A stretch of DNA of 64,000 bases from Calditrichota bacterium (GTDB taxonomy: Bacteria; CLD3). This document shows, in pieces, positions 1-64,000 of this stretch. The stretch spans positions 1 to 64,000 of the forward strand of contig QQUF01000040.1 in assembly GCA_008501735.1 (NCBI GenBank), written 5' to 3'. The notes beneath the pieces are model-generated. The model saw nothing but the letters and a program-made list of their open reading frames with translations, did not search any database and was not told the DNA's origin. Each line of letters starts with the position of its first letter. Position 1 is the stretch's first letter. Position numbers and translations under genes: made by a program.

Positions 1-114
1 ATCGCCTAAGCAATCGAAAATGAATTGTTTAACTCTGTCTGTTGTTGGTCTTACATTTTTTGATTTTGGTGAGACGAGGTTCCTACCTTTTGCTGAGCCA
101 AAAATTACTCTCAA
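1..114 (-). CDS. rsmD: RsmD, 16S rRNA guanine-N2 methyltransferase (N-terminal fragment)
   Basis: Only the first 38 codons lie in the window; the gene runs off the left edge. The translation starts RVIFGSAKGRNL and continues to RPTTDRVKQ. This is the hallmark N-terminus of RsmD, which methylates G966 of 16S rRNA using SAM. The start is TTG at 112-114, overlapping the TGA stop of the upstream PilN-like gene as TTGA, so the two are translationally coupled. The family call rests on the RPTTDR motif and its distance from the start; the catalytic NPPY motif is outside the window. Confidence 0.85.
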   Translation of the reverse strand, partial: MRVIFGSAKGRNLVSPKSKNVRPTTDRVKQFIFDCLGD

Positions 115-1367
115 TTTTTCCCCGTAAAGATGATTAAATCACCAATTTTTCCATCTCGAATATCAGTTCTAACGTTAATGTTGAGTTGCGAGTAACCACC
201 TCTTTTTTTGAATTCTGCAACAACTTCTCGAGTGAATTTTTTCTGTGAGAAACAAGTAATTTTGAATTCGCCAGCACTAACATCTCTTTTTAAAATTAAA
301 GCGTTAGGTATAGTGACTTTATTAAAATTAACATTTCCAGTTGTTGTAAAAGCTGGTTCAGGAGTTTCCTTAGCTTCTTTTGTTACAGGTGGAGTTTTAG
401 GTAGTTTTTCTTCTTTTTTAGTTTCTGTGGTAGTTGAGGTAGGTTTTGGCTTTGCTGAAATTGGTTCTTCAATTTTTGAGGAAGCAGATTCATCAAACTT
501 GAATTCTTCTTGAGGAATTTCAGTAATTTCGTCGTCTTTAATTTCTTCCGATATTGACACGGATTCTGAAGGCATTTCTTCTTGATATTCTTCCGAAGGA
601 ACTTTGTCGGCAACAGACTGATCTACCAAATCGTCATTAATTGTCCAAAGGTAATAACCGCTTGCTCCGATAACAGCTAGAATTGCAATTGTGACGAGAA
701 TGTGAGGCATTTTGGAATCAGTGAACTCAGTGAATTCAATGTCGTCATCATCTTCTTCGATTGAAGATTCAACCACTCTAAATGGAACTGCTGGTTTTGC
801 ATCGTCAACAATTACAGATTCATCATCATTTTCTTCGGTTTTTTCGTTCTCGTCTTCAACTTGTTCACTCTTTTCTAAACTTTTCTCCTTCTTAGTCTCT
901 TCTTCCATTTCTATATGAGTTTCCTCAGATTCAGTTTCTTTTTGTTCTGAATCCTCATCTTTAATTTCTTCATCTTTCTGCTCATTTGCAATTAGTTCTA
1001 TTTTCTCTTCTTCTGGTTCATCTTCAACTTTCTCTGGAACACTAGTATCAAATTTAATAGGTCTGAATGGGCTTCTTTTTTCTTCAACTTCTTCTAGCTC
1101 TGTCTCTGCATTTTTAACTTCGATTTCTTCGCTTGGAGATTCGGCATCAATTAGAGTCTCTTTTTCTTCAACGTCATCAAAATTATCGGCAGTTTCGATT
1201 GCTTCTGCTTCAGCTACTAACTCTGGTTCGGTTTGTTGTTGTTCAATTTCTGTTGGCTCTTGAACAATTTCAGGTTTTGGCTGAATTGGAGTTAATACTT
1301 CTTCTTTAGGCTCTAATTCTTTTGCCTTAGAATTTTCAATTTCTTTTAAAAGATTAATTTTAATCAT
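111..1367 (-). CDS. PilN-like pilus assembly protein with a long acidic insert
   Basis: The 418-residue protein begins MIKINLLK, matching the short cytoplasmic tail by which PilN docks onto PilM. Residues about 10-219 are an extremely Glu/Asp-rich, low-complexity stretch. A single membrane helix follows at about 222-244 (ILVTIAILAVIG), then a second Pro/Lys/Thr-rich linker. A compact C-terminal domain occupies about 340-418 (KRDVSAGEFKITCFSQ). The gene directly follows a PilM-like gene, and comEA lies two genes further upstream, which supports a type IV pilus or competence role. Classical PilN is about 180-200 residues with the helix near residue 20, so the acidic insert is unusual. Function is inferred from the tail motif and the neighbours only. 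Confidence 0.55.
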   Translation of the reverse strand: MIKINLLKEIENSKAKELEPKEEVLTPIQPKPEIVQEPTEIEQQQTEPELVAEAEAIETADNFDDVEEKETLIDAESPSEEIEVKNAETELEEVEEKRSPFRPIKFDTSVPEKVEDEPEEEKIELIANEQKDEEIKDEDSEQKETESEETHIEMEEETKKEKSLEKSEQVEDENEKTEENDDESVIVDDAKPAVPFRVVESSIEEDDDDIEFTEFTDSKMPHILVTIAILAVIGASGYYLWTINDDLVDQSVADKVPSEEYQEEMPSESVSISEEIKDDEITEIPQEEFKFDESASSKIEEPISAKPKPTSTTTETKKEEKLPKTPPVTKEAKETPEPAFTTTGNVNFNKVTIPNALILKRDVSAGEFKITCFSQKKFTREVVAEFKKRGGYSQLNINVRTDIRDGKIGDLIIFTGKN

Positions 1368-1425
1368 TTTGTTTTACGAATTTATTTTATCGTTGAAGAT
1401 TTTAAATCAGAAATATTTACTAAAA

Positions 1426-2331
1426 TCAATTGTTCTTAAGAGCTAAACTTATTGATTCGATGAACTCAGTAGCCATTACGCTACCTTCTTCATTCTGAAA
1501 AATCAAATTTGGCGTAATTTGTAAAGGTGGATTTGAGCTTATGATTCCCAAATGCTTTATCAGTTTTGGGTTAATTTCTTTATCCGAGTAATAAAAAATA
1601 TTTGCAACAGAAGTTAATTTCTCGTGAGAGTTTGAATATTTTGTAAAAAGGTAATTGATTGCTTCGGAAATTGAATTCGGCTCGTTTGTGGCTAAAGTGA
1701 GTTCCCAAAATGAATCAAACTGAAAAAGAGTAATTTTGACTAAGTCTGAAAATTTTACAAACAAATTTGGTTTTCTTAGTTTTGTGTCAGAATAAGAAAT
1801 TTCTAAAAGCTTAAAAACAGAAGTGATATCCAAATCTAAAGAGACTAAGTTCAATTTTGCAATTTTTGCAATTTGACTAAAAAAATCAATAATCTTTTTA
1901 TTGACTGCAAAAATAATAATTGTTTGGAGGTGACTTTTAGAAGGCAAGTCTGGAAATTTATGGTAATCAAAATTGAACTTCTCTGCATTTTCGCCACTAA
2001 TTTTTTCTAACTCCCATTCTAAATGTTTTGTAAAATCAACTTTATCAAGACCTGCATCAACTTGAAATTTGTGTATCAAAGCAAAAGAAGAATCAAGCCC
2101 AATCGCTGCTTTTCTTGATTGATTTATTCCCTTGTCACGAAGTGCATTAGCGATTGAGTTCGCAAACAAATTTATTTTGCCAGAACGTTCTAAATCTTCT
2201 AAAAGTAATTTTGAAGGAAATTTCCCACTTCCAATATTCAGCACCAAAGGAGTTTCTCCAGAGTAGTCAATTTCCGTAAAACTGAAACCTAATTCGTTAA
2301 TTGAAATTCCTAATGTTTTGTGTTCTGGCAT
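1426..2331 (-). CDS. PilM-like actin-fold ATPase
   Basis: The 301-residue soluble protein has the pattern of PilM/ASKHA-fold proteins. It opens with LGISINELGFSFTEID, a phosphate-1-like strand-turn-strand. The segment GLDSSFALIHKFQV and the following LEWELEKI resemble the PilM region in which a long helix leads into an FDY strand (FNFDYHKF). The third quarter contains IIFAVNKKIIDFF and LVSLDLDITSVFKL, resembling the AVxxxxxD and ExxxxA segments of the family. PilM forms a cytoplasmic ring that binds PilN, and the next gene encodes a PilN-like tail. The protein is shorter than the usual 350 residues and ATP-binding residues are weak, so it may be a degenerate member. Confidence 0.55.
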   Translation of the reverse strand: MPEHKTLGISINELGFSFTEIDYSGETPLVLNIGSGKFPSKLLLEDLERSGKINLFANSIANALRDKGINQSRKAAIGLDSSFALIHKFQVDAGLDKVDFTKHLEWELEKISGENAEKFNFDYHKFPDLPSKSHLQTIIIFAVNKKIIDFFSQIAKIAKLNLVSLDLDITSVFKLLEISYSDTKLRKPNLFVKFSDLVKITLFQFDSFWELTLATNEPNSISEAINYLFTKYSNSHEKLTSVANIFYYSDKEINPKLIKHLGIISSNPPLQITPNLIFQNEEGSVMATEFIESISLALKNN

Positions 2332-2400
2332 TTTAAGTGGTTTTTTAGTTAAGAGTGGAAAATGAAACAGTAAGCCTTAAGTATTACTGTTTCATAAAAA

Positions 2401-3066
2401 TTAATTTTTCCAATTGTATTTATCGCCGTCTTCAATGTAACCTGGGTTCTCGAAATTATAACTGAAAAGAGGAAAAGCACCATAAGTTTCGGACACTGGC
2501 TCTTCTGGAGATATTGGCGATTTTATAGTAATTCTTGCAGGTTTATCTTTAACCTGAAAAATGTATTCTTTGGTTGTAACAGGACAAGAAAGAATTTTAC
2601 CTGAATGAAGGTAATTTTTGAGCATTGCTTCAATAACAACGTCCATTTTTTGGAAAGTATCTGAATCTTCAGAGTTGTGGATTTTGGAAATTGAACTTCG
2701 TGCAGCTGAAGGAAGCATTTCGACTTGCTTTTCCAAAAATGGTAAAGTTACGTAACCTTCAACAGTTTTAATGACATCTTCTGTAGTAAGTAATGAGTCA
2801 AACATTGTTTTTACGTGAAGAGAATCTCTTAGCAGTGCATTTAATTCTGTTTGGGACTGAGGGTAACGTCCTTCAGAAGCGTAAAAAGAAAGACTCGCTT
2901 GGTAAAGATATTCCATCTGAACTCGTGCAAGTTGTTTTTTGTCTTCCTCCTCTTGCCAAATACTTTTGGGAATTGTTACAACAGCCACTAAGATAGCTAT
3001 CAGAACCAAAATTCCGATTTTGAAAAGAATTGAACCACCACCTGAGTTAGTGTTTTGTTCTGACAC
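2401..3066 (-). CDS. Membrane-anchored pilin/GspG-like protein
   Basis: The 221-residue protein has a Gly/Ser-rich N-terminus and one membrane helix at about 15-33 (ILFKIGILVLIAILVAVV). The segment ARVQMEYLYQASLSFYASEG then RYPQSQTEL resembles the start of GspG/pilin globular domains, in which a helix of paired residues leads to GRYP. No prepilin peptidase site (G then FTLIE) is present, so it is probably not processed as a pilin. The start is GTG at 3064-3066, chosen because a GGAGG sits four bases upstream at 3071-3075. It lies between comEA and the pilM-like gene, consistent with a pilus or DNA-uptake role, which is inference. Confidence 0.45.
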   Translation of the reverse strand: MSEQNTNSGGGSILFKIGILVLIAILVAVVTIPKSIWQEEEDKKQLARVQMEYLYQASLSFYASEGRYPQSQTELNALLRDSLHVKTMFDSLLTTEDVIKTVEGYVTLPFLEKQVEMLPSAARSSISKIHNSEDSDTFQKMDVVIEAMLKNYLHSGKILSCPVTTKEYIFQVKDKPARITIKSPISPEEPVSETYGAFPLFSYNFENPGYIEDGDKYNWKN

Positions 3067-3070
3067 GTTT

Positions 3071-3075
3071 CCTCC
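3071..3075 (-). promoter_or_regulatory. Shine-Dalgarno site deciding a GTG start
   Basis: On the minus strand GGAGG is followed after four bases by GTG (3066-3064), fixing the start of the pilin-like gene. Similar AGGAG sites precede the EF-G-like gene and the 1041-residue secreted protein. Confidence 0.6.
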
Positions 3076-3077
3076 GT

Positions 3078-3566
3078 TTAGTTTTTAGGGTTAACTACTA
3101 CAAAGTCTTTAATTTTTGCTAATTTCTTTTTTCCGATTCCTTTGACTTCAATTAGTTCTTCAACGCTACCGAAACTGCCTTTTTGATTTCTTAATTCAAT
3201 AATCTTTGTTGCAGTTTTGGGTCCGATTCCGTGAAGTTTAATTAAGTCTTCTATAGTTGCGGAATTCAAGTCCAATTTAGAAGAATTATTTTCAGTGTCA
3301 AACTTTTTTTTAAGGTTCTTAGATTCTACAATTGGTTTTTGAATGCTTTTAATTTCAACTGAATCACTTCTCGAATTTTGGGAAACAGAATCAAGTTTTG
3401 TTGTCAAAGTTTCTTGAAGTGTAATCTTCGTTTCGACATTTTTATCAAACGATTGGCTGTAAATTTCGCTTGAAAAAGAGCCGTAAAAAATTCCAACAAA
3501 ACCAGTCAAGATTAAAAAATAACAGGCTTTGCGTTCAGTTTCTGTAAAAATATTCTTAAAGTCCAA
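3078..3566 (-). CDS. comEA: ComEA-family helix-hairpin-helix DNA-binding protein
   Basis: The 162-residue protein has one membrane helix near the N-terminus (about residues 11-30, [16 protein letters not shown]), a Ser/Lys-rich linker, and a C-terminal double helix-hairpin-helix. The segment [19 protein letters not shown] with ATKIIELR is the ComEA motif, repeated as [20 protein letters not shown]. ComEA binds incoming double-stranded DNA in the periplasm during natural transformation. Its start overlaps the end of dnaJ by 11 bases, so the two are probably co-transcribed. Short ComEA-like proteins can serve other DNA roles, but the PilM/PilN-like neighbours favour competence. Confidence 0.8.
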
Positions 3567-4719
3567 GTTCTTCCTTTAGCTTTCCAAAAAAGCCATTGTC
3601 ATTTTTATGCTTTGAGTGTTTTTCTTCTTTTCCTTGTCTTAGAACTCTCAATTCTTCCAAAAGTTCTTTTTCTCTTCCAGAAAGTTTAGTTGGTGTTTCG
3701 ACAATGATTTCAACTAATTGGTCACCACTTTTTCCCGAATTGAGACTTGGAATTCCTTTTCCTCGCATTCTCAAAATCTTATTTGTTTGGGTCCCTGAAG
3801 AAATTTGGAGTTTTGCTGTTCCGCCTAAAGTTGGAACTCTAATTTCTCCCCCAAGAGCTGCATCTGCAAACGAAATGTATTTTTCCATTTTGATGTCATC
3901 TCCATAACGAGTAAAAATATCGTGTTCAATTTCTTCTACAACAACAAGAATATCACCAGAAGGTCCACCACGAAGTCCAACATTACCTTCGGAGCGAATT
4001 GTTAAATAACTTCCAGTTGAAACTCCAGCAGGCATTTTTACATTGATTGAGGTTTCACCTCTTGTTCTTCCTTCACCATAGCAAGTTGAACATTTTTGCT
4101 TGATGACTTTTCCTTCGCCTTGACAAGTTGAACAAGCACCAATATTTACAAATTGTCCAAAAATTGAACGAGAAACTTGTCGAACTTCACCGCTTCCATT
4201 ACAAGACTGACAAGTTTGAACTCCTGTTCCGCCCGTTCCAGTACAAGTTTGGCAATTTTTCATATTTTTAACGGTTATTTTTTTATTTACACCTGTTGCT
4301 ATTTCTTCAAGTGTAAGTTTTAACTTAACTTGTAGGTCTTCGCCTCGATGAACTCTTGGACCTTGATTTCTACCACGACTTCTTCCTCCACCACCAAAAA
4401 TATCTCCAAAAACATCTCCGAAGGCACTGAAAATATCGTCAGTTGAAGAAAAACCACTAAATCCACCTTGTCCACCAAAACCACCTTGTCCTCTAACTCC
4501 TGCGTGACCAAATCTATCATATTGAGCTTTTTTCTGAGAATCACTGAGCACTGAGTAAGCCTCAGCAGCTTCTTTAAATTTTTCTTCTGCTTCTGCATCG
4601 TCAGGATTTTTGTCAGGGTGATATTTCATCGCCATTTTGCGATATGCTTTTTTTATTTCATCAGCAGAAGAACTTTTGGTAACACCAAGAATTTCGTAGT
4701 AGTCTCTATTTGTAGCCAT
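3556..4719 (-). CDS. dnaJ: Chaperone DnaJ
   Basis: This is a full-length type I DnaJ of 387 residues. The J domain (about 1-70) starts RDYYEILGV and contains the HPD motif in [10 protein letters not shown] Gly/Phe-rich linker follows ([12 protein letters not shown]). The cysteine-rich zinc domain has four CxxCxGxG-type repeats: [24 protein letters not shown] and CSTCYGEG. The substrate-binding C-terminal domain comes last. DnaJ delivers unfolded clients to DnaK and stimulates its ATPase. grpE lies just upstream (22-base gap), forming the usual co-chaperone pair, while dnaK is not in the window. Confidence 0.97.
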
Positions 4720-4741
4720 TTAAAAATTCACTTTCAAAAAA

Positions 4742-5311
4742 TTATTTACTTACAATTACCTTTGAATGCCTAATGACTTTATCATTTAGCAGGTAACCTT
4801 TTTCATATTCTTCAACCACAATACCACTCTCGACTCCTTCTTTTTCAATTTGAAGCATTGCATCGTGCTTTTCGTGGTCGAATGATTTCCCAAGGGATTC
4901 AATTGTCTTGAGACCTTGCTCCTCTAAAGTTTTTTGCAATTTTTCTTTAACTAATAAGATACCTTCCTTAAGAGCTTTTGTATCATTTTCGTTTTCTTCA
5001 GAAGCTTTTAAGGTTCTCTCAAAATCATCGAGAACTGGTAAAATTGATGTAATTGTTCGTTCGCTTGCAACTAAAATTAGTTCCGCAAACTCTTTGTCTT
5101 TTCTTCTACGGAAATTATCAAATTCCGCTGCTTTACGAAGCATTTTATCGTTTAGTTCAGCAACTTGTTCTTTTAAAGATTCAATCTCAGAATCTAAGTT
5201 TTGTTCAGTTGGATTTTCTTCTAGAGCCACTTGTTGCTCTTCAGTTTCACCAACTTGGTTTTCGTCAGTTAATAAAGTTTCATCATTTTGAATTTTATCA
5301 TCTTTTGACAT
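4742..5311 (-). CDS. grpE: Nucleotide exchange factor GrpE
   Basis: The protein has an acidic, Gln/Glu-rich N-terminus, a long coiled coil (about 40-85, SLKEQVAELNDKMLRKAAEF), and the GrpE signature DNFRRRKDKE. The C-terminal beta domain ends YLLNDKVIRHSKVIVSK. GrpE releases ADP from DnaK. I place the start at the ATG at 5309-5311 (MSKDDKIQ), giving 189 residues; the frame is open 15 codons further upstream, but that extension (MKKWQKKFKL) is not family-like. An AAGGAAAT lies upstream of the chosen start. No HrcA gene or CIRCE inverted repeat was seen in the 168 bases before the gene. Confidence 0.95.
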   Translation of the reverse strand: MSKDDKIQNDETLLTDENQVGETEEQQVALEENPTEQNLDSEIESLKEQVAELNDKMLRKAAEFDNFRRRKDKEFAELILVASERTITSILPVLDDFERTLKASEENENDTKALKEGILLVKEKLQKTLEEQGLKTIESLGKSFDHEKHDAMLQIEKEGVESGIVVEEYEKGYLLNDKVIRHSKVIVSK

Positions 5312-5479
5312 TTTAAATATTTCCTTAAGCTTAAACTTTTTCTGCCACTTTTTCAAACTAAACTCAAGTTACAAGTTTGAAGCCAATTGATAAAAAAGTT
5401 CATTTTAAGCCACTTTAAAAGTTTTTTAGTTAAACTTGTCATAGAAATATTGATAAAATGAGACATTCTGTCAATAAGA

Positions 5480-7762
5480 CTATTCAAGGATAAACCACTT
5501 TGGAATGTCTTCTCCCCAAAACCTAATAAAACCATCAGTATTAATTGTGTAAATATTACTTCCATCAAGTTTGCCAACTAATTCTTTGATTCTGCCTTCT
5601 TCTTTCCCTGACCAAAAAAGTTTACCATCTGATGCTTGCCATACTTTTAAAGTGGAATCTTCTGAGCAAGTTACTATTAAATTGTCATTAGAAATGAATT
5701 CAAAGTCATTAATTGTTGCTTTATGGCTTCCTTCCCAAATAAAATCTCCAGTTTGAGCATTCCATACTTTTATAAATGAAGAATCTTGAATTCCTGCTCT
5801 AAAATTCGTTGAGGCAACTAGGTTACCATTTTTTGAAAATTTAACTTTATTGACAGCTTGACTAGAAGAGTGAATTCCTTCCCAATCTTTAGACTTTAAA
5901 TTTAAATCCCAAAGTTCAACTTTTCCATCTGTAGTTCCATAGATGAATTCAGTTTCGTCAGGTGATATTTGTATTTCCCCTGCTAAATGCCCGATTTTAA
6001 TTTCGTCTATAAAATTGCCATTTGAGTTCCAAAATTTGATTAAAGCAAAATTAGAATCAATGCTCACTGAAAGGAATTTTGAATCATTTTGATAAAATTC
6101 CCCAGAAACAACAATATTGTTATGTTTACCAAACCAAAGAGAATCTCCGTTGGTTGCATCTCGAACAACAAAAGAACTGTCAATTCCGAAACTTACTACT
6201 TTGTCTTCATTGTTTGAAAAATTAGCACCTAAAAGAATGTGGTTTTGTTTTTTTGACCAAAGTAATGAACTTGAATTTAAATCCCAAAGCTTGACTGTTG
6301 AGTCTCCGCTAGCTGAAATAAGTTTTGTGCCATCAGAATTGAAATTTAAATCCGTGATTCCCCCAATATGTCCAACTAAAGATGATTGAATGACAGAAAG
6401 ATTTTGTAAATCCCTTATTTCAATTGTAAGTGCATTATTGTAAGACGTTGCTATTCGGCTTTCATTTGAGTCAAGTCGAATTTTTGCACCAATGTTTCCT
6501 GTTTGTAAAGAATCAACAGTTCGATAAACTACTTGTGTGAAAGCAATCTTTTTGAAATCGGTTGAGTCAGAAATATTTTTTTCTGTAAAAGCTGCTAATT
6601 TAAATGCGTACGAATTGCTTTGGTTCAAATCAGTGTAACTGAGAGATGAAGCATCAGAAGGTAGTTCAGCGTAATTTTCAAATTCTCCGTCGTTTACTTG
6701 TCTTAGAACTCGAATCCCAGAAATATCCCAAAAAAGATTTGAATCCCATTCGTCCCAGTTAAGTGAAATTTCTTGCTGAGTAGAAATTGAAAGGTCAAAA
6801 TTTTGTATCCCTGGAAAAATTGGAGTGACTGAAGCTGTATCAGAGAAAGACTGAACATTTAACCCCAAAGCAGCGATTGTGTAGAAATACTCAATTCCTT
6901 TATAAAGAGTGGTATCTTTATAACTACCAATATTTGTTATGTTTATTGGTGGAACAACATTAACTAATGTGAAATTCAAAGAATCTAAACCACGGTAAAT
7001 TCCATAACCAACTTCAATTTGTGTGTTGTCTTGCCAAATCAATAAAACTTCGGAATCCTTTGTTTGTTTTAAAGTAACATTTGAAGGAGCTTCTAAGACA
7101 TTATCAAATGTTTTTTGTAAACGGTTTGAAAGAAGTTGATTTTCGCCCTTATTTAGAATTGACTGCACAGAAAAAGAATAATTTCTGTTTGCAGATAAAT
7201 TATCAGCGACAAAGGTAGTGTCATTACTTTCAGCAATTCCGACTGTCTCGAAATTCGCTCCACCTTGTTCTCTGAATTGAATCAAAAATCCATCTTCAAA
7301 GTTACTGTTGTCTCTCCATTTAAGCTCAACTTGAGTATTTGTAACTTGGAAAAATTGCAAATTTGATGGTTCAAAAGATGGAGTAAATTCAATTCCCTCA
7401 CTTTCCGCGATGGTTCCGTTTGGCAAAATTGTAACGACTTTGTAAGTGTAAGAAGTGTCAAAAAGTGTAACTGTTCCATCTATAAAAAAAGTTGCTTCTG
7501 GGTCAGTTTCGGCAATTACTACAAAATTCCCTAAAGTGTTTTCTGTCAGCTTTCGCCAAATTTCAAAACCGTCGTCATTACCAGAATCTTTCCAAAGAAT
7601 TAAAACATTACCATCCAAATTTGTGCGAATCGAAAGGCTGTCAGGAGCATCTGGTGAACCGCTAAAATTCGGGTCTAAAAAATTTGAATGTTCTCTTGTA
7701 CAAGAGTAAATTATTGCGAGAAAAGAAAATAGCACAAAGATTTTAGGTAAATAGTTTTTCAT
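5480..7762 (-). CDS. Lipoprotein with FN3-like domains and a WD40 propeller
   Basis: The 760-residue protein starts with a lipoprotein signal (FLAIIYSC, lipid-attached Cys about 21). Residues about 38-410 form four fibronectin-III-like units, each with a W-x-D/DNS-type core such as LILWKDSGNDDGFEIWRK and ELKWRDNSNFEDGF. Residues about 430-755 contain WD40 repeats, for example GGITDLNFNSDGTKLISASG then DSTVKLWDL. It ends without a type IX sorting domain. It is probably a periplasmic or outer-membrane scaffold. The PEGA-repeat gene sits just upstream with a 2-base gap, so they form an operon. The family function is unknown; domain calls are from repeat pattern. Confidence 0.7.
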   Translation of the reverse strand: MKNYLPKIFVLFSFLAIIYSCTREHSNFLDPNFSGSPDAPDSLSIRTNLDGNVLILWKDSGNDDGFEIWRKLTENTLGNFVVIAETDPEATFFIDGTVTLFDTSYTYKVVTILPNGTIAESEGIEFTPSFEPSNLQFFQVTNTQVELKWRDNSNFEDGFLIQFREQGGANFETVGIAESNDTTFVADNLSANRNYSFSVQSILNKGENQLLSNRLQKTFDNVLEAPSNVTLKQTKDSEVLLIWQDNTQIEVGYGIYRGLDSLNFTLVNVVPPINITNIGSYKDTTLYKGIEYFYTIAALGLNVQSFSDTASVTPIFPGIQNFDLSISTQQEISLNWDEWDSNLFWDISGIRVLRQVNDGEFENYAELPSDASSLSYTDLNQSNSYAFKLAAFTEKNISDSTDFKKIAFTQVVYRTVDSLQTGNIGAKIRLDSNESRIATSYNNALTIEIRDLQNLSVIQSSLVGHIGGITDLNFNSDGTKLISASGDSTVKLWDLNSSSLLWSKKQNHILLGANFSNNEDKVVSFGIDSSFVVRDATNGDSLWFGKHNNIVVSGEFYQNDSKFLSVSIDSNFALIKFWNSNGNFIDEIKIGHLAGEIQISPDETEFIYGTTDGKVELWDLNLKSKDWEGIHSSSQAVNKVKFSKNGNLVASTNFRAGIQDSSFIKVWNAQTGDFIWEGSHKATINDFEFISNDNLIVTCSEDSTLKVWQASDGKLFWSGKEEGRIKELVGKLDGSNIYTINTDGFIRFWGEDIPKWFILE

Positions 7763-7764
7763 CT

Positions 7765-9981
7765 CTAAAATTGTATTTCAATCCCAATTTTGGTTAATTC
7801 ATTTTCATTTTTTAAAGTCAAACTTGGTCTTTTCTGACTTTTTAATTCAAAATATTTTGCAGTTGAGTAGCCTGTGTATATTCCACCTGCAACTGCAAAA
7901 GTAAAAGTTATCAAAGCACCTAAATCTAAATTTTTAGTTTTTGAATAAAGGCTTTCAGATTTAGACGAACTTCTTGATTTTTTGTAATCATTGTAACTTT
8001 TGTTTGCGAGGTAAGCTAATCCTCCTGAAACTGCTAAAAAGCTACTCGTGAAAACCATTCCTCTAAATGCACGGACTTTGTAAGTTTCTGAGGTTTCGAG
8101 TTGACTTGCTAAGTATTCAGGAGTTGGAATCATTTCAAATTTAAATTCATTCATTCCTGAAAATTCGACTTTTACTTCTTTGTCTTGGTCAAAGTGTCCG
8201 AATGTTTTAGCAGTTACCTTATAAGTTCCTCTTTCCAATTTTGTCGGAGGAAATATTTGATGACCTTCCATAAAATAAATTGTGTTTGGAATATTTGAGG
8301 TGAGTTTTAAAAGACTTTCTTCTGAATCAAAATTGAATTTAATTTTTCTTTTTTCTCCTGAACCAAGATTCATTGTCATTCTTTGTTGCACTATTCCATC
8401 TTTTAAAACTTTGAGTTCAACGGTTTGTGGAGGGATTTTTTTTATGTGTCGTGAAAAAGGTCCAACCTGTTCGCCATTCAAAAATATTTCAACTCCTTCA
8501 AAGTCATTCCCTGAGAAGTCTAAAGAAGCATAATTTTGAAAATTAATGTTCAAAATAGGATTTTTACTTCTGTCTAAATCAATTTGCTCTTTGTGCTCGA
8601 TATAATTCTTTTTGAAAACTTTGAGTAGGTATTTCCCTTTTTGCAAATCTGGAATAAAAAGTGGAGTGTAACCCATAATTTTTCCATCTAAACTTACTTC
8701 CGCTTCATCGGGTGAAGACAAAACTTCCAAACTTGAAGCTCCGTCATTGAGAATCATTTGAATATCTTGCTTTTGTGGAGTCGTCAAATCCAAGTACTGA
8801 ATTGCACTTTTTTCTTCCGAAACAACTCGAAGCTGATATTTTCCTAAAGGAATTTTGTTGATTAAAGCAGGAGTTTTTTTGTTTGTTATTTGTCCGTCAA
8901 TATAGATTCTTGCGTCTGAAGGAATTGAGGTAACATAAATACTTGCAAAGTTTCCTTGTGTCGGTAAAGCAAGAATATCATTGCTTAAAGTTTCTGCTTC
9001 TGAATACTCAAGGTTGAAATTGATAATTTGATTTGTGCTTTTGAGAACTAAAAGTTTTTGAGAGATAGTTTGATAACCGTCTTTTTTTATTCCAATTTGC
9101 ACTAAACCTGTGTCTAAACCTGCAATAAAAGAAGGAGTGTAGCCAATTGTTCTTCCATTCAAACTAACTTCTGCTTCTGTTGGATTAGAATTAATTTGAA
9201 TGTTACTTTTACCTTTTTGGAGTTCAAAATTTTCAGTTTTCGTTTTGCCAAGTTCCGCTTCGACAAATTTTGTCGAACTTAATTTATCTGTAACAACTGT
9301 TACTTTGTAACGCCCAGAAGTAAGTTGCAAAGTTGTTGGGGTAATTTTGTTTGTGACTTCACCGTTAAGATAAATTCTTGCTCCCGAAGGTTTTGAGGTG
9401 ATTTCAACTTTCCCGACTAAACCAGTCTCTTCTGATTCGGATTCATCAGATATTTGTAAACCTGCAACTTTGTAAGCAAGGTTCAAAAGACTTTCACTTT
9501 TAAAAACATTCCAATTACAATCAAAACAATCTTCTATTTCTCTTGATGTAAAATCATCTTTAAGTGAATAAATGTTTGCTTCACAAGAAAAATAGTTTTC
9601 GCCAATTTGCGTGAGTTCAAACCAAATTAATTTTTCAGCATCAATATTTTCGCAAATTTCTTTTAAGCAGCGTTTTTCAAAACAATTTTGATAAAAAGGT
9701 TTTTCAGCAAGAAATGAATTAATATTTTGAGTTGGAAGCAGAGAGATTTTTTTTGTGATTAATAAGTTTTGTTTGATTCTGTTGATTGTTTCGGCAGAGT
9801 CAATTTCTGTAACGTCAACAAAACTGATTCCAAGGACTGCAATTCTATCGCTTGAATTTTGGGCAGAAAGTGTTGAATTAAATGCAAAGAAACAGACTAA
9901 GCCTATCAAAATGTTATTTGGTTTAAGGCTAAATAAACATAATGTGAGTCGAAAAAAATATTTTAAAAAATTGGAAATCAT
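7765..9981 (-). CDS. PEGA-repeat envelope protein
   Basis: The 738-residue protein has an N-terminal signal or anchor (FFAFNSTLSAQ). A TolB/CsgG-like segment follows (RIAVLGISFVDV), with paired cysteines at CFEKRCLKEIC. Then come at least four PEGA units recognised by a pattern such as ITSKPSGARIYLNGE, INSNPTEAEVSLNG, VTSIPSDARIYIDG and LSSPDEAEVSLDG. Two hydrophobic segments lie near residues 650-715. PEGA domains are small beta folds on surface or periplasmic proteins. Units alternate between an xxxxTP and a GYTPxFI type, suggesting duplication of a two-domain block. It overlaps the yigZ-like gene by four bases (ATGA) and precedes the FN3/WD40 lipoprotein. Confidence 0.75.
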   Translation of the reverse strand: MISNFLKYFFRLTLCLFSLKPNNILIGLVCFFAFNSTLSAQNSSDRIAVLGISFVDVTEIDSAETINRIKQNLLITKKISLLPTQNINSFLAEKPFYQNCFEKRCLKEICENIDAEKLIWFELTQIGENYFSCEANIYSLKDDFTSREIEDCFDCNWNVFKSESLLNLAYKVAGLQISDESESEETGLVGKVEITSKPSGARIYLNGEVTNKITPTTLQLTSGRYKVTVVTDKLSSTKFVEAELGKTKTENFELQKGKSNIQINSNPTEAEVSLNGRTIGYTPSFIAGLDTGLVQIGIKKDGYQTISQKLLVLKSTNQIINFNLEYSEAETLSNDILALPTQGNFASIYVTSIPSDARIYIDGQITNKKTPALINKIPLGKYQLRVVSEEKSAIQYLDLTTPQKQDIQMILNDGASSLEVLSSPDEAEVSLDGKIMGYTPLFIPDLQKGKYLLKVFKKNYIEHKEQIDLDRSKNPILNINFQNYASLDFSGNDFEGVEIFLNGEQVGPFSRHIKKIPPQTVELKVLKDGIVQQRMTMNLGSGEKRKIKFNFDSEESLLKLTSNIPNTIYFMEGHQIFPPTKLERGTYKVTAKTFGHFDQDKEVKVEFSGMNEFKFEMIPTPEYLASQLETSETYKVRAFRGMVFTSSFLAVSGGLAYLANKSYNDYKKSRSSSKSESLYSKTKNLDLGALITFTFAVAGGIYTGYSTAKYFELKSQKRPSLTLKNENELTKIGIEIQF

Positions 9982-10583
9982 AAATTTTTAATTAGGACAT
10001 TGCCTAAACATTTTTCTTGCAAGTTTCTACTAAATTCGTCGGCTGAATTTAATCTAATTCCTGCGTGAATTCTAACATTGTTTGAATAAAAAGTGTCAAT
10101 CATTTTTGCGGAAAAACTATCAAGGCTTCGCATTACTACACTCGTCAATGCGTAGTCAAATTCTATTTCAAGGTTTTGGTAAAGAATTTCGGTTTTAATT
10201 TTAGCAGATTCAAGTGTAATTTTGGCGGACTCTGTGTAAGCCTTAATTAATCCACCTGTTCCAAGCTTTGTTCCACCAAAATACCTTGTAACGATTAGAC
10301 CAAGATTTGTTAAACCTGAATTTTCAAGAACTGTAAAGATTGGCTTTCCCGCAGTTCCTGAAGGTTCTCCGTCATCGCTGTAACGAAACTTTTCACCGTC
10401 GTTTCCGATTCTGTATGAGAAACAATTGTGATTTGCGAGGTAGTGTTCTTTACGAATTTTATCTAATTCATTTTCAAAAGTGGTAATTTCTTTTGACTCA
10501 AAAGCGAAACCAATAAATTTTGAATTTTTTATTTTTATTTCTGTTTTGTGAGGTTTCGCGATAGTTCTAATTTCGTCAACCAA
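9978..10583 (-). CDS. YigZ/IMPACT-family protein
   Basis: The sequence has the family core: KIKNSKFIGFAF, then NCFSYRIGNDGEKFRYSDDG, EPSGTAGKPI and VTRYFGGTKLGTGGLIKAY. This UPF0029 family is related to eukaryotic IMPACT, with a possible translation-linked role; the bacterial function is not settled. I chose a TTG start at 10581-10583 giving MVDEIRTIAKP and 201 residues, close to the 204 of E. coli YigZ. The frame is open to an ATG at 10655, but that adds a 24-residue extension unlike the family. The stop overlaps the next gene's start as ATGA. Confidence 0.85.
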   Translation of the reverse strand: MVDEIRTIAKPHKTEIKIKNSKFIGFAFESKEITTFENELDKIRKEHYLANHNCFSYRIGNDGEKFRYSDDGEPSGTAGKPIFTVLENSGLTNLGLIVTRYFGGTKLGTGGLIKAYTESAKITLESAKIKTEILYQNLEIEFDYALTSVVMRSLDSFSAKMIDTFYSNNVRIHAGIRLNSADEFSRNLQEKCLGNVLIKNL

Positions 10584-10666
10584 AAGAAATCCTAAAATGT
10601 TTGAGTTAAAATGAATTTGAATTTCGGTGAATTTAGTAAATTTCTTCTGAAGCAAAAAATTTAAAC

Positions 10667-12070
10667 TTATAAAGTTTCTTTTTCCAAATTTATCATTTTT
10701 ATATCTCGAATGTAAGTGGAGTATTTTGGAGTTTCGATGTCTCTCAGTTTTTCAAGAATGTTATTACATTTTTTTACGGATTCAATAATTTTCAGAAAGT
10801 TGTTTTTCGTTTCTTTTGATAAATTATTAATCTCACTTTTTTTAATTATGTCCAAATAACCTTGAATTACTGCAAGAGGTTGATTCAATTCGTGATTGGC
10901 TGTAACAACCGTCGCAAAAAACATTTCTCGTTTTCCTGCTTCTATCAACTCACTTTGTGCTTTTTGTAAGTCTTTTAATGCTTTGTCTAAAATATTATTC
11001 TTCTTATTGAGTTCCTCATTTTTCTCTTTTAGAATTTTGGATTCAAGTTCTTTCTTCTCAGTCTCATATTTAATTTGTAACTCAGAAAATTTTTCGGCAT
11101 TCTCTTTCTGCAAAATTTCTTCTTTTATCCCCATACTTTTTTTATGGAAATAAATCGCTTTTTGAAAATCTAATTTTTTTTCGAAAAATTCGGATTTGCA
11201 CTGAAAAAACTCCAAAATATATTTGTCAATTTCTACATTTTCGAAATGGTCTTCGCATTCGTCAAGATGCATTTCAGCATTTTTCAAATCTCCCAAATCA
11301 AGATAAATTGAAGCTAAACTTAGCAATGAGATAAAAATATCTTGCACATTTTGTAATTTGTTGAAAATCTCTAAAGCCTTCTGAGTAAACAGCAAAGCTT
11401 TTTCATTTTCTTTGAGTGCTTTGTGAGCTTCACCAATGTTGTGATAAATATTTGCAACAAAGTATTTATTGAGTTTTGAATTATTCGATTCTTCAGCTTT
11501 GTAAAAATACTCAAGTGCATTTTGTGGCAATTTCATATCCATAAATGTTGCCCCAATATTCAAGTAACAACAAATCAAACCAAAATTTTCAGTAGAGTTT
11601 TCAAAGTGTTTTTCAGCTTTCATTCGGAACTCAAGGGCTTTTGAATATTGTTCTTTCTCAGCAAATAAATTTCCAAGATTATCGTAAACTCTTGCAAGTC
11701 CGAGTTTATCACCAATTTCCTCATAAAATTTCACTGCATTTAAGTAAGCCTTATAACTTTGGTCATAAAAACCTTGGTTGAATAAAATGCTTCCTAAGAT
11801 TGTAGAAAGGTTAGCTAATTCGGACTTATTTTTGAGTTTTTTATTTAAGTTAATTGACAATTCGATTAATATCTTTGCTTCAAAGAAATTCTTTTTTGAA
11901 ATCTTTATTAAACCCAAAACTTTATTTGCATCGGCAATAATTTGTTTATTGTCTTCTTCTTTAGCTAACCTTAAAGCTTCGTTTGTAAGTTTTATCGCTA
12001 ATTCAGGTTTAGGTAAAATATTTGAATGGGCTTTTTGGATTAGTTCTTCTAATTTGTTTTTGGTTTTCAT
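10667..12070 (-). CDS. TPR protein with a lone histidine-kinase DHp domain
   Basis: The 467-residue cytoplasmic protein has about seven tetratricopeptide repeats (residues 10-300), for example YDNLGNLFAEKEQYSKALEF. A coiled coil follows at about 310-370 (KKNNILDKALKDLQKAQSEL). It ends with a HisKA-like dimerisation helix pair carrying the H-box ANHELNQPLAVIQGYLDI (His393). Only 74 residues follow the histidine, and no N, G1 or G2 boxes of a HATPase domain are present, so it cannot phosphorylate itself. TPR-HisKA-HATPase kinases are common in this phylum. This one is either truncated or a DHp-only partner. The 275 bases upstream are shared with the divergent polyprenyl synthase gene. Confidence 0.75.
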   Translation of the reverse strand: MKTKNKLEELIQKAHSNILPKPELAIKLTNEALRLAKEEDNKQIIADANKVLGLIKISKKNFFEAKILIELSINLNKKLKNKSELANLSTILGSILFNQGFYDQSYKAYLNAVKFYEEIGDKLGLARVYDNLGNLFAEKEQYSKALEFRMKAEKHFENSTENFGLICCYLNIGATFMDMKLPQNALEYFYKAEESNNSKLNKYFVANIYHNIGEAHKALKENEKALLFTQKALEIFNKLQNVQDIFISLLSLASIYLDLGDLKNAEMHLDECEDHFENVEIDKYILEFFQCKSEFFEKKLDFQKAIYFHKKSMGIKEEILQKENAEKFSELQIKYETEKKELESKILKEKNEELNKKNNILDKALKDLQKAQSELIEAGKREMFFATVVTANHELNQPLAVIQGYLDIIKKSEINNLSKETKNNFLKIIESVKKCNNILEKLRDIETPKYSTYIRDIKMINLEKETL

Positions 12071-12345
12071 AGAAATACTTTTAACTAATTGAAAATAAAG
12101 TGAAACTATATAATTATTAAGATTTTAAAAGTGGCTTTTAAGTTAATTTATAAATAAAAATTTTACTAAAATATTCCAAAAAATTCATATAGAACGGAAT
12201 TAGCAAATTCTTTTCTTACCTATACAACGACTTGAAAAAAGTCTTAAATTATTTAGAAGAAATTATTTAATTTCATTTGATTAAAACTTAGTGCTGATTT
12301 TTTGTCGCACTTCTTGACCTTAACAATGTTTGGGAGAAATCGAAT

Positions 12346-13323
12346 TTGTCTGATTTTGAATCGAAACTCATTTTACTTAGAAAATTAATTGATGAAAGCC
12401 TTGAATCTCACGTCAGAGAAAACAAGCTAATCTCAATGTCAGAACCTGTGAATTACATACTTTTGAACAAAGGAAAAAGACTTCGTCCAATTTTAAGTTT
12501 AATAGTTGCAGAAACTTTCGGCTCTAAAATTGAAAATGCCGTTGACGTTGCTGTCGCTTTTGAAATGCTTCATAATTTTACTTTAGTTCACGATGACATT
12601 ATGGACAAAGATGACTTTAGGCGTGGCAAACAAACTGTTCACAAAAAGTGGAATCTTTCTGTTGCGATTCTTACAGGTGATGCTCTGATTGGTCTTGCTC
12701 ACAACGCTTTGACTTTTGCACCACAAAATAAAATCGGCGAACTTGTCAGAATTATGAATGAAACAAACTTAGCACTTTGCGAAGGACAAAATCTTGACAA
12801 GGATTTTGAAAACAGAAGCGATGTTACAATTTTTGAATATTTAAATATGATTTCATTAAAGACTGCAAAGTTACTTTCAGTTTGTGCAAAAGCTGGTGCT
12901 TTGATTGCAAATGCAACTAAAGAAGAAGTCGAAGCTGTCGAGGATTTTGGTTTACAACTTGGACTCGCTTTTCAGATTCAAGATGACCTTTTGGATATTG
13001 TCGCTGAGTTAGAACTTCTTGGGAAAGACACTGGAAGCGACTTAGCGGAAGGGAAAAAAGCATTTCCTTATTTGCACGCAATCGAAACTTTGCAAGGCGA
13101 GAAATTAGAAAGATTTCTCTCACTCACAGGGAAAGGCGAAATTTCTAAAGAACAGCTCAAAACAGTTACAACCTTGTTGAAAGAAAATGGAACAATCGAA
13201 GCTTGTCAGAAGGAAATTGATTCGCATTTTAAAAAGGCTCAAGAGTGCCTGAATTCATTAAAAGGAAGAGACACTCAAGACCTTGTGAATTATCTCAATC
13301 TTGTAGTTAAACGAAAGTACTAA
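12346..13323 (+). CDS. Trans-isoprenyl diphosphate synthase
   Basis: The 325-residue enzyme has both aspartate-rich motifs of the family. The first is in TLVHDDIMDKDDFRRGK, the second in QIQDDLLDI. The GKRLRP substrate motif lies near residue 42. It condenses allylic diphosphates with isopentenyl diphosphate to make polyprenyl chains for quinones or cell-wall carriers; chain length cannot be read here. The start is TTG (LSDFESKL). It is followed two bases later by the HPr gene, so the two share a transcript. Geranylgeranyl- or octaprenyl-type products are equally possible. Confidence 0.9.
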   Translation: MSDFESKLILLRKLIDESLESHVRENKLISMSEPVNYILLNKGKRLRPILSLIVAETFGSKIENAVDVAVAFEMLHNFTLVHDDIMDKDDFRRGKQTVHKKWNLSVAILTGDALIGLAHNALTFAPQNKIGELVRIMNETNLALCEGQNLDKDFENRSDVTIFEYLNMISLKTAKLLSVCAKAGALIANATKEEVEAVEDFGLQLGLAFQIQDDLLDIVAELELLGKDTGSDLAEGKKAFPYLHAIETLQGEKLERFLSLTGKGEISKEQLKTVTTLLKENGTIEACQKEIDSHFKKAQECLNSLKGRDTQDLVNYLNLVVKRKY

Positions 13324-13325
13324 TT

Positions 13326-13592
13326 TTGGTCAAAGCAAAATTTAAAGTTATCAATGTAAAAGGCATTCACGCAAGACCTTCGGCAGAACTTGTAAAACTT
13401 ACTGCAAAATATAAATCTGAGATTCGATTTGGAAACGGTCATTTTGAAGTGAATGGGAAAAGCCTTTTGGAAGTGATGAAACTCGGTGTTACAAGAAATG
13501 GAACTCTTCACGTAAAAGCTAACGGAGAAGACGCAAAAAAACTCGTTTCCGCAATTCAAAGACTCGTTGAAGTTGATAACTTTAATGAATGA
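13326..13592 (+). CDS. ptsH: Phosphocarrier protein HPr
   Basis: This 88-residue protein has the catalytic His15 in GIHARPSAEL and a regulatory Ser46 in NGKSLLEVMKLG, both at canonical positions. HPr takes phosphate from enzyme I. In many bacteria the Ser site is phosphorylated by HPr kinase, which is not seen here. It starts with TTG two bases after the polyprenyl synthase stop, and enzyme I follows 69 bases later. No PTS permease (EII) lies in the window, so the pair may act in regulation or feed distant EIIA-like proteins. Confidence 0.95.
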   Translation: MVKAKFKVINVKGIHARPSAELVKLTAKYKSEIRFGNGHFEVNGKSLLEVMKLGVTRNGTLHVKANGEDAKKLVSAIQRLVEVDNFNE

Positions 13593-13661
13593 CAAATTTC
13601 TACAATTCTTGCGTAAGAGCTTTTTAAAAAATAAATTTTCAATAAAAGTAAAACAACAAAC

Positions 13662-15425
13662 GTGAAAAAAGCAGACGAAATTATACTTGAAGGAATATCT
13701 CTTTCCAAAGGAATTGCAATTGGTCCGCTATTCGTTTACGACTCACAAAAAGTAAGTCTCAAACCCATAAAAATTAGTTTTGAAGCAATTGAAAGCGAAA
13801 TCTCAAATTTTAAAACTGTTCTTAAACAAGTCAGAAAAGAACTTCAAATTATCAAAAAGAATGTTCAAGAAAAAGTGGGCGAACAAAAAGCTCAAATTTT
13901 AGACGTTCAAATGATGATTTTACGAGACCCAGAACTTCATTCAAAAGTTGAAGACAAAGTCAGACTACAAAGAATCAAGTGGGATTTCATCTTTTCAGAA
14001 ATTATGACTGAATACCACGATTCTTTACTCGGAATCAAAGATTCAGTTTTACGTGAAAGAGCTTTCGACGTTCACGATGTAAAAATGCGAGTTTTAAAAC
14101 GAAGTTCTTCGCTGATACCAAAAGATACAAAGTTTAGAGATGGTGCAATTGTTGTCGCGGAAATCTTGACTCCAACAGAATTAATTGATGTTTCTAAAGC
14201 AAAGGCTTCTGGTTTTGTAACGGACTTCGGAGGCGTAAATTCTCACTTGGCAATTATTGCAAATGCTCTCGGTTTTGGTGGAATTTCAGGCTCTGGAAAA
14301 CTTTATAGCAAACTTGCAAACTTAGCAAATTCGATGGCGATTCTTGATGGAAGAGTCGGGAAATTAATTGTCAATCCAACTTTAGAATCCTTAAAAAATT
14401 ACCAAGCTGAAAAAATAAAGTTCAAACGAACACAAACTCTTTTCACAAACCAAAGACTTGAAGAAGCATCGACAGAAGGTGGAATTTCGATAAACCTTTC
14501 GCTAAACTTAAGTCTTGAAACAGATTTCCATTTGGCAAAAAAATTCAATGCTCAAGGAGTCGGACTTTTCAGAACCGAACATTTACTTTTGGACAAAGCT
14601 GATTACCCAACTGAGAAAACTCAAACCGAAATTTATAAAAAATTAGCAAAACACTGTTTTCCATATTCCGCACGAATTAGAACCTTCGATATTGGCGGAG
14701 AGAAATTAGTTGGAAATTTTAATTTACCAACTCAAATAAATCCATCTTTAGGTTGGCGTGGAATTAGAATTAGCCTTGAGGAGATAGAAGTTTTCAAAAC
14801 TCAAATCAAAGCAATTCTAAGGGCAAATACTTCTGGTAATCTCGAAATTCTTTTGCCAATGGTTTCTAAAATTTCAGAATTCAGAAAAGCAAAAGAATTG
14901 ATTGAAGAAGCAAAGGAAGAACTTCTCCAAAAGAACAAAAAGTTTAATCCAGAAATCAAGGTTGGAGTGATGATTGAAATTCCATCTGCGGCTTTAACAG
15001 CCGACATTTTTGCAAAAGAAGCAGATTTTTTTAGTATCGGGACAAATGATTTGACTCAGTACACTTTAGCCGTTGACAGAAGTAATAACTTGGTTTCTGA
15101 TATTTACACTCCTACTCATCTTGCAGTTTTAAGAATTTTAAAGTTGGTTTTGGACTCAGCAAAGAAAGAAAAGATTTCTGTAAACATTTGTGGAGAAATG
15201 GCAGGAAATATTTTGACAATTCCTCTTTTAATAGGAATGGGTTTTGAGGGTTTGAGTGTTTCACCCTCATCAATTCCAACAGTTCGTGAAGTGATTAACA
15301 AAACCGACCTTAATTTATTAAAGCAACTTTCTGCCGAAGTTTTTGAAACAACTGAAAATGAGCAGGTTAGAAAAATACTAACAGATTTTAAAGAAGAACA
15401 CTTTAAAGAAGGACTTGGTGATTAA
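13662..15425 (+). CDS. ptsI: PTS enzyme I (phosphoenolpyruvate-protein phosphotransferase)
   Basis: The 587-residue protein is full length. The N-terminal helical domain contacts HPr. The phospho-histidine is His195 in GGVNSHLAII, where the usual GGxTSH has Asn in place of Thr. The C-terminal PEP-binding barrel has FRTEHLLLD, FDIGGEKL, SIGTNDLTQYTLAVDR and the CGEMAG loop with the catalytic cysteine. It transfers phosphate from PEP to HPr. The start is GTG. It is the last gene of the plus-strand trio and is followed by the convergent LamG genes. Confidence 0.95.
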   Translation: MKKADEIILEGISLSKGIAIGPLFVYDSQKVSLKPIKISFEAIESEISNFKTVLKQVRKELQIIKKNVQEKVGEQKAQILDVQMMILRDPELHSKVEDKVRLQRIKWDFIFSEIMTEYHDSLLGIKDSVLRERAFDVHDVKMRVLKRSSSLIPKDTKFRDGAIVVAEILTPTELIDVSKAKASGFVTDFGGVNSHLAIIANALGFGGISGSGKLYSKLANLANSMAILDGRVGKLIVNPTLESLKNYQAEKIKFKRTQTLFTNQRLEEASTEGGISINLSLNLSLETDFHLAKKFNAQGVGLFRTEHLLLDKADYPTEKTQTEIYKKLAKHCFPYSARIRTFDIGGEKLVGNFNLPTQINPSLGWRGIRISLEEIEVFKTQIKAILRANTSGNLEILLPMVSKISEFRKAKELIEEAKEELLQKNKKFNPEIKVGVMIEIPSAALTADIFAKEADFFSIGTNDLTQYTLAVDRSNNLVSDIYTPTHLAVLRILKLVLDSAKKEKISVNICGEMAGNILTIPLLIGMGFEGLSVSPSSIPTVREVINKTDLNLLKQLSAEVFETTENEQVRKILTDFKEEHFKEGLGD

Positions 15426-15465
15426 AATTTTGCTTATAGTATTATTTGGTCATTGGTTTATCTAT

Positions 15466-16290
15466 TTAATTACCGTCAATATTGAAAAGTAAATTTATTT
15501 CTTGTGAATTTAACGCTCTTCCATAAATCCGAATATTATCCATTTGTCCTGCCCAAGATTGATTTGGGTCGTAGCTTCCATCAAGAGAATCTTGTTCTTG
15601 TCCAATCACACACCCCAAAGAATCTGACAATAATGTAGAATTTTTATAGCTTACACCATTTCCAATTTGAGTTCCGTCAATAAACAGTTTAACAACAGCC
15701 CCCTCACGAGTAAAGGCAAAATGGTGCCAATTTCCATCCTCGATTAAAGTATTAGTATCAAACCAATGTTCACTTCCAGGATTTCCAGGAGGATAAATTT
15801 CAATTCTCCATTTCTGAAAATTTGTATTGTAGGTAATGTTTAAAGCATTACTTGGAAAAAGGTTTCCAACATAACTTCCGATTAATGTGTTGCAAGGTCC
15901 TCCAATTCCTGGGGAACTTCCGTGTAAAATATCAATTCTTAGCTTTGCAGAAATTGTAAAATCATTTAGTCCATTTATAACATTGTATGGAACTTTTAAT
16001 CTATCAGAATTATTGTTATTTAAAGTCAATACAGAAGTAGTTGTAGCATTCCCTAAAGGTGTTCCATGGTTCCCATTTCCACTTACATCATTAGCATTCC
16101 CTTTAAAAGGATAATAAACTATTAAGTCATCAAAAATTGAAGATGTTGAGTCAATAAAAGTTATAGAATCAACGATAGAGATTTCATAATCATCAACTGT
16201 ACCATCAGCCTTGTGTATTAACATTTGCTGTGAAAAACTTAGAGTAGAAATTGAAATTAAACTTAAAAATATTAGTATTTTAGTAATCAA
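15466..16290 (-). CDS. Secreted LamG-domain protein (copy 2)
   Basis: The 274-residue protein has a signal peptide ending near FSQ and a short module MLIHKADGTVDDYEIS then SIVDSITFID. A concanavalin-like LamG jelly roll follows (about 55-270). It contains YYPFKGNANDVSGNGNHGT, WHHFAFTREGAVVKLFIDG and MDNIRIYGRALNSQEI, the standard LamG signature. Such domains bind carbohydrate or protein ligands outside the cell. It is a clear paralogue of the gene directly upstream (17-base gap). There is no type IX sorting domain or membrane helix at its C-terminus, so its exit route beyond the periplasm is unclear. Confidence 0.8.
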   Translation of the reverse strand: MITKILIFLSLISISTLSFSQQMLIHKADGTVDDYEISIVDSITFIDSTSSIFDDLIVYYPFKGNANDVSGNGNHGTPLGNATTTSVLTLNNNNSDRLKVPYNVINGLNDFTISAKLRIDILHGSSPGIGGPCNTLIGSYVGNLFPSNALNITYNTNFQKWRIEIYPPGNPGSEHWFDTNTLIEDGNWHHFAFTREGAVVKLFIDGTQIGNGVSYKNSTLLSDSLGCVIGQEQDSLDGSYDPNQSWAGQMDNIRIYGRALNSQEINLLFNIDGN

Positions 16291-16307
16291 TTTATTCGCC
16301 TTTAATT

Positions 16308-17114
16308 TTAATACCCATCTATAGAGTAAATTAATTGTATTTCTTGATAGGAAAGTGCTTTTCCGTAGATTCTAAGATTATCAATATTTCCAGCAAAAGA
16401 CTGAAAAGAATCAAAACCACCTCCAACGAAATCTTGATCTTGGCCGATAAGAAAACCGTTCATATCAACAACTATTGCATCAGAAGGTACTATTATTGGA
16501 TTTCCAACTTGTAATCCGTCAATATAAAGTTTCGCAGTATTATTTTCGCGAGTAACAGCGATGTGGTGCCAATTATTGTCTTCTACAACAGAATTTGTAT
16601 CAAAAAAATAATTTACTTGAAAGGGAGGGACGAGTAGGATTCGCCATTTTTGAATATTTGCATCATAAGTAATATTAAATCCATTTCCGCCTGGGTGAAA
16701 ACTGGCTGCTCCACTGATAAAGGTATTTGCAAAGGATAAAGAGCCTGAAGAATGCAAAGCATTAATCTTTAACATAGTTGAAAATGTAAAGTTGGTTAAA
16801 TTATTGGCCACTGTATAAGGAATCCTCATATAGTCAATAGAATTGTCACCGATTGTTAAAAATGTTGTTGCCGTTGCACTGCCAAGAAGAGTTCCATCAT
16901 TTCCATTCCCACTTAAATCAGTTGCATTCCCATTAAATGGATAATAAGCTATTAAACTATCAAATATCGCTGTTGAATCTATAAATGTAATTGAATCTAC
17001 TTCTGAGATATTATAGTTATCAATTGAGCCATCAGAATTATGAATGAGCATTTTTTGTGAAAGGCTAAATTCATATGCACATAAAATTATTAGAAATACT
17101 AATGCCTTTTTCAT
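16308..17114 (-). CDS. Secreted LamG-domain protein (copy 1)
   Basis: The 268-residue protein matches its downstream neighbour throughout: a signal peptide, the module MLIHNSDGSIDNYNIS with SEVDSITFIDS, and a LamG domain. The LamG domain shows YYPFNGNATDLSGNGNDGT, WHHIAVTRENNTAKLYIDG and IDNLRIYGKALSYQEI. The two copies differ mainly in the loops, as expected for a ligand surface after tandem duplication. An AGAGAGG precedes the ATG. It lies 13 bases after a small type IX cargo gene carrying the same DSITF-like module, so the three form one operon. Confidence 0.8.
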   Translation of the reverse strand: MKKALVFLIILCAYEFSLSQKMLIHNSDGSIDNYNISEVDSITFIDSTAIFDSLIAYYPFNGNATDLSGNGNDGTLLGSATATTFLTIGDNSIDYMRIPYTVANNLTNFTFSTMLKINALHSSGSLSFANTFISGAASFHPGGNGFNITYDANIQKWRILLVPPFQVNYFFDTNSVVEDNNWHHIAVTRENNTAKLYIDGLQVGNPIIVPSDAIVVDMNGFLIGQDQDFVGGGFDSFQSFAGNIDNLRIYGKALSYQEIQLIYSIDGY

Positions 17115-17127
17115 TTTAAACCTCTCT

Positions 17128-17688
17128 TTATTTGATTAGCGACATTTTCTGTGATTTAGTAATTTTACCATATTTTACTTGTGAGAAATAAATTCCACTT
17201 GATGAAATTTTTCCAGTTTCATCTCTACCATCCCATTTAACTTTATGATTTCCAGCTTTTTGAACTGTTGAAAATAATTCCTTTACTAAAGCTCCATTAA
17301 TATTGTAAATACTTACTTCAACTTTTTCTTGAGTTGGAATAGAATAGTGAATTGTTGTTGACGGATTAAAAGGGTTTGGGTAATTTGGGGATAAGTCAAA
17401 AGAATTTGCTAAAGAATTGATTTCCTTCTCTTGTAATTTTGTAATTAAAACATCTTTGAAAAATAACTTATCAATTTCAGTGATTAGTATGTCAGGACTC
17501 GTGGCATTCTTTTTCAAGACCTTAATATTATCATTACCAAAAGTAATTCTCTGAATATCTTGAATTTCAAACTCAGAAAAAGTCCCATTTTTTTTGTTAA
17601 TAATTAATCCTAAAACTGTGCTTTGAGCAAAGTTCTCAGAAAATAAAAGCATTGCAATTAAAAAACTATAAAACTTCAACATTTTCAA
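17128..17688 (-). CDS. Small type IX secretion cargo protein
   Basis: The 186-residue protein has a signal peptide (FLIAMLLFSENFAQ) and two short modules like those in the LamG genes (INKKNGTFSEFEIQDIQRIT and ITEIDKLFF). A complete type IX C-terminal sorting domain follows: SPNYPNPFNPSTTIHYSIP, VEVSIYNINGALVKEL, WDGRDETGKISSSGIYF and KSQKMSLIK. The sorting domain makes up half of the protein, so this is almost a bare sorting signal with a small head. It is the first gene of the operon with the two LamG proteins. A role as a surface anchor for them is a guess. Confidence 0.8.
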   Translation of the reverse strand: MKMLKFYSFLIAMLLFSENFAQSTVLGLIINKKNGTFSEFEIQDIQRITFGNDNIKVLKKNATSPDILITEIDKLFFKDVLITKLQEKEINSLANSFDLSPNYPNPFNPSTTIHYSIPTQEKVEVSIYNINGALVKELFSTVQKAGNHKVKWDGRDETGKISSSGIYFSQVKYGKITKSQKMSLIK

Positions 17689-17781
17689 TTTAATTTCCTG
17701 TTTATTAACATAGCTCTATGTTTAAGATAATGTGAATTATAAAGTTAAGAAAACAAAAAAATAATATTTTTTAAATCCTTC

Positions 17782-19212
17782 CTAAACGTAACCGCTTCTT
17801 TGTTTCACAGAAAGTTCGATACAACCTTTGTTTGTAGGGAAAATTTTACTTGGGTTACAAAGGTTCTTCGGGTTGAAAACTTCTTTTAAATTTTTCATTA
17901 CCTCAAGGTCGTTTTGAGTGTAAAGTAAGCCCATTAGATTTTGCTTCTCTAATCCAATTCCGTGTTCACCTGAGATAGAACCTCCAAAATTAATACAAGC
18001 CTTGAGAATTTCTTCACTTGCTTTTTCGGCTCTTCTAGTCTGCTCTGAATTCCTTGCATCGAATAAAATCGCAGGGTGAAGATTTCCGTCTCCTGCGTGA
18101 AAAATGTTTGCAATCTTTAAATCAAATTTTTCACCGATTGCATAAATTTTGTTTAGCATTTCTGGAAGTTTACTTCTCGGAACAACTCCGTCTTGTGTGT
18201 AATAATTTGGTGTTGCTCTTCCTAAAGCTCCAAAAGCCTTTTTTCTTGCTGTCCAAAGCTTCAAGCGTTCTTGAGGAGTTTCAGCAAAGCGGTAACTTTC
18301 GGCATTATTCTTTTCACAACACTGTTTGACAATCTTGGCTTCTGCTTCAACTCCTTCTTCAAATCCGTCAAGTTCAATTATCAAAATCGACTTTGCACTT
18401 TTGGGAATGTTCAAATTAAAGGCACTTTCCAAAGCACTTAAAACGTGAGAATCCAACATTTCTAAAGCAGCAGGAATTACTCCACTTGCGATGATTTCAG
18501 CAACTGTGTTTGTTCCGTCTTCAACTGTTTTGAAAAAGGTAAGGAATGTTTTGTAATAACTTGGCAAAGGAGTCAACTTACAAGTAATCTCAGTTACAAT
18601 TCCAAAAGTTCCTTCTGAGCCTACAAAAGTCCCAACTAAATCCAAACCTTCGTCTTCTTCAAATTCACTGCCAAGTTCAACGAGTTCTCCGTTTGGTAAA
18701 ATGACTTTGAGTCCAAGAATGTGATTCGTTGTAACTCCGTATTTTAATGTGTGAGGTCCTCCAGCATTTTCTGCAACATTTCCTCCGATTGTGCAAACGA
18801 ATTGGCTCGACGGGTCAGGTGCAAAACACAAACTAAATTCTTCAACTTCTCTGCTCAAATGAGCGTTTACAACTCCGCATTGGACAACAGCGATTCTATT
18901 TTTAGGTTCGACTTTTAAGATTTTGTTTAGCTTTGCCAAAGCGATAATTATTCCACCTTCAGGAGTCAAACAACCTCCACTAAGTCCTGTTCCTGCTCCT
19001 CTTGGCACAAATGGAATTTCGTTTTCCGCAAGAATTTTGACGATTTTCTGAACTTCGTTAGTGTCTCTTGGAAAAACAACTGCTTCGGGTAAAGCTTTGT
19101 TCATTGTAAAACCGTCAGCTTCGTAAACGATTAATTCCTCTGGTGAGAAAATCACATTTTCTTTACCTAAGGTTCCAGTTAGTTCATTGAGAATTTGGCT
19201 TAGGTTTTTCAT
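17782..19212 (-). CDS. glcD: FAD-linked oxidase, glycolate/D-lactate dehydrogenase type
   Basis: The 476-residue enzyme has the VAO-type FAD domain with PRGAGTGLSGGCL and the IGGNVAENAGGPHTLKYGVT loop. The C-terminal oxidase domain shows HAGDGNLHPAILFD and GSISGEHGIGLEK. It oxidises 2-hydroxy acids such as glycolate or D-lactate. Length and motifs match GlcD, though the substrate cannot be told from sequence. Its ATG overlaps the stop of the M28 peptidase gene by four bases. No GlcE or GlcF subunit is present nearby, so it may act alone like D-lactate dehydrogenases of this family. Confidence 0.9.
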   Translation of the reverse strand: MKNLSQILNELTGTLGKENVIFSPEELIVYEADGFTMNKALPEAVVFPRDTNEVQKIVKILAENEIPFVPRGAGTGLSGGCLTPEGGIIIALAKLNKILKVEPKNRIAVVQCGVVNAHLSREVEEFSLCFAPDPSSQFVCTIGGNVAENAGGPHTLKYGVTTNHILGLKVILPNGELVELGSEFEEDEGLDLVGTFVGSEGTFGIVTEITCKLTPLPSYYKTFLTFFKTVEDGTNTVAEIIASGVIPAALEMLDSHVLSALESAFNLNIPKSAKSILIIELDGFEEGVEAEAKIVKQCCEKNNAESYRFAETPQERLKLWTARKKAFGALGRATPNYYTQDGVVPRSKLPEMLNKIYAIGEKFDLKIANIFHAGDGNLHPAILFDARNSEQTRRAEKASEEILKACINFGGSISGEHGIGLEKQNLMGLLYTQNDLEVMKNLKEVFNPKNLCNPSKIFPTNKGCIELSVKQRSGYV

Positions 19213-20972
19213 TGTTTTTTATTTATTGGAGTTACTTGTAAATCTAAAATTTTACCATCTCGTTTAATTTGTGCAGGAACAGTTTTGTTTGGCTTACAAT
19301 CTTGAATCGCATACATAAAATCATAAATATTTTTAACTTCTCTTTTGTTGAAAGAAATAATAAAATCACCTTTTTGCATTCCAGCTTTGTCAGCAGGACC
19401 ACCAGATTTTGCTCCTGAAAGTTTCATTCCTTCGTTGCCTTCGTAGCTGTAATCGGGAATTGTTCCGACGTAAACTCGAAAACCTGTTTTCGCAATTCCT
19501 GAATGTGGATCGTTACTTTTATATTTTGTGAAAGGAATATCATTCTCATAGTTTCCTGCAAATTCTAACATTTCACCAATAAATTTTAAAGTCCTAAATT
19601 GACCTTCAAAATTGAGCTTTTCTGTGTCGTCTTCGAAAGTGTGGTAATCTTCGTGAACCCCAGTAAAAAATGATAAAACAGGAATATTTTCTTCATAAAA
19701 AGAAGAGTAATCGCTTGGACCTGAGCCGTCTTTAGTCAAAAATAATTTAAGTTTGTATTCCTCACTTCTTGAATTTAATTCCGATTCCCAAATTTCAGAA
19801 GTCCCAACTCCATTTACAATCAATTTGTTTTCTTCCAATCTTCCAATCATATCCATATTAAACATTGCAGAGATTTTTTCTTTTGCAAAAGATGAATTCT
19901 TTAACCAAGCCTTTGAGCCAAGAAGTCCCATTTCTTCACCAGAAAAAGCCATAAAAATTATGCTTCTTTCGGTTGGGTTTTGTGCAAAATATCTTGCAAG
20001 TTCCAAAACTCCTGCTGTTCCCGAAGCATTGTCGTCAGCTCCATTGTGAACTTCGCCTACGTGATTTGGTGAAAGTGAACTAAAATGCCCAAACCCTAAG
20101 TGATCGTAATGTCCGCCAATCAAAATTGCTTCATTGGGTTTTGTCGTTCCTTTGACGATTCCTACGACATTTGAAGCCAGATTATTTTTACGAATTAAAT
20201 CTGTTTGAATTATGACTTTAGACTTTTTTATAACAAAAGAATTACTTCCTTTTTCTAAAGAATCTTCAAGTTTCTTTAATGATTTTTTAGACTTCTTTAG
20301 AATTGATTCCGCAACTTTTTGAGAAATTGAAATCGCAGAAATTGCATTGTCTTTATTTTTGTTGTAAGGACGGAATCTAACTAAGTCAGAAAGCACATCA
20401 ATATTATGGTAACCTGTAACGTAAATTATTCCTTTTGCACCTTGCTCACGAGCTTCTGAAGATTTGTAATGAAGTGCTGCCAAAGATTGCAAAGAATCAG
20501 GGAAATTATAAGGTAAACCTCGAAGAACCATTACAATCTTGTCTTTAACTTTTATATTTTTGTAACTATTTCGTGCATCACTTTTTACACCATAGCCAAC
20601 AAAAACGATTTCACTTTCAACAATGTCGTTGTTTGAAAAAGAAATCGGAACAAAGTCTTTTTGAATTACAAGTTTCTGGTTTTTGTCTTGAATTTCAAAG
20701 CGGTTAAATTCTCCAATTTTTGGCGGAGCAGCGAACTCAAAGGGCTCTAAAAAACTTCCATCTTTTAGTGGCTCTAAACCGTAACTTTCAAATTCTGTTG
20801 CAATGTAACGAGCAGCAATTTCACCTTCAACACTTCCTGTGAGTCTTCCGCCAAGTTCATCAGAAGCAAGAAATTTTACGTGCTTTTCAATGTTCGTTTG
20901 CAGAATTTCGTCAACAGCAAAGAGGCTTTGTGTAAAAATTAAAATTGTAAAAATGATAAATTTATTTTTCAC
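19209..20972 (-). CDS. M28-family zinc aminopeptidase with PA and PDZ domains
   Basis: The 587-residue protein has a signal peptide (FTILIFTQSLFA), a PA insert (about 125-250) and an M28 peptidase core. Zinc ligands and catalytic residues are visible in GGHYDHLGFG, NGADDNASGTAGVLELAR, FSGEEMGLLGS, MDMIGR and HEDYHTFEDD. A C-terminal PDZ domain lies at about 505-583 (GPADKAGMQKGDFIISF). It probably trims peptides in the periplasm. Its stop overlaps the start of the downstream glcD gene. The PA-M28-PDZ order is common in this phylum. Confidence 0.92.
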   Translation of the reverse strand: MKNKFIIFTILIFTQSLFAVDEILQTNIEKHVKFLASDELGGRLTGSVEGEIAARYIATEFESYGLEPLKDGSFLEPFEFAAPPKIGEFNRFEIQDKNQKLVIQKDFVPISFSNNDIVESEIVFVGYGVKSDARNSYKNIKVKDKIVMVLRGLPYNFPDSLQSLAALHYKSSEAREQGAKGIIYVTGYHNIDVLSDLVRFRPYNKNKDNAISAISISQKVAESILKKSKKSLKKLEDSLEKGSNSFVIKKSKVIIQTDLIRKNNLASNVVGIVKGTTKPNEAILIGGHYDHLGFGHFSSLSPNHVGEVHNGADDNASGTAGVLELARYFAQNPTERSIIFMAFSGEEMGLLGSKAWLKNSSFAKEKISAMFNMDMIGRLEENKLIVNGVGTSEIWESELNSRSEEYKLKLFLTKDGSGPSDYSSFYEENIPVLSFFTGVHEDYHTFEDDTEKLNFEGQFRTLKFIGEMLEFAGNYENDIPFTKYKSNDPHSGIAKTGFRVYVGTIPDYSYEGNEGMKLSGAKSGGPADKAGMQKGDFIISFNKREVKNIYDFMYAIQDCKPNKTVPAQIKRDGKILDLQVTPINKKQ

Positions 20973-20996
20973 AGAAATTTTCCTTTAAAATTAAAA

Positions 20997-22043
20997 TTAC
21001 TCAAAATCACAAATGAAAACATTTGTTTCACCGCGTTTCGCATTGTTTCTATTTGAAGCAAAAACCAATTTTTTGCCGTCTCTTGTAAACATTGGAAATC
21101 CGTCAAAAGTTTCGTTGTGAGTAATTTGTTCCAAATTTGTTCCGTCAAGATTAATCATAAACAAATCGAAATTTCTTCCACCTGTTTCTTGAGAGTGTAA
21201 GTTTGAACAAAAAATTACACGATTCCCGTCAGGATGCATAAAAGGACCAAAACTTGCAGCACCAAAATTTGTGATTTGTTTTTTGTTCGAGCCGTCAGAG
21301 TCCATTAACCAAAGCTCCATTTTTGAGGGCTGAACTAAGTCTTTTGCCAAAAGTTCTTTGTAAAGTTTTAGTTCTTCATCAGTTTGTGGGTGATAAGCTC
21401 TGTAAATAATTTTTGTGCCATCGTCAGAGAAAAAAGCTCCTCCGTCATAACCATCAGTTTTTGTAAGTCTTTTCACATTTGAGCCGTCAGAATCCATTGT
21501 GTAAATTTCCAAATCTCCGTCTCGCATTGATGTAAAAACGATTTTTTTACCGTCAGTTGAGAGAGTTGCTTCTGCATCGTAACCATCATTTTTTGTCAAC
21601 CTTTGCAAGTCGCTTCCGTCTTCTTTTGCTGTAAAAATATCGTAACTCGGATAAAGTGGCCAAACGTATTTTCCACTTTCAAACATCACTGAAGGAGGAC
21701 AATCATCGCCTCCAAGATGAGTTGAGGAGTAAAGAATCCTGTCAGTTCCATAAATGTAGTAAGAGCAAGTCGTTCTACCTTTTCCTGTGCTAATTAATTT
21801 TGTATCAGAGCCGTCAAGATTCATTGAAAAAATTTGGTCACACTCAAATTCGTCTCTTTTTGACTGGAAAATTAGTTTTGTCTCATCTTGATTAAAATAT
21901 GCTTCTGCATTTTCGCCACCAAAAGTAAGTTGCTTTATATTTTTTAAATGGACTTCATTTTCAAGAGGTTTGATTTTTTGGGCAAAGACATTTGAAATGC
22001 AAACAAATGTCAAAATCGGTAAAATTAATTTTGTATTTTTCAT
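20997..22043 (-). CDS. TolB-like WD40/PD40 beta-propeller protein, exported
   Basis: The 348-residue protein begins with a signal peptide (LPILTFVCISNVFAQ) and consists of PD40 blades. Examples are AYFNQDETKLIFQSKRD, ATLSTDGKKIVFTSMRDGD and FPMFTRDGKKLVFASNR, separated by MDSDGSN-type turns. Such propellers are scaffold or sensor proteins of the periplasm. True TolB has an extra N-terminal domain, which is absent, so this is a TolB-like relative. It sits 24 bases upstream of the M28 peptidase gene in the same direction, a frequent pairing for proteins handling peptides, although the link is inference. Confidence 0.8.
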   Translation of the reverse strand: MKNTKLILPILTFVCISNVFAQKIKPLENEVHLKNIKQLTFGGENAEAYFNQDETKLIFQSKRDEFECDQIFSMNLDGSDTKLISTGKGRTTCSYYIYGTDRILYSSTHLGGDDCPPSVMFESGKYVWPLYPSYDIFTAKEDGSDLQRLTKNDGYDAEATLSTDGKKIVFTSMRDGDLEIYTMDSDGSNVKRLTKTDGYDGGAFFSDDGTKIIYRAYHPQTDEELKLYKELLAKDLVQPSKMELWLMDSDGSNKKQITNFGAASFGPFMHPDGNRVIFCSNLHSQETGGRNFDLFMINLDGTNLEQITHNETFDGFPMFTRDGKKLVFASNRNNAKRGETNVFICDFE

Positions 22044-22117
22044 TTAAATTCCTAAATAGTTTTCATAAAATCGCACTAAAGTTACAAATTTAAATCACTT
22101 TTTTAACGACTTTTAAA

Positions 22118-22990
22118 ATGATAAAAAATTATTTCATAGGCTGTCCAATTTGGTCAAACAAAGATTGGGTTGGAAATTTCTTCACCACAAAAGCAAAACC
22201 AAAAGACTTTCTTAAAGAATACTCGAATGTCTTGAACACAGTTGAAGGAAATAGCACCTTTTACGGACTTCCAAAAATTGAGACTTTTTTGAAATGGAAA
22301 GAAGAGTCGCAAAGTAATTTCAAGTTCAGTTTTAAGTTTCCTCAAAGCATTTCACATAATAGAAGATTAGTGGGTACGGAGCAGGAAACAACTAGATTTT
22401 TAAGAACTGTTGAAGTCTTGGAAGATAAGTTAGGTATTTTGTTTTTACAACTTCCACCATTTTTTGATAAAAGTAACTTTACCACTTTAGAAAGCTTTTT
22501 GAGAAGATTACCAAAGAGTTTCACTTTTGCAATTGAAGTCAGGCACAAAGATTTTTTTGATGAAAGTGAAAATGAAATTCGATTTAATGAACTTTTAGAA
22601 GAATTGGGAATTAACAGAGTAATGTTCGATACTCAAACATTGCACTCAATCAGAAGTAATGAAATTTCTGTTCTTGAAGCACAACGAAAGAAACCAAAAG
22701 TAGTGGAGAGAATCGTTTCAACAGCGGAAAATCCATTTTTGCGATTTGTCGGTTACAATGAGGTTGAACCAAATTTACCAAGATTAAATTATTTGGCAAA
22801 TTTTGTTGCAAAGTGGATTGATGAAGGAAAAAAGCCTTTTATCTTTATGCACTCACCAACTGACTTGTTTGCTCCACAAATCTGTAAAGAGTTTCACAAA
22901 ATTTTGCAGTCTAAAGTGAAAATTAACTCCGTAGGAGAATTTCCAAATTGGAATAGAAGTAATGAACCAGAACAGTTAAATTTGTTTTAA
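22118..22990 (+). CDS. DUF72-family protein
   Basis: The 290-residue protein has the DUF72 pattern: an N-terminal FIGCPIWSNKDWVGNFF, then YSNVLNTVEGNSTFYGLP, FKFSFKFPQSISH and LFLQLPPFFD. Later motifs are FAIEVRHKDFFD and FIFMHSPTDLFAPQICKEF. DUF72 proteins adopt a TIM-barrel fold of unknown activity. It stands alone between a divergent propeller gene and the CCA-adding enzyme gene. Length and motif order match the family, so the family call is sure, whereas the function is unknown. Confidence 0.88.
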   Translation: MIKNYFIGCPIWSNKDWVGNFFTTKAKPKDFLKEYSNVLNTVEGNSTFYGLPKIETFLKWKEESQSNFKFSFKFPQSISHNRRLVGTEQETTRFLRTVEVLEDKLGILFLQLPPFFDKSNFTTLESFLRRLPKSFTFAIEVRHKDFFDESENEIRFNELLEELGINRVMFDTQTLHSIRSNEISVLEAQRKKPKVVERIVSTAENPFLRFVGYNEVEPNLPRLNYLANFVAKWIDEGKKPFIFMHSPTDLFAPQICKEFHKILQSKVKINSVGEFPNWNRSNEPEQLNLF

Positions 22991-23055
22991 GGGTTTGATT
23001 AACTTTTTTCCAATTTTAAAAGTTAAACTGTTATTTTGCCACCAAGTTTGCCTTG

Positions 23056-23085
23056 TAATTAATCATTAATCATTAGTCGTTAGAA
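23056..23085. repeat. Degenerate heptanucleotide repeat
   Basis: Successive units TAATTAA, TCATTAA, TCATTAG and TCGTTAG run right up to the TTG start of the CCA-adding enzyme gene. The shared core is nnATTAn at 7-bp spacing. The same repeat type recurs elsewhere in the window. Confidence 0.6.
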
Positions 23086-24414
23086 TTGCTTGTAAAAGAT
23101 AAAAACATTAACCAAATTTTAGAAAAAATCGGTAAAATTGCGGATTCTGAAAAGGTTGAAGTTTACGCAGTTGGAGGTTTCGCGAGGGATTTTTTACTCA
23201 ACCGTAAAACTAAAGACATTGATTTCGTTGTCGTTGGAAAAGGAATTAAGTTTGCTAAAAAAGTAGCGAAAATTCTTGGTAAAAAGAAAGTCGTTACTTA
23301 CGAAAGATTTGAAACAGCTATGTTTGTTTACAAAAATTTGAACCTTGAATTTGTTTCTGCAAGAAGTGAAATCTACGACGAAAACTCACGTAAGCCAAAA
23401 GTTGAAAGAGCCAATCTAAAATCCGATCAATTGAGAAGAGATTTTACAATTAACGCTCTTGCATTCGGTTTAAACAAAGAGAACTTCGGTAAACTTTACG
23501 ACCCTTTTGAAGGTGAAATTGATTTAAATAATAAAATTATTAGAACTCCACTTGACCCTGAAATTACTTTCTCAGAAGACCCTTTGCGAATTTTAAGAGC
23601 AATTCGGTTTGCTTCACAACTCAACTTTAAAATTGAAGCCAAGACTTTTGAAGCAGCAACGAAAATGCGAGAACGGCTCAAAATTATTTCTCAAGAAAGA
23701 ATTACTGATGAATTTACTAAAATCCTTAACTCTCCAAAACCTTCAATAGGTCTGAAACTTTTAGAGGAAACAGGGATTTTGAAAATGATTTTACCTGAAA
23801 TTTTTGTGTGGAATGAAAACGAATTACTTTTTGAATTTGTTGACGAAGTTTCTACCAAAAGCCAAAAGACTGAGTTGAGGTTTGCATCTTTGCTTTACAA
23901 AACAAATTGGGAAAACCCGACACATTTGGAATCAAATTCACGAAAAGTTGCTTACTCAACCAAACTTTCCAAAATCTGTAAACGCTTTAAACTCCCGATA
24001 AATTTTGGACAAGAAACCGAATCTTTAACTTCACTTCTTCCACTTACCTTGAAAGTTTTTGAGTTGGATTTTGAAGGCAAATTTAATCTGGAAAAACAAA
24101 GACGCTACTTAAAAATTGTAGGTGATTTTTTCGACGAGGTTTGGTTCTTGGGTAGAATTTTGCAGAAAATTATGAAACTTGATTTTCAAACTCAAACAGC
24201 CTTTAAAAGACTAAAAAATTTAGACCAAAAAGAAAACCTTACAGATTTCAATTTGGCTTTAGACGGCTTAGAGATTATAAAAATCTCACAAATTGGACAA
24301 GGTCCAGAAATCGGGAAAATTAAAAATTCTTTGGAAGAAGCTGTTTTGAAAGGAATTGTAAAAAATGAAAACAAACCCTTAGAACAATACCTTTTGACTC
24401 TGCTTAAATCTTAA
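23086..24414 (+). CDS. CCA tRNA nucleotidyltransferase / poly(A) polymerase family
   Basis: The 442-residue protein has the class II nucleotidyltransferase core: VGGFARDFLL, KDIDFVVVG with the metal-binding aspartates, and LRRDFTINALAF. The RNA-binding head follows (DPFEGEIDL, RILRAIRFASQL, RITDEFTKIL). It adds or repairs the CCA end of tRNA. Bacterial poly(A) polymerase is similar, but the length and lack of a long basic tail favour the CCA enzyme. The likely start is TTG at 23086, directly after a heptamer repeat. Confidence 0.85.
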   Translation: MLVKDKNINQILEKIGKIADSEKVEVYAVGGFARDFLLNRKTKDIDFVVVGKGIKFAKKVAKILGKKKVVTYERFETAMFVYKNLNLEFVSARSEIYDENSRKPKVERANLKSDQLRRDFTINALAFGLNKENFGKLYDPFEGEIDLNNKIIRTPLDPEITFSEDPLRILRAIRFASQLNFKIEAKTFEAATKMRERLKIISQERITDEFTKILNSPKPSIGLKLLEETGILKMILPEIFVWNENELLFEFVDEVSTKSQKTELRFASLLYKTNWENPTHLESNSRKVAYSTKLSKICKRFKLPINFGQETESLTSLLPLTLKVFELDFEGKFNLEKQRRYLKIVGDFFDEVWFLGRILQKIMKLDFQTQTAFKRLKNLDQKENLTDFNLALDGLEIIKISQIGQGPEIGKIKNSLEEAVLKGIVKNENKPLEQYLLTLLKS

Positions 24415-24479
24415 GTCTTTTGAAAAAAATAATTTTTCAATTACTTTATTTTTTGAAAATTTAAAATTTTGGTGATAAA

Positions 24480-25874
24480 ATGATTTTAGAAACATACTAC
24501 TTAGATTGTCTTGCACAAGCTTCTTACTTAATAATTTCAGAAGGTGAAGCACTTGTAATCGACCCACAAAGAGACATTAAAATTTACCTCGAAGCCGCAA
24601 AGAAACACAACGCAAAAATAAAGTACGTTTTTGAAACTCATCATCACGCAGACTTTGTCTCAGGACATCTTGAGTTTGCAAAAGTTCACGACGCAACCAT
24701 TTTTATGGGTAAAGAAGCGAAAGCAGATTTCAACTTTGTTGGTGTTGCTGATGGCTCAGTTTTACGTTTTGGAAAAGCTAAAGTCGAATTTCGTGAAACT
24801 CCAGGTCATACTTTAGAAAGTGTTTGTGCTGTTCTTTTCGACCTTGAAAAAGATGCGAAAAACCCAGAAGCAGTCTTTACAGGAGACACACTTTTTATTG
24901 GCGATGTTGGAAGACCTGATTTACTCGGAGCAACAATTTCCAAAGAAGAACTTGCAACTATGCTTTACAACTCGCTTCAAACAAAGTTGTTAGTTTTACC
25001 AAACGAGACAAAAGTTTATCCGGGACACGGAGCAGGTTCAATGTGCGGAAAAGCATTGAGCAACGACAAAGTTTCAACAATTGGCAGAGAAAAAGACACG
25101 AATTACGCTCTCCAAGCAAAATCAAAAGAAGAGTTCATTAGTCTTGTTGCAACAAACCAGCCGATTGCACCAAAATACTTTCCTTTAGACGTTCAGATTA
25201 ACCGAAAAGGAGCTCAGCCTTTACAAAATGTAATTGGAAATTTGAGACCATTTTCTACACAAGAAGTTGTACTTCTGCAAAATCGTGGTGCAAAAATTCT
25301 TGACGTTAGAAGCCACAAAGACTTTAGTCAAAATGCGATTCCAAGCTCAATCAATGTCGGTTTAGATGGAAGTTTTGCTACTTGGGCGGGTTGTGTTTTC
25401 GGAGAAAATGATAAAGTAATAATTGTTGCACAAGAAGGAAAAGAAGCAGAAGTTGCAACAAGGCTTTCAAGAATCGGACTTGACATTGCAGTTGGTTACT
25501 TAGCTGGCGGAATCGAATCTTGGGAAGGAGAAATGGAACCGAAACCAAGACTTGCACCGAAAGACCTTGAATCGATTTTAGAAAATCCTAATTTCCAATT
25601 TGTTGACATTCGTGGAGTTGGAGAATTTCAAACTGAAAGAATTGAAAATTTCAAAAATTTTCCACTGAACAACCTTTCTGACAGTGTTGCAAATCTTAGC
25701 AAAGACAAAGAAATTATTTTGATGTGCCGAAGCAGTTACCGCTCAAGTGTTGCCCGAACTTTCCTTGAAAATTTGGGTTTCAAAAAAGTAACAGACGTTG
25801 AAGGCGGAATTTTAGCTTGTCAAGAAGATGGATTAAAGATTGTTACTGAAGAATGTTCGATGAGTAAAGTTTAG
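24480..25874 (+). CDS. Persulfide dioxygenase-like MBL hydrolase fused to two rhodanese domains
   Basis: The 464-residue protein begins with a metallo-beta-lactamase domain (about 1-240): ETHHHADFVSGH, GDTLFIGDVGRPDL and VYPGHGAGSMCG give the metal ligands of ETHE1-type persulfide dioxygenases. Two rhodanese domains follow. The first (about 265-355) has no catalytic cysteine in its active loop (IIVAQEGKEAEV). The second (about 370-455) keeps it in LMCRSSYRSSVA. The protein probably oxidises glutathione- or other thiol-persulfides and shuttles sulfur in the cytoplasm. The fusion order is known in many bacteria. Confidence 0.88.
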   Translation: MILETYYLDCLAQASYLIISEGEALVIDPQRDIKIYLEAAKKHNAKIKYVFETHHHADFVSGHLEFAKVHDATIFMGKEAKADFNFVGVADGSVLRFGKAKVEFRETPGHTLESVCAVLFDLEKDAKNPEAVFTGDTLFIGDVGRPDLLGATISKEELATMLYNSLQTKLLVLPNETKVYPGHGAGSMCGKALSNDKVSTIGREKDTNYALQAKSKEEFISLVATNQPIAPKYFPLDVQINRKGAQPLQNVIGNLRPFSTQEVVLLQNRGAKILDVRSHKDFSQNAIPSSINVGLDGSFATWAGCVFGENDKVIIVAQEGKEAEVATRLSRIGLDIAVGYLAGGIESWEGEMEPKPRLAPKDLESILENPNFQFVDIRGVGEFQTERIENFKNFPLNNLSDSVANLSKDKEIILMCRSSYRSSVARTFLENLGFKKVTDVEGGILACQEDGLKIVTEECSMSKV

Positions 25875-25880
25875 ATTTTC

Positions 25881-25952
25881 GTGAGAGCCTGACTTCAAGT
25901 CAGAATCTCACTAAGTTTAAGCTGAGTTTCCCACTCAAAGTGAGGCTCTCAG
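25881..25952. repeat. Two inverted copies of a 31-bp imperfect palindrome
   Basis: Copy 1 (25881-25911) folds GTGAGA...TCTCAC around CTGACTTCAAGTCAG. Copy 2 (25922-25952) reads, on the other strand, as a 31-bp sequence sharing 23 of 31 bases with copy 1. Two of the differences change both members of a base pair (positions 1/31 and 11/21), which points to selection for the fold. Copy 2 ends exactly where the stop codon of the truncated methylase remnant begins. It may also act as a terminator between convergent genes. Confidence 0.7.
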
Positions 25953-26351
25953 TTAGAAATCTTTTAGATGAAATTCTTCTTCGGTACTTTCCTCTAAGTC
26001 GTAAAGTCTAAACCTTTCAAAATCTGAAACAAGAACGTACTTTGGAAGTTCTTCTTCTTTTAGTCCATTAAAATAATCTAATGCTTGGGAGTAGGCTTTG
26101 TCTAAGTTTTTACCTTTTGACTTGTGTTCAACAAGCAAAGTTCCTTTCCAAAATAAATCAATGAAGCCAAATTTATTATTAAGTTTTTTTACAGGTTCTT
26201 CAAAGGTCGCAACTCTTCTTCGAGAAATACCAAAGACGTTAAAAAAGCTATCCCAAAAAGATTTTGCCTCTGCATTTTCTCTTGATTCATTTTCCCATTC
26301 TTGAGTAAACTTCAAAGACCTGTCTCGAATCTAATTCCAACTTAAAGCCAT
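25953..26351 (-). pseudogene. Remnant of an MmeI-like restriction-modification protein
   Basis: From an ATG at 26349-26351 the frame reads MALSWN, then a TAG stop, then IRDRSLKFTQEWENES and on to residue 132. This is the conserved N-terminus of large type IIG/MmeI-like proteins, which combine a nuclease and an adenine methylase in about 900 residues or more. Visible motifs include SFWDSFFNVFGISRRR, FIDLFWKGTLLVEHKS and KYVLVSDFERFRLYDL, the PD-(D/E)xK nuclease region with LVEHKSKGK. The codon at the TAG is expected to be Glu, one base away. The frame then ends at 25953, exactly beside a palindrome pair, so about 85% of the gene is lost. A TTG at 26315 could still start a 120-residue product. 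Confidence 0.8.
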
Positions 26352-26390
26352 TTTTACTCCAAATTTTATTTTTTCACTTTTAGGTGAATT

Positions 26391-26765
26391 CTATGGAAGG
26401 TTTTCTAAATCGTCTAAATCTTTATACCTTCCACTAGCTTTTTTATTTTTCTTCAAATCTTTTAATGAAATAATTCTAACTTTTGTTTTATCCAATTCAA
26501 TTATTTTACTTTCTTGATAACATTTTGCAAATTCAATACCAGAAATTTCGGTTAGAATTTCAATCCGAATTGGCGGAAAACCCATTCTTACGATGTTGGC
26601 TTCAAGGAATAAAGAATCTGCAACTTCTTCTTTTGGAAGTCCAAATTCGATAAATGTTTTTGATATTTTCTTTGCATTCTTAGGATTGATTTCTACCCAA
26701 AAATCAATATTATTTGTCGCCCTTGGGTAACCGTAATAACCGACAGCATAACCACCAATTAACAA
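26391..26765 (-). CDS. Nucleotidyltransferase-like protein (DUF6036 type), probably N-truncated
   Basis: The frame encodes LIGGYAVGYYGYPRATNNID, the nucleotidyltransferase signature of a family usually beginning 20 or more residues earlier. It ends in ISLKDLKKNKKASGRYKDL, the usual C-terminal pattern. The first metal-binding aspartate of the DID motif is Asn here (NID), so activity is doubtful. There is no ATG in frame; the first usable codon is TTG at 26763-26765. The frame is open upstream to 26795 across an A11 tract, where it overlaps the end of the preceding gene in another frame. Such proteins pair with the small upstream gene and are suspected toxin-antitoxin-like units. Confidence 0.6.
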   Translation of the reverse strand: MLIGGYAVGYYGYPRATNNIDFWVEINPKNAKKISKTFIEFGLPKEEVADSLFLEANIVRMGFPPIRIEILTEISGIEFAKCYQESKIIELDKTKVRIISLKDLKKNKKASGRYKDLDDLENLP

Positions 26766-26770
26766 ATATT

Positions 26771-26974
26771 TTACATCATTTTTTTTTTTATAACTTCAAG
26801 AACTCTTTGAAGTCTTTCGGTAGCTTTATCGCCATAATTTATTCTTCTTAAGATTTCCATTTGCTCCAAACGTTCTTCGGGTGTTTTGTTCCACCAAAAT
26901 TCTTTAGTTTCTGTTTCATCGAAAGATTTTGAAACTGAAAAATAAGACTTATCAATTTTTAATTTTTTATCCAT
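26771..26974 (-). CDS. Small partner protein of the nucleotidyltransferase
   Basis: The 67-residue soluble protein reads EFWWNKTPEERLEQMEILRR followed by INYGDKATERLQRVLEVIKK. Small proteins with a W-x-x-KTPEER-L-x-x-E-x-x-R pattern commonly precede DUF6036 nucleotidyltransferase genes, and the same order is seen here. Its function is unknown. It starts with an ATG overlapping the TAA of the lysine-ketoglutarate reductase-like gene by one base (TAATG). It ends in IKKKMM across an A11 tract, where a one-base slip would join it to the next gene. Confidence 0.65.
   Translation of the reverse strand: MDKKLKIDKSYFSVSKSFDETETKEFWWNKTPEERLEQMEILRRINYGDKATERLQRVLEVIKKKMM
26779..26789 (-). other. A11 homopolymer at the junction of two genes
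   Basis: Eleven consecutive A residues on the coding (minus) strand lie in the last codons of the small partner gene. A -1 slip, or one added A in the mRNA, would shift reading into the nucleotidyltransferase frame, giving a fused protein reading ...LEVIKKKKNDVKYLLIGGYA. Confidence 0.6.
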
Positions 26975-28308
26975 TACAAATATTCACTCATATATTTAAA
27001 CTTTTCAGTGAAACTTCCATTTTGTAAAAACATTGCTTTCTTAACTTCATCTTTCATATCAAGTTCATTAAATGACTTTGAAAAATCTGCATCAAAAATT
27101 TGTTCTAAGTAAGGTGTGAGTTGTTGGCTAAACAATTCAGAAGCATCTTTTGGGAGTTCACAAGGCAAGTTTGTAACTGCCATTACTGACAAACCTTCTC
27201 CTTCAAACCCATAGTCAATTGCTTGGTTTTTCGGATTGAAAATGAAAACAGGGTCGTCAATCCAAGTCTCTCTTGAACATTGAATCGAACCTTCTGGGTC
27301 GCAAGTGATGTCTCCAATTGTCTTGAGATTCGTCTTTTTACTTGTAGTGAAAAAGTTCTTCAAATCTTCGTAAGTCAAAAGTCTAGGGAATTTAGGAGTC
27401 CAATTTATTCCGTTTACCCAAATGCTGATAAAATCAATGTAATCGGGAACTCTTGTCTCAAATCTTTCAGGGTGTCTTTTGTAAACAGAGTAAAAATTAT
27501 CGTGTGGGATTTCCGAACCGTCTTTAGTTTTGTAAAGGTCAGAAATTCCAAGAACAATTTTGTAAACCTTATTTCTCGAACCATTCTTATAAACAGATTT
27601 AATTTCTTTTAAATGGATTCTTTCAGGTTTTAAAAAATCAAAAACTTCTTGAGCTCCTTTTGAAACTCCACCATTTCCTGCAAAAGCACAAATGACAGGT
27701 GGAAGTTCCTTAGGAGTTCCATTTGCAGTAATAAATTTTCCAACTTCTTTAATTTGATTTTTAGAAAATTCAAGGTTCGAGTGTGTAATTGTCTGAGAAA
27801 TTTTTGAGAAAGGATTTTCAAGACCTAAAGTTTCGAGCCTTTTCCCATAAGTCCAAAGAGTGTCGATAATTCCTGCGTAACCAGCAAAAGTTGTGAAAGA
27901 AGTAACTGTTCTTCTACCGTGAGAATTTGTAATTAATTCATAATCAATTACTGTTGATTTTTTTTTGACAAGGTCTTTGAGCATTTCGCGGTTTTTAACT
28001 TGGCCTTTGTGTGTATGCGAAAAGAAAAGATAAGTTTTATTCGGTAGTATTTTTTCGATTGAAATTTCTTTGAGTCCAAAAATTACTTCAGCTTTTGAAA
28101 TGTCTTCTGAAATCTTTGCTCCAGCTTTTTCGTATTCAGCGTCTTCAAAGATTCTTTTCACTTCGCCGTTAATTGGAGAAAGTCTTGGTTGAACAAGAAA
28201 TTCGTAGCCTTTAGAGACCAATTCCGAAACGGTCTTTGGAGTGATTCCAACTCTTAGTTCGCCGACTTTTGTTTCGTCTTCGCGTCTGATTGCAATTGTT
28301 TTAGGCAT
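26974..28308 (-). CDS. Lysine-ketoglutarate reductase-like dehydrogenase
   Basis: The 444-residue protein has an AlaDH/PNT-type N-terminal domain (IAIRREDETKVGELRVGITP) and the FFSHTHKGQ motif typical of lysine-2-oxoglutarate reductase. A Rossmann segment follows (ICAFAGNGGVSKGAQEVFDF). The C-terminal half has the family patterns IGDITCDPEGSIQCSRET and GLSVMAVTNLPCELP. It probably makes saccharopine from lysine and 2-oxoglutarate with NADPH. The saccharopine dehydrogenase half found in bifunctional enzymes is absent and not adjacent. It overlaps the DUF423 gene by eight bases and the next small gene by one base. Alanine dehydrogenase is the main alternative. Confidence 0.75.
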   Translation of the reverse strand: MPKTIAIRREDETKVGELRVGITPKTVSELVSKGYEFLVQPRLSPINGEVKRIFEDAEYEKAGAKISEDISKAEVIFGLKEISIEKILPNKTYLFFSHTHKGQVKNREMLKDLVKKKSTVIDYELITNSHGRRTVTSFTTFAGYAGIIDTLWTYGKRLETLGLENPFSKISQTITHSNLEFSKNQIKEVGKFITANGTPKELPPVICAFAGNGGVSKGAQEVFDFLKPERIHLKEIKSVYKNGSRNKVYKIVLGISDLYKTKDGSEIPHDNFYSVYKRHPERFETRVPDYIDFISIWVNGINWTPKFPRLLTYEDLKNFFTTSKKTNLKTIGDITCDPEGSIQCSRETWIDDPVFIFNPKNQAIDYGFEGEGLSVMAVTNLPCELPKDASELFSQQLTPYLEQIFDADFSKSFNELDMKDEVKKAMFLQNGSFTEKFKYMSEYL

Positions 28309-28657
28309 TTCTCATTCCTTCCCAAATCACAAAAAACCAGCCTGCAAGAAAGAAAAGTCCACCAATTGGCGTAACCATTCCTAATTTTTTCATTCCACTG
28401 ATTGTGAGAATGTAAAGCGAACCCGAAAACACTAAAATCCCAATTAAGAAACAAATTTGAGCATAAGGCATTTTATTGTAAATCGTGATTGTTAGCAGGA
28501 CAACAGTGTGAACTAAGTGATAAAGAACTCCTGTTTGATAAACTTGCATCATTTCTTCCGAAAGCATTTTTTTTAGTCCGTGAGCTCCAAAAGCTCCAAG
28601 TGCAACTCCAAGGAATCCCAAGATTCCACTTATTAAAAACCAATTTTGTTGTGTCAT
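28301..28657 (-). CDS. DUF423 inner-membrane protein
   Basis: The 118-residue protein has four predicted membrane helices and the DUF423 pattern ALGAFGAHGLKKMLSEEMM followed by YQTGVLYHLVHTVVLL. It ends GGLFFLAGWFFVIWEG. The family (YgdD in E. coli) is a conserved membrane protein of unknown function. Its end overlaps the start of the next gene by eight bases. A perfect heptamer repeat tract begins six bases upstream of its ATG and could alter its expression if its copy number changes. Confidence 0.88.
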   Translation of the reverse strand: MTQQNWFLISGILGFLGVALGAFGAHGLKKMLSEEMMQVYQTGVLYHLVHTVVLLTITIYNKMPYAQICFLIGILVFSGSLYILTISGMKKLGMVTPIGGLFFLAGWFFVIWEGMRNA

Positions 28658-28662
28658 ATTTT

Positions 28663-28719
28663 GAATTAAGAATTAAGAATTAAGAATTAAGAATTAAGAA
28701 TTAAGAATTAAGAATTAAG
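28663..28719. repeat. Perfect heptanucleotide tandem repeat, 8 copies of GAATTAA
   Basis: Eight uninterrupted copies of GAATTAA plus one base occupy 28663-28719. The tract lies immediately upstream of the DUF423 ATG (28657). Because it is perfect, unlike the degenerate versions elsewhere in the window, it is likely recent and prone to slippage. On the coding strand the unit reads TTAATTC. Confidence 0.95.
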
Positions 28720-28755
28720 TAACTGAGTTCAAATTTAACGAAAAATTCTATCAAA

Positions 28756-28783
28756 CATTAGTTATTAATCATTATTCATAACT
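28756..28783. repeat. Degenerate heptanucleotide repeat overlapping a gene end
   Basis: Four units CATTAGT, TATTAAT, CATTATT and CATAACT follow at 7-bp spacing. They provide the last residues (VMNND) and the TAA stop of the GH13 gene, so the repeat has been recruited into coding sequence. Confidence 0.6.
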
Positions 28784-30594
28784 AAGATTCTTGCCCATTT
28801 CGGTTTTACAATTATTTCATTTCCCGAAAATCTATCACCGTTTAAAATGTCTTCGTAATTGCCGTTTAAATTGAGATTTACTTTTTGCTCTTTTGCACTT
28901 TTGTTAAGAATTACAACAAACTTTTGGTCTTTTATGCTTCGTGAAAATGCTAAAACATTCTTCTCGTCGTCAGTAAGCAAAGTTTTGTAGTCACCAATTT
29001 GTAGAGCTAAGTTTGAGTTTCTAATACCAATTAATTTTTTATAGTGAGTGAAAAGGTCTTCGTTAATTTCAACTTTATCTGCTTTTGGTCTTTTTTCTTG
29101 TGTTGGCAAAAGTACTTCGTCTTGGTATTCAAATTCCTTCCAAATCATTGGTTTCCGACAATCAGGGTCGTTTGCTCCCCAAATTCCTACTTCATCTCCG
29201 TAGTAAATCATCGGAGCTCCAACGTAAGTCATTTGGAAAATCACGAATAATTTTTGAAGTGCAATTTCTTCTTGGTTTGGCTTTCGAGTGTCATATTTTA
29301 GATTTTCTCCTTTTGAGAAGTTGAAGTAATCACTCCAATCTTTATAATTTAATTTGTCTCGGTTTACGATGTGAGAAGCAATTCGGTTTGAGTCGTGGCT
29401 TCCGAAAAGATTTTGCATCACGTAAGCAACTTCACTTGGAAAAGCATTTCTAATCTCTTCCAAAGTCTTGTCAAATTCTGTTGGTGAAATCTGAGTTTTT
29501 TCGTCAAAGAAAAAATCTGCACTTGCAAAAGCAAAACAGTAATTCATCATCGCATCAAATTCATCACCTTCTAAAAAAGGAAGCAATTCATTTAAAGGCT
29601 CAATTACTTCTGCTGTCAAATACGCTTCAGGATTAATTGCTTTTACGTGCCTTCGCCAATCTTTCCAAAAAGGATGTTTGATACAAAAAGCAACGTCAAG
29701 TCGCCAACCGTCAATTCCGTCTTCCAAACTTCCGTCACCATTTGGGTCTAACCAACGTTTTGTCGCTTCAAAAATGTATTTTTTAGGTTCTGCAACGATT
29801 CCATTTTCATCTTCTTTAATTTCTGGTAATTCACGAACTCCGTACCAACCATTGTAAAAAAACTTTGTTCCTTTTTCTTTATCTCTCCAAGATGTAACTT
29901 CAAACCAATTTTTATAAACAGATTTTCTCTGATTTTTCTTAACGTCTTTGAAAGCAAAACTTTCGATTCCCATATGATTAAAAACTCCGTCGAAAATTAT
30001 TCGCATTTTGCGTTTGTGAACTTCACGAATTAGTTTCAAAACAAGTTTGTCGGCTGAGGTCCAAACCCAAGTTGAAGAATCAGCAGGATTTTCTTGTGCC
30101 ATTAATTCTCGGTCTTCGTCAGGATTTGGTCCAAAATTTGGGTCAATGTGGTGAAATGTTTTTCCATCGTATTTGTGGCTTGAAGGAGATTCAAAAATCG
30201 GGTTTAAGTAAAGTGCCGATATTCCTAAGTCTTGCAAGTAATCCAACTTGTCAATAATCCCTTGAATATCTCCTCCGTACCTTCTTCTCTGAATGTTAAA
30301 CCAAATATCTTTACCATTCTTTTTTTCGTAAGGTTGAAGTTCATACCAATCGGAAGTCCAAGGGTGAATTTCCCAATCCGATTTTAAGTCGTGAGGGTAA
30401 GCACCTTTTTGGTCTATTAATTTTGGGTCGTTGGATTTGTCGCCGTTATGGAAACGCTCGGGGAAAATTTGGTACCAAACTACTTTCTTTGCCCATTCAG
30501 GAACAAAGTTTTCTGTTTCTTTTGCCATCGTGATTTCTTTTAAAATTAGAAGTGAAACTAAAAGGAAAATTGATTTTAAAATTGTTTTTTGCAT
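28765..30594 (-). CDS. GH13 alpha-amylase family glycosidase, exported
   Basis: The 609-residue enzyme has a signal peptide (IFLLVSLLILKEITMA) and a GH13 barrel. Visible motifs are VVWYQIFPERFHNGD, IIFDGVFNHMG, GWRLDVAF (nucleophile Asp), LTAEVIEP (acid/base Glu) and LFGSHDSNRI (third catalytic Asp). RYGGDIQGIIDKLDYL marks the neopullulanase/cyclomaltodextrinase-type subfamily. It hydrolyses alpha-glucans, and its sole carbohydrate-gene neighbour is none. A second in-frame ATG (MAKETENF) would give a cytoplasmic form, so location is not certain. The C-terminus is encoded by heptamer repeat. Confidence 0.9.
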   Translation of the reverse strand: MQKTILKSIFLLVSLLILKEITMAKETENFVPEWAKKVVWYQIFPERFHNGDKSNDPKLIDQKGAYPHDLKSDWEIHPWTSDWYELQPYEKKNGKDIWFNIQRRRYGGDIQGIIDKLDYLQDLGISALYLNPIFESPSSHKYDGKTFHHIDPNFGPNPDEDRELMAQENPADSSTWVWTSADKLVLKLIREVHKRKMRIIFDGVFNHMGIESFAFKDVKKNQRKSVYKNWFEVTSWRDKEKGTKFFYNGWYGVRELPEIKEDENGIVAEPKKYIFEATKRWLDPNGDGSLEDGIDGWRLDVAFCIKHPFWKDWRRHVKAINPEAYLTAEVIEPLNELLPFLEGDEFDAMMNYCFAFASADFFFDEKTQISPTEFDKTLEEIRNAFPSEVAYVMQNLFGSHDSNRIASHIVNRDKLNYKDWSDYFNFSKGENLKYDTRKPNQEEIALQKLFVIFQMTYVGAPMIYYGDEVGIWGANDPDCRKPMIWKEFEYQDEVLLPTQEKRPKADKVEINEDLFTHYKKLIGIRNSNLALQIGDYKTLLTDDEKNVLAFSRSIKDQKFVVILNKSAKEQKVNLNLNGNYEDILNGDRFSGNEIIVKPKWARILVMNND

Positions 30595-30609
30595 TTTTTA
30601 AAATTAGAA

Positions 30610-30630
30610 GCACAGCCGTGCATCTCTACG
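30610..30630. repeat. Degenerate copy of a dispersed palindrome (GTAGAGATGCACGG type)
   Basis: On the minus strand the sequence GTAGAGATGCACGGCTGTGC folds with GCAC/GTGC. A related sequence, GTAGAGACGCACGG, occurs at 56108-56121. Both lie in short gaps between genes, as expected of a dispersed REP-like element. Confidence 0.5.
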
Positions 30631-30633
30631 AAA

Positions 30634-30738
30634 TTTTATTTGTGATTTCTCTTGCTGTCCAAATTTTCTTGTTCCAATGCTCCTGCGTTGGAACATTTTA
30701 TACATTTTTATTTGTGATTTCTCTTGCTGTCCAAATTT
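30634..30738. repeat. 33-bp perfect direct repeat duplicating the aroE 3' end
   Basis: The segments 30634-30666 and 30706-30738 are identical over 33 bp and 72 bp apart. The second is the coding end of aroE (IWTAREITNK). The first lies downstream of the stop, separated by a palindrome GTTCCAATG...CGTTGGAAC (30671-30694). The arrangement suggests that the palindrome was inserted with duplication of its target, or that the gene end was copied. Confidence 0.85.
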
Positions 30739-31501
30739 CAAAACTTCTTGCAGCTTGGCAGGCAAGCATTTCAAATCCGTTTATGACTTTTGCTCCAAGT
30801 TTTTCGGCATCTCTCAAGAAAAATGTCTTTCTTGGTGTGTAAATCATATCGAAAACAGTCTTGCCTTTAAGAGAAGAATTGAATTTGTAAGGCATTGAGT
30901 CCAAAATCGGAAACATTCCCAAAGGTGTACAATTTGCGATTAAAATTGATTTCTTTACACAAAAGTCTAAATCAGATTTTTCGACAATTTTAACTTTATT
31001 TCCAAACTTTTCTTGAATTTCTAAGGCTTTCGATTTTGTTCGGTTGTAAACAAAAATTTTGTCTGACTTGTCTTGTAAAAAATAAATTAAAGCCTTTGCT
31101 GCTCCACCTGAACCAAAAACTAAAGTTGTACTTTTCTCAACTTCCTTTAGTGTTTCTGCGATTCCAAAAATGTCAGTATTAAAGCCATAAGTCTTTTCGT
31201 TGAAGTAAAGAACAGTATTCAAAGCTCCAATTTTTTCAACTTCGGGTGAAACTGAATCTAAATTTCCAATTAAAGTTTCTTTGTAGGGAATTGTAATGTT
31301 GAAGCCGTCCAAGTCGTTGTTTGAAAACCAATCTAAAAACTTTTGTTCAGTTTCAAATTCAAACAAATCATAAGTAATTTTCACTTTCGTTTGTTCTGCA
31401 AAAAGGCTGTGAATTCCGGGCGACAAACTGTGTCCTAACTTTTTACCAACAAGTCCAAGTTTGAAAAAATCTTTTTGGCAGTTTGTTATTGGGTCAGGCA
31501 T
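30698..31501 (-). CDS. aroE: Shikimate dehydrogenase
   Basis: The 267-residue enzyme shows the substrate loop LGHSLSPGIHSLFAEQ, then GFNITIPYKE with the catalytic lysine, GALNTVLYF and the NADP-binding VFGSGGAAKALIYFL. The C-terminal GFEMLACQAARSFEIWT is also typical. It reduces 3-dehydroshikimate in aromatic amino-acid synthesis. The start overlaps the end of the NuoE-like gene by eight bases. No other shikimate pathway gene lies in the window. Its last codons are duplicated just downstream. Confidence 0.95.
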   Translation of the reverse strand: MPDPITNCQKDFFKLGLVGKKLGHSLSPGIHSLFAEQTKVKITYDLFEFETEQKFLDWFSNNDLDGFNITIPYKETLIGNLDSVSPEVEKIGALNTVLYFNEKTYGFNTDIFGIAETLKEVEKSTTLVFGSGGAAKALIYFLQDKSDKIFVYNRTKSKALEIQEKFGNKVKIVEKSDLDFCVKKSILIANCTPLGMFPILDSMPYKFNSSLKGKTVFDMIYTPRKTFFLRDAEKLGAKVINGFEMLACQAARSFEIWTAREITNKNV

Positions 31502-31937
31502 TTTTCTTCAAAATTTTTGCTAATTTTTCAGTGGTTACTTCGTCGTAAAGTTTGCCGTTAATTTCTAAATTTGGACCAATGTCACAGTAGCCAAAACATT
31601 TCGTTGCAACAAAAGCAGTGTCTGTTTTTTCAGAAATCTCACCAGAACCAATTTTTAGTGTCTGACAAAGAAAATGAATTAATTTATCACTTCCTGCAAC
31701 GTCGCAATGAATGTTTGTGCAAACTTTTATAATTCTTTTTGGTGTCTCTCTGACTTGAATTCCGACGACTTCTTCGGCAACTTGTTTGATTTCTTCAAAT
31801 TCCAATTTTAGCTGTTTCGCCACTTCCTGAATTTCCTTTGGTGTGATTGAGGCTTTTTCTTCTTGAAAGGCGTACAGAATCGGTAAAAGTCCTGCACGCT
31901 TTTCTTTAAATGCTTCTAAAAATTCTTTGATTTCCAA
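31494..31937 (-). CDS. NuoE-like [2Fe-2S] protein (complex I 24-kDa subunit family)
   Basis: The 147-residue protein has the thioredoxin-like fold and four cluster cysteines of NuoE/HoxE: KVCTNIHCDVAG and ATKCFGYCDIGPNL. The N-terminal helical part (LLPILYAFQEEKASITPKEI) is also typical. NuoE carries the N1a cluster in complex I, or in soluble hydrogenase and formate dehydrogenase diaphorases. No NuoF, NuoG or hydrogenase gene is adjacent, so the partner is unknown. Its start lies three bases after the end of the large secreted-protein gene on the same strand. Confidence 0.85.
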   Translation of the reverse strand: MEIKEFLEAFKEKRAGLLPILYAFQEEKASITPKEIQEVAKQLKLEFEEIKQVAEEVVGIQVRETPKRIIKVCTNIHCDVAGSDKLIHFLCQTLKIGSGEISEKTDTAFVATKCFGYCDIGPNLEINGKLYDEVTTEKLAKILKKNA

Positions 31938-31940
31938 TTT

Positions 31941-34610
31941 CTATTTGAGCAGTAACATTTTTTTGGTTAAAGAATGTTTTCCTGCTTTGAGTTTGTAAAA
32001 ATAAACTCCACTTGAAACAGGTTTGTTAAGTTGATTTGTTCCATTCCAAACAATAGTTCCAAAAGGCTTATCCAAGTTAAATTCTTTAACTTCTTCACCC
32101 AAAATGTTGAAGATTGTCAACTTGCTATTTTTGTAATTCGAGATTTGTAACTCGTAATTAATCGAAGTCGAAGGGTTGAAAGGATTCGGGTAATTTTGTT
32201 TGAGACTAAATTTTACAGGCACATTCTCAGAATCTTCAACGTCGGAAATTAAATCAAACCATTGCAAAGCTGCACCAAGAAGTTCTTCTTGAGTGTTGGC
32301 TTGTGGAAGGTTTCCTGAGTCATCAATTCCTTCAAGACCAAATCCCAAAAATATCACGTCATAAAGTCCATCGTAAGCAGTTCCACCGATAGAATTTGGA
32401 TTTGAACTTTGGAAATCGTAATTGAAAACTTGAACAGGTTGGTCACCTGCTGTTCCAAGAATTGTAAGTTTGTCCATATCCGCATCTTGGTTATCAATTC
32501 CATTTCCTGTTCCTGTATAAAAAACAAGGTTTGCAAATTCCTGAATCGGGTTTACACCAAAGGCAAAACCTGTTGAAGAAGTTGAATTTTGATTCCAAGT
32601 TATTTTGAAATAATTTTGAAAAAATGGGGAATTGAATTCGCTTTCAGCAATATTTTTTCCTGAAATCAAAAGTTGTCCGCCGTCGTTTAGGAAATCTGTT
32701 AAAGCATTTTCTTCGTCGTCAGTCAAAACTCCTGTTTTCATATCACCTGTGAAATAAATCATTCTTTTATTTGCCAACTGTGAAATTTGGCTTGAGAACC
32801 AAACTCCATCTAAATTTTCGTGATAAGCAAAAGGAACGCCTAAGTTTGCCAAAGTTTCCATAAATTCTTCTTCGTAAGGGTCTCCGCCGTCATCGTCAAC
32901 GAGAATTAATTCCGCAGGTGAAAGTGTGAAATTTTGTGTTGTTGAAGAATTTATATCAACATCAGGAATTCTCACGATTCCAAAAGGTAAGGGTGGAACT
33001 AAAACAACATTGAAAGAATCAGGTGGTAAATTGACTGAGAAGTTTCCGTTAAAATCTGTTTTTGCAGAGTATTCACCATTTTCAGATTCAAAAAGCATTT
33101 GAACTTGAACTCCTGTTCCATTCGTAATTTGCCCCGAAAATTGAACTCCATTTACAATTTCGATTGAAACTTTTGCAGTGTCATTTCTAGTGTCAGAATC
33201 TCCCGAACTTTGAACTGTAAAAACTACGTCGTAAGTTCCTGTTTGAGTCATTTGAAAACTTCCCAAATCAAGAACTTCACTTTCAGCAACATCAACAAAA
33301 CTGTTGAGTTGTGAAGACTGACCGTCCAAAGTTGCCTCAATCAAAACAAGTTGTGAAGGAGCAGATAGTCCAAAATTATCCATTCTGATTTCGAGTGGAA
33401 TGTCTTGATTTATTGCAAAAGTCATTCCATCTTTAATTGAAAGAACATCACCAATTCCAATGTCATCTTGTGGCAAATTATCCAAAGTATTTCCTGCTCC
33501 CATCAAAGCAAGGTAACAACTAACCCAAGTCATATCTTCATTGTTTTGAACAATAGATTCCGCAGGAATTGCACCATCAAAATCCCAATCAAGAGCAATC
33601 AAAGTATCAGTTAAAGCAAGTTGGTTATAGTAAAATGTAGAATCTTGTGAAACGTCGAAAAGTGCAGCGTGAGAATTTGCATAAGCAACATTCCAAGAAG
33701 AATCCCAATCAAATCCTGGAATATTTGCAAAAGGCTCAAACACCTCAAAGTTGCTCATATTTTGTGAAATCCAAGTTTGTCCTTGAGCTGGGTCATTTTT
33801 GAAAAGAGAGTTGCACATTCCCCAAATTGCAGTTCCTGATGACATTGCCCAATCTTCTTGTGAAAAATTTGCAGGGTTTGAATCGAGCCAATTTTTAATG
33901 TTTGTTCCCCAAGTAACAGCAGTGTTTTGATAAGTTGTGTTTCCGACATCAATGCCGTAATCGTATAGATTTCCTGCACACCAACCTGCAACAAAAGGAT
34001 GAATGTATTGGTAACCGTTTTGGCTAAAATTCATTGGGTGATTGACAATGTAATCAGCACAAAGTTGAGCGTAATTTGAATAAGCATTCGAGCCGTAAAC
34101 TTGTCTGTAAGTCATTTCTGCAAGTAAAGCCCAAGCACAGTTGTGATTTCTATAATAATCTGAACCTGTTCCTTCTTCATTGTAAGCAGGAAAATTCAGT
34201 CCGTAAGTAAAAGCGTCAAGAATGTTTTGTTTGTATTTTAAAGTGTCACCAGTAATAATTCCGTAAGCACACCAAACCCAAATAGATTCCAAAGTATTGT
34301 CAGTTTGTACAACGTCAGCTAAATCACCTGATTCAGCTTCAACCATTCCTCCAAATTCTGGATCTTGTGGGTCTTTCACTTGCCAAACTGAAAGGTAGTG
34401 AGCAATTTTTGCAATTCTTAAAGGATAGCTATTATTTTTATAATCGTATGCGAGAGGCAAATCGGAAATCTGATTCGATTGCAATTGTTCACTTTTACTT
34501 TTTTTAGCCCGAAACTCTAAGATTTCTTCTAAAGACCAATATGGTGTTGAGTAAGAAAGACTTACTACAAAAAGTAAAATGAGTGTGGTGAGACTTAAAT
34601 TTTTCTTCAT
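31941..34610 (-). CDS. Large secreted protein with a type IX sorting domain
   Basis: The start chosen is the ATG at 34608-34610 (MKKNLSLTTLILL, a clear signal peptide), giving 889 residues; nine further codons are open upstream. Residues about 70-390 look like an alpha/alpha toroid of the type seen in polysaccharide-active enzymes, with many Trp, Tyr and Asn (YRNHNCAWALLAEM). A CARDB-like beta domain, a carboxypeptidase-regulatory-like beta domain and a Rossmann-like ILVDDDGGDPYEEEF segment follow. The end is a sorting domain: KQNYPNPFNPSTSINYELQ ... TKKMLLLK. Inside the sorting domain, residues YELQISNYKN are encoded by heptamer repeat. Substrate is unknown. Confidence 0.75.
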   Translation of the reverse strand: MKKNLSLTTLILLFVVSLSYSTPYWSLEEILEFRAKKSKSEQLQSNQISDLPLAYDYKNNSYPLRIAKIAHYLSVWQVKDPQDPEFGGMVEAESGDLADVVQTDNTLESIWVWCAYGIITGDTLKYKQNILDAFTYGLNFPAYNEEGTGSDYYRNHNCAWALLAEMTYRQVYGSNAYSNYAQLCADYIVNHPMNFSQNGYQYIHPFVAGWCAGNLYDYGIDVGNTTYQNTAVTWGTNIKNWLDSNPANFSQEDWAMSSGTAIWGMCNSLFKNDPAQGQTWISQNMSNFEVFEPFANIPGFDWDSSWNVAYANSHAALFDVSQDSTFYYNQLALTDTLIALDWDFDGAIPAESIVQNNEDMTWVSCYLALMGAGNTLDNLPQDDIGIGDVLSIKDGMTFAINQDIPLEIRMDNFGLSAPSQLVLIEATLDGQSSQLNSFVDVAESEVLDLGSFQMTQTGTYDVVFTVQSSGDSDTRNDTAKVSIEIVNGVQFSGQITNGTGVQVQMLFESENGEYSAKTDFNGNFSVNLPPDSFNVVLVPPLPFGIVRIPDVDINSSTTQNFTLSPAELILVDDDGGDPYEEEFMETLANLGVPFAYHENLDGVWFSSQISQLANKRMIYFTGDMKTGVLTDDEENALTDFLNDGGQLLISGKNIAESEFNSPFFQNYFKITWNQNSTSSTGFAFGVNPIQEFANLVFYTGTGNGIDNQDADMDKLTILGTAGDQPVQVFNYDFQSSNPNSIGGTAYDGLYDVIFLGFGLEGIDDSGNLPQANTQEELLGAALQWFDLISDVEDSENVPVKFSLKQNYPNPFNPSTSINYELQISNYKNSKLTIFNILGEEVKEFNLDKPFGTIVWNGTNQLNKPVSSGVYFYKLKAGKHSLTKKMLLLK
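32131..32160. repeat. Degenerate heptamer repeat inside a type IX sorting domain
   Basis: On the coding strand the units TAATTAC, GAGTTAC, AAATCTC and GAATTAC follow each other in frame and encode YELQISNYK within the sorting domain. Equivalent domains in the window lack these residues (for example HYSIPTQEK), so this looks like an insertion. Confidence 0.55.
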
Positions 34611-34749
34611 TTTAAAACCTTGATTTTGATGGAACAAACTAAGATTACGATAACTTTAAAAATAAGCATTTTGCTAAAAGTTACACACAGAAAAAACAAA
34701 ATCCTGTAAGAAACTAACCTTACACTTTAAAATGATTTTAATTTTGGGC

Positions 34750-34778
34750 AAAAAAAAAGACACGCCGAATGACGTGCC
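34750..34778 (-). terminator. Rho-independent terminator
   Basis: On the minus strand GGCACGTC pairs with GGCGTGTC around the loop ATTC, including two G-U pairs, and is followed by nine T residues. It lies just after the 1041-residue secreted-protein gene. Confidence 0.85.
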
Positions 34779-34802
34779 TTTAAGAGTTTGATATTTGGAA
34801 GC

Positions 34803-37800
34803 TTACTTGAGAAATAACATTTTTTTAGTCTGAGTAAAATTCTCAGATTTGATTTGGTAAAAGTAAACACCACTTGAAACTAATTTTCCGCTTGCATCAG
34901 TTCCGTTCCACTCAACTGTGTGTGAACCTGAAACATAATTAGTGTTTACAAGAGTTTTCACAGTTTGACCTAAAGAGTTATAAATTTTCAATTCAACTTT
35001 AGCATTTTCTGGTAAAGTGAAGCGAATATTTGTTTTAGGGTTGAATGGGTTTGGATAATTTTGCTCTAAAGTATAAGCACTTGGAACAACTTTTTCGTTC
35101 ACAAATATTTCACTGTTAAGAGTTGCACCAGAAAGTTTCACAGAAGATTGATTTCCTTTTGTGTAAATCTGAACTAAGTTTCCACCTGCTGTAATTTCGT
35201 CCATTGAAGCCATTGCGATTTTCAAAATTCCATCTTGTGGATTTGAAACGATTGAGAATCCTTTTGTCAAATCAGTTGTTTCAACTTTGAGGATTTCAAC
35301 TTCGTTTGGATTGTAAGAAATTGTGAATTCAGCAGAATTTACAGCTCTAATCCCAGTAGCATTAATATTAAGTGAGTAGTCTTTCACTGTAGAAGTAAGA
35401 GAAACTTCTGCACCCGAATTACTAACAGTTTTTGGCAAAGCACAGTTTTGGTGTGTTGCAGGGAAACAATCAACAACGTTTGCAATTCTCTTCAAAATCC
35501 ACGCAGCATCAGTAGCTTGAATTGAACTTGAAGAATCAACATCAGCTCTTGTAAAAGCAGTTGCGTTTGGAAGTGGAAGTAATCCGACAACGTGTCTTAA
35601 AATATCCCAAGAATCATCAGCCAAGATACTTTGGTTGCCATCAACATCACCAATAATTTCCAAATCACCAACAATTGCAATTTTACTAAATTCATAATCA
35701 ACTTTTCCGATGTAATTTGTTAATCCATCTAGATAAGCAGCAAATTGAGCAGCTCCATCAGGGTTGATGACGTAAACATCATAAACTCCCGCAGGCATTG
35801 CAGGTAAATTGAATACAATTGAATCCTGTGGGGTGCTTGGCTCAATTAATAATTGTGGATGATTAATAATTATATCTGGCTCGAAGAAATTGGTTTCAAC
35901 AGTATCTCCAGTTGCAGTTGCAATTCCACGAATATAAATTAAAGATTTTTGGATATTACCTGTACCGAACGGGTTGTAACCTGGAGCTTGAGAATCACAA
36001 TAATCAAAATCATCAAAATTTCTACCAAATAATGTAATATCAGTAGGCACAGACCAACCGTTTGCATTTGCTTGTAAAAATTGAATTCCTTCAGTAAAGT
36101 ATCTTAGGTTTCCAATTTGTGGACGCGGGTTATAGATTGTCAAAGCAAAGAAACCTGAACTTTGTGGTGGGAAATAAGCATCAGGAGCTCCTGGGTTTTT
36201 AACCCAAACTCTATAGTTTCCAGGTATATGACACTGACTCCAGTTATTATTGAAGGTTCCATTTACTTGAGTTGCATCAATAAATGTAATTGGAGTAAAG
36301 AATTCAAATCCATCACTTGTGCCACCAACAGGAGGAGGAAGTGGAAGCCAAGGGCGAGCGATAAATTCATTTCCTGCTGTTCCTTGGACAAATTGTTGTC
36401 CGTGCATTTCAATTAAAACAGAATCGCCGTGAGGTACAAATTGAGTAGTTCCTTGAAGTGGCTGAGTTAAAGGAGTAATTGGATAAGGAACAGGAAGAAC
36501 ATCTAAAGTATCTGGTAAATTTCCTTCGTAAGCACTTGTAACATATTCTACTTCTGTTGGAGGAACATTTGTGTGTTCAAAATAAAGTGGAATTGGAGTA
36601 GCATTTGCAGAATTTGCATCTTGTTGATATTGTGTTCCACTTCCGTAACGAACAATTACTTCATAATCTCCATAAGGTCCTAAATTAGGAACAACTGCTT
36701 GTGCTAAAGTCGATCCAAGAACTGCAGATTGACCGCCTTGTCCTGTTCCAGCTCCAGCTGTTGCAGGATATTCTGTTCCAGTAGCAACACTTTTGAAAAC
36801 TACAATTGAACCAAGAACAAAGTTAATACCTTCAATCCCAATAATACTATTTGGTAATCCTGCTGAAGGAACAATTTTTGTAATTGTTGCAGGTTGAATT
36901 GCTTTATTAGTTACTTCAACGTTGTCAACGTGCCAACTTCTGAATCCATTATAAAGTGCATCAACTGTATTGAAAAAATATCTAAAATTAAGAGTATTAT
37001 TTAAAGGCACACCGTTTGATTGAACAAAAGGCCTTAAATCAACTAAATCATTAGCCCATTTTGGTTTTTGAGCAACTCCTGCATTTGAATAAGGAGTTCC
37101 ACCAGGTGAGTTTACATCGTTTACAGGATTTAACGTACCTTGTCTATTTGCAGGTTTTCCCGCAATTGTAAAAGCAGGAGCCCAAGGGCCATTTGGTCCG
37201 TTTATTGAAACTTGCAGATACATTAAATCAAAGTTATGAACATCAACACCCTCAATCTCCCAATAAGTATCAAATCTCAAACGACCATTAAGTTCGCCTG
37301 TAAAGTCAAAACTTGGTGAAATTAAAGAACCATTGTTTGCACCATTTGCACCATGAGCTCCTGGTAATCCACCACATTGGTTTGAAGGATTTCCAGCCCA
37401 ATTTTCACCTACAAAAGAGTAAGTTAAAGTATCAACATAAGAATAATATTTAATGTTGGCTGTTGGCTGTGGAATTCCAAATTGGTCAGTTACCAAAGAA
37501 GGAGGTAAAAGACAAGCATCATCAGGAAACTGAAGCAAACAAGGAGGAAGTCCTGGAATGACACAAGTTTCAACTTGAGGATTTGCGACTGGGTCAGGAA
37601 CTGGAGATAAAATCCTCCATTTTACATACTGTCCACTTGGTGAAGTATCAGCATCTCCCCAACCCCAAAAATTACCAAGTTCAAAACTATCGAAAAACGG
37701 AGTTAAGTTGGTAACTGGAACTGTTGGTCCACCATTTACTATTGGCGTTGAATTTTTACTTGGGTATTTTTGAGAGTCAGGGTAATTCTTTTTTGCCATT

Positions 37801-37928
37801 TCGAGTCTTTCAGCACTTGTGAGACGAGCAATCTCGTCTGCATCAATTGCGAAAGAATCAGAGACAAATCCCGCTGAGCTAAGCAAAAACCCGCTACTTA
37901 GTAAAAGGAGATTAGTAAGGTTTTTCAT
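34803..37928 (-). CDS. Secreted protein with IPT, dockerin and cohesin modules and a type IX sorting domain
   Basis: The 1041-residue protein has a signal peptide and a jelly-roll-like region at about 75-340 (FFDSFELGNFWGWGD). An IPT/TIG domain follows (ITKIVPSAGLPNSIIGIEG). At about 755-823 is a type I dockerin: GDVDGNQSILADDSWDILRH and, 33 residues on, DVDSSSSIQATDAAWILKRI, two F-hand calcium loops. At about 834-944 is a cohesin-like domain (NSAEFTISYNPNEVEILKVE). The end is EQNYPNPFNPKTNIRF ... TKKMLFLK. An AGGAG lies 8 bases before the ATG (37937-37941). Having dockerin and cohesin in one chain suggests self-association on the cell surface, which is inference. Confidence 0.8.
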   Translation of the reverse strand: MKNLTNLLLLSSGFLLSSAGFVSDSFAIDADEIARLTSAERLEMAKKNYPDSQKYPSKNSTPIVNGGPTVPVTNLTPFFDSFELGNFWGWGDADTSPSGQYVKWRILSPVPDPVANPQVETCVIPGLPPCLLQFPDDACLLPPSLVTDQFGIPQPTANIKYYSYVDTLTYSFVGENWAGNPSNQCGGLPGAHGANGANNGSLISPSFDFTGELNGRLRFDTYWEIEGVDVHNFDLMYLQVSINGPNGPWAPAFTIAGKPANRQGTLNPVNDVNSPGGTPYSNAGVAQKPKWANDLVDLRPFVQSNGVPLNNTLNFRYFFNTVDALYNGFRSWHVDNVEVTNKAIQPATITKIVPSAGLPNSIIGIEGINFVLGSIVVFKSVATGTEYPATAGAGTGQGGQSAVLGSTLAQAVVPNLGPYGDYEVIVRYGSGTQYQQDANSANATPIPLYFEHTNVPPTEVEYVTSAYEGNLPDTLDVLPVPYPITPLTQPLQGTTQFVPHGDSVLIEMHGQQFVQGTAGNEFIARPWLPLPPPVGGTSDGFEFFTPITFIDATQVNGTFNNNWSQCHIPGNYRVWVKNPGAPDAYFPPQSSGFFALTIYNPRPQIGNLRYFTEGIQFLQANANGWSVPTDITLFGRNFDDFDYCDSQAPGYNPFGTGNIQKSLIYIRGIATATGDTVETNFFEPDIIINHPQLLIEPSTPQDSIVFNLPAMPAGVYDVYVINPDGAAQFAAYLDGLTNYIGKVDYEFSKIAIVGDLEIIGDVDGNQSILADDSWDILRHVVGLLPLPNATAFTRADVDSSSSIQATDAAWILKRIANVVDCFPATHQNCALPKTVSNSGAEVSLTSTVKDYSLNINATGIRAVNSAEFTISYNPNEVEILKVETTDLTKGFSIVSNPQDGILKIAMASMDEITAGGNLVQIYTKGNQSSVKLSGATLNSEIFVNEKVVPSAYTLEQNYPNPFNPKTNIRFTLPENAKVELKIYNSLGQTVKTLVNTNYVSGSHTVEWNGTDASGKLVSSGVYFYQIKSENFTQTKKMLFLK

Positions 37929-38267
37929 TTTTGGTTCTCCTGGGTTAGTGTTATTTTCAAAATATTATTTTCATCTAAAGTTATTAAATTTCATTATCTA
38001 CATAAAACATACCAAAAATTAAAATCATTCCATTCATTTCTTACAAATGGTCTTTATCAATTTACAATGCCATAAATGACGTTTTAGGTACTGTCTTACG
38101 TCGCTACTGACATAAACGAATCTTAGAAATTTTAACTTGCCTAAAATTTCGAATATGGAAAAATAAAATACAAAAAATTTGTTCAAATACATAAAAAATA
38201 AAATATTGAACTGAGTCATTTTTTCCAAGATTGACTTTAATTCGTTTTTTCGTTTTATTCGGCGACT
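37929..38267. other. Intergenic region between divergent genes
   Basis: The 339 bases separate the large secreted-protein gene (minus) from smpB (plus) and must hold both promoters. Composition is very AT-rich. An open frame of 64 codons on the minus strand (38034-38228) has Phe/Leu-rich biased composition and no family pattern, so I do not call it. I see no RNA gene or strong hairpin. Confidence 0.5.
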
Positions 38268-38717
38268 ATGGAAATTTTAATAAAAAACAAAAAAGTTAAC
38301 TTCCTCTACATAATTTTAGAGAAAATCGAAGCTGGAATCTCTCTAAAAGGAACAGAAGTTAAGTCTCTGAAAGCAAGAAATGCGAGTATTCCGGACGCAT
38401 TCATTCGTTTCAAAAATGGTGAAGCGTTTTTGCGAAATGTTCACATAAATACTTTCAAAGAAGGCACTTACAATAATCACGAACCTCTTCGCGAACGAAG
38501 ACTTCTTTTGCATAAAAAAGAAATCGAAAAGCTAAGAAAAAAAGTCGATGAAAAAGGGCTAACAGTTGTCCCTACTAAAATTTATGTAAACAATAAAAAT
38601 ATCATTAAAGTTGAAATTGCTCTCGTTAAAGGTAAGAATGTCCAAGACAAAAGACATACTTTAGCCGAACGAGACCAAAAAAGAGATGTCGAAAGAGCTC
38701 TCAAAAAAGGATTTTAA
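38268..38717 (+). CDS. smpB: SsrA-binding protein SmpB
   Basis: The 149-residue protein has the full SmpB fold: IEAGISLKGTEVKSLKARN, NVHINTFKEGTYNNHEPLR, RRLLLHKKEIEKLR and GLTVVPTKIYVN. The basic tail DKRHTLAERDQKRDVERAL enters the ribosome mRNA channel. It binds tmRNA for ribosome rescue. The tmRNA gene itself is not in the window. It is followed three bases later by tyrS in the same direction, so they are co-transcribed. Confidence 0.97.
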   Translation: MEILIKNKKVNFLYIILEKIEAGISLKGTEVKSLKARNASIPDAFIRFKNGEAFLRNVHINTFKEGTYNNHEPLRERRLLLHKKEIEKLRKKVDEKGLTVVPTKIYVNNKNIIKVEIALVKGKNVQDKRHTLAERDQKRDVERALKKGF

Positions 38718-38720
38718 AAA

Positions 38721-39926
38721 ATGTTTAAACCTGTTGAAGAACAACTTGCAGTTTTAGGAAAAACTTGTTTAAAAATTGTCCCTGAAAATGGGCTAAAAGA
38801 AAAACTCGAAAAATCTTATAAAACTAACACACCTTTGAAAATAAAATTAGGATGCGACCCAAGCAGACCAGATTTGCATTTAGGACATTCTGTGGTTTTA
38901 AGAGCTTTGCGGAATTTCCAAGACTTTGGTCACGAAGTAATTTTGATTGTTGGAGATTTTACGGGAATGATTGGCGACCCGACAGGAAAAAGTAAAACTC
39001 GCCCGAATTTGACATTAGAAGAAACTCGTAAAAATGGACAGACTTACTTTGACCAAGCATCTAAAATTCTTGACATCGAAAAAACAAAAGTATTTTACAA
39101 TTCCGAATGGCTCGACAAACTTAGTTTCCAAGACGTGATTAAACTTTCGGCAAATTACACAGTTGCACAAATGCTTGAAAGAGATGACTTTGAAAAACGT
39201 TACTCGACTCAGCAGCCTATTGCGATTCACGAATTTCTTTATCCTCTTTCGCAAGGTTACGATTCGGTTGCAATTGAATCAGACATTGAAATTGGTGGAA
39301 ACGACCAGCTTTTCAACAACCTTGTTGGAAGAGAGCTCCAAAAGGCTTACGGAAAAGAACAACAAATTGTAATGGTTTTTCCACTTTTGGAAGGAACTGA
39401 CGGCGTTCAGAAAATGTCAAAATCTCTTGACAACTACATCGGAATTGACGAAAGTCCTTCTGAAATGTATGGTAAAACGCTTTCGATTCCTGACAACTTG
39501 ATTTACAAATATTTTGAACTTTGTACCGATTTAACAGACGAAGAACTTTCCGAAGTCAAAACTGCTGCTGAAACTGACCCACGAAATACAAAACGAAAAC
39601 TCGCAAGAACAATCGTTGCACTTTACCACAACGAAGAAGAAGCACAAAAAGCCGAAGAAGGTTTCGACAAAATTTTTATCAAAAAAGACATTCCCGATGA
39701 AATTCCTGAATTTGACGCAAGTGCTTTTGAAAATGAAATGCTCGTAACTGACTTTCTCGTCCTTTCAAAAATGACAGCCTCAAAAGGTGAAGCAAAAAGG
39801 TTAATCAAAGGTGGCGGAGTGAGTCTTAATGGAAATAAAGTTGCAGATTTCTTCGCAAACTTTACACTCGAAAACGACCTTGTTGTCAAAGTCGGGAAAC
39901 GTAAATTTTTGAAAATTAAAAAATGA
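38721..39926 (+). CDS. tyrS: Tyrosyl-tRNA synthetase
   Basis: The 401-residue class I synthetase has the HIGH-type motif in RPDLHLGHSVVLRAL and the KMSKS motif in GVQKMSKSLDNYIG. A GNDQLFNNLVGREL segment and a C-terminal S4 RNA-binding domain (EAKRLIKGGGVSLNGNKV) complete it. It charges tRNA-Tyr. The length and the KMSKS form match the TyrZ-like subgroup. It lies three bases after smpB. Confidence 0.97.
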   Translation: MFKPVEEQLAVLGKTCLKIVPENGLKEKLEKSYKTNTPLKIKLGCDPSRPDLHLGHSVVLRALRNFQDFGHEVILIVGDFTGMIGDPTGKSKTRPNLTLEETRKNGQTYFDQASKILDIEKTKVFYNSEWLDKLSFQDVIKLSANYTVAQMLERDDFEKRYSTQQPIAIHEFLYPLSQGYDSVAIESDIEIGGNDQLFNNLVGRELQKAYGKEQQIVMVFPLLEGTDGVQKMSKSLDNYIGIDESPSEMYGKTLSIPDNLIYKYFELCTDLTDEELSEVKTAAETDPRNTKRKLARTIVALYHNEEEAQKAEEGFDKIFIKKDIPDEIPEFDASAFENEMLVTDFLVLSKMTASKGEAKRLIKGGGVSLNGNKVADFFANFTLENDLVVKVGKRKFLKIKK

Positions 39927-39930
39927 AACT

Positions 39931-39961
39931 GAGTTCCTTACGCTCCTTTCGGAAGTAACTC
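39931..39961 (+). repeat. 31-bp imperfect palindrome after tyrS
   Basis: GAGTT (39931-39935) pairs with AACTC (39957-39961); CTT/AAG and CG/CG extend the stem inside, with two mismatches and the loop CTCCTTT. It has no T-run of the usual kind, so it may be a dispersed palindrome rather than a true terminator. Confidence 0.5.
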
Positions 39962-40009
39962 TCTAGAAAATTATTTTTTACTGATTGGTAATTCACTATT
40001 TGGTGAAAA

Positions 40010-41503
40010 ATGAAAGTTCAAATGAAAATACACATTCAAGCAAATTACTCACTTCTTTACTTTCTCACTTGGGAAGAAGAACGTGCTTTGGAAAAACTCG
40101 ACGAAATCTCTAAAGAACTTCGCCGAAGATTTTTCGTTTGGTCGGAAACCAAAGGTTTAAGGAATTACGTTACTGACAAACCCGAAGAAGAAGACCTTAA
40201 CGACCCGGAAGCACTTTTGGATTTTATTGAAAATTTTAGTGGAAAAGGGATTTTTGCACTTTTGGATTTTCACGAATTTTTGAACGACAGAACTGTAAAA
40301 CGCCGTCTCAAAGAAGTTGGGCAGAAACTTAGGAAATCTCACAAAAACATTGTCCTTGTTTCTGCAACAATGAATTTGCCAATTGAACTTTCAAAAGAAG
40401 TTGTAGTCCTTGACCTTGATTTACCTTCTGTAAAAGAAATCGGCGAATCTTTGGACAAAATTACTGAAACTTTGAAAACCAAAGACGTTAGCGTCGAACT
40501 TCCGCCGAACATTCGTGAAAAGATTGTGAAAGCAGGACAAGGCTTAACTCTCATCGAATTCAAAAATGCAATCGCAAAATCTTTGGTAACAAATCAAGGG
40601 CTTTCGCACCAAACAATTCCCGGAATTTTGGACGAGAAAAAGCAACTCATTCGCAAAACAGGAATTCTCGAATACTTTGAACCAAACGATACTTTGAAAA
40701 ATGTTGGTGGTTTGGAAAACCTGAAAGATTGGCTCACGACTCGTGCAAGTGCATTTTCAAACAGAGCAACTGAATTTGGAATTCCGAACCCGAAAGGTCT
40801 TTTGCTCGTCGGAGTTCAAGGTTGCGGAAAATCATTAACTGCAAAAGCCGTTTCTTCACACTGGAAACTTCCACTTTTACGCCTTGACGTTGGAAAGATT
40901 TTTCACGGTTACATCGGTTCTTCGGAAGCAAACGTTAGACAAGTGATTCAACTCGCCGAAGCAATTTCGCCTTGTATTTTGTGGATTGACGAAATCGAAA
41001 AAGGAATGTCGGGAACTTCAAGTTCAGGCTCAACTGACGGAGGAACAACTTCAAGAGTGGTTTCGAGTTTGACAACTTGGCTTCAAGAAAAAACAAAACC
41101 TGTTTTTGTAATTGCCACAGCAAACCGAATCGAAATTCTTCCACCCGAACTTTTGCGTAAAGGAAGGTTTGACGAGATTTTCTTCGTTGACTTGCCAGAG
41201 CAAGAAGCACGAGAAGAAATTTTTAGAATTCACGTTGAGAAAAAGAACCGAAATCCCGAAAAATTCGACATCACAAAACTCGCCGAAATCAGTGAAGGTT
41301 TTAGTGGAGCAGAAATCGAACAAGCAGTAATTTCTGGACTTTTCGAGGCATTCAAAGAAGACCGAATTCTCAAAACCGAAGACATCGCAAAAAGCATCGA
41401 AGAAACTGTCCCGCTCTCACAAATGATGAAAGAAGAAATCCAATACTTACGAAATTGGGCAGTTCTAAGGGCAAGAAAAGCTTCGGACAGAATTACGAAT
41501 TAG
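40010..41503 (+). CDS. Ycf46-like AAA ATPase
   Basis: The 497-residue protein has an N-terminal helical domain (about 1-210) and an AAA module. The Walker A is [14 protein letters not shown], the Walker [14 protein letters not shown], and the second region of homology [22 protein letters not shown]-terminal AAA lid follows ([16 protein letters not shown]). It matches the Ycf46 group, a single-AAA family of cyanobacteria and other bacteria with poorly known function, sometimes tied to carbon uptake control. There is no zinc protease motif, so it is not FtsH. The last codons and stop are made of heptamer repeat. Confidence 0.85.
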
Positions 41504-41524
41504 AAATTACGAATTACGAATCAA
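41490..41524. repeat. Degenerate heptanucleotide repeat overlapping a gene end
   Basis: Five units, GAATTAC, GAATTAG, AAATTAC, GAATTAC and GAATCAA, follow at 7-bp spacing. They provide the last residues (RITN) and the TAG stop of the Ycf46-like gene. Confidence 0.7.
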
Positions 41525-41581
41525 AGTTCTATCCGATTGCTAAAACCCATCTGATAGATTAAAAATGAAATGGAATTAAAA

Positions 41582-41782
41582 ATGGAAAATGACGGCAGAA
41601 AAAGAAGTAATGTGAAAATTGGATTGGAAGTTGAAATCGTGCAGAAACAAGACCAACGAACAGGCGAACTAACAGACGGTTTCGTGAAAAGAATTCTCAC
41701 AAATTCAGCAAATCACCCACACGGAATCAAAGTGATGTTAGAAACAGGCGAAGTCGGAAGAGTAAAGAATATTTTGGGGTAA
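41582..41782 (+). CDS. ywbE: YwbE-family protein
   Basis: The 66-residue protein has the YwbE (DUF2196) pattern: NVKIGLEVEIVQKQDQRTGE then HPHGIKVMLETGEVGRVKN. The fold is a small KOW-like beta barrel and the role is unknown. I start at the ATG at 41582 (MENDGRKRS), in keeping with the family; another ATG four codons upstream is in frame. A divergent copy of its last 18 codons occurs 500 bases downstream. Confidence 0.88.
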   Translation: MENDGRKRSNVKIGLEVEIVQKQDQRTGELTDGFVKRILTNSANHPHGIKVMLETGEVGRVKNILG

Positions 41783-41828
41783 AATATTTTTTTTAATCTT
41801 CAATCTAAAAATTCAGGAAAAATATCAG

Positions 41829-42191
41829 ATGAGTAAACCAAGCAATGAAATACCAAATCGTAAGTTAGAACTTTATGATAAATTAATTGCGTGTAATCCT
41901 CAAATTGAGAGAAAGGGAAAAACTACACCTTACACATCTTTGAATGGACATATGTTTTCTTTTTTGTCTAAAGAAGGAGTAATGGGATTGAGACTTTCAA
42001 AAGATGACAGAGAAGTTTTTATTCAAAAATTTAACGGTAATCTTATTGAGCAACACGAGCGAACTATGAAAGAGTATGTAGAAATTCCGAGCGATTTGTT
42101 AGAAAAAACAGAAGAGCTTTCAGAGTATCTTCAAAAAAGTCTGAACTATGTTTCCGAATTAAAGCCAAAGCCCTCCAAGAAGAAAAACTAA
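41829..42191 (+). CDS. TfoX/YjbR-like small protein
   Basis: The 120-residue protein reads KLELYDKLIACNPQIERKG then YTSLNGHMFSFLSKEGVMGL with a lysine-rich tail. It resembles a widespread family of small soluble proteins with a TfoX N-terminal or YdhG-like fold. Their function is not established, though the fold is linked to competence regulators in other phyla. It stands alone between ywbE and the ywbE fragment. The family assignment is by general pattern and is moderate. Confidence 0.55.
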   Translation: MSKPSNEIPNRKLELYDKLIACNPQIERKGKTTPYTSLNGHMFSFLSKEGVMGLRLSKDDREVFIQKFNGNLIEQHERTMKEYVEIPSDLLEKTEELSEYLQKSLNYVSELKPKPSKKKN

Positions 42192-42282
42192 ATTTTTAAT
42201 TTTTTTGAGTAACTCAATTAATCGTGAATTTGCTTGGCTATGAAAAAGGGTAAATTAAATTTTATAAATCACCTACCGAATA

Positions 42283-42336
42283 AAAGTTATGTTAGAAACT
42301 GGTGAAATCGAAAGAGTGAAGAATATTTTGGTCTGA
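42283..42336 (+). pseudogene. Duplicated 3' fragment of ywbE
   Basis: The bases encode KVMLETGEIERVKNILV and a TGA stop. They align with the end of ywbE (KVMLETGEVGRVKNILG) at 43 of 51 bases. No start codon or upstream ywbE sequence accompanies it, so it is a partial duplicate or the relic of a second copy. Confidence 0.85.
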
Positions 42337-42406
42337 TGATTTATTTAAAATCTTATATCATTATTTTCTTACTCAATAATTAACATTTTAACTATGAACT
42401 CTCAAA

Positions 42407-43273
42407 ATGAAACTTCAAGAGAAAACATTAGAAAAGCTTAGAAATTTAATTAACGAAGAAACTGAATATAGAAGCGGACCCAACCTTATTTCGTTTTTTA
42501 ACCAGTTAGGGTTTAAGGATAAATACTATCAAGGATTCCCTTCTCGGTGGATTTATACGGATGAAAAATTAAAAGAAATAAATGGAACTCCTGAAATTGA
42601 CCAATGCATAAAAAAACTATTCTCACCAATTAACTTTGTTAATAGAATAAAGGAATTAGATAAATTTATTAATGATTTCAATAGTTATCTCTCTTTTGAT
42701 AAATGGAAGGTAGTGAGAAAAGATGCTGAAATTTTATTAGAAAAAGCAGAGACAATAGTTATTGAAGACTTCACTATTGATAATGAGGAAAAGGCAAAAG
42801 AAGATGAATTTTTAATTCAGGAGTTTAAAGACATCTCGCTTGAGAAATTAGATTTGGAAGAGTTAATTGTTGGAATCTTAAAGAACAGACTTGAGGAAAT
42901 TAAAAAGTGTTTGGATACTAATGCACCTTTAGCTGTAATCTTTCTCTGCGGAAGTACTTTAGAGGGAATTTTGCTTGGAATAGCTTCAAGAAGTCCTCAG
43001 AAGTTTAACATTGCTAAATCTGCTCCTAAAGATAAAGATGGTAAAGTAAAAAAGTTTCAAGATTGGACATTAAATAATCTGATTAATGTTTCTTATGAAA
43101 TTGGTTTTTTAAAAGAAGATGTTAAAAAATTTAGCCACTCTTTAAGAGACTTTAGAAATTATATTCATCCTTTTGAGCAATTAAGTTCAAATTTTGCACC
43201 CGACAAACACACAGCGAAGATTTCCTGGCAAGTATTGAAAGCTGTAATTTATCAGTTAGGGAATAAAAAATGA
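42407..43273 (+). CDS. HEPN-domain protein, AbiJ-like abortive infection candidate
   Basis: The 288-residue protein has an N-terminal domain (about 1-75) with GPNLISFFNQLGFKDKYY and GFPSRWIYTDEKLKEINGT, resembling N-terminal domains of AbiJ-type abortive infection proteins. A helical middle region leads to a C-terminal HEPN-like domain (about 150-285). This has APLAVIFLCGSTLEGILLG and the ribonuclease motif SLRDFRNYIHP, in which Arg247 and Arg250 precede His254. HEPN proteins often cleave RNA on phage infection or as toxins. Its stop overlaps the start of the DUF6922 gene as ATGA. Low GC and the flanking ywbE fragment suggest acquired DNA. RNase activity is not proven. Confidence 0.7.
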   Translation: MKLQEKTLEKLRNLINEETEYRSGPNLISFFNQLGFKDKYYQGFPSRWIYTDEKLKEINGTPEIDQCIKKLFSPINFVNRIKELDKFINDFNSYLSFDKWKVVRKDAEILLEKAETIVIEDFTIDNEEKAKEDEFLIQEFKDISLEKLDLEELIVGILKNRLEEIKKCLDTNAPLAVIFLCGSTLEGILLGIASRSPQKFNIAKSAPKDKDGKVKKFQDWTLNNLINVSYEIGFLKEDVKKFSHSLRDFRNYIHPFEQLSSNFAPDKHTAKISWQVLKAVIYQLGNKK

Positions 43274-43560
43274 AACCGAAACTAAGTAAATCTCTTTTCT
43301 GGGACGTTGAATACGAAAGTATAAACTACGAAAAGAACTCACGTTTTGTAATTGAACGAGTGTTGACTCGTGGAAACTTTCAAGATTGGCGAGAACTCAG
43401 AGATTTTTACGGCTTAGATAAAATTGCAGAAGAAGTCATAGAAATTAGGTACTTAGACAAACTCACATTCAACTTTTGCCACAAACTCTTTAACATTGAA
43501 AAAGAAAAATTCAGATGTTACAACACCGAACCGTCCATCCGACAACTTTGGAAATATTGA
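43270..43560 (+). CDS. DUF6922 protein
   Basis: The 96-residue protein has the whole family pattern: LSKSLFWDVEYESINYEK, SRFVIERVLTRGNFQDWREL, RDFYGLDKI and RCYNTEPSIRQLWKY. DUF6922 proteins usually occur just before an AbiEii-type nucleotidyltransferase toxin gene and are suspected antitoxins. Here the partner is instead a HEPN gene placed upstream and coupled by a four-base overlap. The next gene is a small membrane protein, not a nucleotidyltransferase. A regulatory or antitoxin role is inferred from this arrangement. Confidence 0.75.
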   Translation: MKPKLSKSLFWDVEYESINYEKNSRFVIERVLTRGNFQDWRELRDFYGLDKIAEEVIEIRYLDKLTFNFCHKLFNIEKEKFRCYNTEPSIRQLWKY

Positions 43561-43561
43561 A

Positions 43562-43735
43562 ATGAAAAAGACAATTACAATAATTTTAATTCTTCTAAAC
43601 TTAATTGTGCTATTAGGTCAGATTTGGCCTGAAGGAGCTCCTCCTTTTGCAAGAACTGTAAACATTATATTTTTAATTGGTTGCCTTATGTTTTTAGTTT
43701 TTTCTTTACAAAAAGACAAATCTAAAACCAAATAA
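43562..43735 (+). CDS. Small two-helix membrane protein
   Basis: From the ATG at 43562-43564 the frame encodes 57 residues with two hydrophobic helices (TITIILILLNLIVLLGQIW and NIIFLIGCLMFLVFSL), a Pro-rich turn (PEGAPPF) and a lysine-rich end. The frame extends upstream, but only through the antisense-free overlap with DUF6922, so I start at 43562. It follows DUF6922 by one base (TGAAATG). Its role is unknown. Small membrane proteins next to toxin-like genes can be effectors or bystanders. Confidence 0.55.
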   Translation: MKKTITIILILLNLIVLLGQIWPEGAPPFARTVNIIFLIGCLMFLVFSLQKDKSKTK

Positions 43736-43761
43736 AGAGTTAAATAGTAGGAATTAAGATT

Positions 43762-44142
43762 ATGCAAAAAATTTTCTTATTAATATTTTTTGTTTGTTTC
43801 CTCTCTTGTTCTATTGAGGAAAGCTATAACGAAAATTTGGATGGCAATCCCAAAAGTGAAATGGTGTTTGATAAAGCAAAATGGCAAATCAAAGAAGGAA
43901 ACGATTACCTATACAGAGATAAAATGGTGAATGACATTGTTTACAATTATACAATAAGAACTTTAGATAAAAATAAGATTTTAGCTCTACTCGGAGAACC
44001 TTCCTATTACAGGGAAAACAAAAACTTCCTTTATTATTTGATAACTGAAAAAAGCCTTGGACCTTGGACTTTACATACAAAAACTATGGTGATAAAACTT
44101 TTAGAAAACAATTCGGTAGATTGGATAAAAATTCACGAGTAA
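43762..44142 (+). CDS. Small lipoprotein, BamE-like
   Basis: The 126-residue protein has a lipoprotein signal (FVCFLSCS, Cys about 16). It continues KWQIKEGNDYLYRDKMVNDI, then KNKILALLGEPSYYRENKN and a C-terminal strand. The pattern of an R-x-x-M helix, then a (K/E)-I-x-x-L-L-G-x-P turn, is that of BamE/SmpA-like small lipoproteins in this phylum, whose function is unknown. It stands 26 bases after the small membrane protein gene. Confidence 0.6.
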   Translation: MQKIFLLIFFVCFLSCSIEESYNENLDGNPKSEMVFDKAKWQIKEGNDYLYRDKMVNDIVYNYTIRTLDKNKILALLGEPSYYRENKNFLYYLITEKSLGPWTLHTKTMVIKLLENNSVDWIKIHE

Positions 44143-44179
44143 AATCTTAGAACAAAAAAATTATTTTGGAAAAACTCTA

Positions 44180-44980
44180 ATGAACAACGCAGACAACTAC
44201 AAAGAAATAAATAAAAATTCGTGGAATCAAAGAGTCGATGTGCATTTTGATTCTGCAAATTACGACAATGAGTCTTTCATTAAAGGCAGAAATGCTTTAA
44301 ATGAAATCGAACTTGAGTTGCTCGGAGACATCAAAGAAAAATCAATTCTGCATCTTCAATGTCATTTTGGACAAGACACAATTTCACTAAATCGTCTTGG
44401 TGCAAAAGTAACAGGAATTGACTTTTCCGATAAAGCGATTGCCAAAGCTAAAGAATTGGCTCAAACTGTAAATTCCGATACAAAATTCATTTTGTCTGAC
44501 GTTTACGAATTGCCTAAAAATTTAGACGAAAAATTCGACATCGTTTTCACAAGTTACGGAACAATTGGTTGGCTTCCTGACCTTGACAAATGGGCGAAAG
44601 TAGTGTCTCATTTTTTGAAGCCAAACGGCAAATTTGTGTTTGCAGAATTTCACCCTGTCGTTTGGATGTTCGATGACAATTTTCAAGAACTTAAATACAG
44701 CTACTTCAATAAAGAAGCAATTGTCGAAACGGAAGAAGGAACTTACGCAGACCGAAACGCTCCGCTTACTTTAACTTCAGTTGGTTGGAATCACGATTTG
44801 AGTGAAGTCTTGAACAGCCTAATTAAAAATGGACTTGAGATTAATTCTTTCAATGAATTCGATTACTCACCTCACAATTGCTTTCTTGAGACAGTTGAAA
44901 TTGCTCCAAGCAAGTACCGAATCAAACATTTAGAAGACAAAATCCCAATGGTTTATTCGATTTTAGCAACAAAGAAATAG
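44180..44980 (+). CDS. SAM-dependent methyltransferase, class I
   Basis: The 266-residue enzyme has motif I as LHLQCHFGQDTISLNRLGAK, motif II GIDFSDKAIAKAKEL and motif IV as FDIVFTSYGTIGWLPD. The LQCHFGQDT form of motif I is typical of a subgroup of small-molecule methyltransferases. The substrate cannot be told. It stands at the end of the accessory block and may be a resident gene rather than part of it. Confidence 0.82.
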   Translation: MNNADNYKEINKNSWNQRVDVHFDSANYDNESFIKGRNALNEIELELLGDIKEKSILHLQCHFGQDTISLNRLGAKVTGIDFSDKAIAKAKELAQTVNSDTKFILSDVYELPKNLDEKFDIVFTSYGTIGWLPDLDKWAKVVSHFLKPNGKFVFAEFHPVVWMFDDNFQELKYSYFNKEAIVETEEGTYADRNAPLTLTSVGWNHDLSEVLNSLIKNGLEINSFNEFDYSPHNCFLETVEIAPSKYRIKHLEDKIPMVYSILATKK

Positions 44981-45287
44981 TTTTATTAAAATCTAGTAGA
45001 ATTAAGAACACAAGAAGTATTGACTAGAAAATTTACTCCATAAATTACCTAAAGCATTTCTTTCTTAAAACTGACCAAAATTTTCGCCTTTGGAAGGAGA
45101 GAACAGAAAAAAAATCAAGCGAAGCGTTAGAACTTTTTTCAGGTCTGCTTAAACAAACGTCAAATTTTGAGACAGGCTAAAATTCACGACTTTGAGTAAA
45201 ATCAATTAGTCATTAATTCACTTTTATTAAATGCAAATTCTTAATATTTTTAGGCGACCTTTTAATTTTGAAAAATAAGGAAAATTA
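44981..45287. other. Intergenic region with a degenerate heptamer repeat
   Basis: The 307 bases before ribBA hold no gene. At 45203-45230 units CAATTAG, TCATTAA, TTCACTT and TTATTAA repeat at 7 bp. I looked for an FMN riboswitch here and did not find its conserved stems. The remainder is plain AT-rich sequence with no clear terminator. Confidence 0.55.
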
Positions 45288-46505
45288 ATGAGCAATTTTG
45301 AAACAATAGAAAAAGCAATTGAAGCCTACAAAAACGGCGAATTTTTAATCGTAACTGACGATGAGAATCGTGAAAATGAAGGCGACTTTTTCATCGCCGC
45401 AGAAAAAATTACACCTGAAGCGGTGAATTTTATGGTTACTCACGGAAGAGGAATGGTTTGTGTTTGCATCACTCCTGAAAGAGCCAAAGAACTTGAACTC
45501 GAACAAATGACTCAAGTAAACACAGCACTTCACGAAACTTCTTTTACCATTTCAGTGGATTACGTTCACGGAACAACAACTGGAATTTCTGCTTCTGACA
45601 GGGCAAAGACAATTATGGCTTTTGTTGACAAAAATGCAAAACCTTCTGACCTTGCTCGTCCCGGACACATTCACCCGATTGTTGCAAGAAAAGGCGGAAT
45701 TTTGCAAAGAGCAGGACACACAGAAGCAGTCGTTGATTTAGCAAAACTTGCAGGCTTTCAGCCTTGTGGCGTTTTATGCGAAATCTTGAATGAAGATGGA
45801 ACAATGGCAAGAACTCCTGAACTCAAAGAAATGGCTAAGAAGCTCGGAATCAAAATGATTACAATTGCAGACTTGATTGCTTACAGACAAGCACGAGAAA
45901 AGTTGATTGTAAGAGAAGTCGAAACAGTTCTTCCGACTCAGTACGGAGAGTTCAAACTTTTTGCTTACTCAACAACAATTGATGACAAAAACCATCTTGC
46001 AATTGTTAAAGGAAATATTGACTCTAACTCACCAACTTTAGTTCGTGTTCATTCTGAATGTCTCACAGGAGATACTTTACATTCTTTGCGTTGCGATTGT
46101 GGTTCACAACTTGCTTCTGCGATGAAGCAAATTTCAGAAGTAGAAAGTGGAGTAATTGTTTATATGCGACAAGAGGGACGTGGAATCGGATTGGTGAACA
46201 AACTCAAAGCGTACGCCCTGCAAGACAAAGGTTTTGATACTGTTGAAGCAAACAAGAAACTTGGTTTCAAAGCAGACTTGAGAGAATACGGAATCGGAGC
46301 TCAGATTTTGAAAGATGTTGGTGTTGGGAAAATGAAAATCTTAACTAACAACCCTAAAAAAATTGTTGGGCTTGACAAATACGAGTTAGAAGTCGTTGAA
46401 AGAGTTCCTCTTGAAATTGACCCAAATCAAGTCAATGAAAATTACCTTAAAACAAAAAGAGATAAGTTAGGTCATTTAATTCTCACTAAAGGTTCAGCCG
46501 AGTAA
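45288..46505 (+). CDS. ribBA: Riboflavin synthesis protein RibBA
   Basis: The 405-residue bifunctional enzyme carries two domains. The first (about 1-205) is 3,4-dihydroxy-2-butanone 4-phosphate synthase with [11 protein letters not shown] and GRPGH-like [10 protein letters not shown] motifs. The second (about 206-400) is GTP cyclohydrolase II with the zinc ligands in [17 protein letters not shown] and the RQEGRGIGL loop. It makes both early precursors of riboflavin. An AAGGAAA lies upstream of the ATG. Other rib genes are not in the window. Confidence 0.97.
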
Positions 46506-47441
46506 ATGAATTTCAAAGAGAATTGGGAATACAAGGTTCTTTCGATAAGCCTTGCTTTGATGCTTTGGTTTTACGTTGTGCTTTCTGACAACTACAAAAC
46601 CACTGTAGAAATCCCAATTACTCTTACAAATTTAAGACCTGACAAAGTTATTGTTAGCAAAATCCCTAAAGGTGCAGAGTTTATTTTTGAAGGACAGGGA
46701 AGTTCACTTGCCTTTTTGAAATACTTTCGTTCACCTGAAATTGAGCTTGACCTTTCGCCTGTTACTGACTCAATAAGTTTTTCAATGCAAAGTAATTTGC
46801 AAGGAATTCGAGGAGCAGGTTTAATCGGGAAAGTCGAGCCAATCGCAGTTGTTTATCCTGATACAGTTCGAGTAAGACTTGGAAATATTATTACAAAGAA
46901 GATTCCAGTAATCAGTAAAATTGCATTTGAAACTCTTTCGGGAAGAACAGTAATTGGTTTACCAAAAATCAAACCTGATTCGGTTGAGATTCGCGGAACT
47001 GAAATGGCTTGTGCAAAATTTAAAGAGGTTGAAACACAGGAGTTACTACTTACTGAACTATTCAAAGATGTTACTTATAAAGCCCAACTCGAAACTTCAA
47101 ATTTTTCAGAAGTTGAGATATTGCGAAATGAGGTAAGTATCACTGCGGAAATTCAAGAAATTGGTGTTCGTAAATTTTCAGGTGTAGAAATCAAACCAAT
47201 TTTCCCACCAAGCAACAAAGAGATTTATTTTAACCCTTCAAGTGTTGATGTAATTTTGGAAGGCGGAATTGATTACTTAATTTCAATTCCAGAAGATTCG
47301 GTTTACGCAAAATTTGATTTTAGAAGAAATTGGCGTTACGGACAAACCGATTACAAAGTGGAAGTAAATTTACCGCGTTGGGTAACAGGCTTTCAAGTTC
47401 AGCCTGAAGAATTTAGTTTGATAATTAGAGAGAAATTTTAG
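46506..47441 (+). CDS. YbbR-domain membrane-anchored protein
   Basis: The 311-residue protein has an N-terminal membrane helix (SISLALMLWFYVVL) and YbbR-type repeats. Each starts with a short strand and includes a VRL or VEI core (PDTVRVRLGNI, PDSVEIRGTE). YbbR proteins (CdaR in Bacillus) sit in the membrane and regulate the cyclic-di-AMP synthase CdaA, which is not seen here. It begins directly after the ribBA stop (TAAATG), so translation is coupled. Confidence 0.8.
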   Translation: MNFKENWEYKVLSISLALMLWFYVVLSDNYKTTVEIPITLTNLRPDKVIVSKIPKGAEFIFEGQGSSLAFLKYFRSPEIELDLSPVTDSISFSMQSNLQGIRGAGLIGKVEPIAVVYPDTVRVRLGNIITKKIPVISKIAFETLSGRTVIGLPKIKPDSVEIRGTEMACAKFKEVETQELLLTELFKDVTYKAQLETSNFSEVEILRNEVSITAEIQEIGVRKFSGVEIKPIFPPSNKEIYFNPSSVDVILEGGIDYLISIPEDSVYAKFDFRRNWRYGQTDYKVEVNLPRWVTGFQVQPEEFSLIIREKF

Positions 47442-47450
47442 AAAAGAAAA

Positions 47451-47481
47451 GACCTGAAAGGTTTTCAAAACCTTTCAGGTC
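47451..47481. terminator. Bidirectional terminator, 31-bp near-perfect palindrome
   Basis: GACCTGAAAGGTTTT pairs perfectly with its complement around one central base, followed by T-rich sequence on both strands. It lies between the ybbR-like gene (plus) and etfA (minus), so it can end both transcripts. Confidence 0.9.
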
Positions 47482-47489
47482 TTTATTCT

Positions 47490-48455
47490 TTATACTAAAA
47501 CTTTTTTAAGTTCTTCTGTGAGAGTCGGCACAACTTCGAAAGCATCGCCAACGATTCCGTAGTTTGCAACTTTGAAAATCGGAGCATCTGCATCTTTGTT
47601 GATTGCAACAATGAACTTAGAAGAAGACATTCCTGCTAAGTGTTGAATTGCACCTGAAATTGCGATTGCAATGTAAAGAGTAGGAGAAACTGTTTTACCT
47701 GTTTGTCCAACTTGTTCAGAATGTGGTCTCCAGCCTGCATCAACAACTGCTCTTGAAGCTCCAACTGCAGCTCCGAGAACTTCTGCAAGGTTTTCAACAA
47801 TATTGAAGTTCTCTGCTTCTTTGAGTCCACGTCCACCAGAAACAACAATATTTGCTTCTGACAAATCCATTTTTTTACCAGCAGCAGCAACTATGTCTTT
47901 TACAAGTGCTTTTATGTCGCCAGGATTTACATCAACTGATTCAACTGCACCAGCTTTTGCATTTTCTTGAGCAGTAAAAACATTTGGTCTAAGACTTGCA
48001 ACTTGAACATCTGAATTAAATTCAACTTTTGAAATTGATTTTCCAGCATAAACAGGACGTTTTGCAACGAGTTTGCCATCAGCAACATCAAGTTCAGTTA
48101 CATCAGCTGCCAAACCAGCACCAATTTTTGCACAAAGTCTTGGAGCAAGGTCTTTTCCAAGAGCAGTTGCAGAAAGTAAAATAACTGTTGCACTTTGCGA
48201 AGAGACAACGCTTTGAATTGCTTCTGCGTAACCTTCAGTTGAATAATTTTGTAAAGCAGAGTTGTTTCCAACTAAAACTTTGTCAGCACCATATTTTCCG
48301 AGTTCAGAAGCAAGAGAATCAACTCCGTCTCCGAGAAGCAAAGCACAAACTTCTGTTCCTAATTTATCAGCAACGCTTCTGCCTGCTGTGAGTGCTTCGA
48401 ATGTAGTTTTCTTTAATTCGCCGTTTCTGTGTTCAGCTAAAACTAAAACGCTCAT
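47490..48455 (-). CDS. etfA: Electron transfer flavoprotein alpha subunit
   Basis: The 321-residue protein begins VLVLAEHRNGELKKTTFEAL. It contains the FAD-binding motif PTLYIAIAISGAIQHLAGM, then IVAINKDADAPIFKVANYGI and VVPTLTEEL. EtfAB shuttles electrons from acyl-CoA and other dehydrogenases to quinone. It lies 34 bases after etfB. The terminator downstream is bidirectional. Confidence 0.96.
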   Translation of the reverse strand: MSVLVLAEHRNGELKKTTFEALTAGRSVADKLGTEVCALLLGDGVDSLASELGKYGADKVLVGNNSALQNYSTEGYAEAIQSVVSSQSATVILLSATALGKDLAPRLCAKIGAGLAADVTELDVADGKLVAKRPVYAGKSISKVEFNSDVQVASLRPNVFTAQENAKAGAVESVDVNPGDIKALVKDIVAAAGKKMDLSEANIVVSGGRGLKEAENFNIVENLAEVLGAAVGASRAVVDAGWRPHSEQVGQTGKTVSPTLYIAIAISGAIQHLAGMSSSKFIVAINKDADAPIFKVANYGIVGDAFEVVPTLTEELKKVLV

Positions 48456-48489
48456 TTTTTATTTATCTCCAAAAAATTTAATTCTAAAA

Positions 48490-49227
48490 TTAGATTACTT
48501 TTGCTTCGTTTTTGAGGCAATCAATTAATTCTGAAACATCAGCAACAATTTTCCCAGCACTTCTTGCAGGAGGCATTTCCATTTGAGAAACAGTAGATTT
48601 TGAATCGGCAACACCAACTTCAACAGTGTTTACAGGTTTACGTTTTGCTTGCATAATTCCACGCATATTTGGGTAACGAGGTTCGTTCAACCCTTTTTGG
48701 GCAGAAATTACAGCAGGGAGTGAAAATTCTACGATTTCTTTTCCGCCTTCAACTTCTCTTTCAGCTTTCCCGTTTGAACCGTCAATTTCAAGTCCAACAA
48801 CAACAGAAACAGAAGGAACTCCAAGGAATTCTCCGACCATTTGTGGAACTGCAGAAGAGTCATCATCAACAGCTTGTTTTCCGAAAAGAACTAAGTCGTA
48901 AGAGTTTTTACCGATTTCGTCAGCGAGAGCTTTTGCAGTTGCGTAAGAATCACCAGTCCAGTTATCGGATTTCAAATGAATTGCAGAGTCGGCACCCATT
49001 GCAAGAGCAGTTCTGAGCGAAGAAACAGAGTTATCAGCACCAAGTGTAACAACAGTAACTTTTCCACCTTGAGCTTCTTTTAATTTGAGAGCTTCTTCGA
49101 CAGCTATTTCGTCATAAGGGTTTAAGACAAAGCTTATATCCGAAGTATCTATTCCATTACCATCTGAGTTAATTTTTATCCTTGAAGCGGTGTCAGGAAC
49201 GTGCTTCACACAAACAATTATTTCCAT
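48490..49227 (-). CDS. etfB: Electron transfer flavoprotein beta subunit
   Basis: The 245-residue protein shows CVKHVPDTASRIKI, FVLNPYDEIAVEEALKLKE and VTLGADNSVSSLRTALAMGAD. The C-terminal recognition loop AQKGLNEPRYPNMRGIMQAK is also present. It binds AMP and forms the heterodimer with EtfA. A GAG-type ribosome binding site precedes the ATG. It is the first gene of the etfBA pair, with a 288-base gap before mrp. Confidence 0.96.
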   Translation of the reverse strand: MEIIVCVKHVPDTASRIKINSDGNGIDTSDISFVLNPYDEIAVEEALKLKEAQGGKVTVVTLGADNSVSSLRTALAMGADSAIHLKSDNWTGDSYATAKALADEIGKNSYDLVLFGKQAVDDDSSAVPQMVGEFLGVPSVSVVVGLEIDGSNGKAEREVEGGKEIVEFSLPAVISAQKGLNEPRYPNMRGIMQAKRKPVNTVEVGVADSKSTVSQMEMPPARSAGKIVADVSELIDCLKNEAKVI

Positions 49228-49447
49228 TTTAGTTTACTCCTAAATGGTTAGTTAATTTATGATTAAACTTATTATTGTAGTAAAAATAAAAAGCTAAGAA
49301 ATTTATAATTTTTTCTTCAAAAAGTCAATTGAAGATTCGAACCTAAAATTTGAAAATAATTCTAAGTTTTTCTGAAATTTGGCAACAATGATTTTTATAT
49401 TCACGGACTTTCAGTAATGTAAATTTTGGTTTACTAAAATTGATTAG

Positions 49448-49480
49448 AGCGTAAGACTCACATTAAATGTGAATTCCGCT
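49448..49480. repeat. Imperfect palindrome between etfB and mrp
   Basis: AGCG/CGCT form the outer stem and CACAT/ATGTG the inner one. The core (ACTCACATTAAATGTGAATT) recalls the palindrome at 25881-25911 (CTGACTTCAAGTCAGAAT), with partly covarying bases. It precedes the mrp gene, so it might be regulatory or dispersed. Confidence 0.5.
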
Positions 49481-49515
49481 TTTTATTTAACAGAAAAATA
49501 TAAAAAGGCTCAAAA

Positions 49516-50613
49516 ATGGTCAGTAAAGATTTTGTTTTAGAACAATTAAAAAATATAAATTATCCTGGTTTTTCAAGAGACATCGTTTCTTTTGGTTTGG
49601 TAAAAGACCTCTTTGTCGGAGAAGGTGAAGTTCACTTTAAAATGGATTCAGCAAAGTCAAGCCAAGAAAATTTGGCAAAAATCAAAGTAGAAGCTGAAAA
49701 ATTACTCAGAAGTTTAGATGGTGTTAATGACGTAAAAATTTCATTCCAAATTAAACAAGCTAAGAAAGAACCAACTCACGGAACAGGTGAAGTCGGACCT
49801 CACGGAGTCAGTCGCGAAAATCCAATCGCCCCAGGAGTTAAGTATAAAATTGCAGTTGCAAGTGGAAAAGGTGGAGTCGGGAAGTCAACTACAAGTGTAA
49901 ACCTTGCACTTGCTCTCAAAAAATTAGGATTTTCAGTTGCGGTTTTTGATTCTGACATTTACGGACCGAGCATTGCCAGAATGCTAAAAGTCGAAGGTCA
50001 AAAAGCCAAAAGTATTGACGGCAAAAATATGGAAGCTCTCGAAAATTATGGAATCAAAACGATTTCGATGGCAAATTTTGCAGGAGCAGGAAATGCTTTG
50101 ATTTGGCGAGGTCCAATGATTCAGAAAGCAATTGAACAATTTTTAAGAGATGTGCAGTGGGGCGAACTTGATTTTATGATTATTGATTTACCTCCCGGAA
50201 CAGGCGACGCACAACTTACTTTTTCACAAACTGTTGACCTTCAAGGAGCAATGATTGTAACGACACCGCAAAATGTAGCTCTTCGAGATGCTTACAAAGG
50301 AGTTGCAATGTTCAAGCAAGTGAATGTTCCGATTATGGGAATTGTCGAAAATATGAGTTACTACGAATGTTCAAAATGTGGCGAAAAAACTCACATTTTT
50401 AGTCACGGCGGTGGAAAAGATGCAGCAGAAGAATTGGAAGTTCCTTTCCTTGGTGAAATTCCAATCGAAACAAAAATTCGAGTTGGCGGAGATGAAGGAG
50501 TTCCAATTTTAATCTCAGAACCAGAATCATCAGTTTCGCAAGAATACATCAAAATTGCCAAAAAACTTGTCGGCACGATTCAAGACAAAGACCTTTTAGC
50601 AAAAATGCAGTAG
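49516..50613 (+). CDS. mrp: Mrp/ApbC-family iron-sulfur cluster carrier ATPase
   Basis: The 365-residue protein has an N-terminal MIP18/DUF59 domain (residues about 1-85). A deviant Walker P-loop ASGKGGVGKSTTSVNLA follows. The CxxC motif (YYECSKCGE) binds a bridging cluster in the dimer. MIDLPPGTGD and GPSIARML are further typical motifs. It hands Fe-S clusters to target proteins. It converges on the glycosyltransferase gene with a five-base gap. Confidence 0.95.
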   Translation: MVSKDFVLEQLKNINYPGFSRDIVSFGLVKDLFVGEGEVHFKMDSAKSSQENLAKIKVEAEKLLRSLDGVNDVKISFQIKQAKKEPTHGTGEVGPHGVSRENPIAPGVKYKIAVASGKGGVGKSTTSVNLALALKKLGFSVAVFDSDIYGPSIARMLKVEGQKAKSIDGKNMEALENYGIKTISMANFAGAGNALIWRGPMIQKAIEQFLRDVQWGELDFMIIDLPPGTGDAQLTFSQTVDLQGAMIVTTPQNVALRDAYKGVAMFKQVNVPIMGIVENMSYYECSKCGEKTHIFSHGGGKDAAEELEVPFLGEIPIETKIRVGGDEGVPILISEPESSVSQEYIKIAKKLVGTIQDKDLLAKMQ

Positions 50614-50618
50614 AAAAA

Positions 50619-51770
50619 TCAGGACTTTTTCTTAGCTTCAAATTTCTGCTCCTTCCACTCGAATTTTAAGAATTGTCCAAGTAGTCCAAGAATTGTTACG
50701 TAAGGAATGTGAAGCAATTCCATCAGCGGAAAAATTGGAATTAATTTCCAACTTTTCCAATTTGAAATTCCCCAAAAAATTACTAAAAACTCTATGAGTG
50801 TTTTTGTGAAAAAAATTCCTAAAATTGCTTCTAATTTTACAAAACCTGAAAACCATAAAATCGGTGAGATAAAAAGTAAAAAATTAAAAAGGTAAACACT
50901 TCCAAGCAAAATTTTGGTTTTTAAAGTGTAACTTTTACCTTTTGAAGCGTGTCTGATTCTTTGGTTAAAAAATGCTTTTGCAGAATTTGGTGGGCTTGTT
51001 AAAACAGAACTTTCAGGACAAAAAACAATCTTCCAATTCGTCAAATCTCTTACCAAATGCAAAAATAAATCGTCGTCTCCTGAAATGAATTTTGCGATTT
51101 TGCTAAAACCTCCGACTTCTTCAAATACCTCTTTTCTGTAAGCCAAATTTCTGCCCGAACAAGTCATCGGAAACCCGAGGGCGATTGTTCCTGCGTTCAC
51201 ACAAGCAAGGCTCAATGTGTCAAGTTCTGCCAAAAGAGAAAAAAGTCCTTTTCCTTTTGAAGGAGAATAACCCGTTACAAGTCCGACTTTCGGTGTGAAG
51301 TAATTTAAAGTTTTTTCAATCCAATCTTTTTCAGGAATGCAGTCGGCATCAGTGAAAAGCAAAATTTCTCCTTTTGACTCAGAAATTCCAAGACTCAAGG
51401 CATTTTTTTTCGGAGCCATTTCTAACTTTGAGTTTTTGTCAACAGTTAGGAATTTTAGTTTTGCAAAAATCTTTGAGAATTTTTCAAGAACCGCTAAAGT
51501 CCCATCTTCTGACCTGTCATCAACGATGATTAATTCAAAATTTTGGTAAGATTGGTTTTTTAAAGAATCAATCAAAAAGGGGAGGTTCTGTTCTTCATTT
51601 CTTGCTGCAACAATTACACTAATAAACTCATTTGTTTTTCTTGGCTTAGCTCTTCGGACTTTCAAAATTCCTACCAAAAGCCCAAAAACTAACAAACAGT
51701 AAATAATAAGTAATGAACAATAAACAATTAACAATGGAGAATTGCTATAAATTTGAAAAATTGCTTCCAA
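50619..51770 (-). CDS. Family 2 glycosyltransferase, membrane-bound
   Basis: The 383-residue enzyme has an N-terminal membrane helix (residues about 11-35), then a GT-A domain. Motifs are ISVIVAARNEEQNLPFLI, LIIVDDRSEDGT, LFTDADCIPEKDW and SGDDDLFLHL, ending with QRIRHASKG. Two to three membrane helices close it. It builds a polysaccharide or glycolipid, with the sugar unknown. Codons 11-27, the first helix, consist of seven degenerate heptamer repeats, giving an internal seven-residue repeat (LLIVYCS and LLIIYCL). Confidence 0.85.
   Translation of the reverse strand: MEAIFQIYSNSPLLIVYCSLLIIYCLLVFGLLVGILKVRRAKPRKTNEFISVIVAARNEEQNLPFLIDSLKNQSYQNFELIIVDDRSEDGTLAVLEKFSKIFAKLKFLTVDKNSKLEMAPKKNALSLGISESKGEILLFTDADCIPEKDWIEKTLNYFTPKVGLVTGYSPSKGKGLFSLLAELDTLSLACVNAGTIALGFPMTCSGRNLAYRKEVFEEVGGFSKIAKFISGDDDLFLHLVRDLTNWKIVFCPESSVLTSPPNSAKAFFNQRIRHASKGKSYTLKTKILLGSVYLFNFLLFISPILWFSGFVKLEAILGIFFTKTLIEFLVIFWGISNWKSWKLIPIFPLMELLHIPYVTILGLLGQFLKFEWKEQKFEAKKKS
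51691..51739. repeat. Seven degenerate heptamer repeats inside the glycosyltransferase gene
   Basis: On the coding strand units CCATTGT, TAATTGT, TTATTGT, TCATTAC, TTATTAT, TTACTGT and TTGTTAG follow at 7-bp spacing. Their core is nnATTnn as at the other loci. Three units equal seven codons, so the repeat produces a seven-residue period in a hydrophobic helix. Confidence 0.75.
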
Positions 51771-51828
51771 GAATTAAACTTTAGAGTTTTTGGTTAACAA
51801 AATATTTTTCGCTATTCACAGGTTATTT

Positions 51829-52767
51829 TTAAAGAACTTTTAGGTTCTTGAGCATTCCTTCAGTCATTCCGTCAAGGTCAAATTCGTGTTTCCAGTTCCA
51901 CTCATTTCTTGCACAAGAATCATCAATTGATTGTGGCCAAGAAGCAGCAATTTTGTCTCTGTGGTCAGGAACAAATTCAAACTCGAAACTTGGAAGGTAT
52001 TTTTTAACTGATTCGGCAATTTCCAAAGCAGAGCAAGAAAATGCTGCAAGATTGAATGAGCGGTGTTTCAAATTCTTTTGAGGTGCTTCCGATAACTCTA
52101 CTATTGAACGAAGAGCGTCAGGCATAAACATAAAAGGTAAAATTGTTTCGGGGCTAACAAAGCAAGTACTTTTTGTTCTTGTTGCTGCGTCGAAATAAAA
52201 TCCGTTTGCGTAGTCGGTTGTTCCTCCACCAGGTTTGACATCAGAAGAAATAATTCCAGGATAACGAAGTGTTCTGAAATCAATTCCGTAAACTTGTGCG
52301 TAGTATTCGCCGAGTAATTCAATTGAAACTTTTGTGATTCCGTACATTGTGTTCGGTCGCATTACTGTTTCGTTTGGAGTGTTCTGTTTTGGAGTTTCAG
52401 GACCAAAAACTGCGATTGTTGATGGAACGATTACTTGGGGAAGTTCAAATTCACGAGCAAGTTCGAGAATGTTCCGAGTTCCAAGTAAATTTACGTTAAA
52501 TGCAGTTTGTGGGATTTTTTCGCCTGTTGCAGAAAGAATTGCTGCCATATGAAAAATTTTTGTAGGCTTGAACTTCGTGAAAACTGCTTTGAGTGATTCG
52601 TAACTTGTAACGTCAAGGATTTCCCAAGGACCAATTTCTTGTACGTGAAAATTTGGAACTTGAACATCAGTTAGAACGACATTCTCATTACCGTATTTTT
52701 GTCTTAAAAGTGCGACCAATTCAGAACCGATTTGTCCGCAACCGCCTGTAACTATGATTTTTTCCAT
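51829..52767 (-). CDS. NAD-dependent L-threonine 3-dehydrogenase (epimerase-fold)
   Basis: The 312-residue short-chain dehydrogenase has the Rossmann motif IIVTGGCGQIGSEL, the catalytic Tyr and Lys in YGITKVSIELLGEYYA, and the PSTIAVFGP Ser/Thr site. The typical LRYPGIISSDVKPGGGTTDY segment identifies the threonine dehydrogenase branch of the extended SDRs. It oxidises threonine to 2-amino-3-ketobutyrate. A threonine aldolase gene lies at the right edge of the window, so threonine breakdown may be covered twice. Confidence 0.88.
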   Translation of the reverse strand: MEKIIVTGGCGQIGSELVALLRQKYGNENVVLTDVQVPNFHVQEIGPWEILDVTSYESLKAVFTKFKPTKIFHMAAILSATGEKIPQTAFNVNLLGTRNILELAREFELPQVIVPSTIAVFGPETPKQNTPNETVMRPNTMYGITKVSIELLGEYYAQVYGIDFRTLRYPGIISSDVKPGGGTTDYANGFYFDAATRTKSTCFVSPETILPFMFMPDALRSIVELSEAPQKNLKHRSFNLAAFSCSALEIAESVKKYLPSFEFEFVPDHRDKIAASWPQSIDDSCARNEWNWKHEFDLDGMTEGMLKNLKVL

Positions 52768-52802
52768 TTTGCCTAAAAATTAATTTTGTAAGGAGTTTAA
52801 AC

Positions 52803-52831
52803 AAAAAAAGGCGAGAATTAAATTTCTCGCC
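52803..52831 (-). terminator. Rho-independent terminator
   Basis: On the minus strand GGCGAGAAATTTAATTCTCGCC forms a GGCGAGAA/TTCTCGCC stem and is followed by seven T residues. It lies just after the EF-G-like gene. Confidence 0.9.
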
Positions 52832-52842
52832 CTGAAATATTT

Positions 52843-54915
52843 TTAATCGTTACCTTCTGCTTTTCTATCTGCAATAATTGTTTTTGCTGTGTCAGAAGGA
52901 ACAACTTCGTAATGTGAGAATTTACGTCTGTGTGAACCTTTTCCTTGAGTCATTGAACGAAGAGAGTTTGAATATTTGTAAAGTTCTGCTAATGGAACTT
53001 GTGCTTTGATTACTTGGAAGTGACCAGAAGTTTCCATTCCGAGAACTCTTCCACGACGTGAAGAAATATCGCCCATTACATCGCCCATATAATCTTCAGG
53101 ACAAAGAATTTCGATTTCCCAAATTGGTTCAAGTAAAACAGGACCGCATTCCATAAAACCGTCTTTGATTGCCATTGAACCAGCCATTTTGAAGGAAAGC
53201 TCGGAAGAGTCAACGTTGTGGTAAGAGCCGTAGTGAAGTGTAACTTTTACGTCAACAGCAGGAAACCCAGCCAAAATTCCGTTGTCCAAAGTTTCTTTGA
53301 CACCTTTTTCAACAGCAGGAATGAATTTGCCCGGAATTACACCACCGACAATTTTATTTTCAAATTCAAAGATTTTACCTCTTTCAAGAGGTTCAATTTT
53401 GATGTGAACATCTCCAAATTGTCCTCTTCCACCACTTTGTTTTTTGAAACGTCTTTGGATTGTTTCGAGTGATTTTGTGATTGTTTCACGGTAAGGAATT
53501 TTTGGAGCTTCGACACCGATTTCGATTCCGAATCTATGTTGAATTCTGTCAATAATTATTCCAAGGTGCATTTCACCTTGTCCACTAACGATTGTTTGTT
53601 TGAGTTCGTCGTCAACAACATATTTGAAAGAAGGGTCTTCTAAATGAAGGGTTGAAAGTGCAGAAGAAATTTTGTCTTCATCGCCTTTTGATTTAGTAAC
53701 AATCGCTTCACGAATTACAGGAACAGGGAAATTGATTCCTTGTAAATTGACAATGTGTTTTTTCTCGCAAAGAGTTTCGCCAGTATGAGTGTGTTTGAGT
53801 TTCGCAACCGCACCAATGTCTCCAGGGGAAAGTTCGCTAACGTCTGTTCTATTTTTTCCATTCATCGTGTAAATTGTTCCGATTCTTTCAGAGGCATTGT
53901 GTTTTGGATTGTAAAGTTCAATACCAGAGTGAACATTGCCTGAATAAACCCTAAAGAATGAAAGCTCACCAAAGTTTTTAACCCAAAGAGTTTTGAAGAA
54001 AATCATTGAAACATAATCATCTGTTGTTTTTACTTGAATTGGATTTCCATCTGCGTCAGTTGCTTCGGCAGTATCGTGAATGAGAGGTGAAGGAGCGTAA
54101 TTTACCAAAACGTCAAGAATTCTTTTTGTACCAATATTTTTTGTCGCACAAGCACAAAGAACAGGGAAAAGTTCAGATTTTCTGACAGCTTCGTGAAGTC
54201 CGTGTTTCAATTCATCTTCTGAAATTAATTCATCACTTAAATATTTTTCCATCAAAGTGTCATCGTGTTCTACAATTGCCTCAACGAAGTGGACTCGGTA
54301 GTCAGCTATCTTTGGCTTAATATCTTCAGGAATTGCTTCTTCCGTATAATTTCCAGAGCCATCAGTGTCATAAACTAAATATTTCATTTTAAGCAAATCG
54401 ACGTAACCAACAAAATTCTCACCTTCGTGAACTGGAATTTGTATAACAGCTACATTTTCCCCGTAACTTTCACGAAGCATTGAAACACATTTTTCAAAAT
54501 TTGAACGCTCTGCATCTAAACGATTAATTACAAATACTTTTGCCATTGCAACTTCGTCAGCCAAACTACAAGCTTTTTCAGTTCCAACTTCAACTCCGTG
54601 GTCAGCTTGAACAACAATTAACGCAGTGTCAGCAACTCTTGCTGAAGAAACAACTTCAGAAATAAAGTCAGAGTAACCAGGAGCATCAATTAAATTTAGT
54701 TTGTGGTCATTCCAGTTAAGATGCAAAAGAGCAGAGTCGATTGAAATTTGCTTTTCGATTTCGTCTTCGTGGTAATCCGAGACAGTTGAACCGTCGGCAA
54801 TGTTTCCCATTCTGTTAATTTCTTTTCCCATAAAAAGCATTGCTTCCGATAAAGAAGTTTTTCCAACGCTTCCGTGTCCTATGATTGCAACATTTCTAAT
54901 TTTTTGAGAATCCAT
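52843..54915 (-). CDS. EF-G-like translational GTPase
   Basis: The 690-residue protein follows the EF-G domain order. Its G1 loop is GHGSVGKTSLSEA instead of the usual AHIDAGKT, G3 is DAPGYSDF, and G4 is NRLDAER in place of NKxD. It ends with domain IV-V patterns (YHNVDSSELSFKMAGSMA). These deviations mark it as an EF-G2/fusA2-type paralogue rather than the main EF-G, which is normally next to rpsL/rpsG. The AGGAGGAG at 54924-54931 is a strong ribosome site eight bases before the ATG. A terminator follows. Confidence 0.88.
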   Translation of the reverse strand: MDSQKIRNVAIIGHGSVGKTSLSEAMLFMGKEINRMGNIADGSTVSDYHEDEIEKQISIDSALLHLNWNDHKLNLIDAPGYSDFISEVVSSARVADTALIVVQADHGVEVGTEKACSLADEVAMAKVFVINRLDAERSNFEKCVSMLRESYGENVAVIQIPVHEGENFVGYVDLLKMKYLVYDTDGSGNYTEEAIPEDIKPKIADYRVHFVEAIVEHDDTLMEKYLSDELISEDELKHGLHEAVRKSELFPVLCACATKNIGTKRILDVLVNYAPSPLIHDTAEATDADGNPIQVKTTDDYVSMIFFKTLWVKNFGELSFFRVYSGNVHSGIELYNPKHNASERIGTIYTMNGKNRTDVSELSPGDIGAVAKLKHTHTGETLCEKKHIVNLQGINFPVPVIREAIVTKSKGDEDKISSALSTLHLEDPSFKYVVDDELKQTIVSGQGEMHLGIIIDRIQHRFGIEIGVEAPKIPYRETITKSLETIQRRFKKQSGGRGQFGDVHIKIEPLERGKIFEFENKIVGGVIPGKFIPAVEKGVKETLDNGILAGFPAVDVKVTLHYGSYHNVDSSELSFKMAGSMAIKDGFMECGPVLLEPIWEIEILCPEDYMGDVMGDISSRRGRVLGMETSGHFQVIKAQVPLAELYKYSNSLRSMTQGKGSHRRKFSHYEVVPSDTAKTIIADRKAEGND

Positions 54916-55232
54916 AAAATATTCTCCTCCTGGGGATTGATTAAAAACTTTATTTATTTATCAAAATAGTTCAAAATTTTGAACTCCTAATGTATTAAGA
55001 AAATGTTGCAAAATTAATGAAAAAATTATGTTTCCATTCAGTTTGTTTGATTTAAGTTAAAACTGAGATTAGGCAAAATCTTTTTGACTTGAAATTAAGG
55101 AAAATAGATTCAAGAAAATTATCAAGTCAGATAAAAAGATAATCTATAAAATCCTAACTTTATTGGAAGAATAACTTTTTATCTACGTTATCTATCAAAA
55201 TTCTAATTTGCAAATTTTCAGAGGAAAAATTA
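54916..55232. other. Promoter region between divergent genes
   Basis: The 317 bases lie between the EF-G-like gene (minus) and the outer-membrane protein gene (plus). The 54924-54931 AGGAGGAG belongs to the former. I see no gene, RNA or clear palindrome, and could not fix a promoter consensus. Confidence 0.5.
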
Positions 55233-56099
55233 ATGCTAGTAAAATCATTTTCGTTAACAATTTTAATAACACTTTTTTTACAAAATTTACTTTTCGCAGG
55301 TGCTTGGACACAAGGGGAAGGAAAATACTACCAAAAATTTTCACTAAACATTCTTGAGACAGACAAAGAGTACGGATTAGAAGGAGATAAACAAGGTTAC
55401 GCTTCTGCTTTTGAAGCTCAAAATGGAAAGTTTAGTGATTCAAATATTGGTTTTTACATTGAATACGGATTTACTGAAAAACTTACTTTAATCTCAAGTC
55501 TTTCAGCTAAAAGACTTAACTCAAAATTTGAAGTTGGAGTAAACCAAATCGTTTCAGAAAGTATTACAACAACAGGTTTGAGTGATTGGGTTGTCGGAGC
55601 AAGATTTAGAATTCTGAAACTTGACCCAATTGTTGCTTCTATCCAAAACGATGTTACTTTACCATTTCTTTACGATAAAAATGATGCTCTTGCACTTGGT
55701 AATGGGAATTATGCAAATCATTCAAAAATTCAGCTTGGAGCTTCACTTTATCCTTTACCAGTTTATTTAACTGGAGATTTTGGTTATAAAATTTATAGTG
55801 GAAGTGATATGAATAATGAAATGATTTACGGATTTGAAATTGGCTTTAGTTACCAAAACTTACTTTTCAAAAACTCTCTTGACGGGATTCAAAATTCAAA
55901 AGATATAAGCTCAATGGGTAGTAATTCATCAGGAATAGTTACAAGTTCAGGAAACCAAAATTCTTTAAAATGGAGTTCGGGATTAATTTTTGAATTCAAG
56001 GAAAATATGCAACTTAATCTAGATTTCTCAAGAACTTTAAGAGGGGAAAACACACTCGCCTACAACAGCTTTTCTCTAGGAATCGCTTTTACAAATTAG
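55233..56099 (+). CDS. Outer-membrane beta-barrel protein
   Basis: The 288-residue protein has a signal peptide (LFLQNLLFAGA) and alternates aromatic and polar residues in beta-strand style, such as GEGKYYQKFSLNIL and IGFYIEYGFTEKLTLISSL. The C-terminus ends with a hydrophobic aromatic strand (SFSLGIAF). It probably forms an outer-membrane barrel of about ten to twelve strands, of the kind annotated as transporter or porin family proteins. It has no near relative I can name. It stands alone. Confidence 0.65.
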   Translation: MLVKSFSLTILITLFLQNLLFAGAWTQGEGKYYQKFSLNILETDKEYGLEGDKQGYASAFEAQNGKFSDSNIGFYIEYGFTEKLTLISSLSAKRLNSKFEVGVNQIVSESITTTGLSDWVVGARFRILKLDPIVASIQNDVTLPFLYDKNDALALGNGNYANHSKIQLGASLYPLPVYLTGDFGYKIYSGSDMNNEMIYGFEIGFSYQNLLFKNSLDGIQNSKDISSMGSNSSGIVTSSGNQNSLKWSSGLIFEFKENMQLNLDFSRTLRGENTLAYNSFSLGIAFTN

Positions 56100-56111
56100 A
56101 AGAACTAGTAG

Positions 56112-56134
56112 AGACGCACGGGGGCTGTACGTCT
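56112..56134. repeat. Degenerate copy of a dispersed palindrome (GTAGAGACG type)
   Basis: AGACG pairs with CGTCT, with AC/GT extending inside around a G-rich loop. It resembles the copy near 30610 and lies between convergent genes, where it may serve as a weak terminator. Confidence 0.5.
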
Positions 56135-56162
56135 AAAATCACTTTGTGTCTTAAACCAAAAA

Positions 56163-57425
56163 TTAAGTCTTTTGTGGTTTCTTTTGGGCAGCAGGAAAAA
56201 GAACGTTATTCAAAATCAATCTGTAACCAGGAGAATTTTTGTGTAAATCAAGTTGTGTCGGAGGGTCGCCAACTAAATGAGTGTAATCTTCTGGGTCGTG
56301 TCCTCCATAAAAAGTAAAAGTTCCTTCTCCGAATTTTCCGTGCAAATATTTTACTTCGTTTGTTGGTGTTGACTCACCCAAAATTATCACATTTTCCTTA
56401 ATCAATTCTTTCTTGAAAGCGGTTGTAAGTCCCATAAAGCCTTTGACAACAGAAGTGTGATTTTGTGTTAGCATTGTTGGGACAGGGTCGTATTTTGCAG
56501 AAAAATCAAAAAGTGAAAAGTAATCTGATTCAGCTCCACGAAGGAAAAGTCTGTTTCTTGGAGTTGTGTCAATGTTTGAGAATTCAGTTTGCATTGGGTC
56601 AGTGTAAACCACAAAGTCTTTGAAGGCGAAAGTTTTATCGTAATCGATTTTCTTTTGTGCATTTGGGTCGAAAGGGTCTCTATCGTAAACTGTTCCTGCA
56701 ATATCAACTTTGTCAGCAGAAAGTGCAATGTCAAAACTGTCTGTTGCTCCACACATTGCAAACATAAAACCTCCTGCCGCAACGTATTCTTTAATTCTTT
56801 TTGCAACTGCTTTTTTTGAATCTGAGACTTTTGAAAAACCTAATTTTTTTGCTAATGCTTCAGACTGAATTTGTTGCTCAATGTACCAAGGAGCATTTGC
56901 AAAACTTGCGTAAAATTTGCTGTACTGTCCTGTAAAATCTTCGTGGTGAAGATGAAGCCAATCGTAATCGTCAAGTTTGCCTGTCAAAACTTCTTCATCA
57001 AAAATCTTTTCGTAAGGAATCTCTGCGTAAGTCATCGCAAGTGTAACTGCGTCGTCCCAAGGAAGTTTACTTTTGGGAGTATAAACGGCAACTTTTGGTG
57101 CTTTTTCAAGCATTATTGTTTCCATATTATTTTCTTCAATAGTTGCGAAAATTTTTGCTTCTCCGCCAGCAGCAATCACTTCATAATTCACTCCGCGAAC
57201 TCGGCAAAGTTTTTCAAATTCTGAGTGTGAATCAAAAAGGAAAGAACCTCCCCTGTAATTCAAAAGCCATTCGACATTAATTCCTTGTTCAAGAATTTTA
57301 TAAGCAATTCCATATGCCTTCAAATGGTCACTTTGGGACAAATCCATTGGAATGAGTAGTTTCTGAGCAAAGGAAATTCTGAAACTCAAAACAGTTAAAA
57401 ACAAAATCAAAATATTTCTGAACAT
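56163..57425 (-). CDS. Secreted protein of unknown function, amidotransferase-like segment
   Basis: The 420-residue protein has a signal peptide (FRISFAQ). It continues LIPMDLSQSDHLKAYGIAYK and NVEWLLNYRGGSFLFDSHS, then a Rossmann-like region with IKEYVAAGGFMFAMCGATDS, reminiscent of the nucleophile elbow of class I glutamine amidotransferases (GFMFAMCGA). Homologues are often labelled asparagine synthetase B in databases, but no AsnB domain is visible. Length and secretion argue against that. It probably belongs to a conserved but uncharacterised family of this group. Confidence 0.55.
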   Translation of the reverse strand: MFRNILILFLTVLSFRISFAQKLLIPMDLSQSDHLKAYGIAYKILEQGINVEWLLNYRGGSFLFDSHSEFEKLCRVRGVNYEVIAAGGEAKIFATIEENNMETIMLEKAPKVAVYTPKSKLPWDDAVTLAMTYAEIPYEKIFDEEVLTGKLDDYDWLHLHHEDFTGQYSKFYASFANAPWYIEQQIQSEALAKKLGFSKVSDSKKAVAKRIKEYVAAGGFMFAMCGATDSFDIALSADKVDIAGTVYDRDPFDPNAQKKIDYDKTFAFKDFVVYTDPMQTEFSNIDTTPRNRLFLRGAESDYFSLFDFSAKYDPVPTMLTQNHTSVVKGFMGLTTAFKKELIKENVIILGESTPTNEVKYLHGKFGEGTFTFYGGHDPEDYTHLVGDPPTQLDLHKNSPGYRLILNNVLFPAAQKKPQKT

Positions 57426-57545
57426 TTTTTACAACTTTCGGAAAAAAGGTTAAACTCTTAAGGGTAAAATTACTTGACAAGTAATGCAAACTTAACTTAC
57501 TTTCACCGCCTAAAAAAGTGATTTTAAAAGTAATGAAAAAAAGCA

Positions 57546-58496
57546 TTGTTAAACTCAAAAGACATTTTTTACAATTTATCTGAATTAAAAAATTCAAAAC
57601 TCTTTACACTAAAAAGTTGTGGTAAGACTTTTTTTAGTGCTTTTGCCTGTCTTTCGTTGGCTGTGATTTTTTTCTGCAATTTTTGTTTTGCACAAGGATT
57701 TAAAGAACTAAAAATTACAGGTGATTTACCGTTAAAAAATCCGAAAAGTTTCGACAGAGACGGAAGCGGTTTCTTTTACATAGCTGACTCAGGAAATAAC
57801 CGAGTTGTCAAAGTTGACTCTTCGGGCAAAATTATTCAGACAAAAGGCAAATACGGTTGGGCAAATGGAAAATTTGATTTGCCAATCGATATTGACGCTT
57901 CGAGTGGACTTGATATTTTTGTTGCAGATTTTAACAATAGGAGAGTGCAGAGATTTGATAGAAATTTGAATTTTTTATCGGTGTTTCCGAGTGAAGAAAA
58001 TAATTTGAGTTTTGGGAATGTGGTTTCTGCTGTTCTTTCTTCTCAAGGCGATTTGATTTTTTTGGATTCGGAAAATGGAGTTTTGCAAAAAGTTGGTTCT
58101 GACGGAGAATTTGATGAAACTTTTGAGTTTGCAATCGGTTCAAGTGAAATTCAACTGCAAGAGCCTGTCAGAGTCAGAGTGAACAAATCGAAAAAAATTG
58201 TTGTTCTTGACAGGAAAAGTCTTAAACTTTTTATCTTCGATTACTTTGGTAATTTTTTGACAGACTTTGGCGATAAATTTTTGGAAAAACCAATTACTTT
58301 TAGAATTTACAATGGTGAAATTTTGGTTTTAGATTCAGACTTAATTTATTCTTTTAATTTTAGCGGTGGAGTAAATTATCGAATGAAAATTCCTCAAGAA
58401 CTTAAAGGAATTACAGATTTTTTAATCTTCGATAAAACATTAGTCTTTTTGCAAAAGGATAAAATTTTATTTTGGGAAGATTTTAAGAAAAAATGA
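57546..58496 (+). CDS. NHL-repeat protein
   Basis: The 316-residue protein has an N-terminal hydrophobic signal (LSLAVIFFCNFCFAQ) and NHL repeats of a beta propeller. Examples are GSGFFYIADSGNNRVVKVD, GLDIFVADFNNRRVQRFD and GDLIFLDSENGVLQKVG. Such exported propellers bind partner proteins. The start is TTG at 57546, with the signal 20 or so residues in, so the true start may be further downstream. It is followed by the TPR/SH3 gene with a four-base overlap (ATGA). Confidence 0.75.
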   Translation: MLNSKDIFYNLSELKNSKLFTLKSCGKTFFSAFACLSLAVIFFCNFCFAQGFKELKITGDLPLKNPKSFDRDGSGFFYIADSGNNRVVKVDSSGKIIQTKGKYGWANGKFDLPIDIDASSGLDIFVADFNNRRVQRFDRNLNFLSVFPSEENNLSFGNVVSAVLSSQGDLIFLDSENGVLQKVGSDGEFDETFEFAIGSSEIQLQEPVRVRVNKSKKIVVLDRKSLKLFIFDYFGNFLTDFGDKFLEKPITFRIYNGEILVLDSDLIYSFNFSGGVNYRMKIPQELKGITDFLIFDKTLVFLQKDKILFWEDFKKK

Positions 58497-59242
58497 AAAA
58501 AATAAAATTGATTTTAATTTTTGGACTTGTCTTTTTGTGTTCAAATTTTGCTTTTGGTAATGAGATTGAAAATTATTTTAAGCAAGGAAATGAACTTTAC
58601 ACTCAAGGAAATTTTGAAGATGCCTTAGGTAATTACTTAAAGATTTCTAACTCAGAAGTTGAAAGTTTCGAACTTTTTTACAACATCGGAAATTGTTACT
58701 ACAGATTGAATCAAATCGGCAATGCAATTCGCTTTTATGAAAAGGCGAAAAATATCAACCCTGAAGATGAAAATTTGCTTTACAACTTAAAGCTTGCAAA
58801 CAATTTGACAATCGACAAAATTGAACTTCCTGAACCAGATTCTTTTACAAAATTTGTGAACTCTTCTTTGCAGTTTTTTACTGTTTCGGAACTCGCGTAC
58901 ATTTTTGTCGGATTGACTTGGGTTTTCGCAATATTTTTAGTGCTTTTCATTTTTAAGAGGAACAAGCTTTTCCTTTACATCTCTTTAGCTTTTTTAGGCT
59001 TTGTGGTTTTGGAAGGAATTTTCTTTAATTACAAATACAGCCTTGACACGATTCCTTATGGAGTTGTTGTCGGTTACGAAGCAAATGCTTACAGTTCGCC
59101 GAACAAAGATTCGCAAGTTGTTTTTAGCATTCACGAAGGAACAAAAGCACAAATTTTGAGAAAAACAGGTGAATTCTTGGAAGTACGTTTAATTGACGGA
59201 AAAACAGGTTGGGTTCTAAGCGGACTTTTTGGTAAAATTTAA
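58493..59242 (+). CDS. BatE-like TPR and SH3 protein
   Basis: The 249-residue protein has a signal (LVFLCSNFAFG), three TPR units (about 25-110, NYFKQGNELYTQGNFEDAL) and two membrane helices (about 135-185). A C-terminal bacterial SH3 domain ends it (VVVGYEANAYSSPNKDSQVV). This matches BatE of the Bacteroides aerotolerance cluster, though batA-D are absent here. It overlaps the NHL gene and precedes the SPOR lipoprotein gene. Confidence 0.75.
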   Translation: MKKIKLILIFGLVFLCSNFAFGNEIENYFKQGNELYTQGNFEDALGNYLKISNSEVESFELFYNIGNCYYRLNQIGNAIRFYEKAKNINPEDENLLYNLKLANNLTIDKIELPEPDSFTKFVNSSLQFFTVSELAYIFVGLTWVFAIFLVLFIFKRNKLFLYISLAFLGFVVLEGIFFNYKYSLDTIPYGVVVGYEANAYSSPNKDSQVVFSIHEGTKAQILRKTGEFLEVRLIDGKTGWVLSGLFGKI

Positions 59243-59256
59243 TTTTGAGGGTAATC

Positions 59257-59760
59257 GTGAAATATTTAGTAATCTTTTTAATTTGTGTCAATTTTATCTC
59301 TTGTGGTTCAACTTCTGAAGTTGTTAAACAAAGTAAAAACAGAGTAGAGCAATCTGCAAATTCTCAAGATGAAAGTCTTGATTTTGCAAAACTTCCGCCC
59401 GTTGATTTTGAAATTATTCCGACAGAAAGTAAAAAGCAGGAAGAGGTTAGTCTTTACTTTGGTGAAGAACTTTCTTCTAAAGTTGACACTACGAAACAGA
59501 AAACTTTCCGAAAAGCTGAAGGCTACAGAGTTCAAATTTTTTCAACAAAAAATTTTGAAGAATCAAAAGATGTACAAGCGAAGTTTATCAAACTTTTTCC
59601 CGAAGAGAAAATTTATTCTGCCTTTGATGAGCCTTACTACAAACTTAGAACAGGAAATTTTACCTCTCGTTATGATGCCTCGAAATATTTGCAAAAGATT
59701 TTAGATAAAAAATTTAAATCTGCTTGGGTTGTAAAAACCGAAGTTGAAATTGAAGATTAG
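59257..59760 (+). CDS. SPOR-domain lipoprotein
   Basis: The 167-residue protein starts at the GTG at 59257, giving MKYLVIFLICVNFISC with a lipoprotein cysteine. An upstream TTG (59245) is possible. A Ser/Gln-rich linker precedes the SPOR domain (about 95-165): GYRVQIFSTKNFEESKDVQA and YYKLRTGNFTSRYDASKYLQ. SPOR domains bind denuded peptidoglycan. It is the third gene of the NHL-BatE-SPOR operon and is followed by the convergent CsgG-domain gene. Confidence 0.85.
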   Translation: MKYLVIFLICVNFISCGSTSEVVKQSKNRVEQSANSQDESLDFAKLPPVDFEIIPTESKKQEEVSLYFGEELSSKVDTTKQKTFRKAEGYRVQIFSTKNFEESKDVQAKFIKLFPEEKIYSAFDEPYYKLRTGNFTSRYDASKYLQKILDKKFKSAWVVKTEVEIED

Positions 59761-59765
59761 TAAGT

Positions 59766-61898
59766 TTAGTGAGTAACTAACCAATCTGACAATCTGTTAC
59801 TGAGAGCTTTAACTGCTTTGTCTAAATCTTCAATATTGCAATCGCACTTCTCACTAACGGAGAAAAGTGAGCCGTCGTAAACGTCAACGATTCTTGCGTT
59901 GATTATCCAAGAATTTTCATTCCCAAGATTCCCAACACTTCCAATCAAAATTTTATTTGCTCCTGTTAATTCGCCGATTCTGTCTCTACAAATTCCTTCG
60001 TCAACACATTCGCTAACTTGAAAATGCCACTCTTTTAATATTTTGTCAATTTGAGCTCTTTCAACTAAGTCGGCAATATCTTTTTGGGAAAATTCGGAAG
60101 TTAGAATTTCTGTCAAAATCATTGCTTCACCTCTACTCAAAGACTTGGTTTGTGGTTCAAGAAACAAAATTGCCAACTTGTGCTTCGGAGCTTCTGCGAA
60201 AAATTTTTGCTGTGAATTTTGTGAAAGAATTTCAGGTTTAGCTTCAACAACTACTTTCTGAACTTCTCGCTCTGTCTTAGAAAATGGAATCGGGATTTTG
60301 ATGTTTGGTTTTCCGTAAAGTCCATAAAATTCATTTAACTCTACGAAAACAGGTAAATCTTCTGCTCTTAGATTTGTGTAAACAGTGAAATTTATTTTCC
60401 TTGATTCGTTCGGAAGTAAGTTTCCAAATGAAAAAGATTTCTTACTGTCTTGAGTGAAAAAAGTATCTTTCCCAAGACGTAAAATCACGTTTGTATTTTT
60501 TGCTAAGCCTTTTCCTGTGTTTCTGACAGTTGCTGAAATTTGAATTACTTCGCCAGAATTTGCTTCGTTGTTTCCGTCAGAGTCTGAAAACTCAAGATTT
60601 GTCAGTTCTAGTTTTGGAGCAACGAATTTGCGAGTTTCAAATTGAATTTCAGTTTGTGGAGGTTCAAAACCACTTGCTTCTTCAAAGGAAATTTTAAAAT
60701 TAACTACTTTTGAATTAACAAATTTTGTTGCTGAAATTGGAAAATCAAAAATCATTTCTCGGTTCGCAAAAACTTCTCCGATTTCGATTTCAGATTCAAA
60801 ATTTAAGCCGTCAATTTTGTTTGGTGTAATTTTGGCTTTAAGTCTGTACGCATTTCCGTTGCTGTCATTTTTGAAATGAATTTTTACAAATCCTCTTTCG
60901 TCTGCTTCGAGCAAACCATTTTTTGAAGAGTCGGCAAAACTTAAGGTCGCAGAAATTTTCGGTGGTTTCGTCGGGTCAAAAATTACTTGAGGTTTCCAAA
61001 TTCTTTCAACTTCTGAATCGCTTACCCAAACTTCTCTACCTTGAAAACTTACTTTTATCCAATCAGGTTTCCCTTGAATAATTTTGAACTCTTCGTCTTT
61101 AGCAAAACTCCCTAAAAGGTAACTGAGGCTGTCTTTCTCTGAAAAAAGATTTCCTTTTTTAGTTGCTCTTGCGTAAGGAATTGTCCAATCGAGTGAGTTA
61201 AAAATGAAATTCTCAGTGTAAAGTTTGTCTTGGGTTTTTACAATTAAGTTTAAGTCTTGTGGATTTTTAAAAGAAACTAAACCGAAATCATTTGGAAAAT
61301 TTATGACAAAACAACCAGAGTCGTTAAGTGTGAAGTTTCTTTGAGTTTCTCCAATTTGAGCCAAAATTTCTTCACTTTTTGGTGTTAGAATTTCCTCAAC
61401 AGGTTTGCTTAAAGTTGTGTCTGCATAAAAGAATGGTTGCCTCTCAATTTTGCGGTCAGTTTTGTTTTTTATATAAAAACCTGAAGCTAAAAGCCCTGCT
61501 CCTGTTGCAGCCATAATTGTTGTTCCTGTGTCAACTTCGGGAGCATTTTTCTTGTTTCCAACAATTAGGGAAGCAATTAGTAAAAATCCGCCAAGACCAG
61601 AGGCTAACATTCGGTCCTTGTACTCGGCTTTTGTTTTGTACTTTGCGTAAGTTTCGTAAGTAAAAGAAAGGATTTTGGTAATTTTGAATTTTGCGGTTGG
61701 TTGTTCGGGAGTTGGTTTTTTCAGAATTTCGATTTTGTAATCTGTTGAAACTAATTTTTTGGTGTCTTCAATTCTCTCAACATTTATGAAATTTCCTTTT
61801 GTGAGTTTTGGTGAGCAACTCGATAAAAGTTGAGCAGTAAAAACAAAAATTATTACAGAGGAAACGATTCGGCTTTGGCAAAATCGAAATAATTTCAT
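59766..61898 (-). CDS. Lipoprotein with SH3, CARDB-like and CsgG-like domains
   Basis: The 710-residue protein has a lipoprotein signal (FTAQLLSSCS, Cys about 28). Two hydrophobic helices lie at about 100-150 (LGGFLLIASLIVG and TIMAATGAGLLASGFYI). An SH3-like stretch (GKPDWIKVSFQGREVWVSDS) follows. Two CARDB-like beta domains come next (LTNLEFSDSDGNNEANSGEV). The C-terminal region (about 575-705) resembles CsgG: HKLAILFLEPQTKSLSRGEA and ADLVERAQIDKILKE. CsgG-like domains bind or export at the outer membrane. The combined architecture is unusual. A role as an envelope assembly factor is inference. Confidence 0.65.
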   Translation of the reverse strand: MKLFRFCQSRIVSSVIIFVFTAQLLSSCSPKLTKGNFINVERIEDTKKLVSTDYKIEILKKPTPEQPTAKFKITKILSFTYETYAKYKTKAEYKDRMLASGLGGFLLIASLIVGNKKNAPEVDTGTTIMAATGAGLLASGFYIKNKTDRKIERQPFFYADTTLSKPVEEILTPKSEEILAQIGETQRNFTLNDSGCFVINFPNDFGLVSFKNPQDLNLIVKTQDKLYTENFIFNSLDWTIPYARATKKGNLFSEKDSLSYLLGSFAKDEEFKIIQGKPDWIKVSFQGREVWVSDSEVERIWKPQVIFDPTKPPKISATLSFADSSKNGLLEADERGFVKIHFKNDSNGNAYRLKAKITPNKIDGLNFESEIEIGEVFANREMIFDFPISATKFVNSKVVNFKISFEEASGFEPPQTEIQFETRKFVAPKLELTNLEFSDSDGNNEANSGEVIQISATVRNTGKGLAKNTNVILRLGKDTFFTQDSKKSFSFGNLLPNESRKINFTVYTNLRAEDLPVFVELNEFYGLYGKPNIKIPIPFSKTEREVQKVVVEAKPEILSQNSQQKFFAEAPKHKLAILFLEPQTKSLSRGEAMILTEILTSEFSQKDIADLVERAQIDKILKEWHFQVSECVDEGICRDRIGELTGANKILIGSVGNLGNENSWIINARIVDVYDGSLFSVSEKCDCNIEDLDKAVKALSNRLSDWLVTH

Positions 61899-62033
61899 TT
61901 GGCTTTCCCTTGATTAAAATGAAAATGACTTTTTGAAATCACTACAAAATTGTCAAAGGAATGTTTAGGCTTTTGGTGTGTAAAATTTGAGTACTAGTGC
62001 ATTGAATGCTAAGTCTTCAACCCCTTTTCCTAC

Positions 62034-62088
62034 CACGAAAGACACGAAAAAAGAATTTTTTCCTCTCTCCTTTCGAGCTTTTCGTGTT
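62034..62088. repeat. Inverted repeat with CACGAAAGACACGAAA motif
   Basis: ACACGAAAA (62042-62050) pairs with TTTTCGTGT (62079-62087). The motif CACGAAAGACACGAAA also occurs as a direct half-repeat (CACGAAA at 62034-62040). It lies in the 235-base gap before truA, together with no gene. Confidence 0.6.
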
Positions 62089-62133
62089 TTGACTTTAGAG
62101 GGCAAGAAACTTAGTATTTGTTACATTAGTGTT

Positions 62134-62877
62134 TTAGTAACGAACTTCTTCTAAAAAAAGACCTTGTGGTGGTGCAACTCTCATATGAATTGTAACTCTT
62201 TCATCTGATTTTAAAATTTTTTCTAAATCTTCTGAAGAATATTTCCCTATTCCGACTTCAATTAAAAAACCTAAAATCATTCTGACTGTTGAATGTAAAA
62301 ATCTATTTGCCTTGATTCTGAAATCAAATCCGTCAGCTGTTTCTAAAATTTCAATTTTTTGGATATCACAAAAGTAATTTTGGACTTCGGTTTTGGCTCT
62401 GCAAAATGAAACTAAGTTTTGTCTTCCAAGAAAAACCCTAGCAACCTCATTCATTTTTTCCAAATTAACTTGAGTTTTTAAAATCCATTTGAAATTCCTT
62501 TCCCACAAAATTTTCTTGGAAGCTACTTGGTAAACGTACTGTCTTGATTTTGCACTAAATCTTGAATGAAAATCAGATTCGACTTCAGAAAGGGATTTTA
62601 GAAGAATGTCTTTTGGTAACATTTTGAACAAAATATGAAACATTTTTTCAGAATCCATAGAACTTGTTGTATCAAAATGTGCGACCTGGTTTTTGGCGTG
62701 AACTCCTGCATCTGTTCTTCCAGAACCGTGAATTCTAATTTTTGAATTTAGAAAACTAGATAATTTTTCTTCGATTACACCTTGAACTGTACGAACTTGA
62801 TTCGCTTGGACTTGCCAACCTAAAAAATCAGTTCCGTCGTAGGTTAATGTTAATTTTATTCGTCGAGAGTTTTCCAA
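62134..62877 (-). CDS. truA: tRNA pseudouridine synthase TruA
   Basis: The 247-residue enzyme has LTYDGTDFLGWQVQANQVRT, the catalytic aspartate in GSGRTDAGVHAKNQVAHF, YVYQVASKKI and the C-terminal RFLHSTVRMILGFLIEVG. It makes pseudouridines at positions 38-40 of tRNAs. It is followed on the same strand at seven bases by the RsbRD-like gene upstream, so the two probably share a transcript. Confidence 0.97.
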   Translation of the reverse strand: MENSRRIKLTLTYDGTDFLGWQVQANQVRTVQGVIEEKLSSFLNSKIRIHGSGRTDAGVHAKNQVAHFDTTSSMDSEKMFHILFKMLPKDILLKSLSEVESDFHSRFSAKSRQYVYQVASKKILWERNFKWILKTQVNLEKMNEVARVFLGRQNLVSFCRAKTEVQNYFCDIQKIEILETADGFDFRIKANRFLHSTVRMILGFLIEVGIGKYSSEDLEKILKSDERVTIHMRVAPPQGLFLEEVRY

Positions 62878-62883
62878 TTTACC

Positions 62884-63390
62884 TTAGGTTTTGTTTACAA
62901 TTGAACGCCAAAATGAAATGCTAATATCTTCAACTAATGATTTGTGCTCTTTATCTTTTTTATCGCTAATTTCATAACCAAGAGCTGTGAAGTACATTGC
63001 TTTTTCAAAAAAAGTTGAGATTTGATTCACGAATTCAATTTGTCTTGCCATTTCAAGCGGTGAATCAAAAATACCTTGAGTGGTAATGTAATTAATCAAA
63101 TTTTTCTTTGCCAAAATTGTTGCAAAAATTACTTCACTTAACTCAATCTTTTGACTTTTGCGTTTCAAACCCAAATTGACAAAATTTTTTGCAAATTCGC
63201 TATGGCGACTTGTGTCATTCATCCAATCTTTTAAATTGCTGTAAACAGCAATTACTTTGTCGTGCAATTCTGTTTGCCCTAACTTGTGGTAACTTTTTGT
63301 CGAAGGATTTGAAGTAATTTCAGCAATCCAATTTTCAGTTAATTTCTCGGCATTGTCTTCAAGCATTTTTGCTAATTTATTTATTAACAT
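62884..63390 (-). CDS. RsbRD N-terminal-like protein
   Basis: The 168-residue protein is all-helical: LAKMLEDNAEKLTENWIAEI, YHKLGQTELHDKVIAVYSNL and ELSEVIFATILAKKNLINYI. The pattern resembles the globin-like N-terminal sensor domain of RsbRD, which in other bacteria regulates stress-response stressosomes. No STAS domain follows, so it is a lone sensor domain. A strong GAGGTG lies just upstream (63396-63401), fixing the start at 63390. Confidence 0.55.
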   Translation of the reverse strand: MLINKLAKMLEDNAEKLTENWIAEITSNPSTKSYHKLGQTELHDKVIAVYSNLKDWMNDTSRHSEFAKNFVNLGLKRKSQKIELSEVIFATILAKKNLINYITTQGIFDSPLEMARQIEFVNQISTFFEKAMYFTALGYEISDKKDKEHKSLVEDISISFWRSIVNKT

Positions 63391-63512
63391 TTTTTCACCT
63401 CTTTGTTAAAATTCAAAATTTTAAAACACAAAAGTGAATAACAATTTTTAGACCAACTTTAACTACTCTTTAAAGCAATTTATTTAGGGGTAAAGTCTAA
63501 AACATCTTAAAA

Positions 63513-64000
63513 TTAAGAGAAAGTGTTTTTTATGACTTCACAGGCAATTTGAATTTGCTTCTTAGAAACGTCAAGATGTGTAACAGCTCTGAGTTTTCCA
63601 ATTCCAAAAGCTACTAATAAAATTCCTTCTTTTTCAAGTGCTGCTAAAGCTTCTTCGTTTGAATTGAATTTTGTCTTTGAGATGTCTAAAATGACAATGT
63701 TTGTCTGCAAGTTTTCAAGGTCAATTTCGATTCCGCCAACTCTATTAATTTCTTCTGCTAAAAGTCTCGCATTTTCGTGGTCTTGTTCGAGCCTTTCGAT
63801 GTTGTTTTCAAGTGCAAAAATTCCTGCTGCTGCCAAAAAACCTGCTTGCCTCATTCCACCACCAAAGGATTTTCTTACTCGTCTTGCTTTGTAGAAAAAG
63901 TCGTCGCCTCCTGCGATAATTGAGCCAATTGGAGTTCCCAAACCTTTGCTAAGGCAAACCGAAACAGTATCAAAATGTTTTACAATTTCCTTAACGTCAG
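63513..64000 (-). CDS. Threonine aldolase (C-terminal part)
   Basis: The gene enters from the right edge. The fragment in the window reads HFDTVSVCLSKGLGTPIGS, with the lysine of SKGLG that carries PLP, then VRKSFGGGMRQAGFLAAAG, a family hallmark. The rest is the C-terminal domain ending ALEKEGILLVAFGIGKLRAV. It cleaves threonine or allo-threonine to glycine and acetaldehyde. The first in-frame ATG (63941) is internal, so the true start lies beyond 64000. Confidence 0.93.
   Translation of the reverse strand, partial: DVKEIVKHFDTVSVCLSKGLGTPIGSIIAGGDDFFYKARRVRKSFGGGMRQAGFLAAAGIFALENNIERLEQDHENARLLAEEINRVGGIEIDLENLQTNIVILDISKTKFNSNEEALAALEKEGILLVAFGIGKLRAVTHLDVSKKQIQIACEVIKNTFS

Follow-up and report, generated by a model that had tools for sequence, protein, structure and literature searches.

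The window, the whole 64,000-nucleotide stretch of DNA analyzed here, carries a gene for a GT2 glycosyltransferase, and the codons for the N-terminal membrane helix of this protein run through a degenerate array of heptamers (Table 1). The ORF matches the Pfam profile PF00535 (E = 2.3e-26; 93.2 bits, gathering score 23.3) as well as PF13641 (E = 1.1e-22); its best NCBIfam match, PgaC_IcaA, stays far below the cut-off for that family (90.3 against 422.3 bits). From the upstream stop to the helix there is no ATG and only TTG starts are available, and the same holds for the GT2 gene of the nearest relative.

Table 1. Positions of the GT2 gene, its array and related features (numbers without a prefix are window positions)
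Feature	Position	Strand	Basis
GT2 glycosyltransferase gene	50619..51770	-	ORF call (383 aa); starts at TTG; membrane helix at the N-terminus
Array of degenerate heptamers (plus-strand family AACARTN) that is translated antisense	51687..51744		lag-7 identity 31/42, TRF period 7
Codons 13-26, two 7-residue copies LLIVYCS / LLIIYCL (LLIVYCSLLIIYCL)	51693..51734	-	translation
Tyr24 codon TAC, conserved helix tyrosine (Tyr-x9-Gly), inside array	51699..51701	-	Tyr-x9-Gly in 65/78 homologues
(GAATTAA)8 array, a period-7 repeat of the same class, outside ORFs	28643..28736	+	TRF 100% matches over 28663-28719, lag-7 identity 42/42
GAATTAC array overlapping 3´ end of ORF 40010-41503	41489..41524	+	TRF, lag-7 scan
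Hairpin repeat sites	L097:8712-8766, L244:15102-15120, L102:9909-9964
Array-bearing sorting domains	L110, L203 (two), L204, L213, L228, L252, L254, L105, L210

On the plus strand, positions 51691-51739 can be divided into the units AACAAAC, AGTAAAT, AATAAGT, AATGAAC, AATAAAC, AATTAAC and AATGGAG. TRF reports 6.0 copies of period 7 over 51694-51735 with 77% matches, and the units are thus degenerate rather than perfect. Identity at lag 7 is 31/42, compared with 15-21/42 at lags 5, 6, 8 and 9; it also exceeds the identity at lag 14 (29/42) and lag 21 (27/42), so that the basic period is 7 and not 21. Not one of 20,000 codon shuffles, in each of two kinds, reached 31/42. Among 20,000 synonymous recodings that encode the identical peptide, 135 did, some being able to because the peptide itself is 7-periodic. 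An order-5 Markov sequence of 16.6 Mb, ten times as long as our sample, contained no array with this score. The preliminary description had read codons 11-27 as heptamer units that spell out a seven-residue repeat, and given the lag-7 identity and the codon shuffles this reading holds, with the units being degenerate.

To place the array in its genome, we sampled 1.664 Mb of its 4.14 Mb, namely the window and 80 stretches of 20 kb, 12 of them picked for hits and 68 chosen blind. ORFs were called mechanically at 80 codons or more, and an identity of 22/28 defined an array, with 30/42 as the stricter and 20/28 as the laxer cut-off. The 22/28 cut-off yields 29 arrays for lag 7, while every other lag between 4 and 13 has 0-3; the blind stretches alone give 21 at lag 7 against 0-3 elsewhere. 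At 30/42, the count is 10 at lag 7 against at most 1 at each lag between 4 and 22 other than the multiples of 7 (in the blind stretches, only 4 against 0-1), and the Markov sequence yielded no lag-7 array. Multiples aside, seven is the sole strongly enriched tandem period among lags 4-22 in these 1.66 Mb. Of 30 distinct strong arrays, 18 are outside called ORFs or overlap one by no more than 51% of the array length. The 12 within ORFs comprise 10 in sorting domains of the T9SS and two that fall wholly in N-terminal segments, those of GT2 and of an OstA-like protein. When 1,132 ORFs were scanned over their first 210 nt, the 20/28 cut-off gave four matches at lag 7 (GT2 with 22, the OstA-like gene with 28, an RlpA-like gene with 21 and an unrelated ORF with 20) and 2, 4, 1, 5 and 0 at lags 5, 6, 8, 9 and 10, and therefore no lag-7 excess at this cut-off.

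The GT2 units resemble a family that is dispersed in the same genome, with AACARTN arrays outside ORFs on contigs C17, C46, C48 and C59. Triplet matches to AACARTN (contigs C17, C26, C44, C46, C48 and C59) all fall on the contig plus strand, 16/16 with none on the minus strand, and a looser pattern gives 26 plus and 2 minus; contig orientation should be arbitrary. A tie between array polarity and replication was considered and set aside, as GC skew takes both signs and arrays overall occur on both strands. A consensus for all units, NARTKRN, was likewise abandoned: it gave 112 runs on the real strands and 114 in a reversed-sequence control, and we place no weight on that scan. Triplets of another heptamer, AATTACN, number 64 in this genome and are absent from the nine other genomes searched; the reverse of the pattern, a heptamer in its own right, occurs 21 times here. 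Some arrays sit close to gene starts. The eight perfect GAATTAA units in the window lie upstream of a minus-strand ORF (28301-28657), a few bases from its start, and at L111:7668-7746 the last of six TTAATTC units ends one base ahead of the ATG that opens an ORF of ~717 residues, which we take to resemble Tex.

The age of the helix could be judged from homologues. A scan of a genome collection kept 80 loci, of which 78 were scored after removal of L122 (odd match length) and L153 (truncated locus), a helix being a 19-residue segment with mean hydropathy of at least 1.6 ahead of the catalytic motif. The helix is present in 77/78 homologues, and the exception, L163, reaches 1.58. It ends 16-32 residues before the catalytic motif in the homologues and 19 residues before it in the window GT2. 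The motif Tyr-x9-Gly, kept here as Tyr24-Gly34, far outnumbers any other spacing from 4 to 17, which recurs in at most 13. None of the homologues has the repeat, their lag-7 identity being 11-22/42. The GT2 of the nearest relative, about 61-63% identical, has a helix of equal length that aligns without gaps and also lacks the repeat; we found no relative above this identity and no sign of a net insertion in the helix. The preliminary description had proposed that the anchor arose from, or was extended by, repeat DNA, and had expected homologues without the repeat to have no helix or one of different length. Given that the helix is old and that the relative has an equal, repeat-free one, the GT2 helix was not born from the repeat, and the first half of the proposal falls. 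The second half, taken as extension by or rewriting with repeat DNA, is the better reading, in light of the dispersed family and of the parallels at the OstA-like gene, the RlpA-like gene and, less clearly, a third gene.

In two other proteins, and perhaps in a third, the export signal seems to come from arrays of the heptamer family, the first two parallels being clear and the third weaker. The OstA-like protein (contig C26; PF13100 and PF03968) has the signal KRLKSVILQILFLFTVHCSLFTVHCSAQ, which consists of five perfect AACAGTG units (lag-7 identity 28/28) read antisense as LFTVHCSLFTVHCSAQ and preceded by KRLKSVIL, derived from a hairpin repeat. Its orthologue in the nearest relative (57% identical) has an ordinary repeat-free signal, MKFIFLLSFVFCKVLFAQ, with 17/28. 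A PF03330 protein on contig C7, whose name RlpA and lipobox reading are our assumption, carries the signal ILYFSLFAIHCSLFSC (segment FSLFAIHCSLFSC; 21/28), compared with GLFLIILTFFFSC (LTFFFSC; 15/28) in the nearest relative. The third case is a 1,167-residue protein on contig C48, probably exported to judge from its N-terminus, with the segment NRLKSAILLFVIVHCSLFVVNAQ; the nearest relative has an unrelated ordinary signal in front of a body that is 72% identical. This parallel is based on the hairpin repeat and a shared HCSLF heptad, and we call it weak because it fails the lag-7 cut-off and surfaced in the NARTKRN scan, in which the control reached the level of the signal. A tblastn search of plasmids with the export-signal peptide returned 52 records, the best being a Brasilonema plasmid protein (92% over 25 residues) and most of the others falling below 60% identity.

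The hairpin repeat SGACTAAAGTCSGNAATCC, often arranged as an inverted pair of roughly 55 bp, has 52 copies in this genome (allowing up to one mismatch) and none in the 10 other genomes searched. Its core matches are outside ORFs in 21/27 cases in the sample, and it is read in frame close to the N-termini of three proteins, namely the OstA-like protein, the C48 protein and a histidine kinase (KRTKVRNPILVLFIFLLCNNLFAQ), with a possible fourth instance on contig C29 (L321). We saw none at the start of GT2, unlike in two of the parallel genes (OstA-like and C48). A general composite of array and hairpin is not claimed, since only 1/30 strong arrays has a hairpin repeat within 200 nt.

Read in the sense direction, heptamers occupy one and the same loop, about 56-65 residues before the stop, in the C-terminal sorting domains of at least 10 T9SS cases. 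Of 85 sorting-domain candidates that a motif scan gave in the sample, 20 have a lag-7 identity of at least 20/28, a level that none has at lags 5, 6, 8 or 9. The loops belong to two families that share this position, one of GAATTAC (INYELRITNYE) and one of CAATTAT mixed with CAGTGAA-like units (TIINYQLSVNSEG; TIINYQL..NSEG). All four array-bearing C-termini that were compared with the NCBIfam profile TIGR04183 exceed its cut-off of 23 bits (32.3, 34.0, 32.7 and 38.9); the remaining 6/10 were assigned by the NPFNP motif and by reading. From six relatives, 30 sorting-domain loci were fetched and 25 parsed; 24 of these score 6-16 at lag 7 and one (G009) scores 19. Paralogues within the genome may have the loop by common descent, and the 10 domains are therefore not counted as 10 independent events. 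In the literature searched, whose coverage leaves out most subscription papers, we found no report of a signal-peptide or sorting-domain-loop role for heptamer arrays.

Given that 21 nt make seven codons, a heptamer array gives one and the same heptad in all frames. Antisense CAATAAA reads FIVYCLL, CAATGAA reads FIVHCSL and CAGTGAA reads FTVHCSL, each stop-free and identical in three frames; these units are rotations of AACAATA, AACAATG and AACAGTG. Of 12 units tried, GAATTAC, CAATTAT and CAGTTAT are stop-free in sense, CAGTGAA, CAATGAA, CAATAAA and GAATTGT in antisense, and GAATTAA, CAATTAA, CAGTTAA, TAATGAT and TAATGAC on neither strand. AACARTN units ending in T carry a stop in one antisense frame, and the single AACAATT unit within the GT2 array is read in another. 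Mean antisense hydropathy is 2.9 for CAATAAA, 1.97 for CAATGAA, 1.23 for CAGTGAA and -0.63 for GAATTGT. Stop-free cyclic heptamers with a mean of at least 1.9 number 96 of 2,344 and include antisense CAATAAA and CAATGAA; at a threshold of 1.2 there are 232, among them antisense CAGTGAA. That translated arrays are built of stop-free units is partly a tautology; that the N-terminal ones are hydrophobic is the informative part.

Starting from the array, its likeness to the dispersed arrays, the conserved helix of the homologues and the parallels at other genes, we suggest that an ancestral anchor was rewritten by lineage-specific repeat DNA, tolerated at a hydrophobic N-terminus, and give this a probability of about 0.6. 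The GT2 family would have started with an N-terminal membrane helix, only the letters of the anchor being new. In this lineage, a tandem array of the AACARTN family, probably produced by slippage, would then have rewritten the 5´ half of the helix or extended it by one or a few units, and point mutation would later have decayed the array. More generally, arrays at 5´ gene edges could stand in for a portion of an export signal or of a membrane segment, with the frame staying open and hydrophobicity kept, and this would be tolerated because certain heptamers, read antisense, give hydrophobic heptads free of stops in whichever frame. The GT2 product would, on this reading, still insert in the membrane. 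We hold the rewriting with less confidence here than for the OstA-like protein because the GT2 units are degenerate, there is no close relative and no net change in length, and gene starts show no lag-7 excess at 20/28.

It is possible, if unlikely, that an ordinary AT-rich hydrophobic helix has codons that fell into period seven by chance. T-rich hydrophobic codons can mimic part of the signal, as seen in the synonymous recodings that reach the score, gene starts show no lag-7 excess at the laxer cut-off, and the conserved tyrosine lies inside the array in register with the homologues. Against this stand the codon shuffles, none of which reached the score, the concentration of the strictest arrays at lag 7, and the match of the GT2 units to a dispersed family of their own genome. 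A single 21-nt duplication of seven codons within the helix, independent of the heptamer family, would account for the two seven-residue copies in the peptide and for the identity at lag 21; we consider it improbable, since identity is higher at lag 7 than at lags 14 and 21 and it is the units, and not two blocks, that follow the genome consensus.

Two functional readings seem very improbable to us. The array could act as a regulatory repeat on the 5´ side of the gene, a role that has been proposed for TAACTGA in Beggiatoaceae, with translation beginning 3´ of it, and the L111 array directly upstream of a start codon has such a placement. A later start in GT2, however, would leave about 12 hydrophobic residues and lose Tyr24, while nearly all homologues have the full helix; as most of the helix would be deleted, the array is presumably translated. 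Alternatively, gain or loss of heptamers could shift the frame and switch the enzyme on and off, seven not being a multiple of three and the OstA-like, RlpA-like and C48 genes keeping, in silico, no in-frame ATG, GTG or TTG upstream of the body at -2, -1, +1 or +2 units, but in the GT2 units a TTG keeps an in-frame start in silico for -1, +1 and +2 (not -2) units, and their degeneracy should damp slippage.

Rewriting of the GT2 anchor may be one part of a broader process, which we propose tentatively, as an even bet. A lineage-specific outbreak of period-7 repeats, helped by the hairpin repeat, would repeatedly have become targeting parts of unrelated proteins, the antisense strand giving signal peptides and anchors and the sense strand the T9SS sorting-domain loop, with the surviving units being those that are stop-free in three frames and have the right hydropathy. 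What matters in a signal peptide or membrane anchor is composition more than sequence, and targeting segments are therefore natural entry points for noncoding repeat DNA. Since several apparent replacements occur in one genome beside repeat-free orthologues, the origin of targeting sequences in simple repeats can be tested directly. The rule that all frames give the same heptad also predicts which repeats can be domesticated.

Heptamer repeats with a related distribution have been described. Direct repeats of TAACTGA occur in Beggiatoaceae, Cyanobacteria and Bacteroidetes, mostly between genes and in some cases at the periphery of ORFs or the edges of proteins; the stop-free strand reads LSVISYQ, the other strand has stops, and one array is located close to the beginning of an ABC permease (MacGregor, 2015; PMC4679880). 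The arrays in our genome are similar in that period 7 is over-represented and most (18/30) are intergenic or at gene edges, and the L111 array just before an ATG resembles the placement in Beggiatoaceae. They differ in that several other heptamers are involved, tandem TAACTGA being absent (no doublet in 1.664 Mb), and in that those that are translated make up export signals, one membrane anchor and loops of sorting domains, a use that does not appear in the available text of that paper. The hairpin repeat recalls the Rickettsia palindromic elements, which are dispersed palindromic repeats of ~150 bp that code for a conserved peptide and are read in frame within genes unrelated to each other (PMC10969869, citing Ogata, 2000). 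Ours may be comparable, being a dispersed hairpin read in frame near several N-termini; unlike those elements, it is a roughly 55-bp inverted pair found mostly outside ORFs and not seen at GT2. As for the enzyme, the window GT2 resembles other polytopic GT2 glycosyltransferases (PF00535/PF13641) in joining a catalytic domain to an N-terminal anchor, and it differs from them in its unusual codons, which are confined to that anchor.
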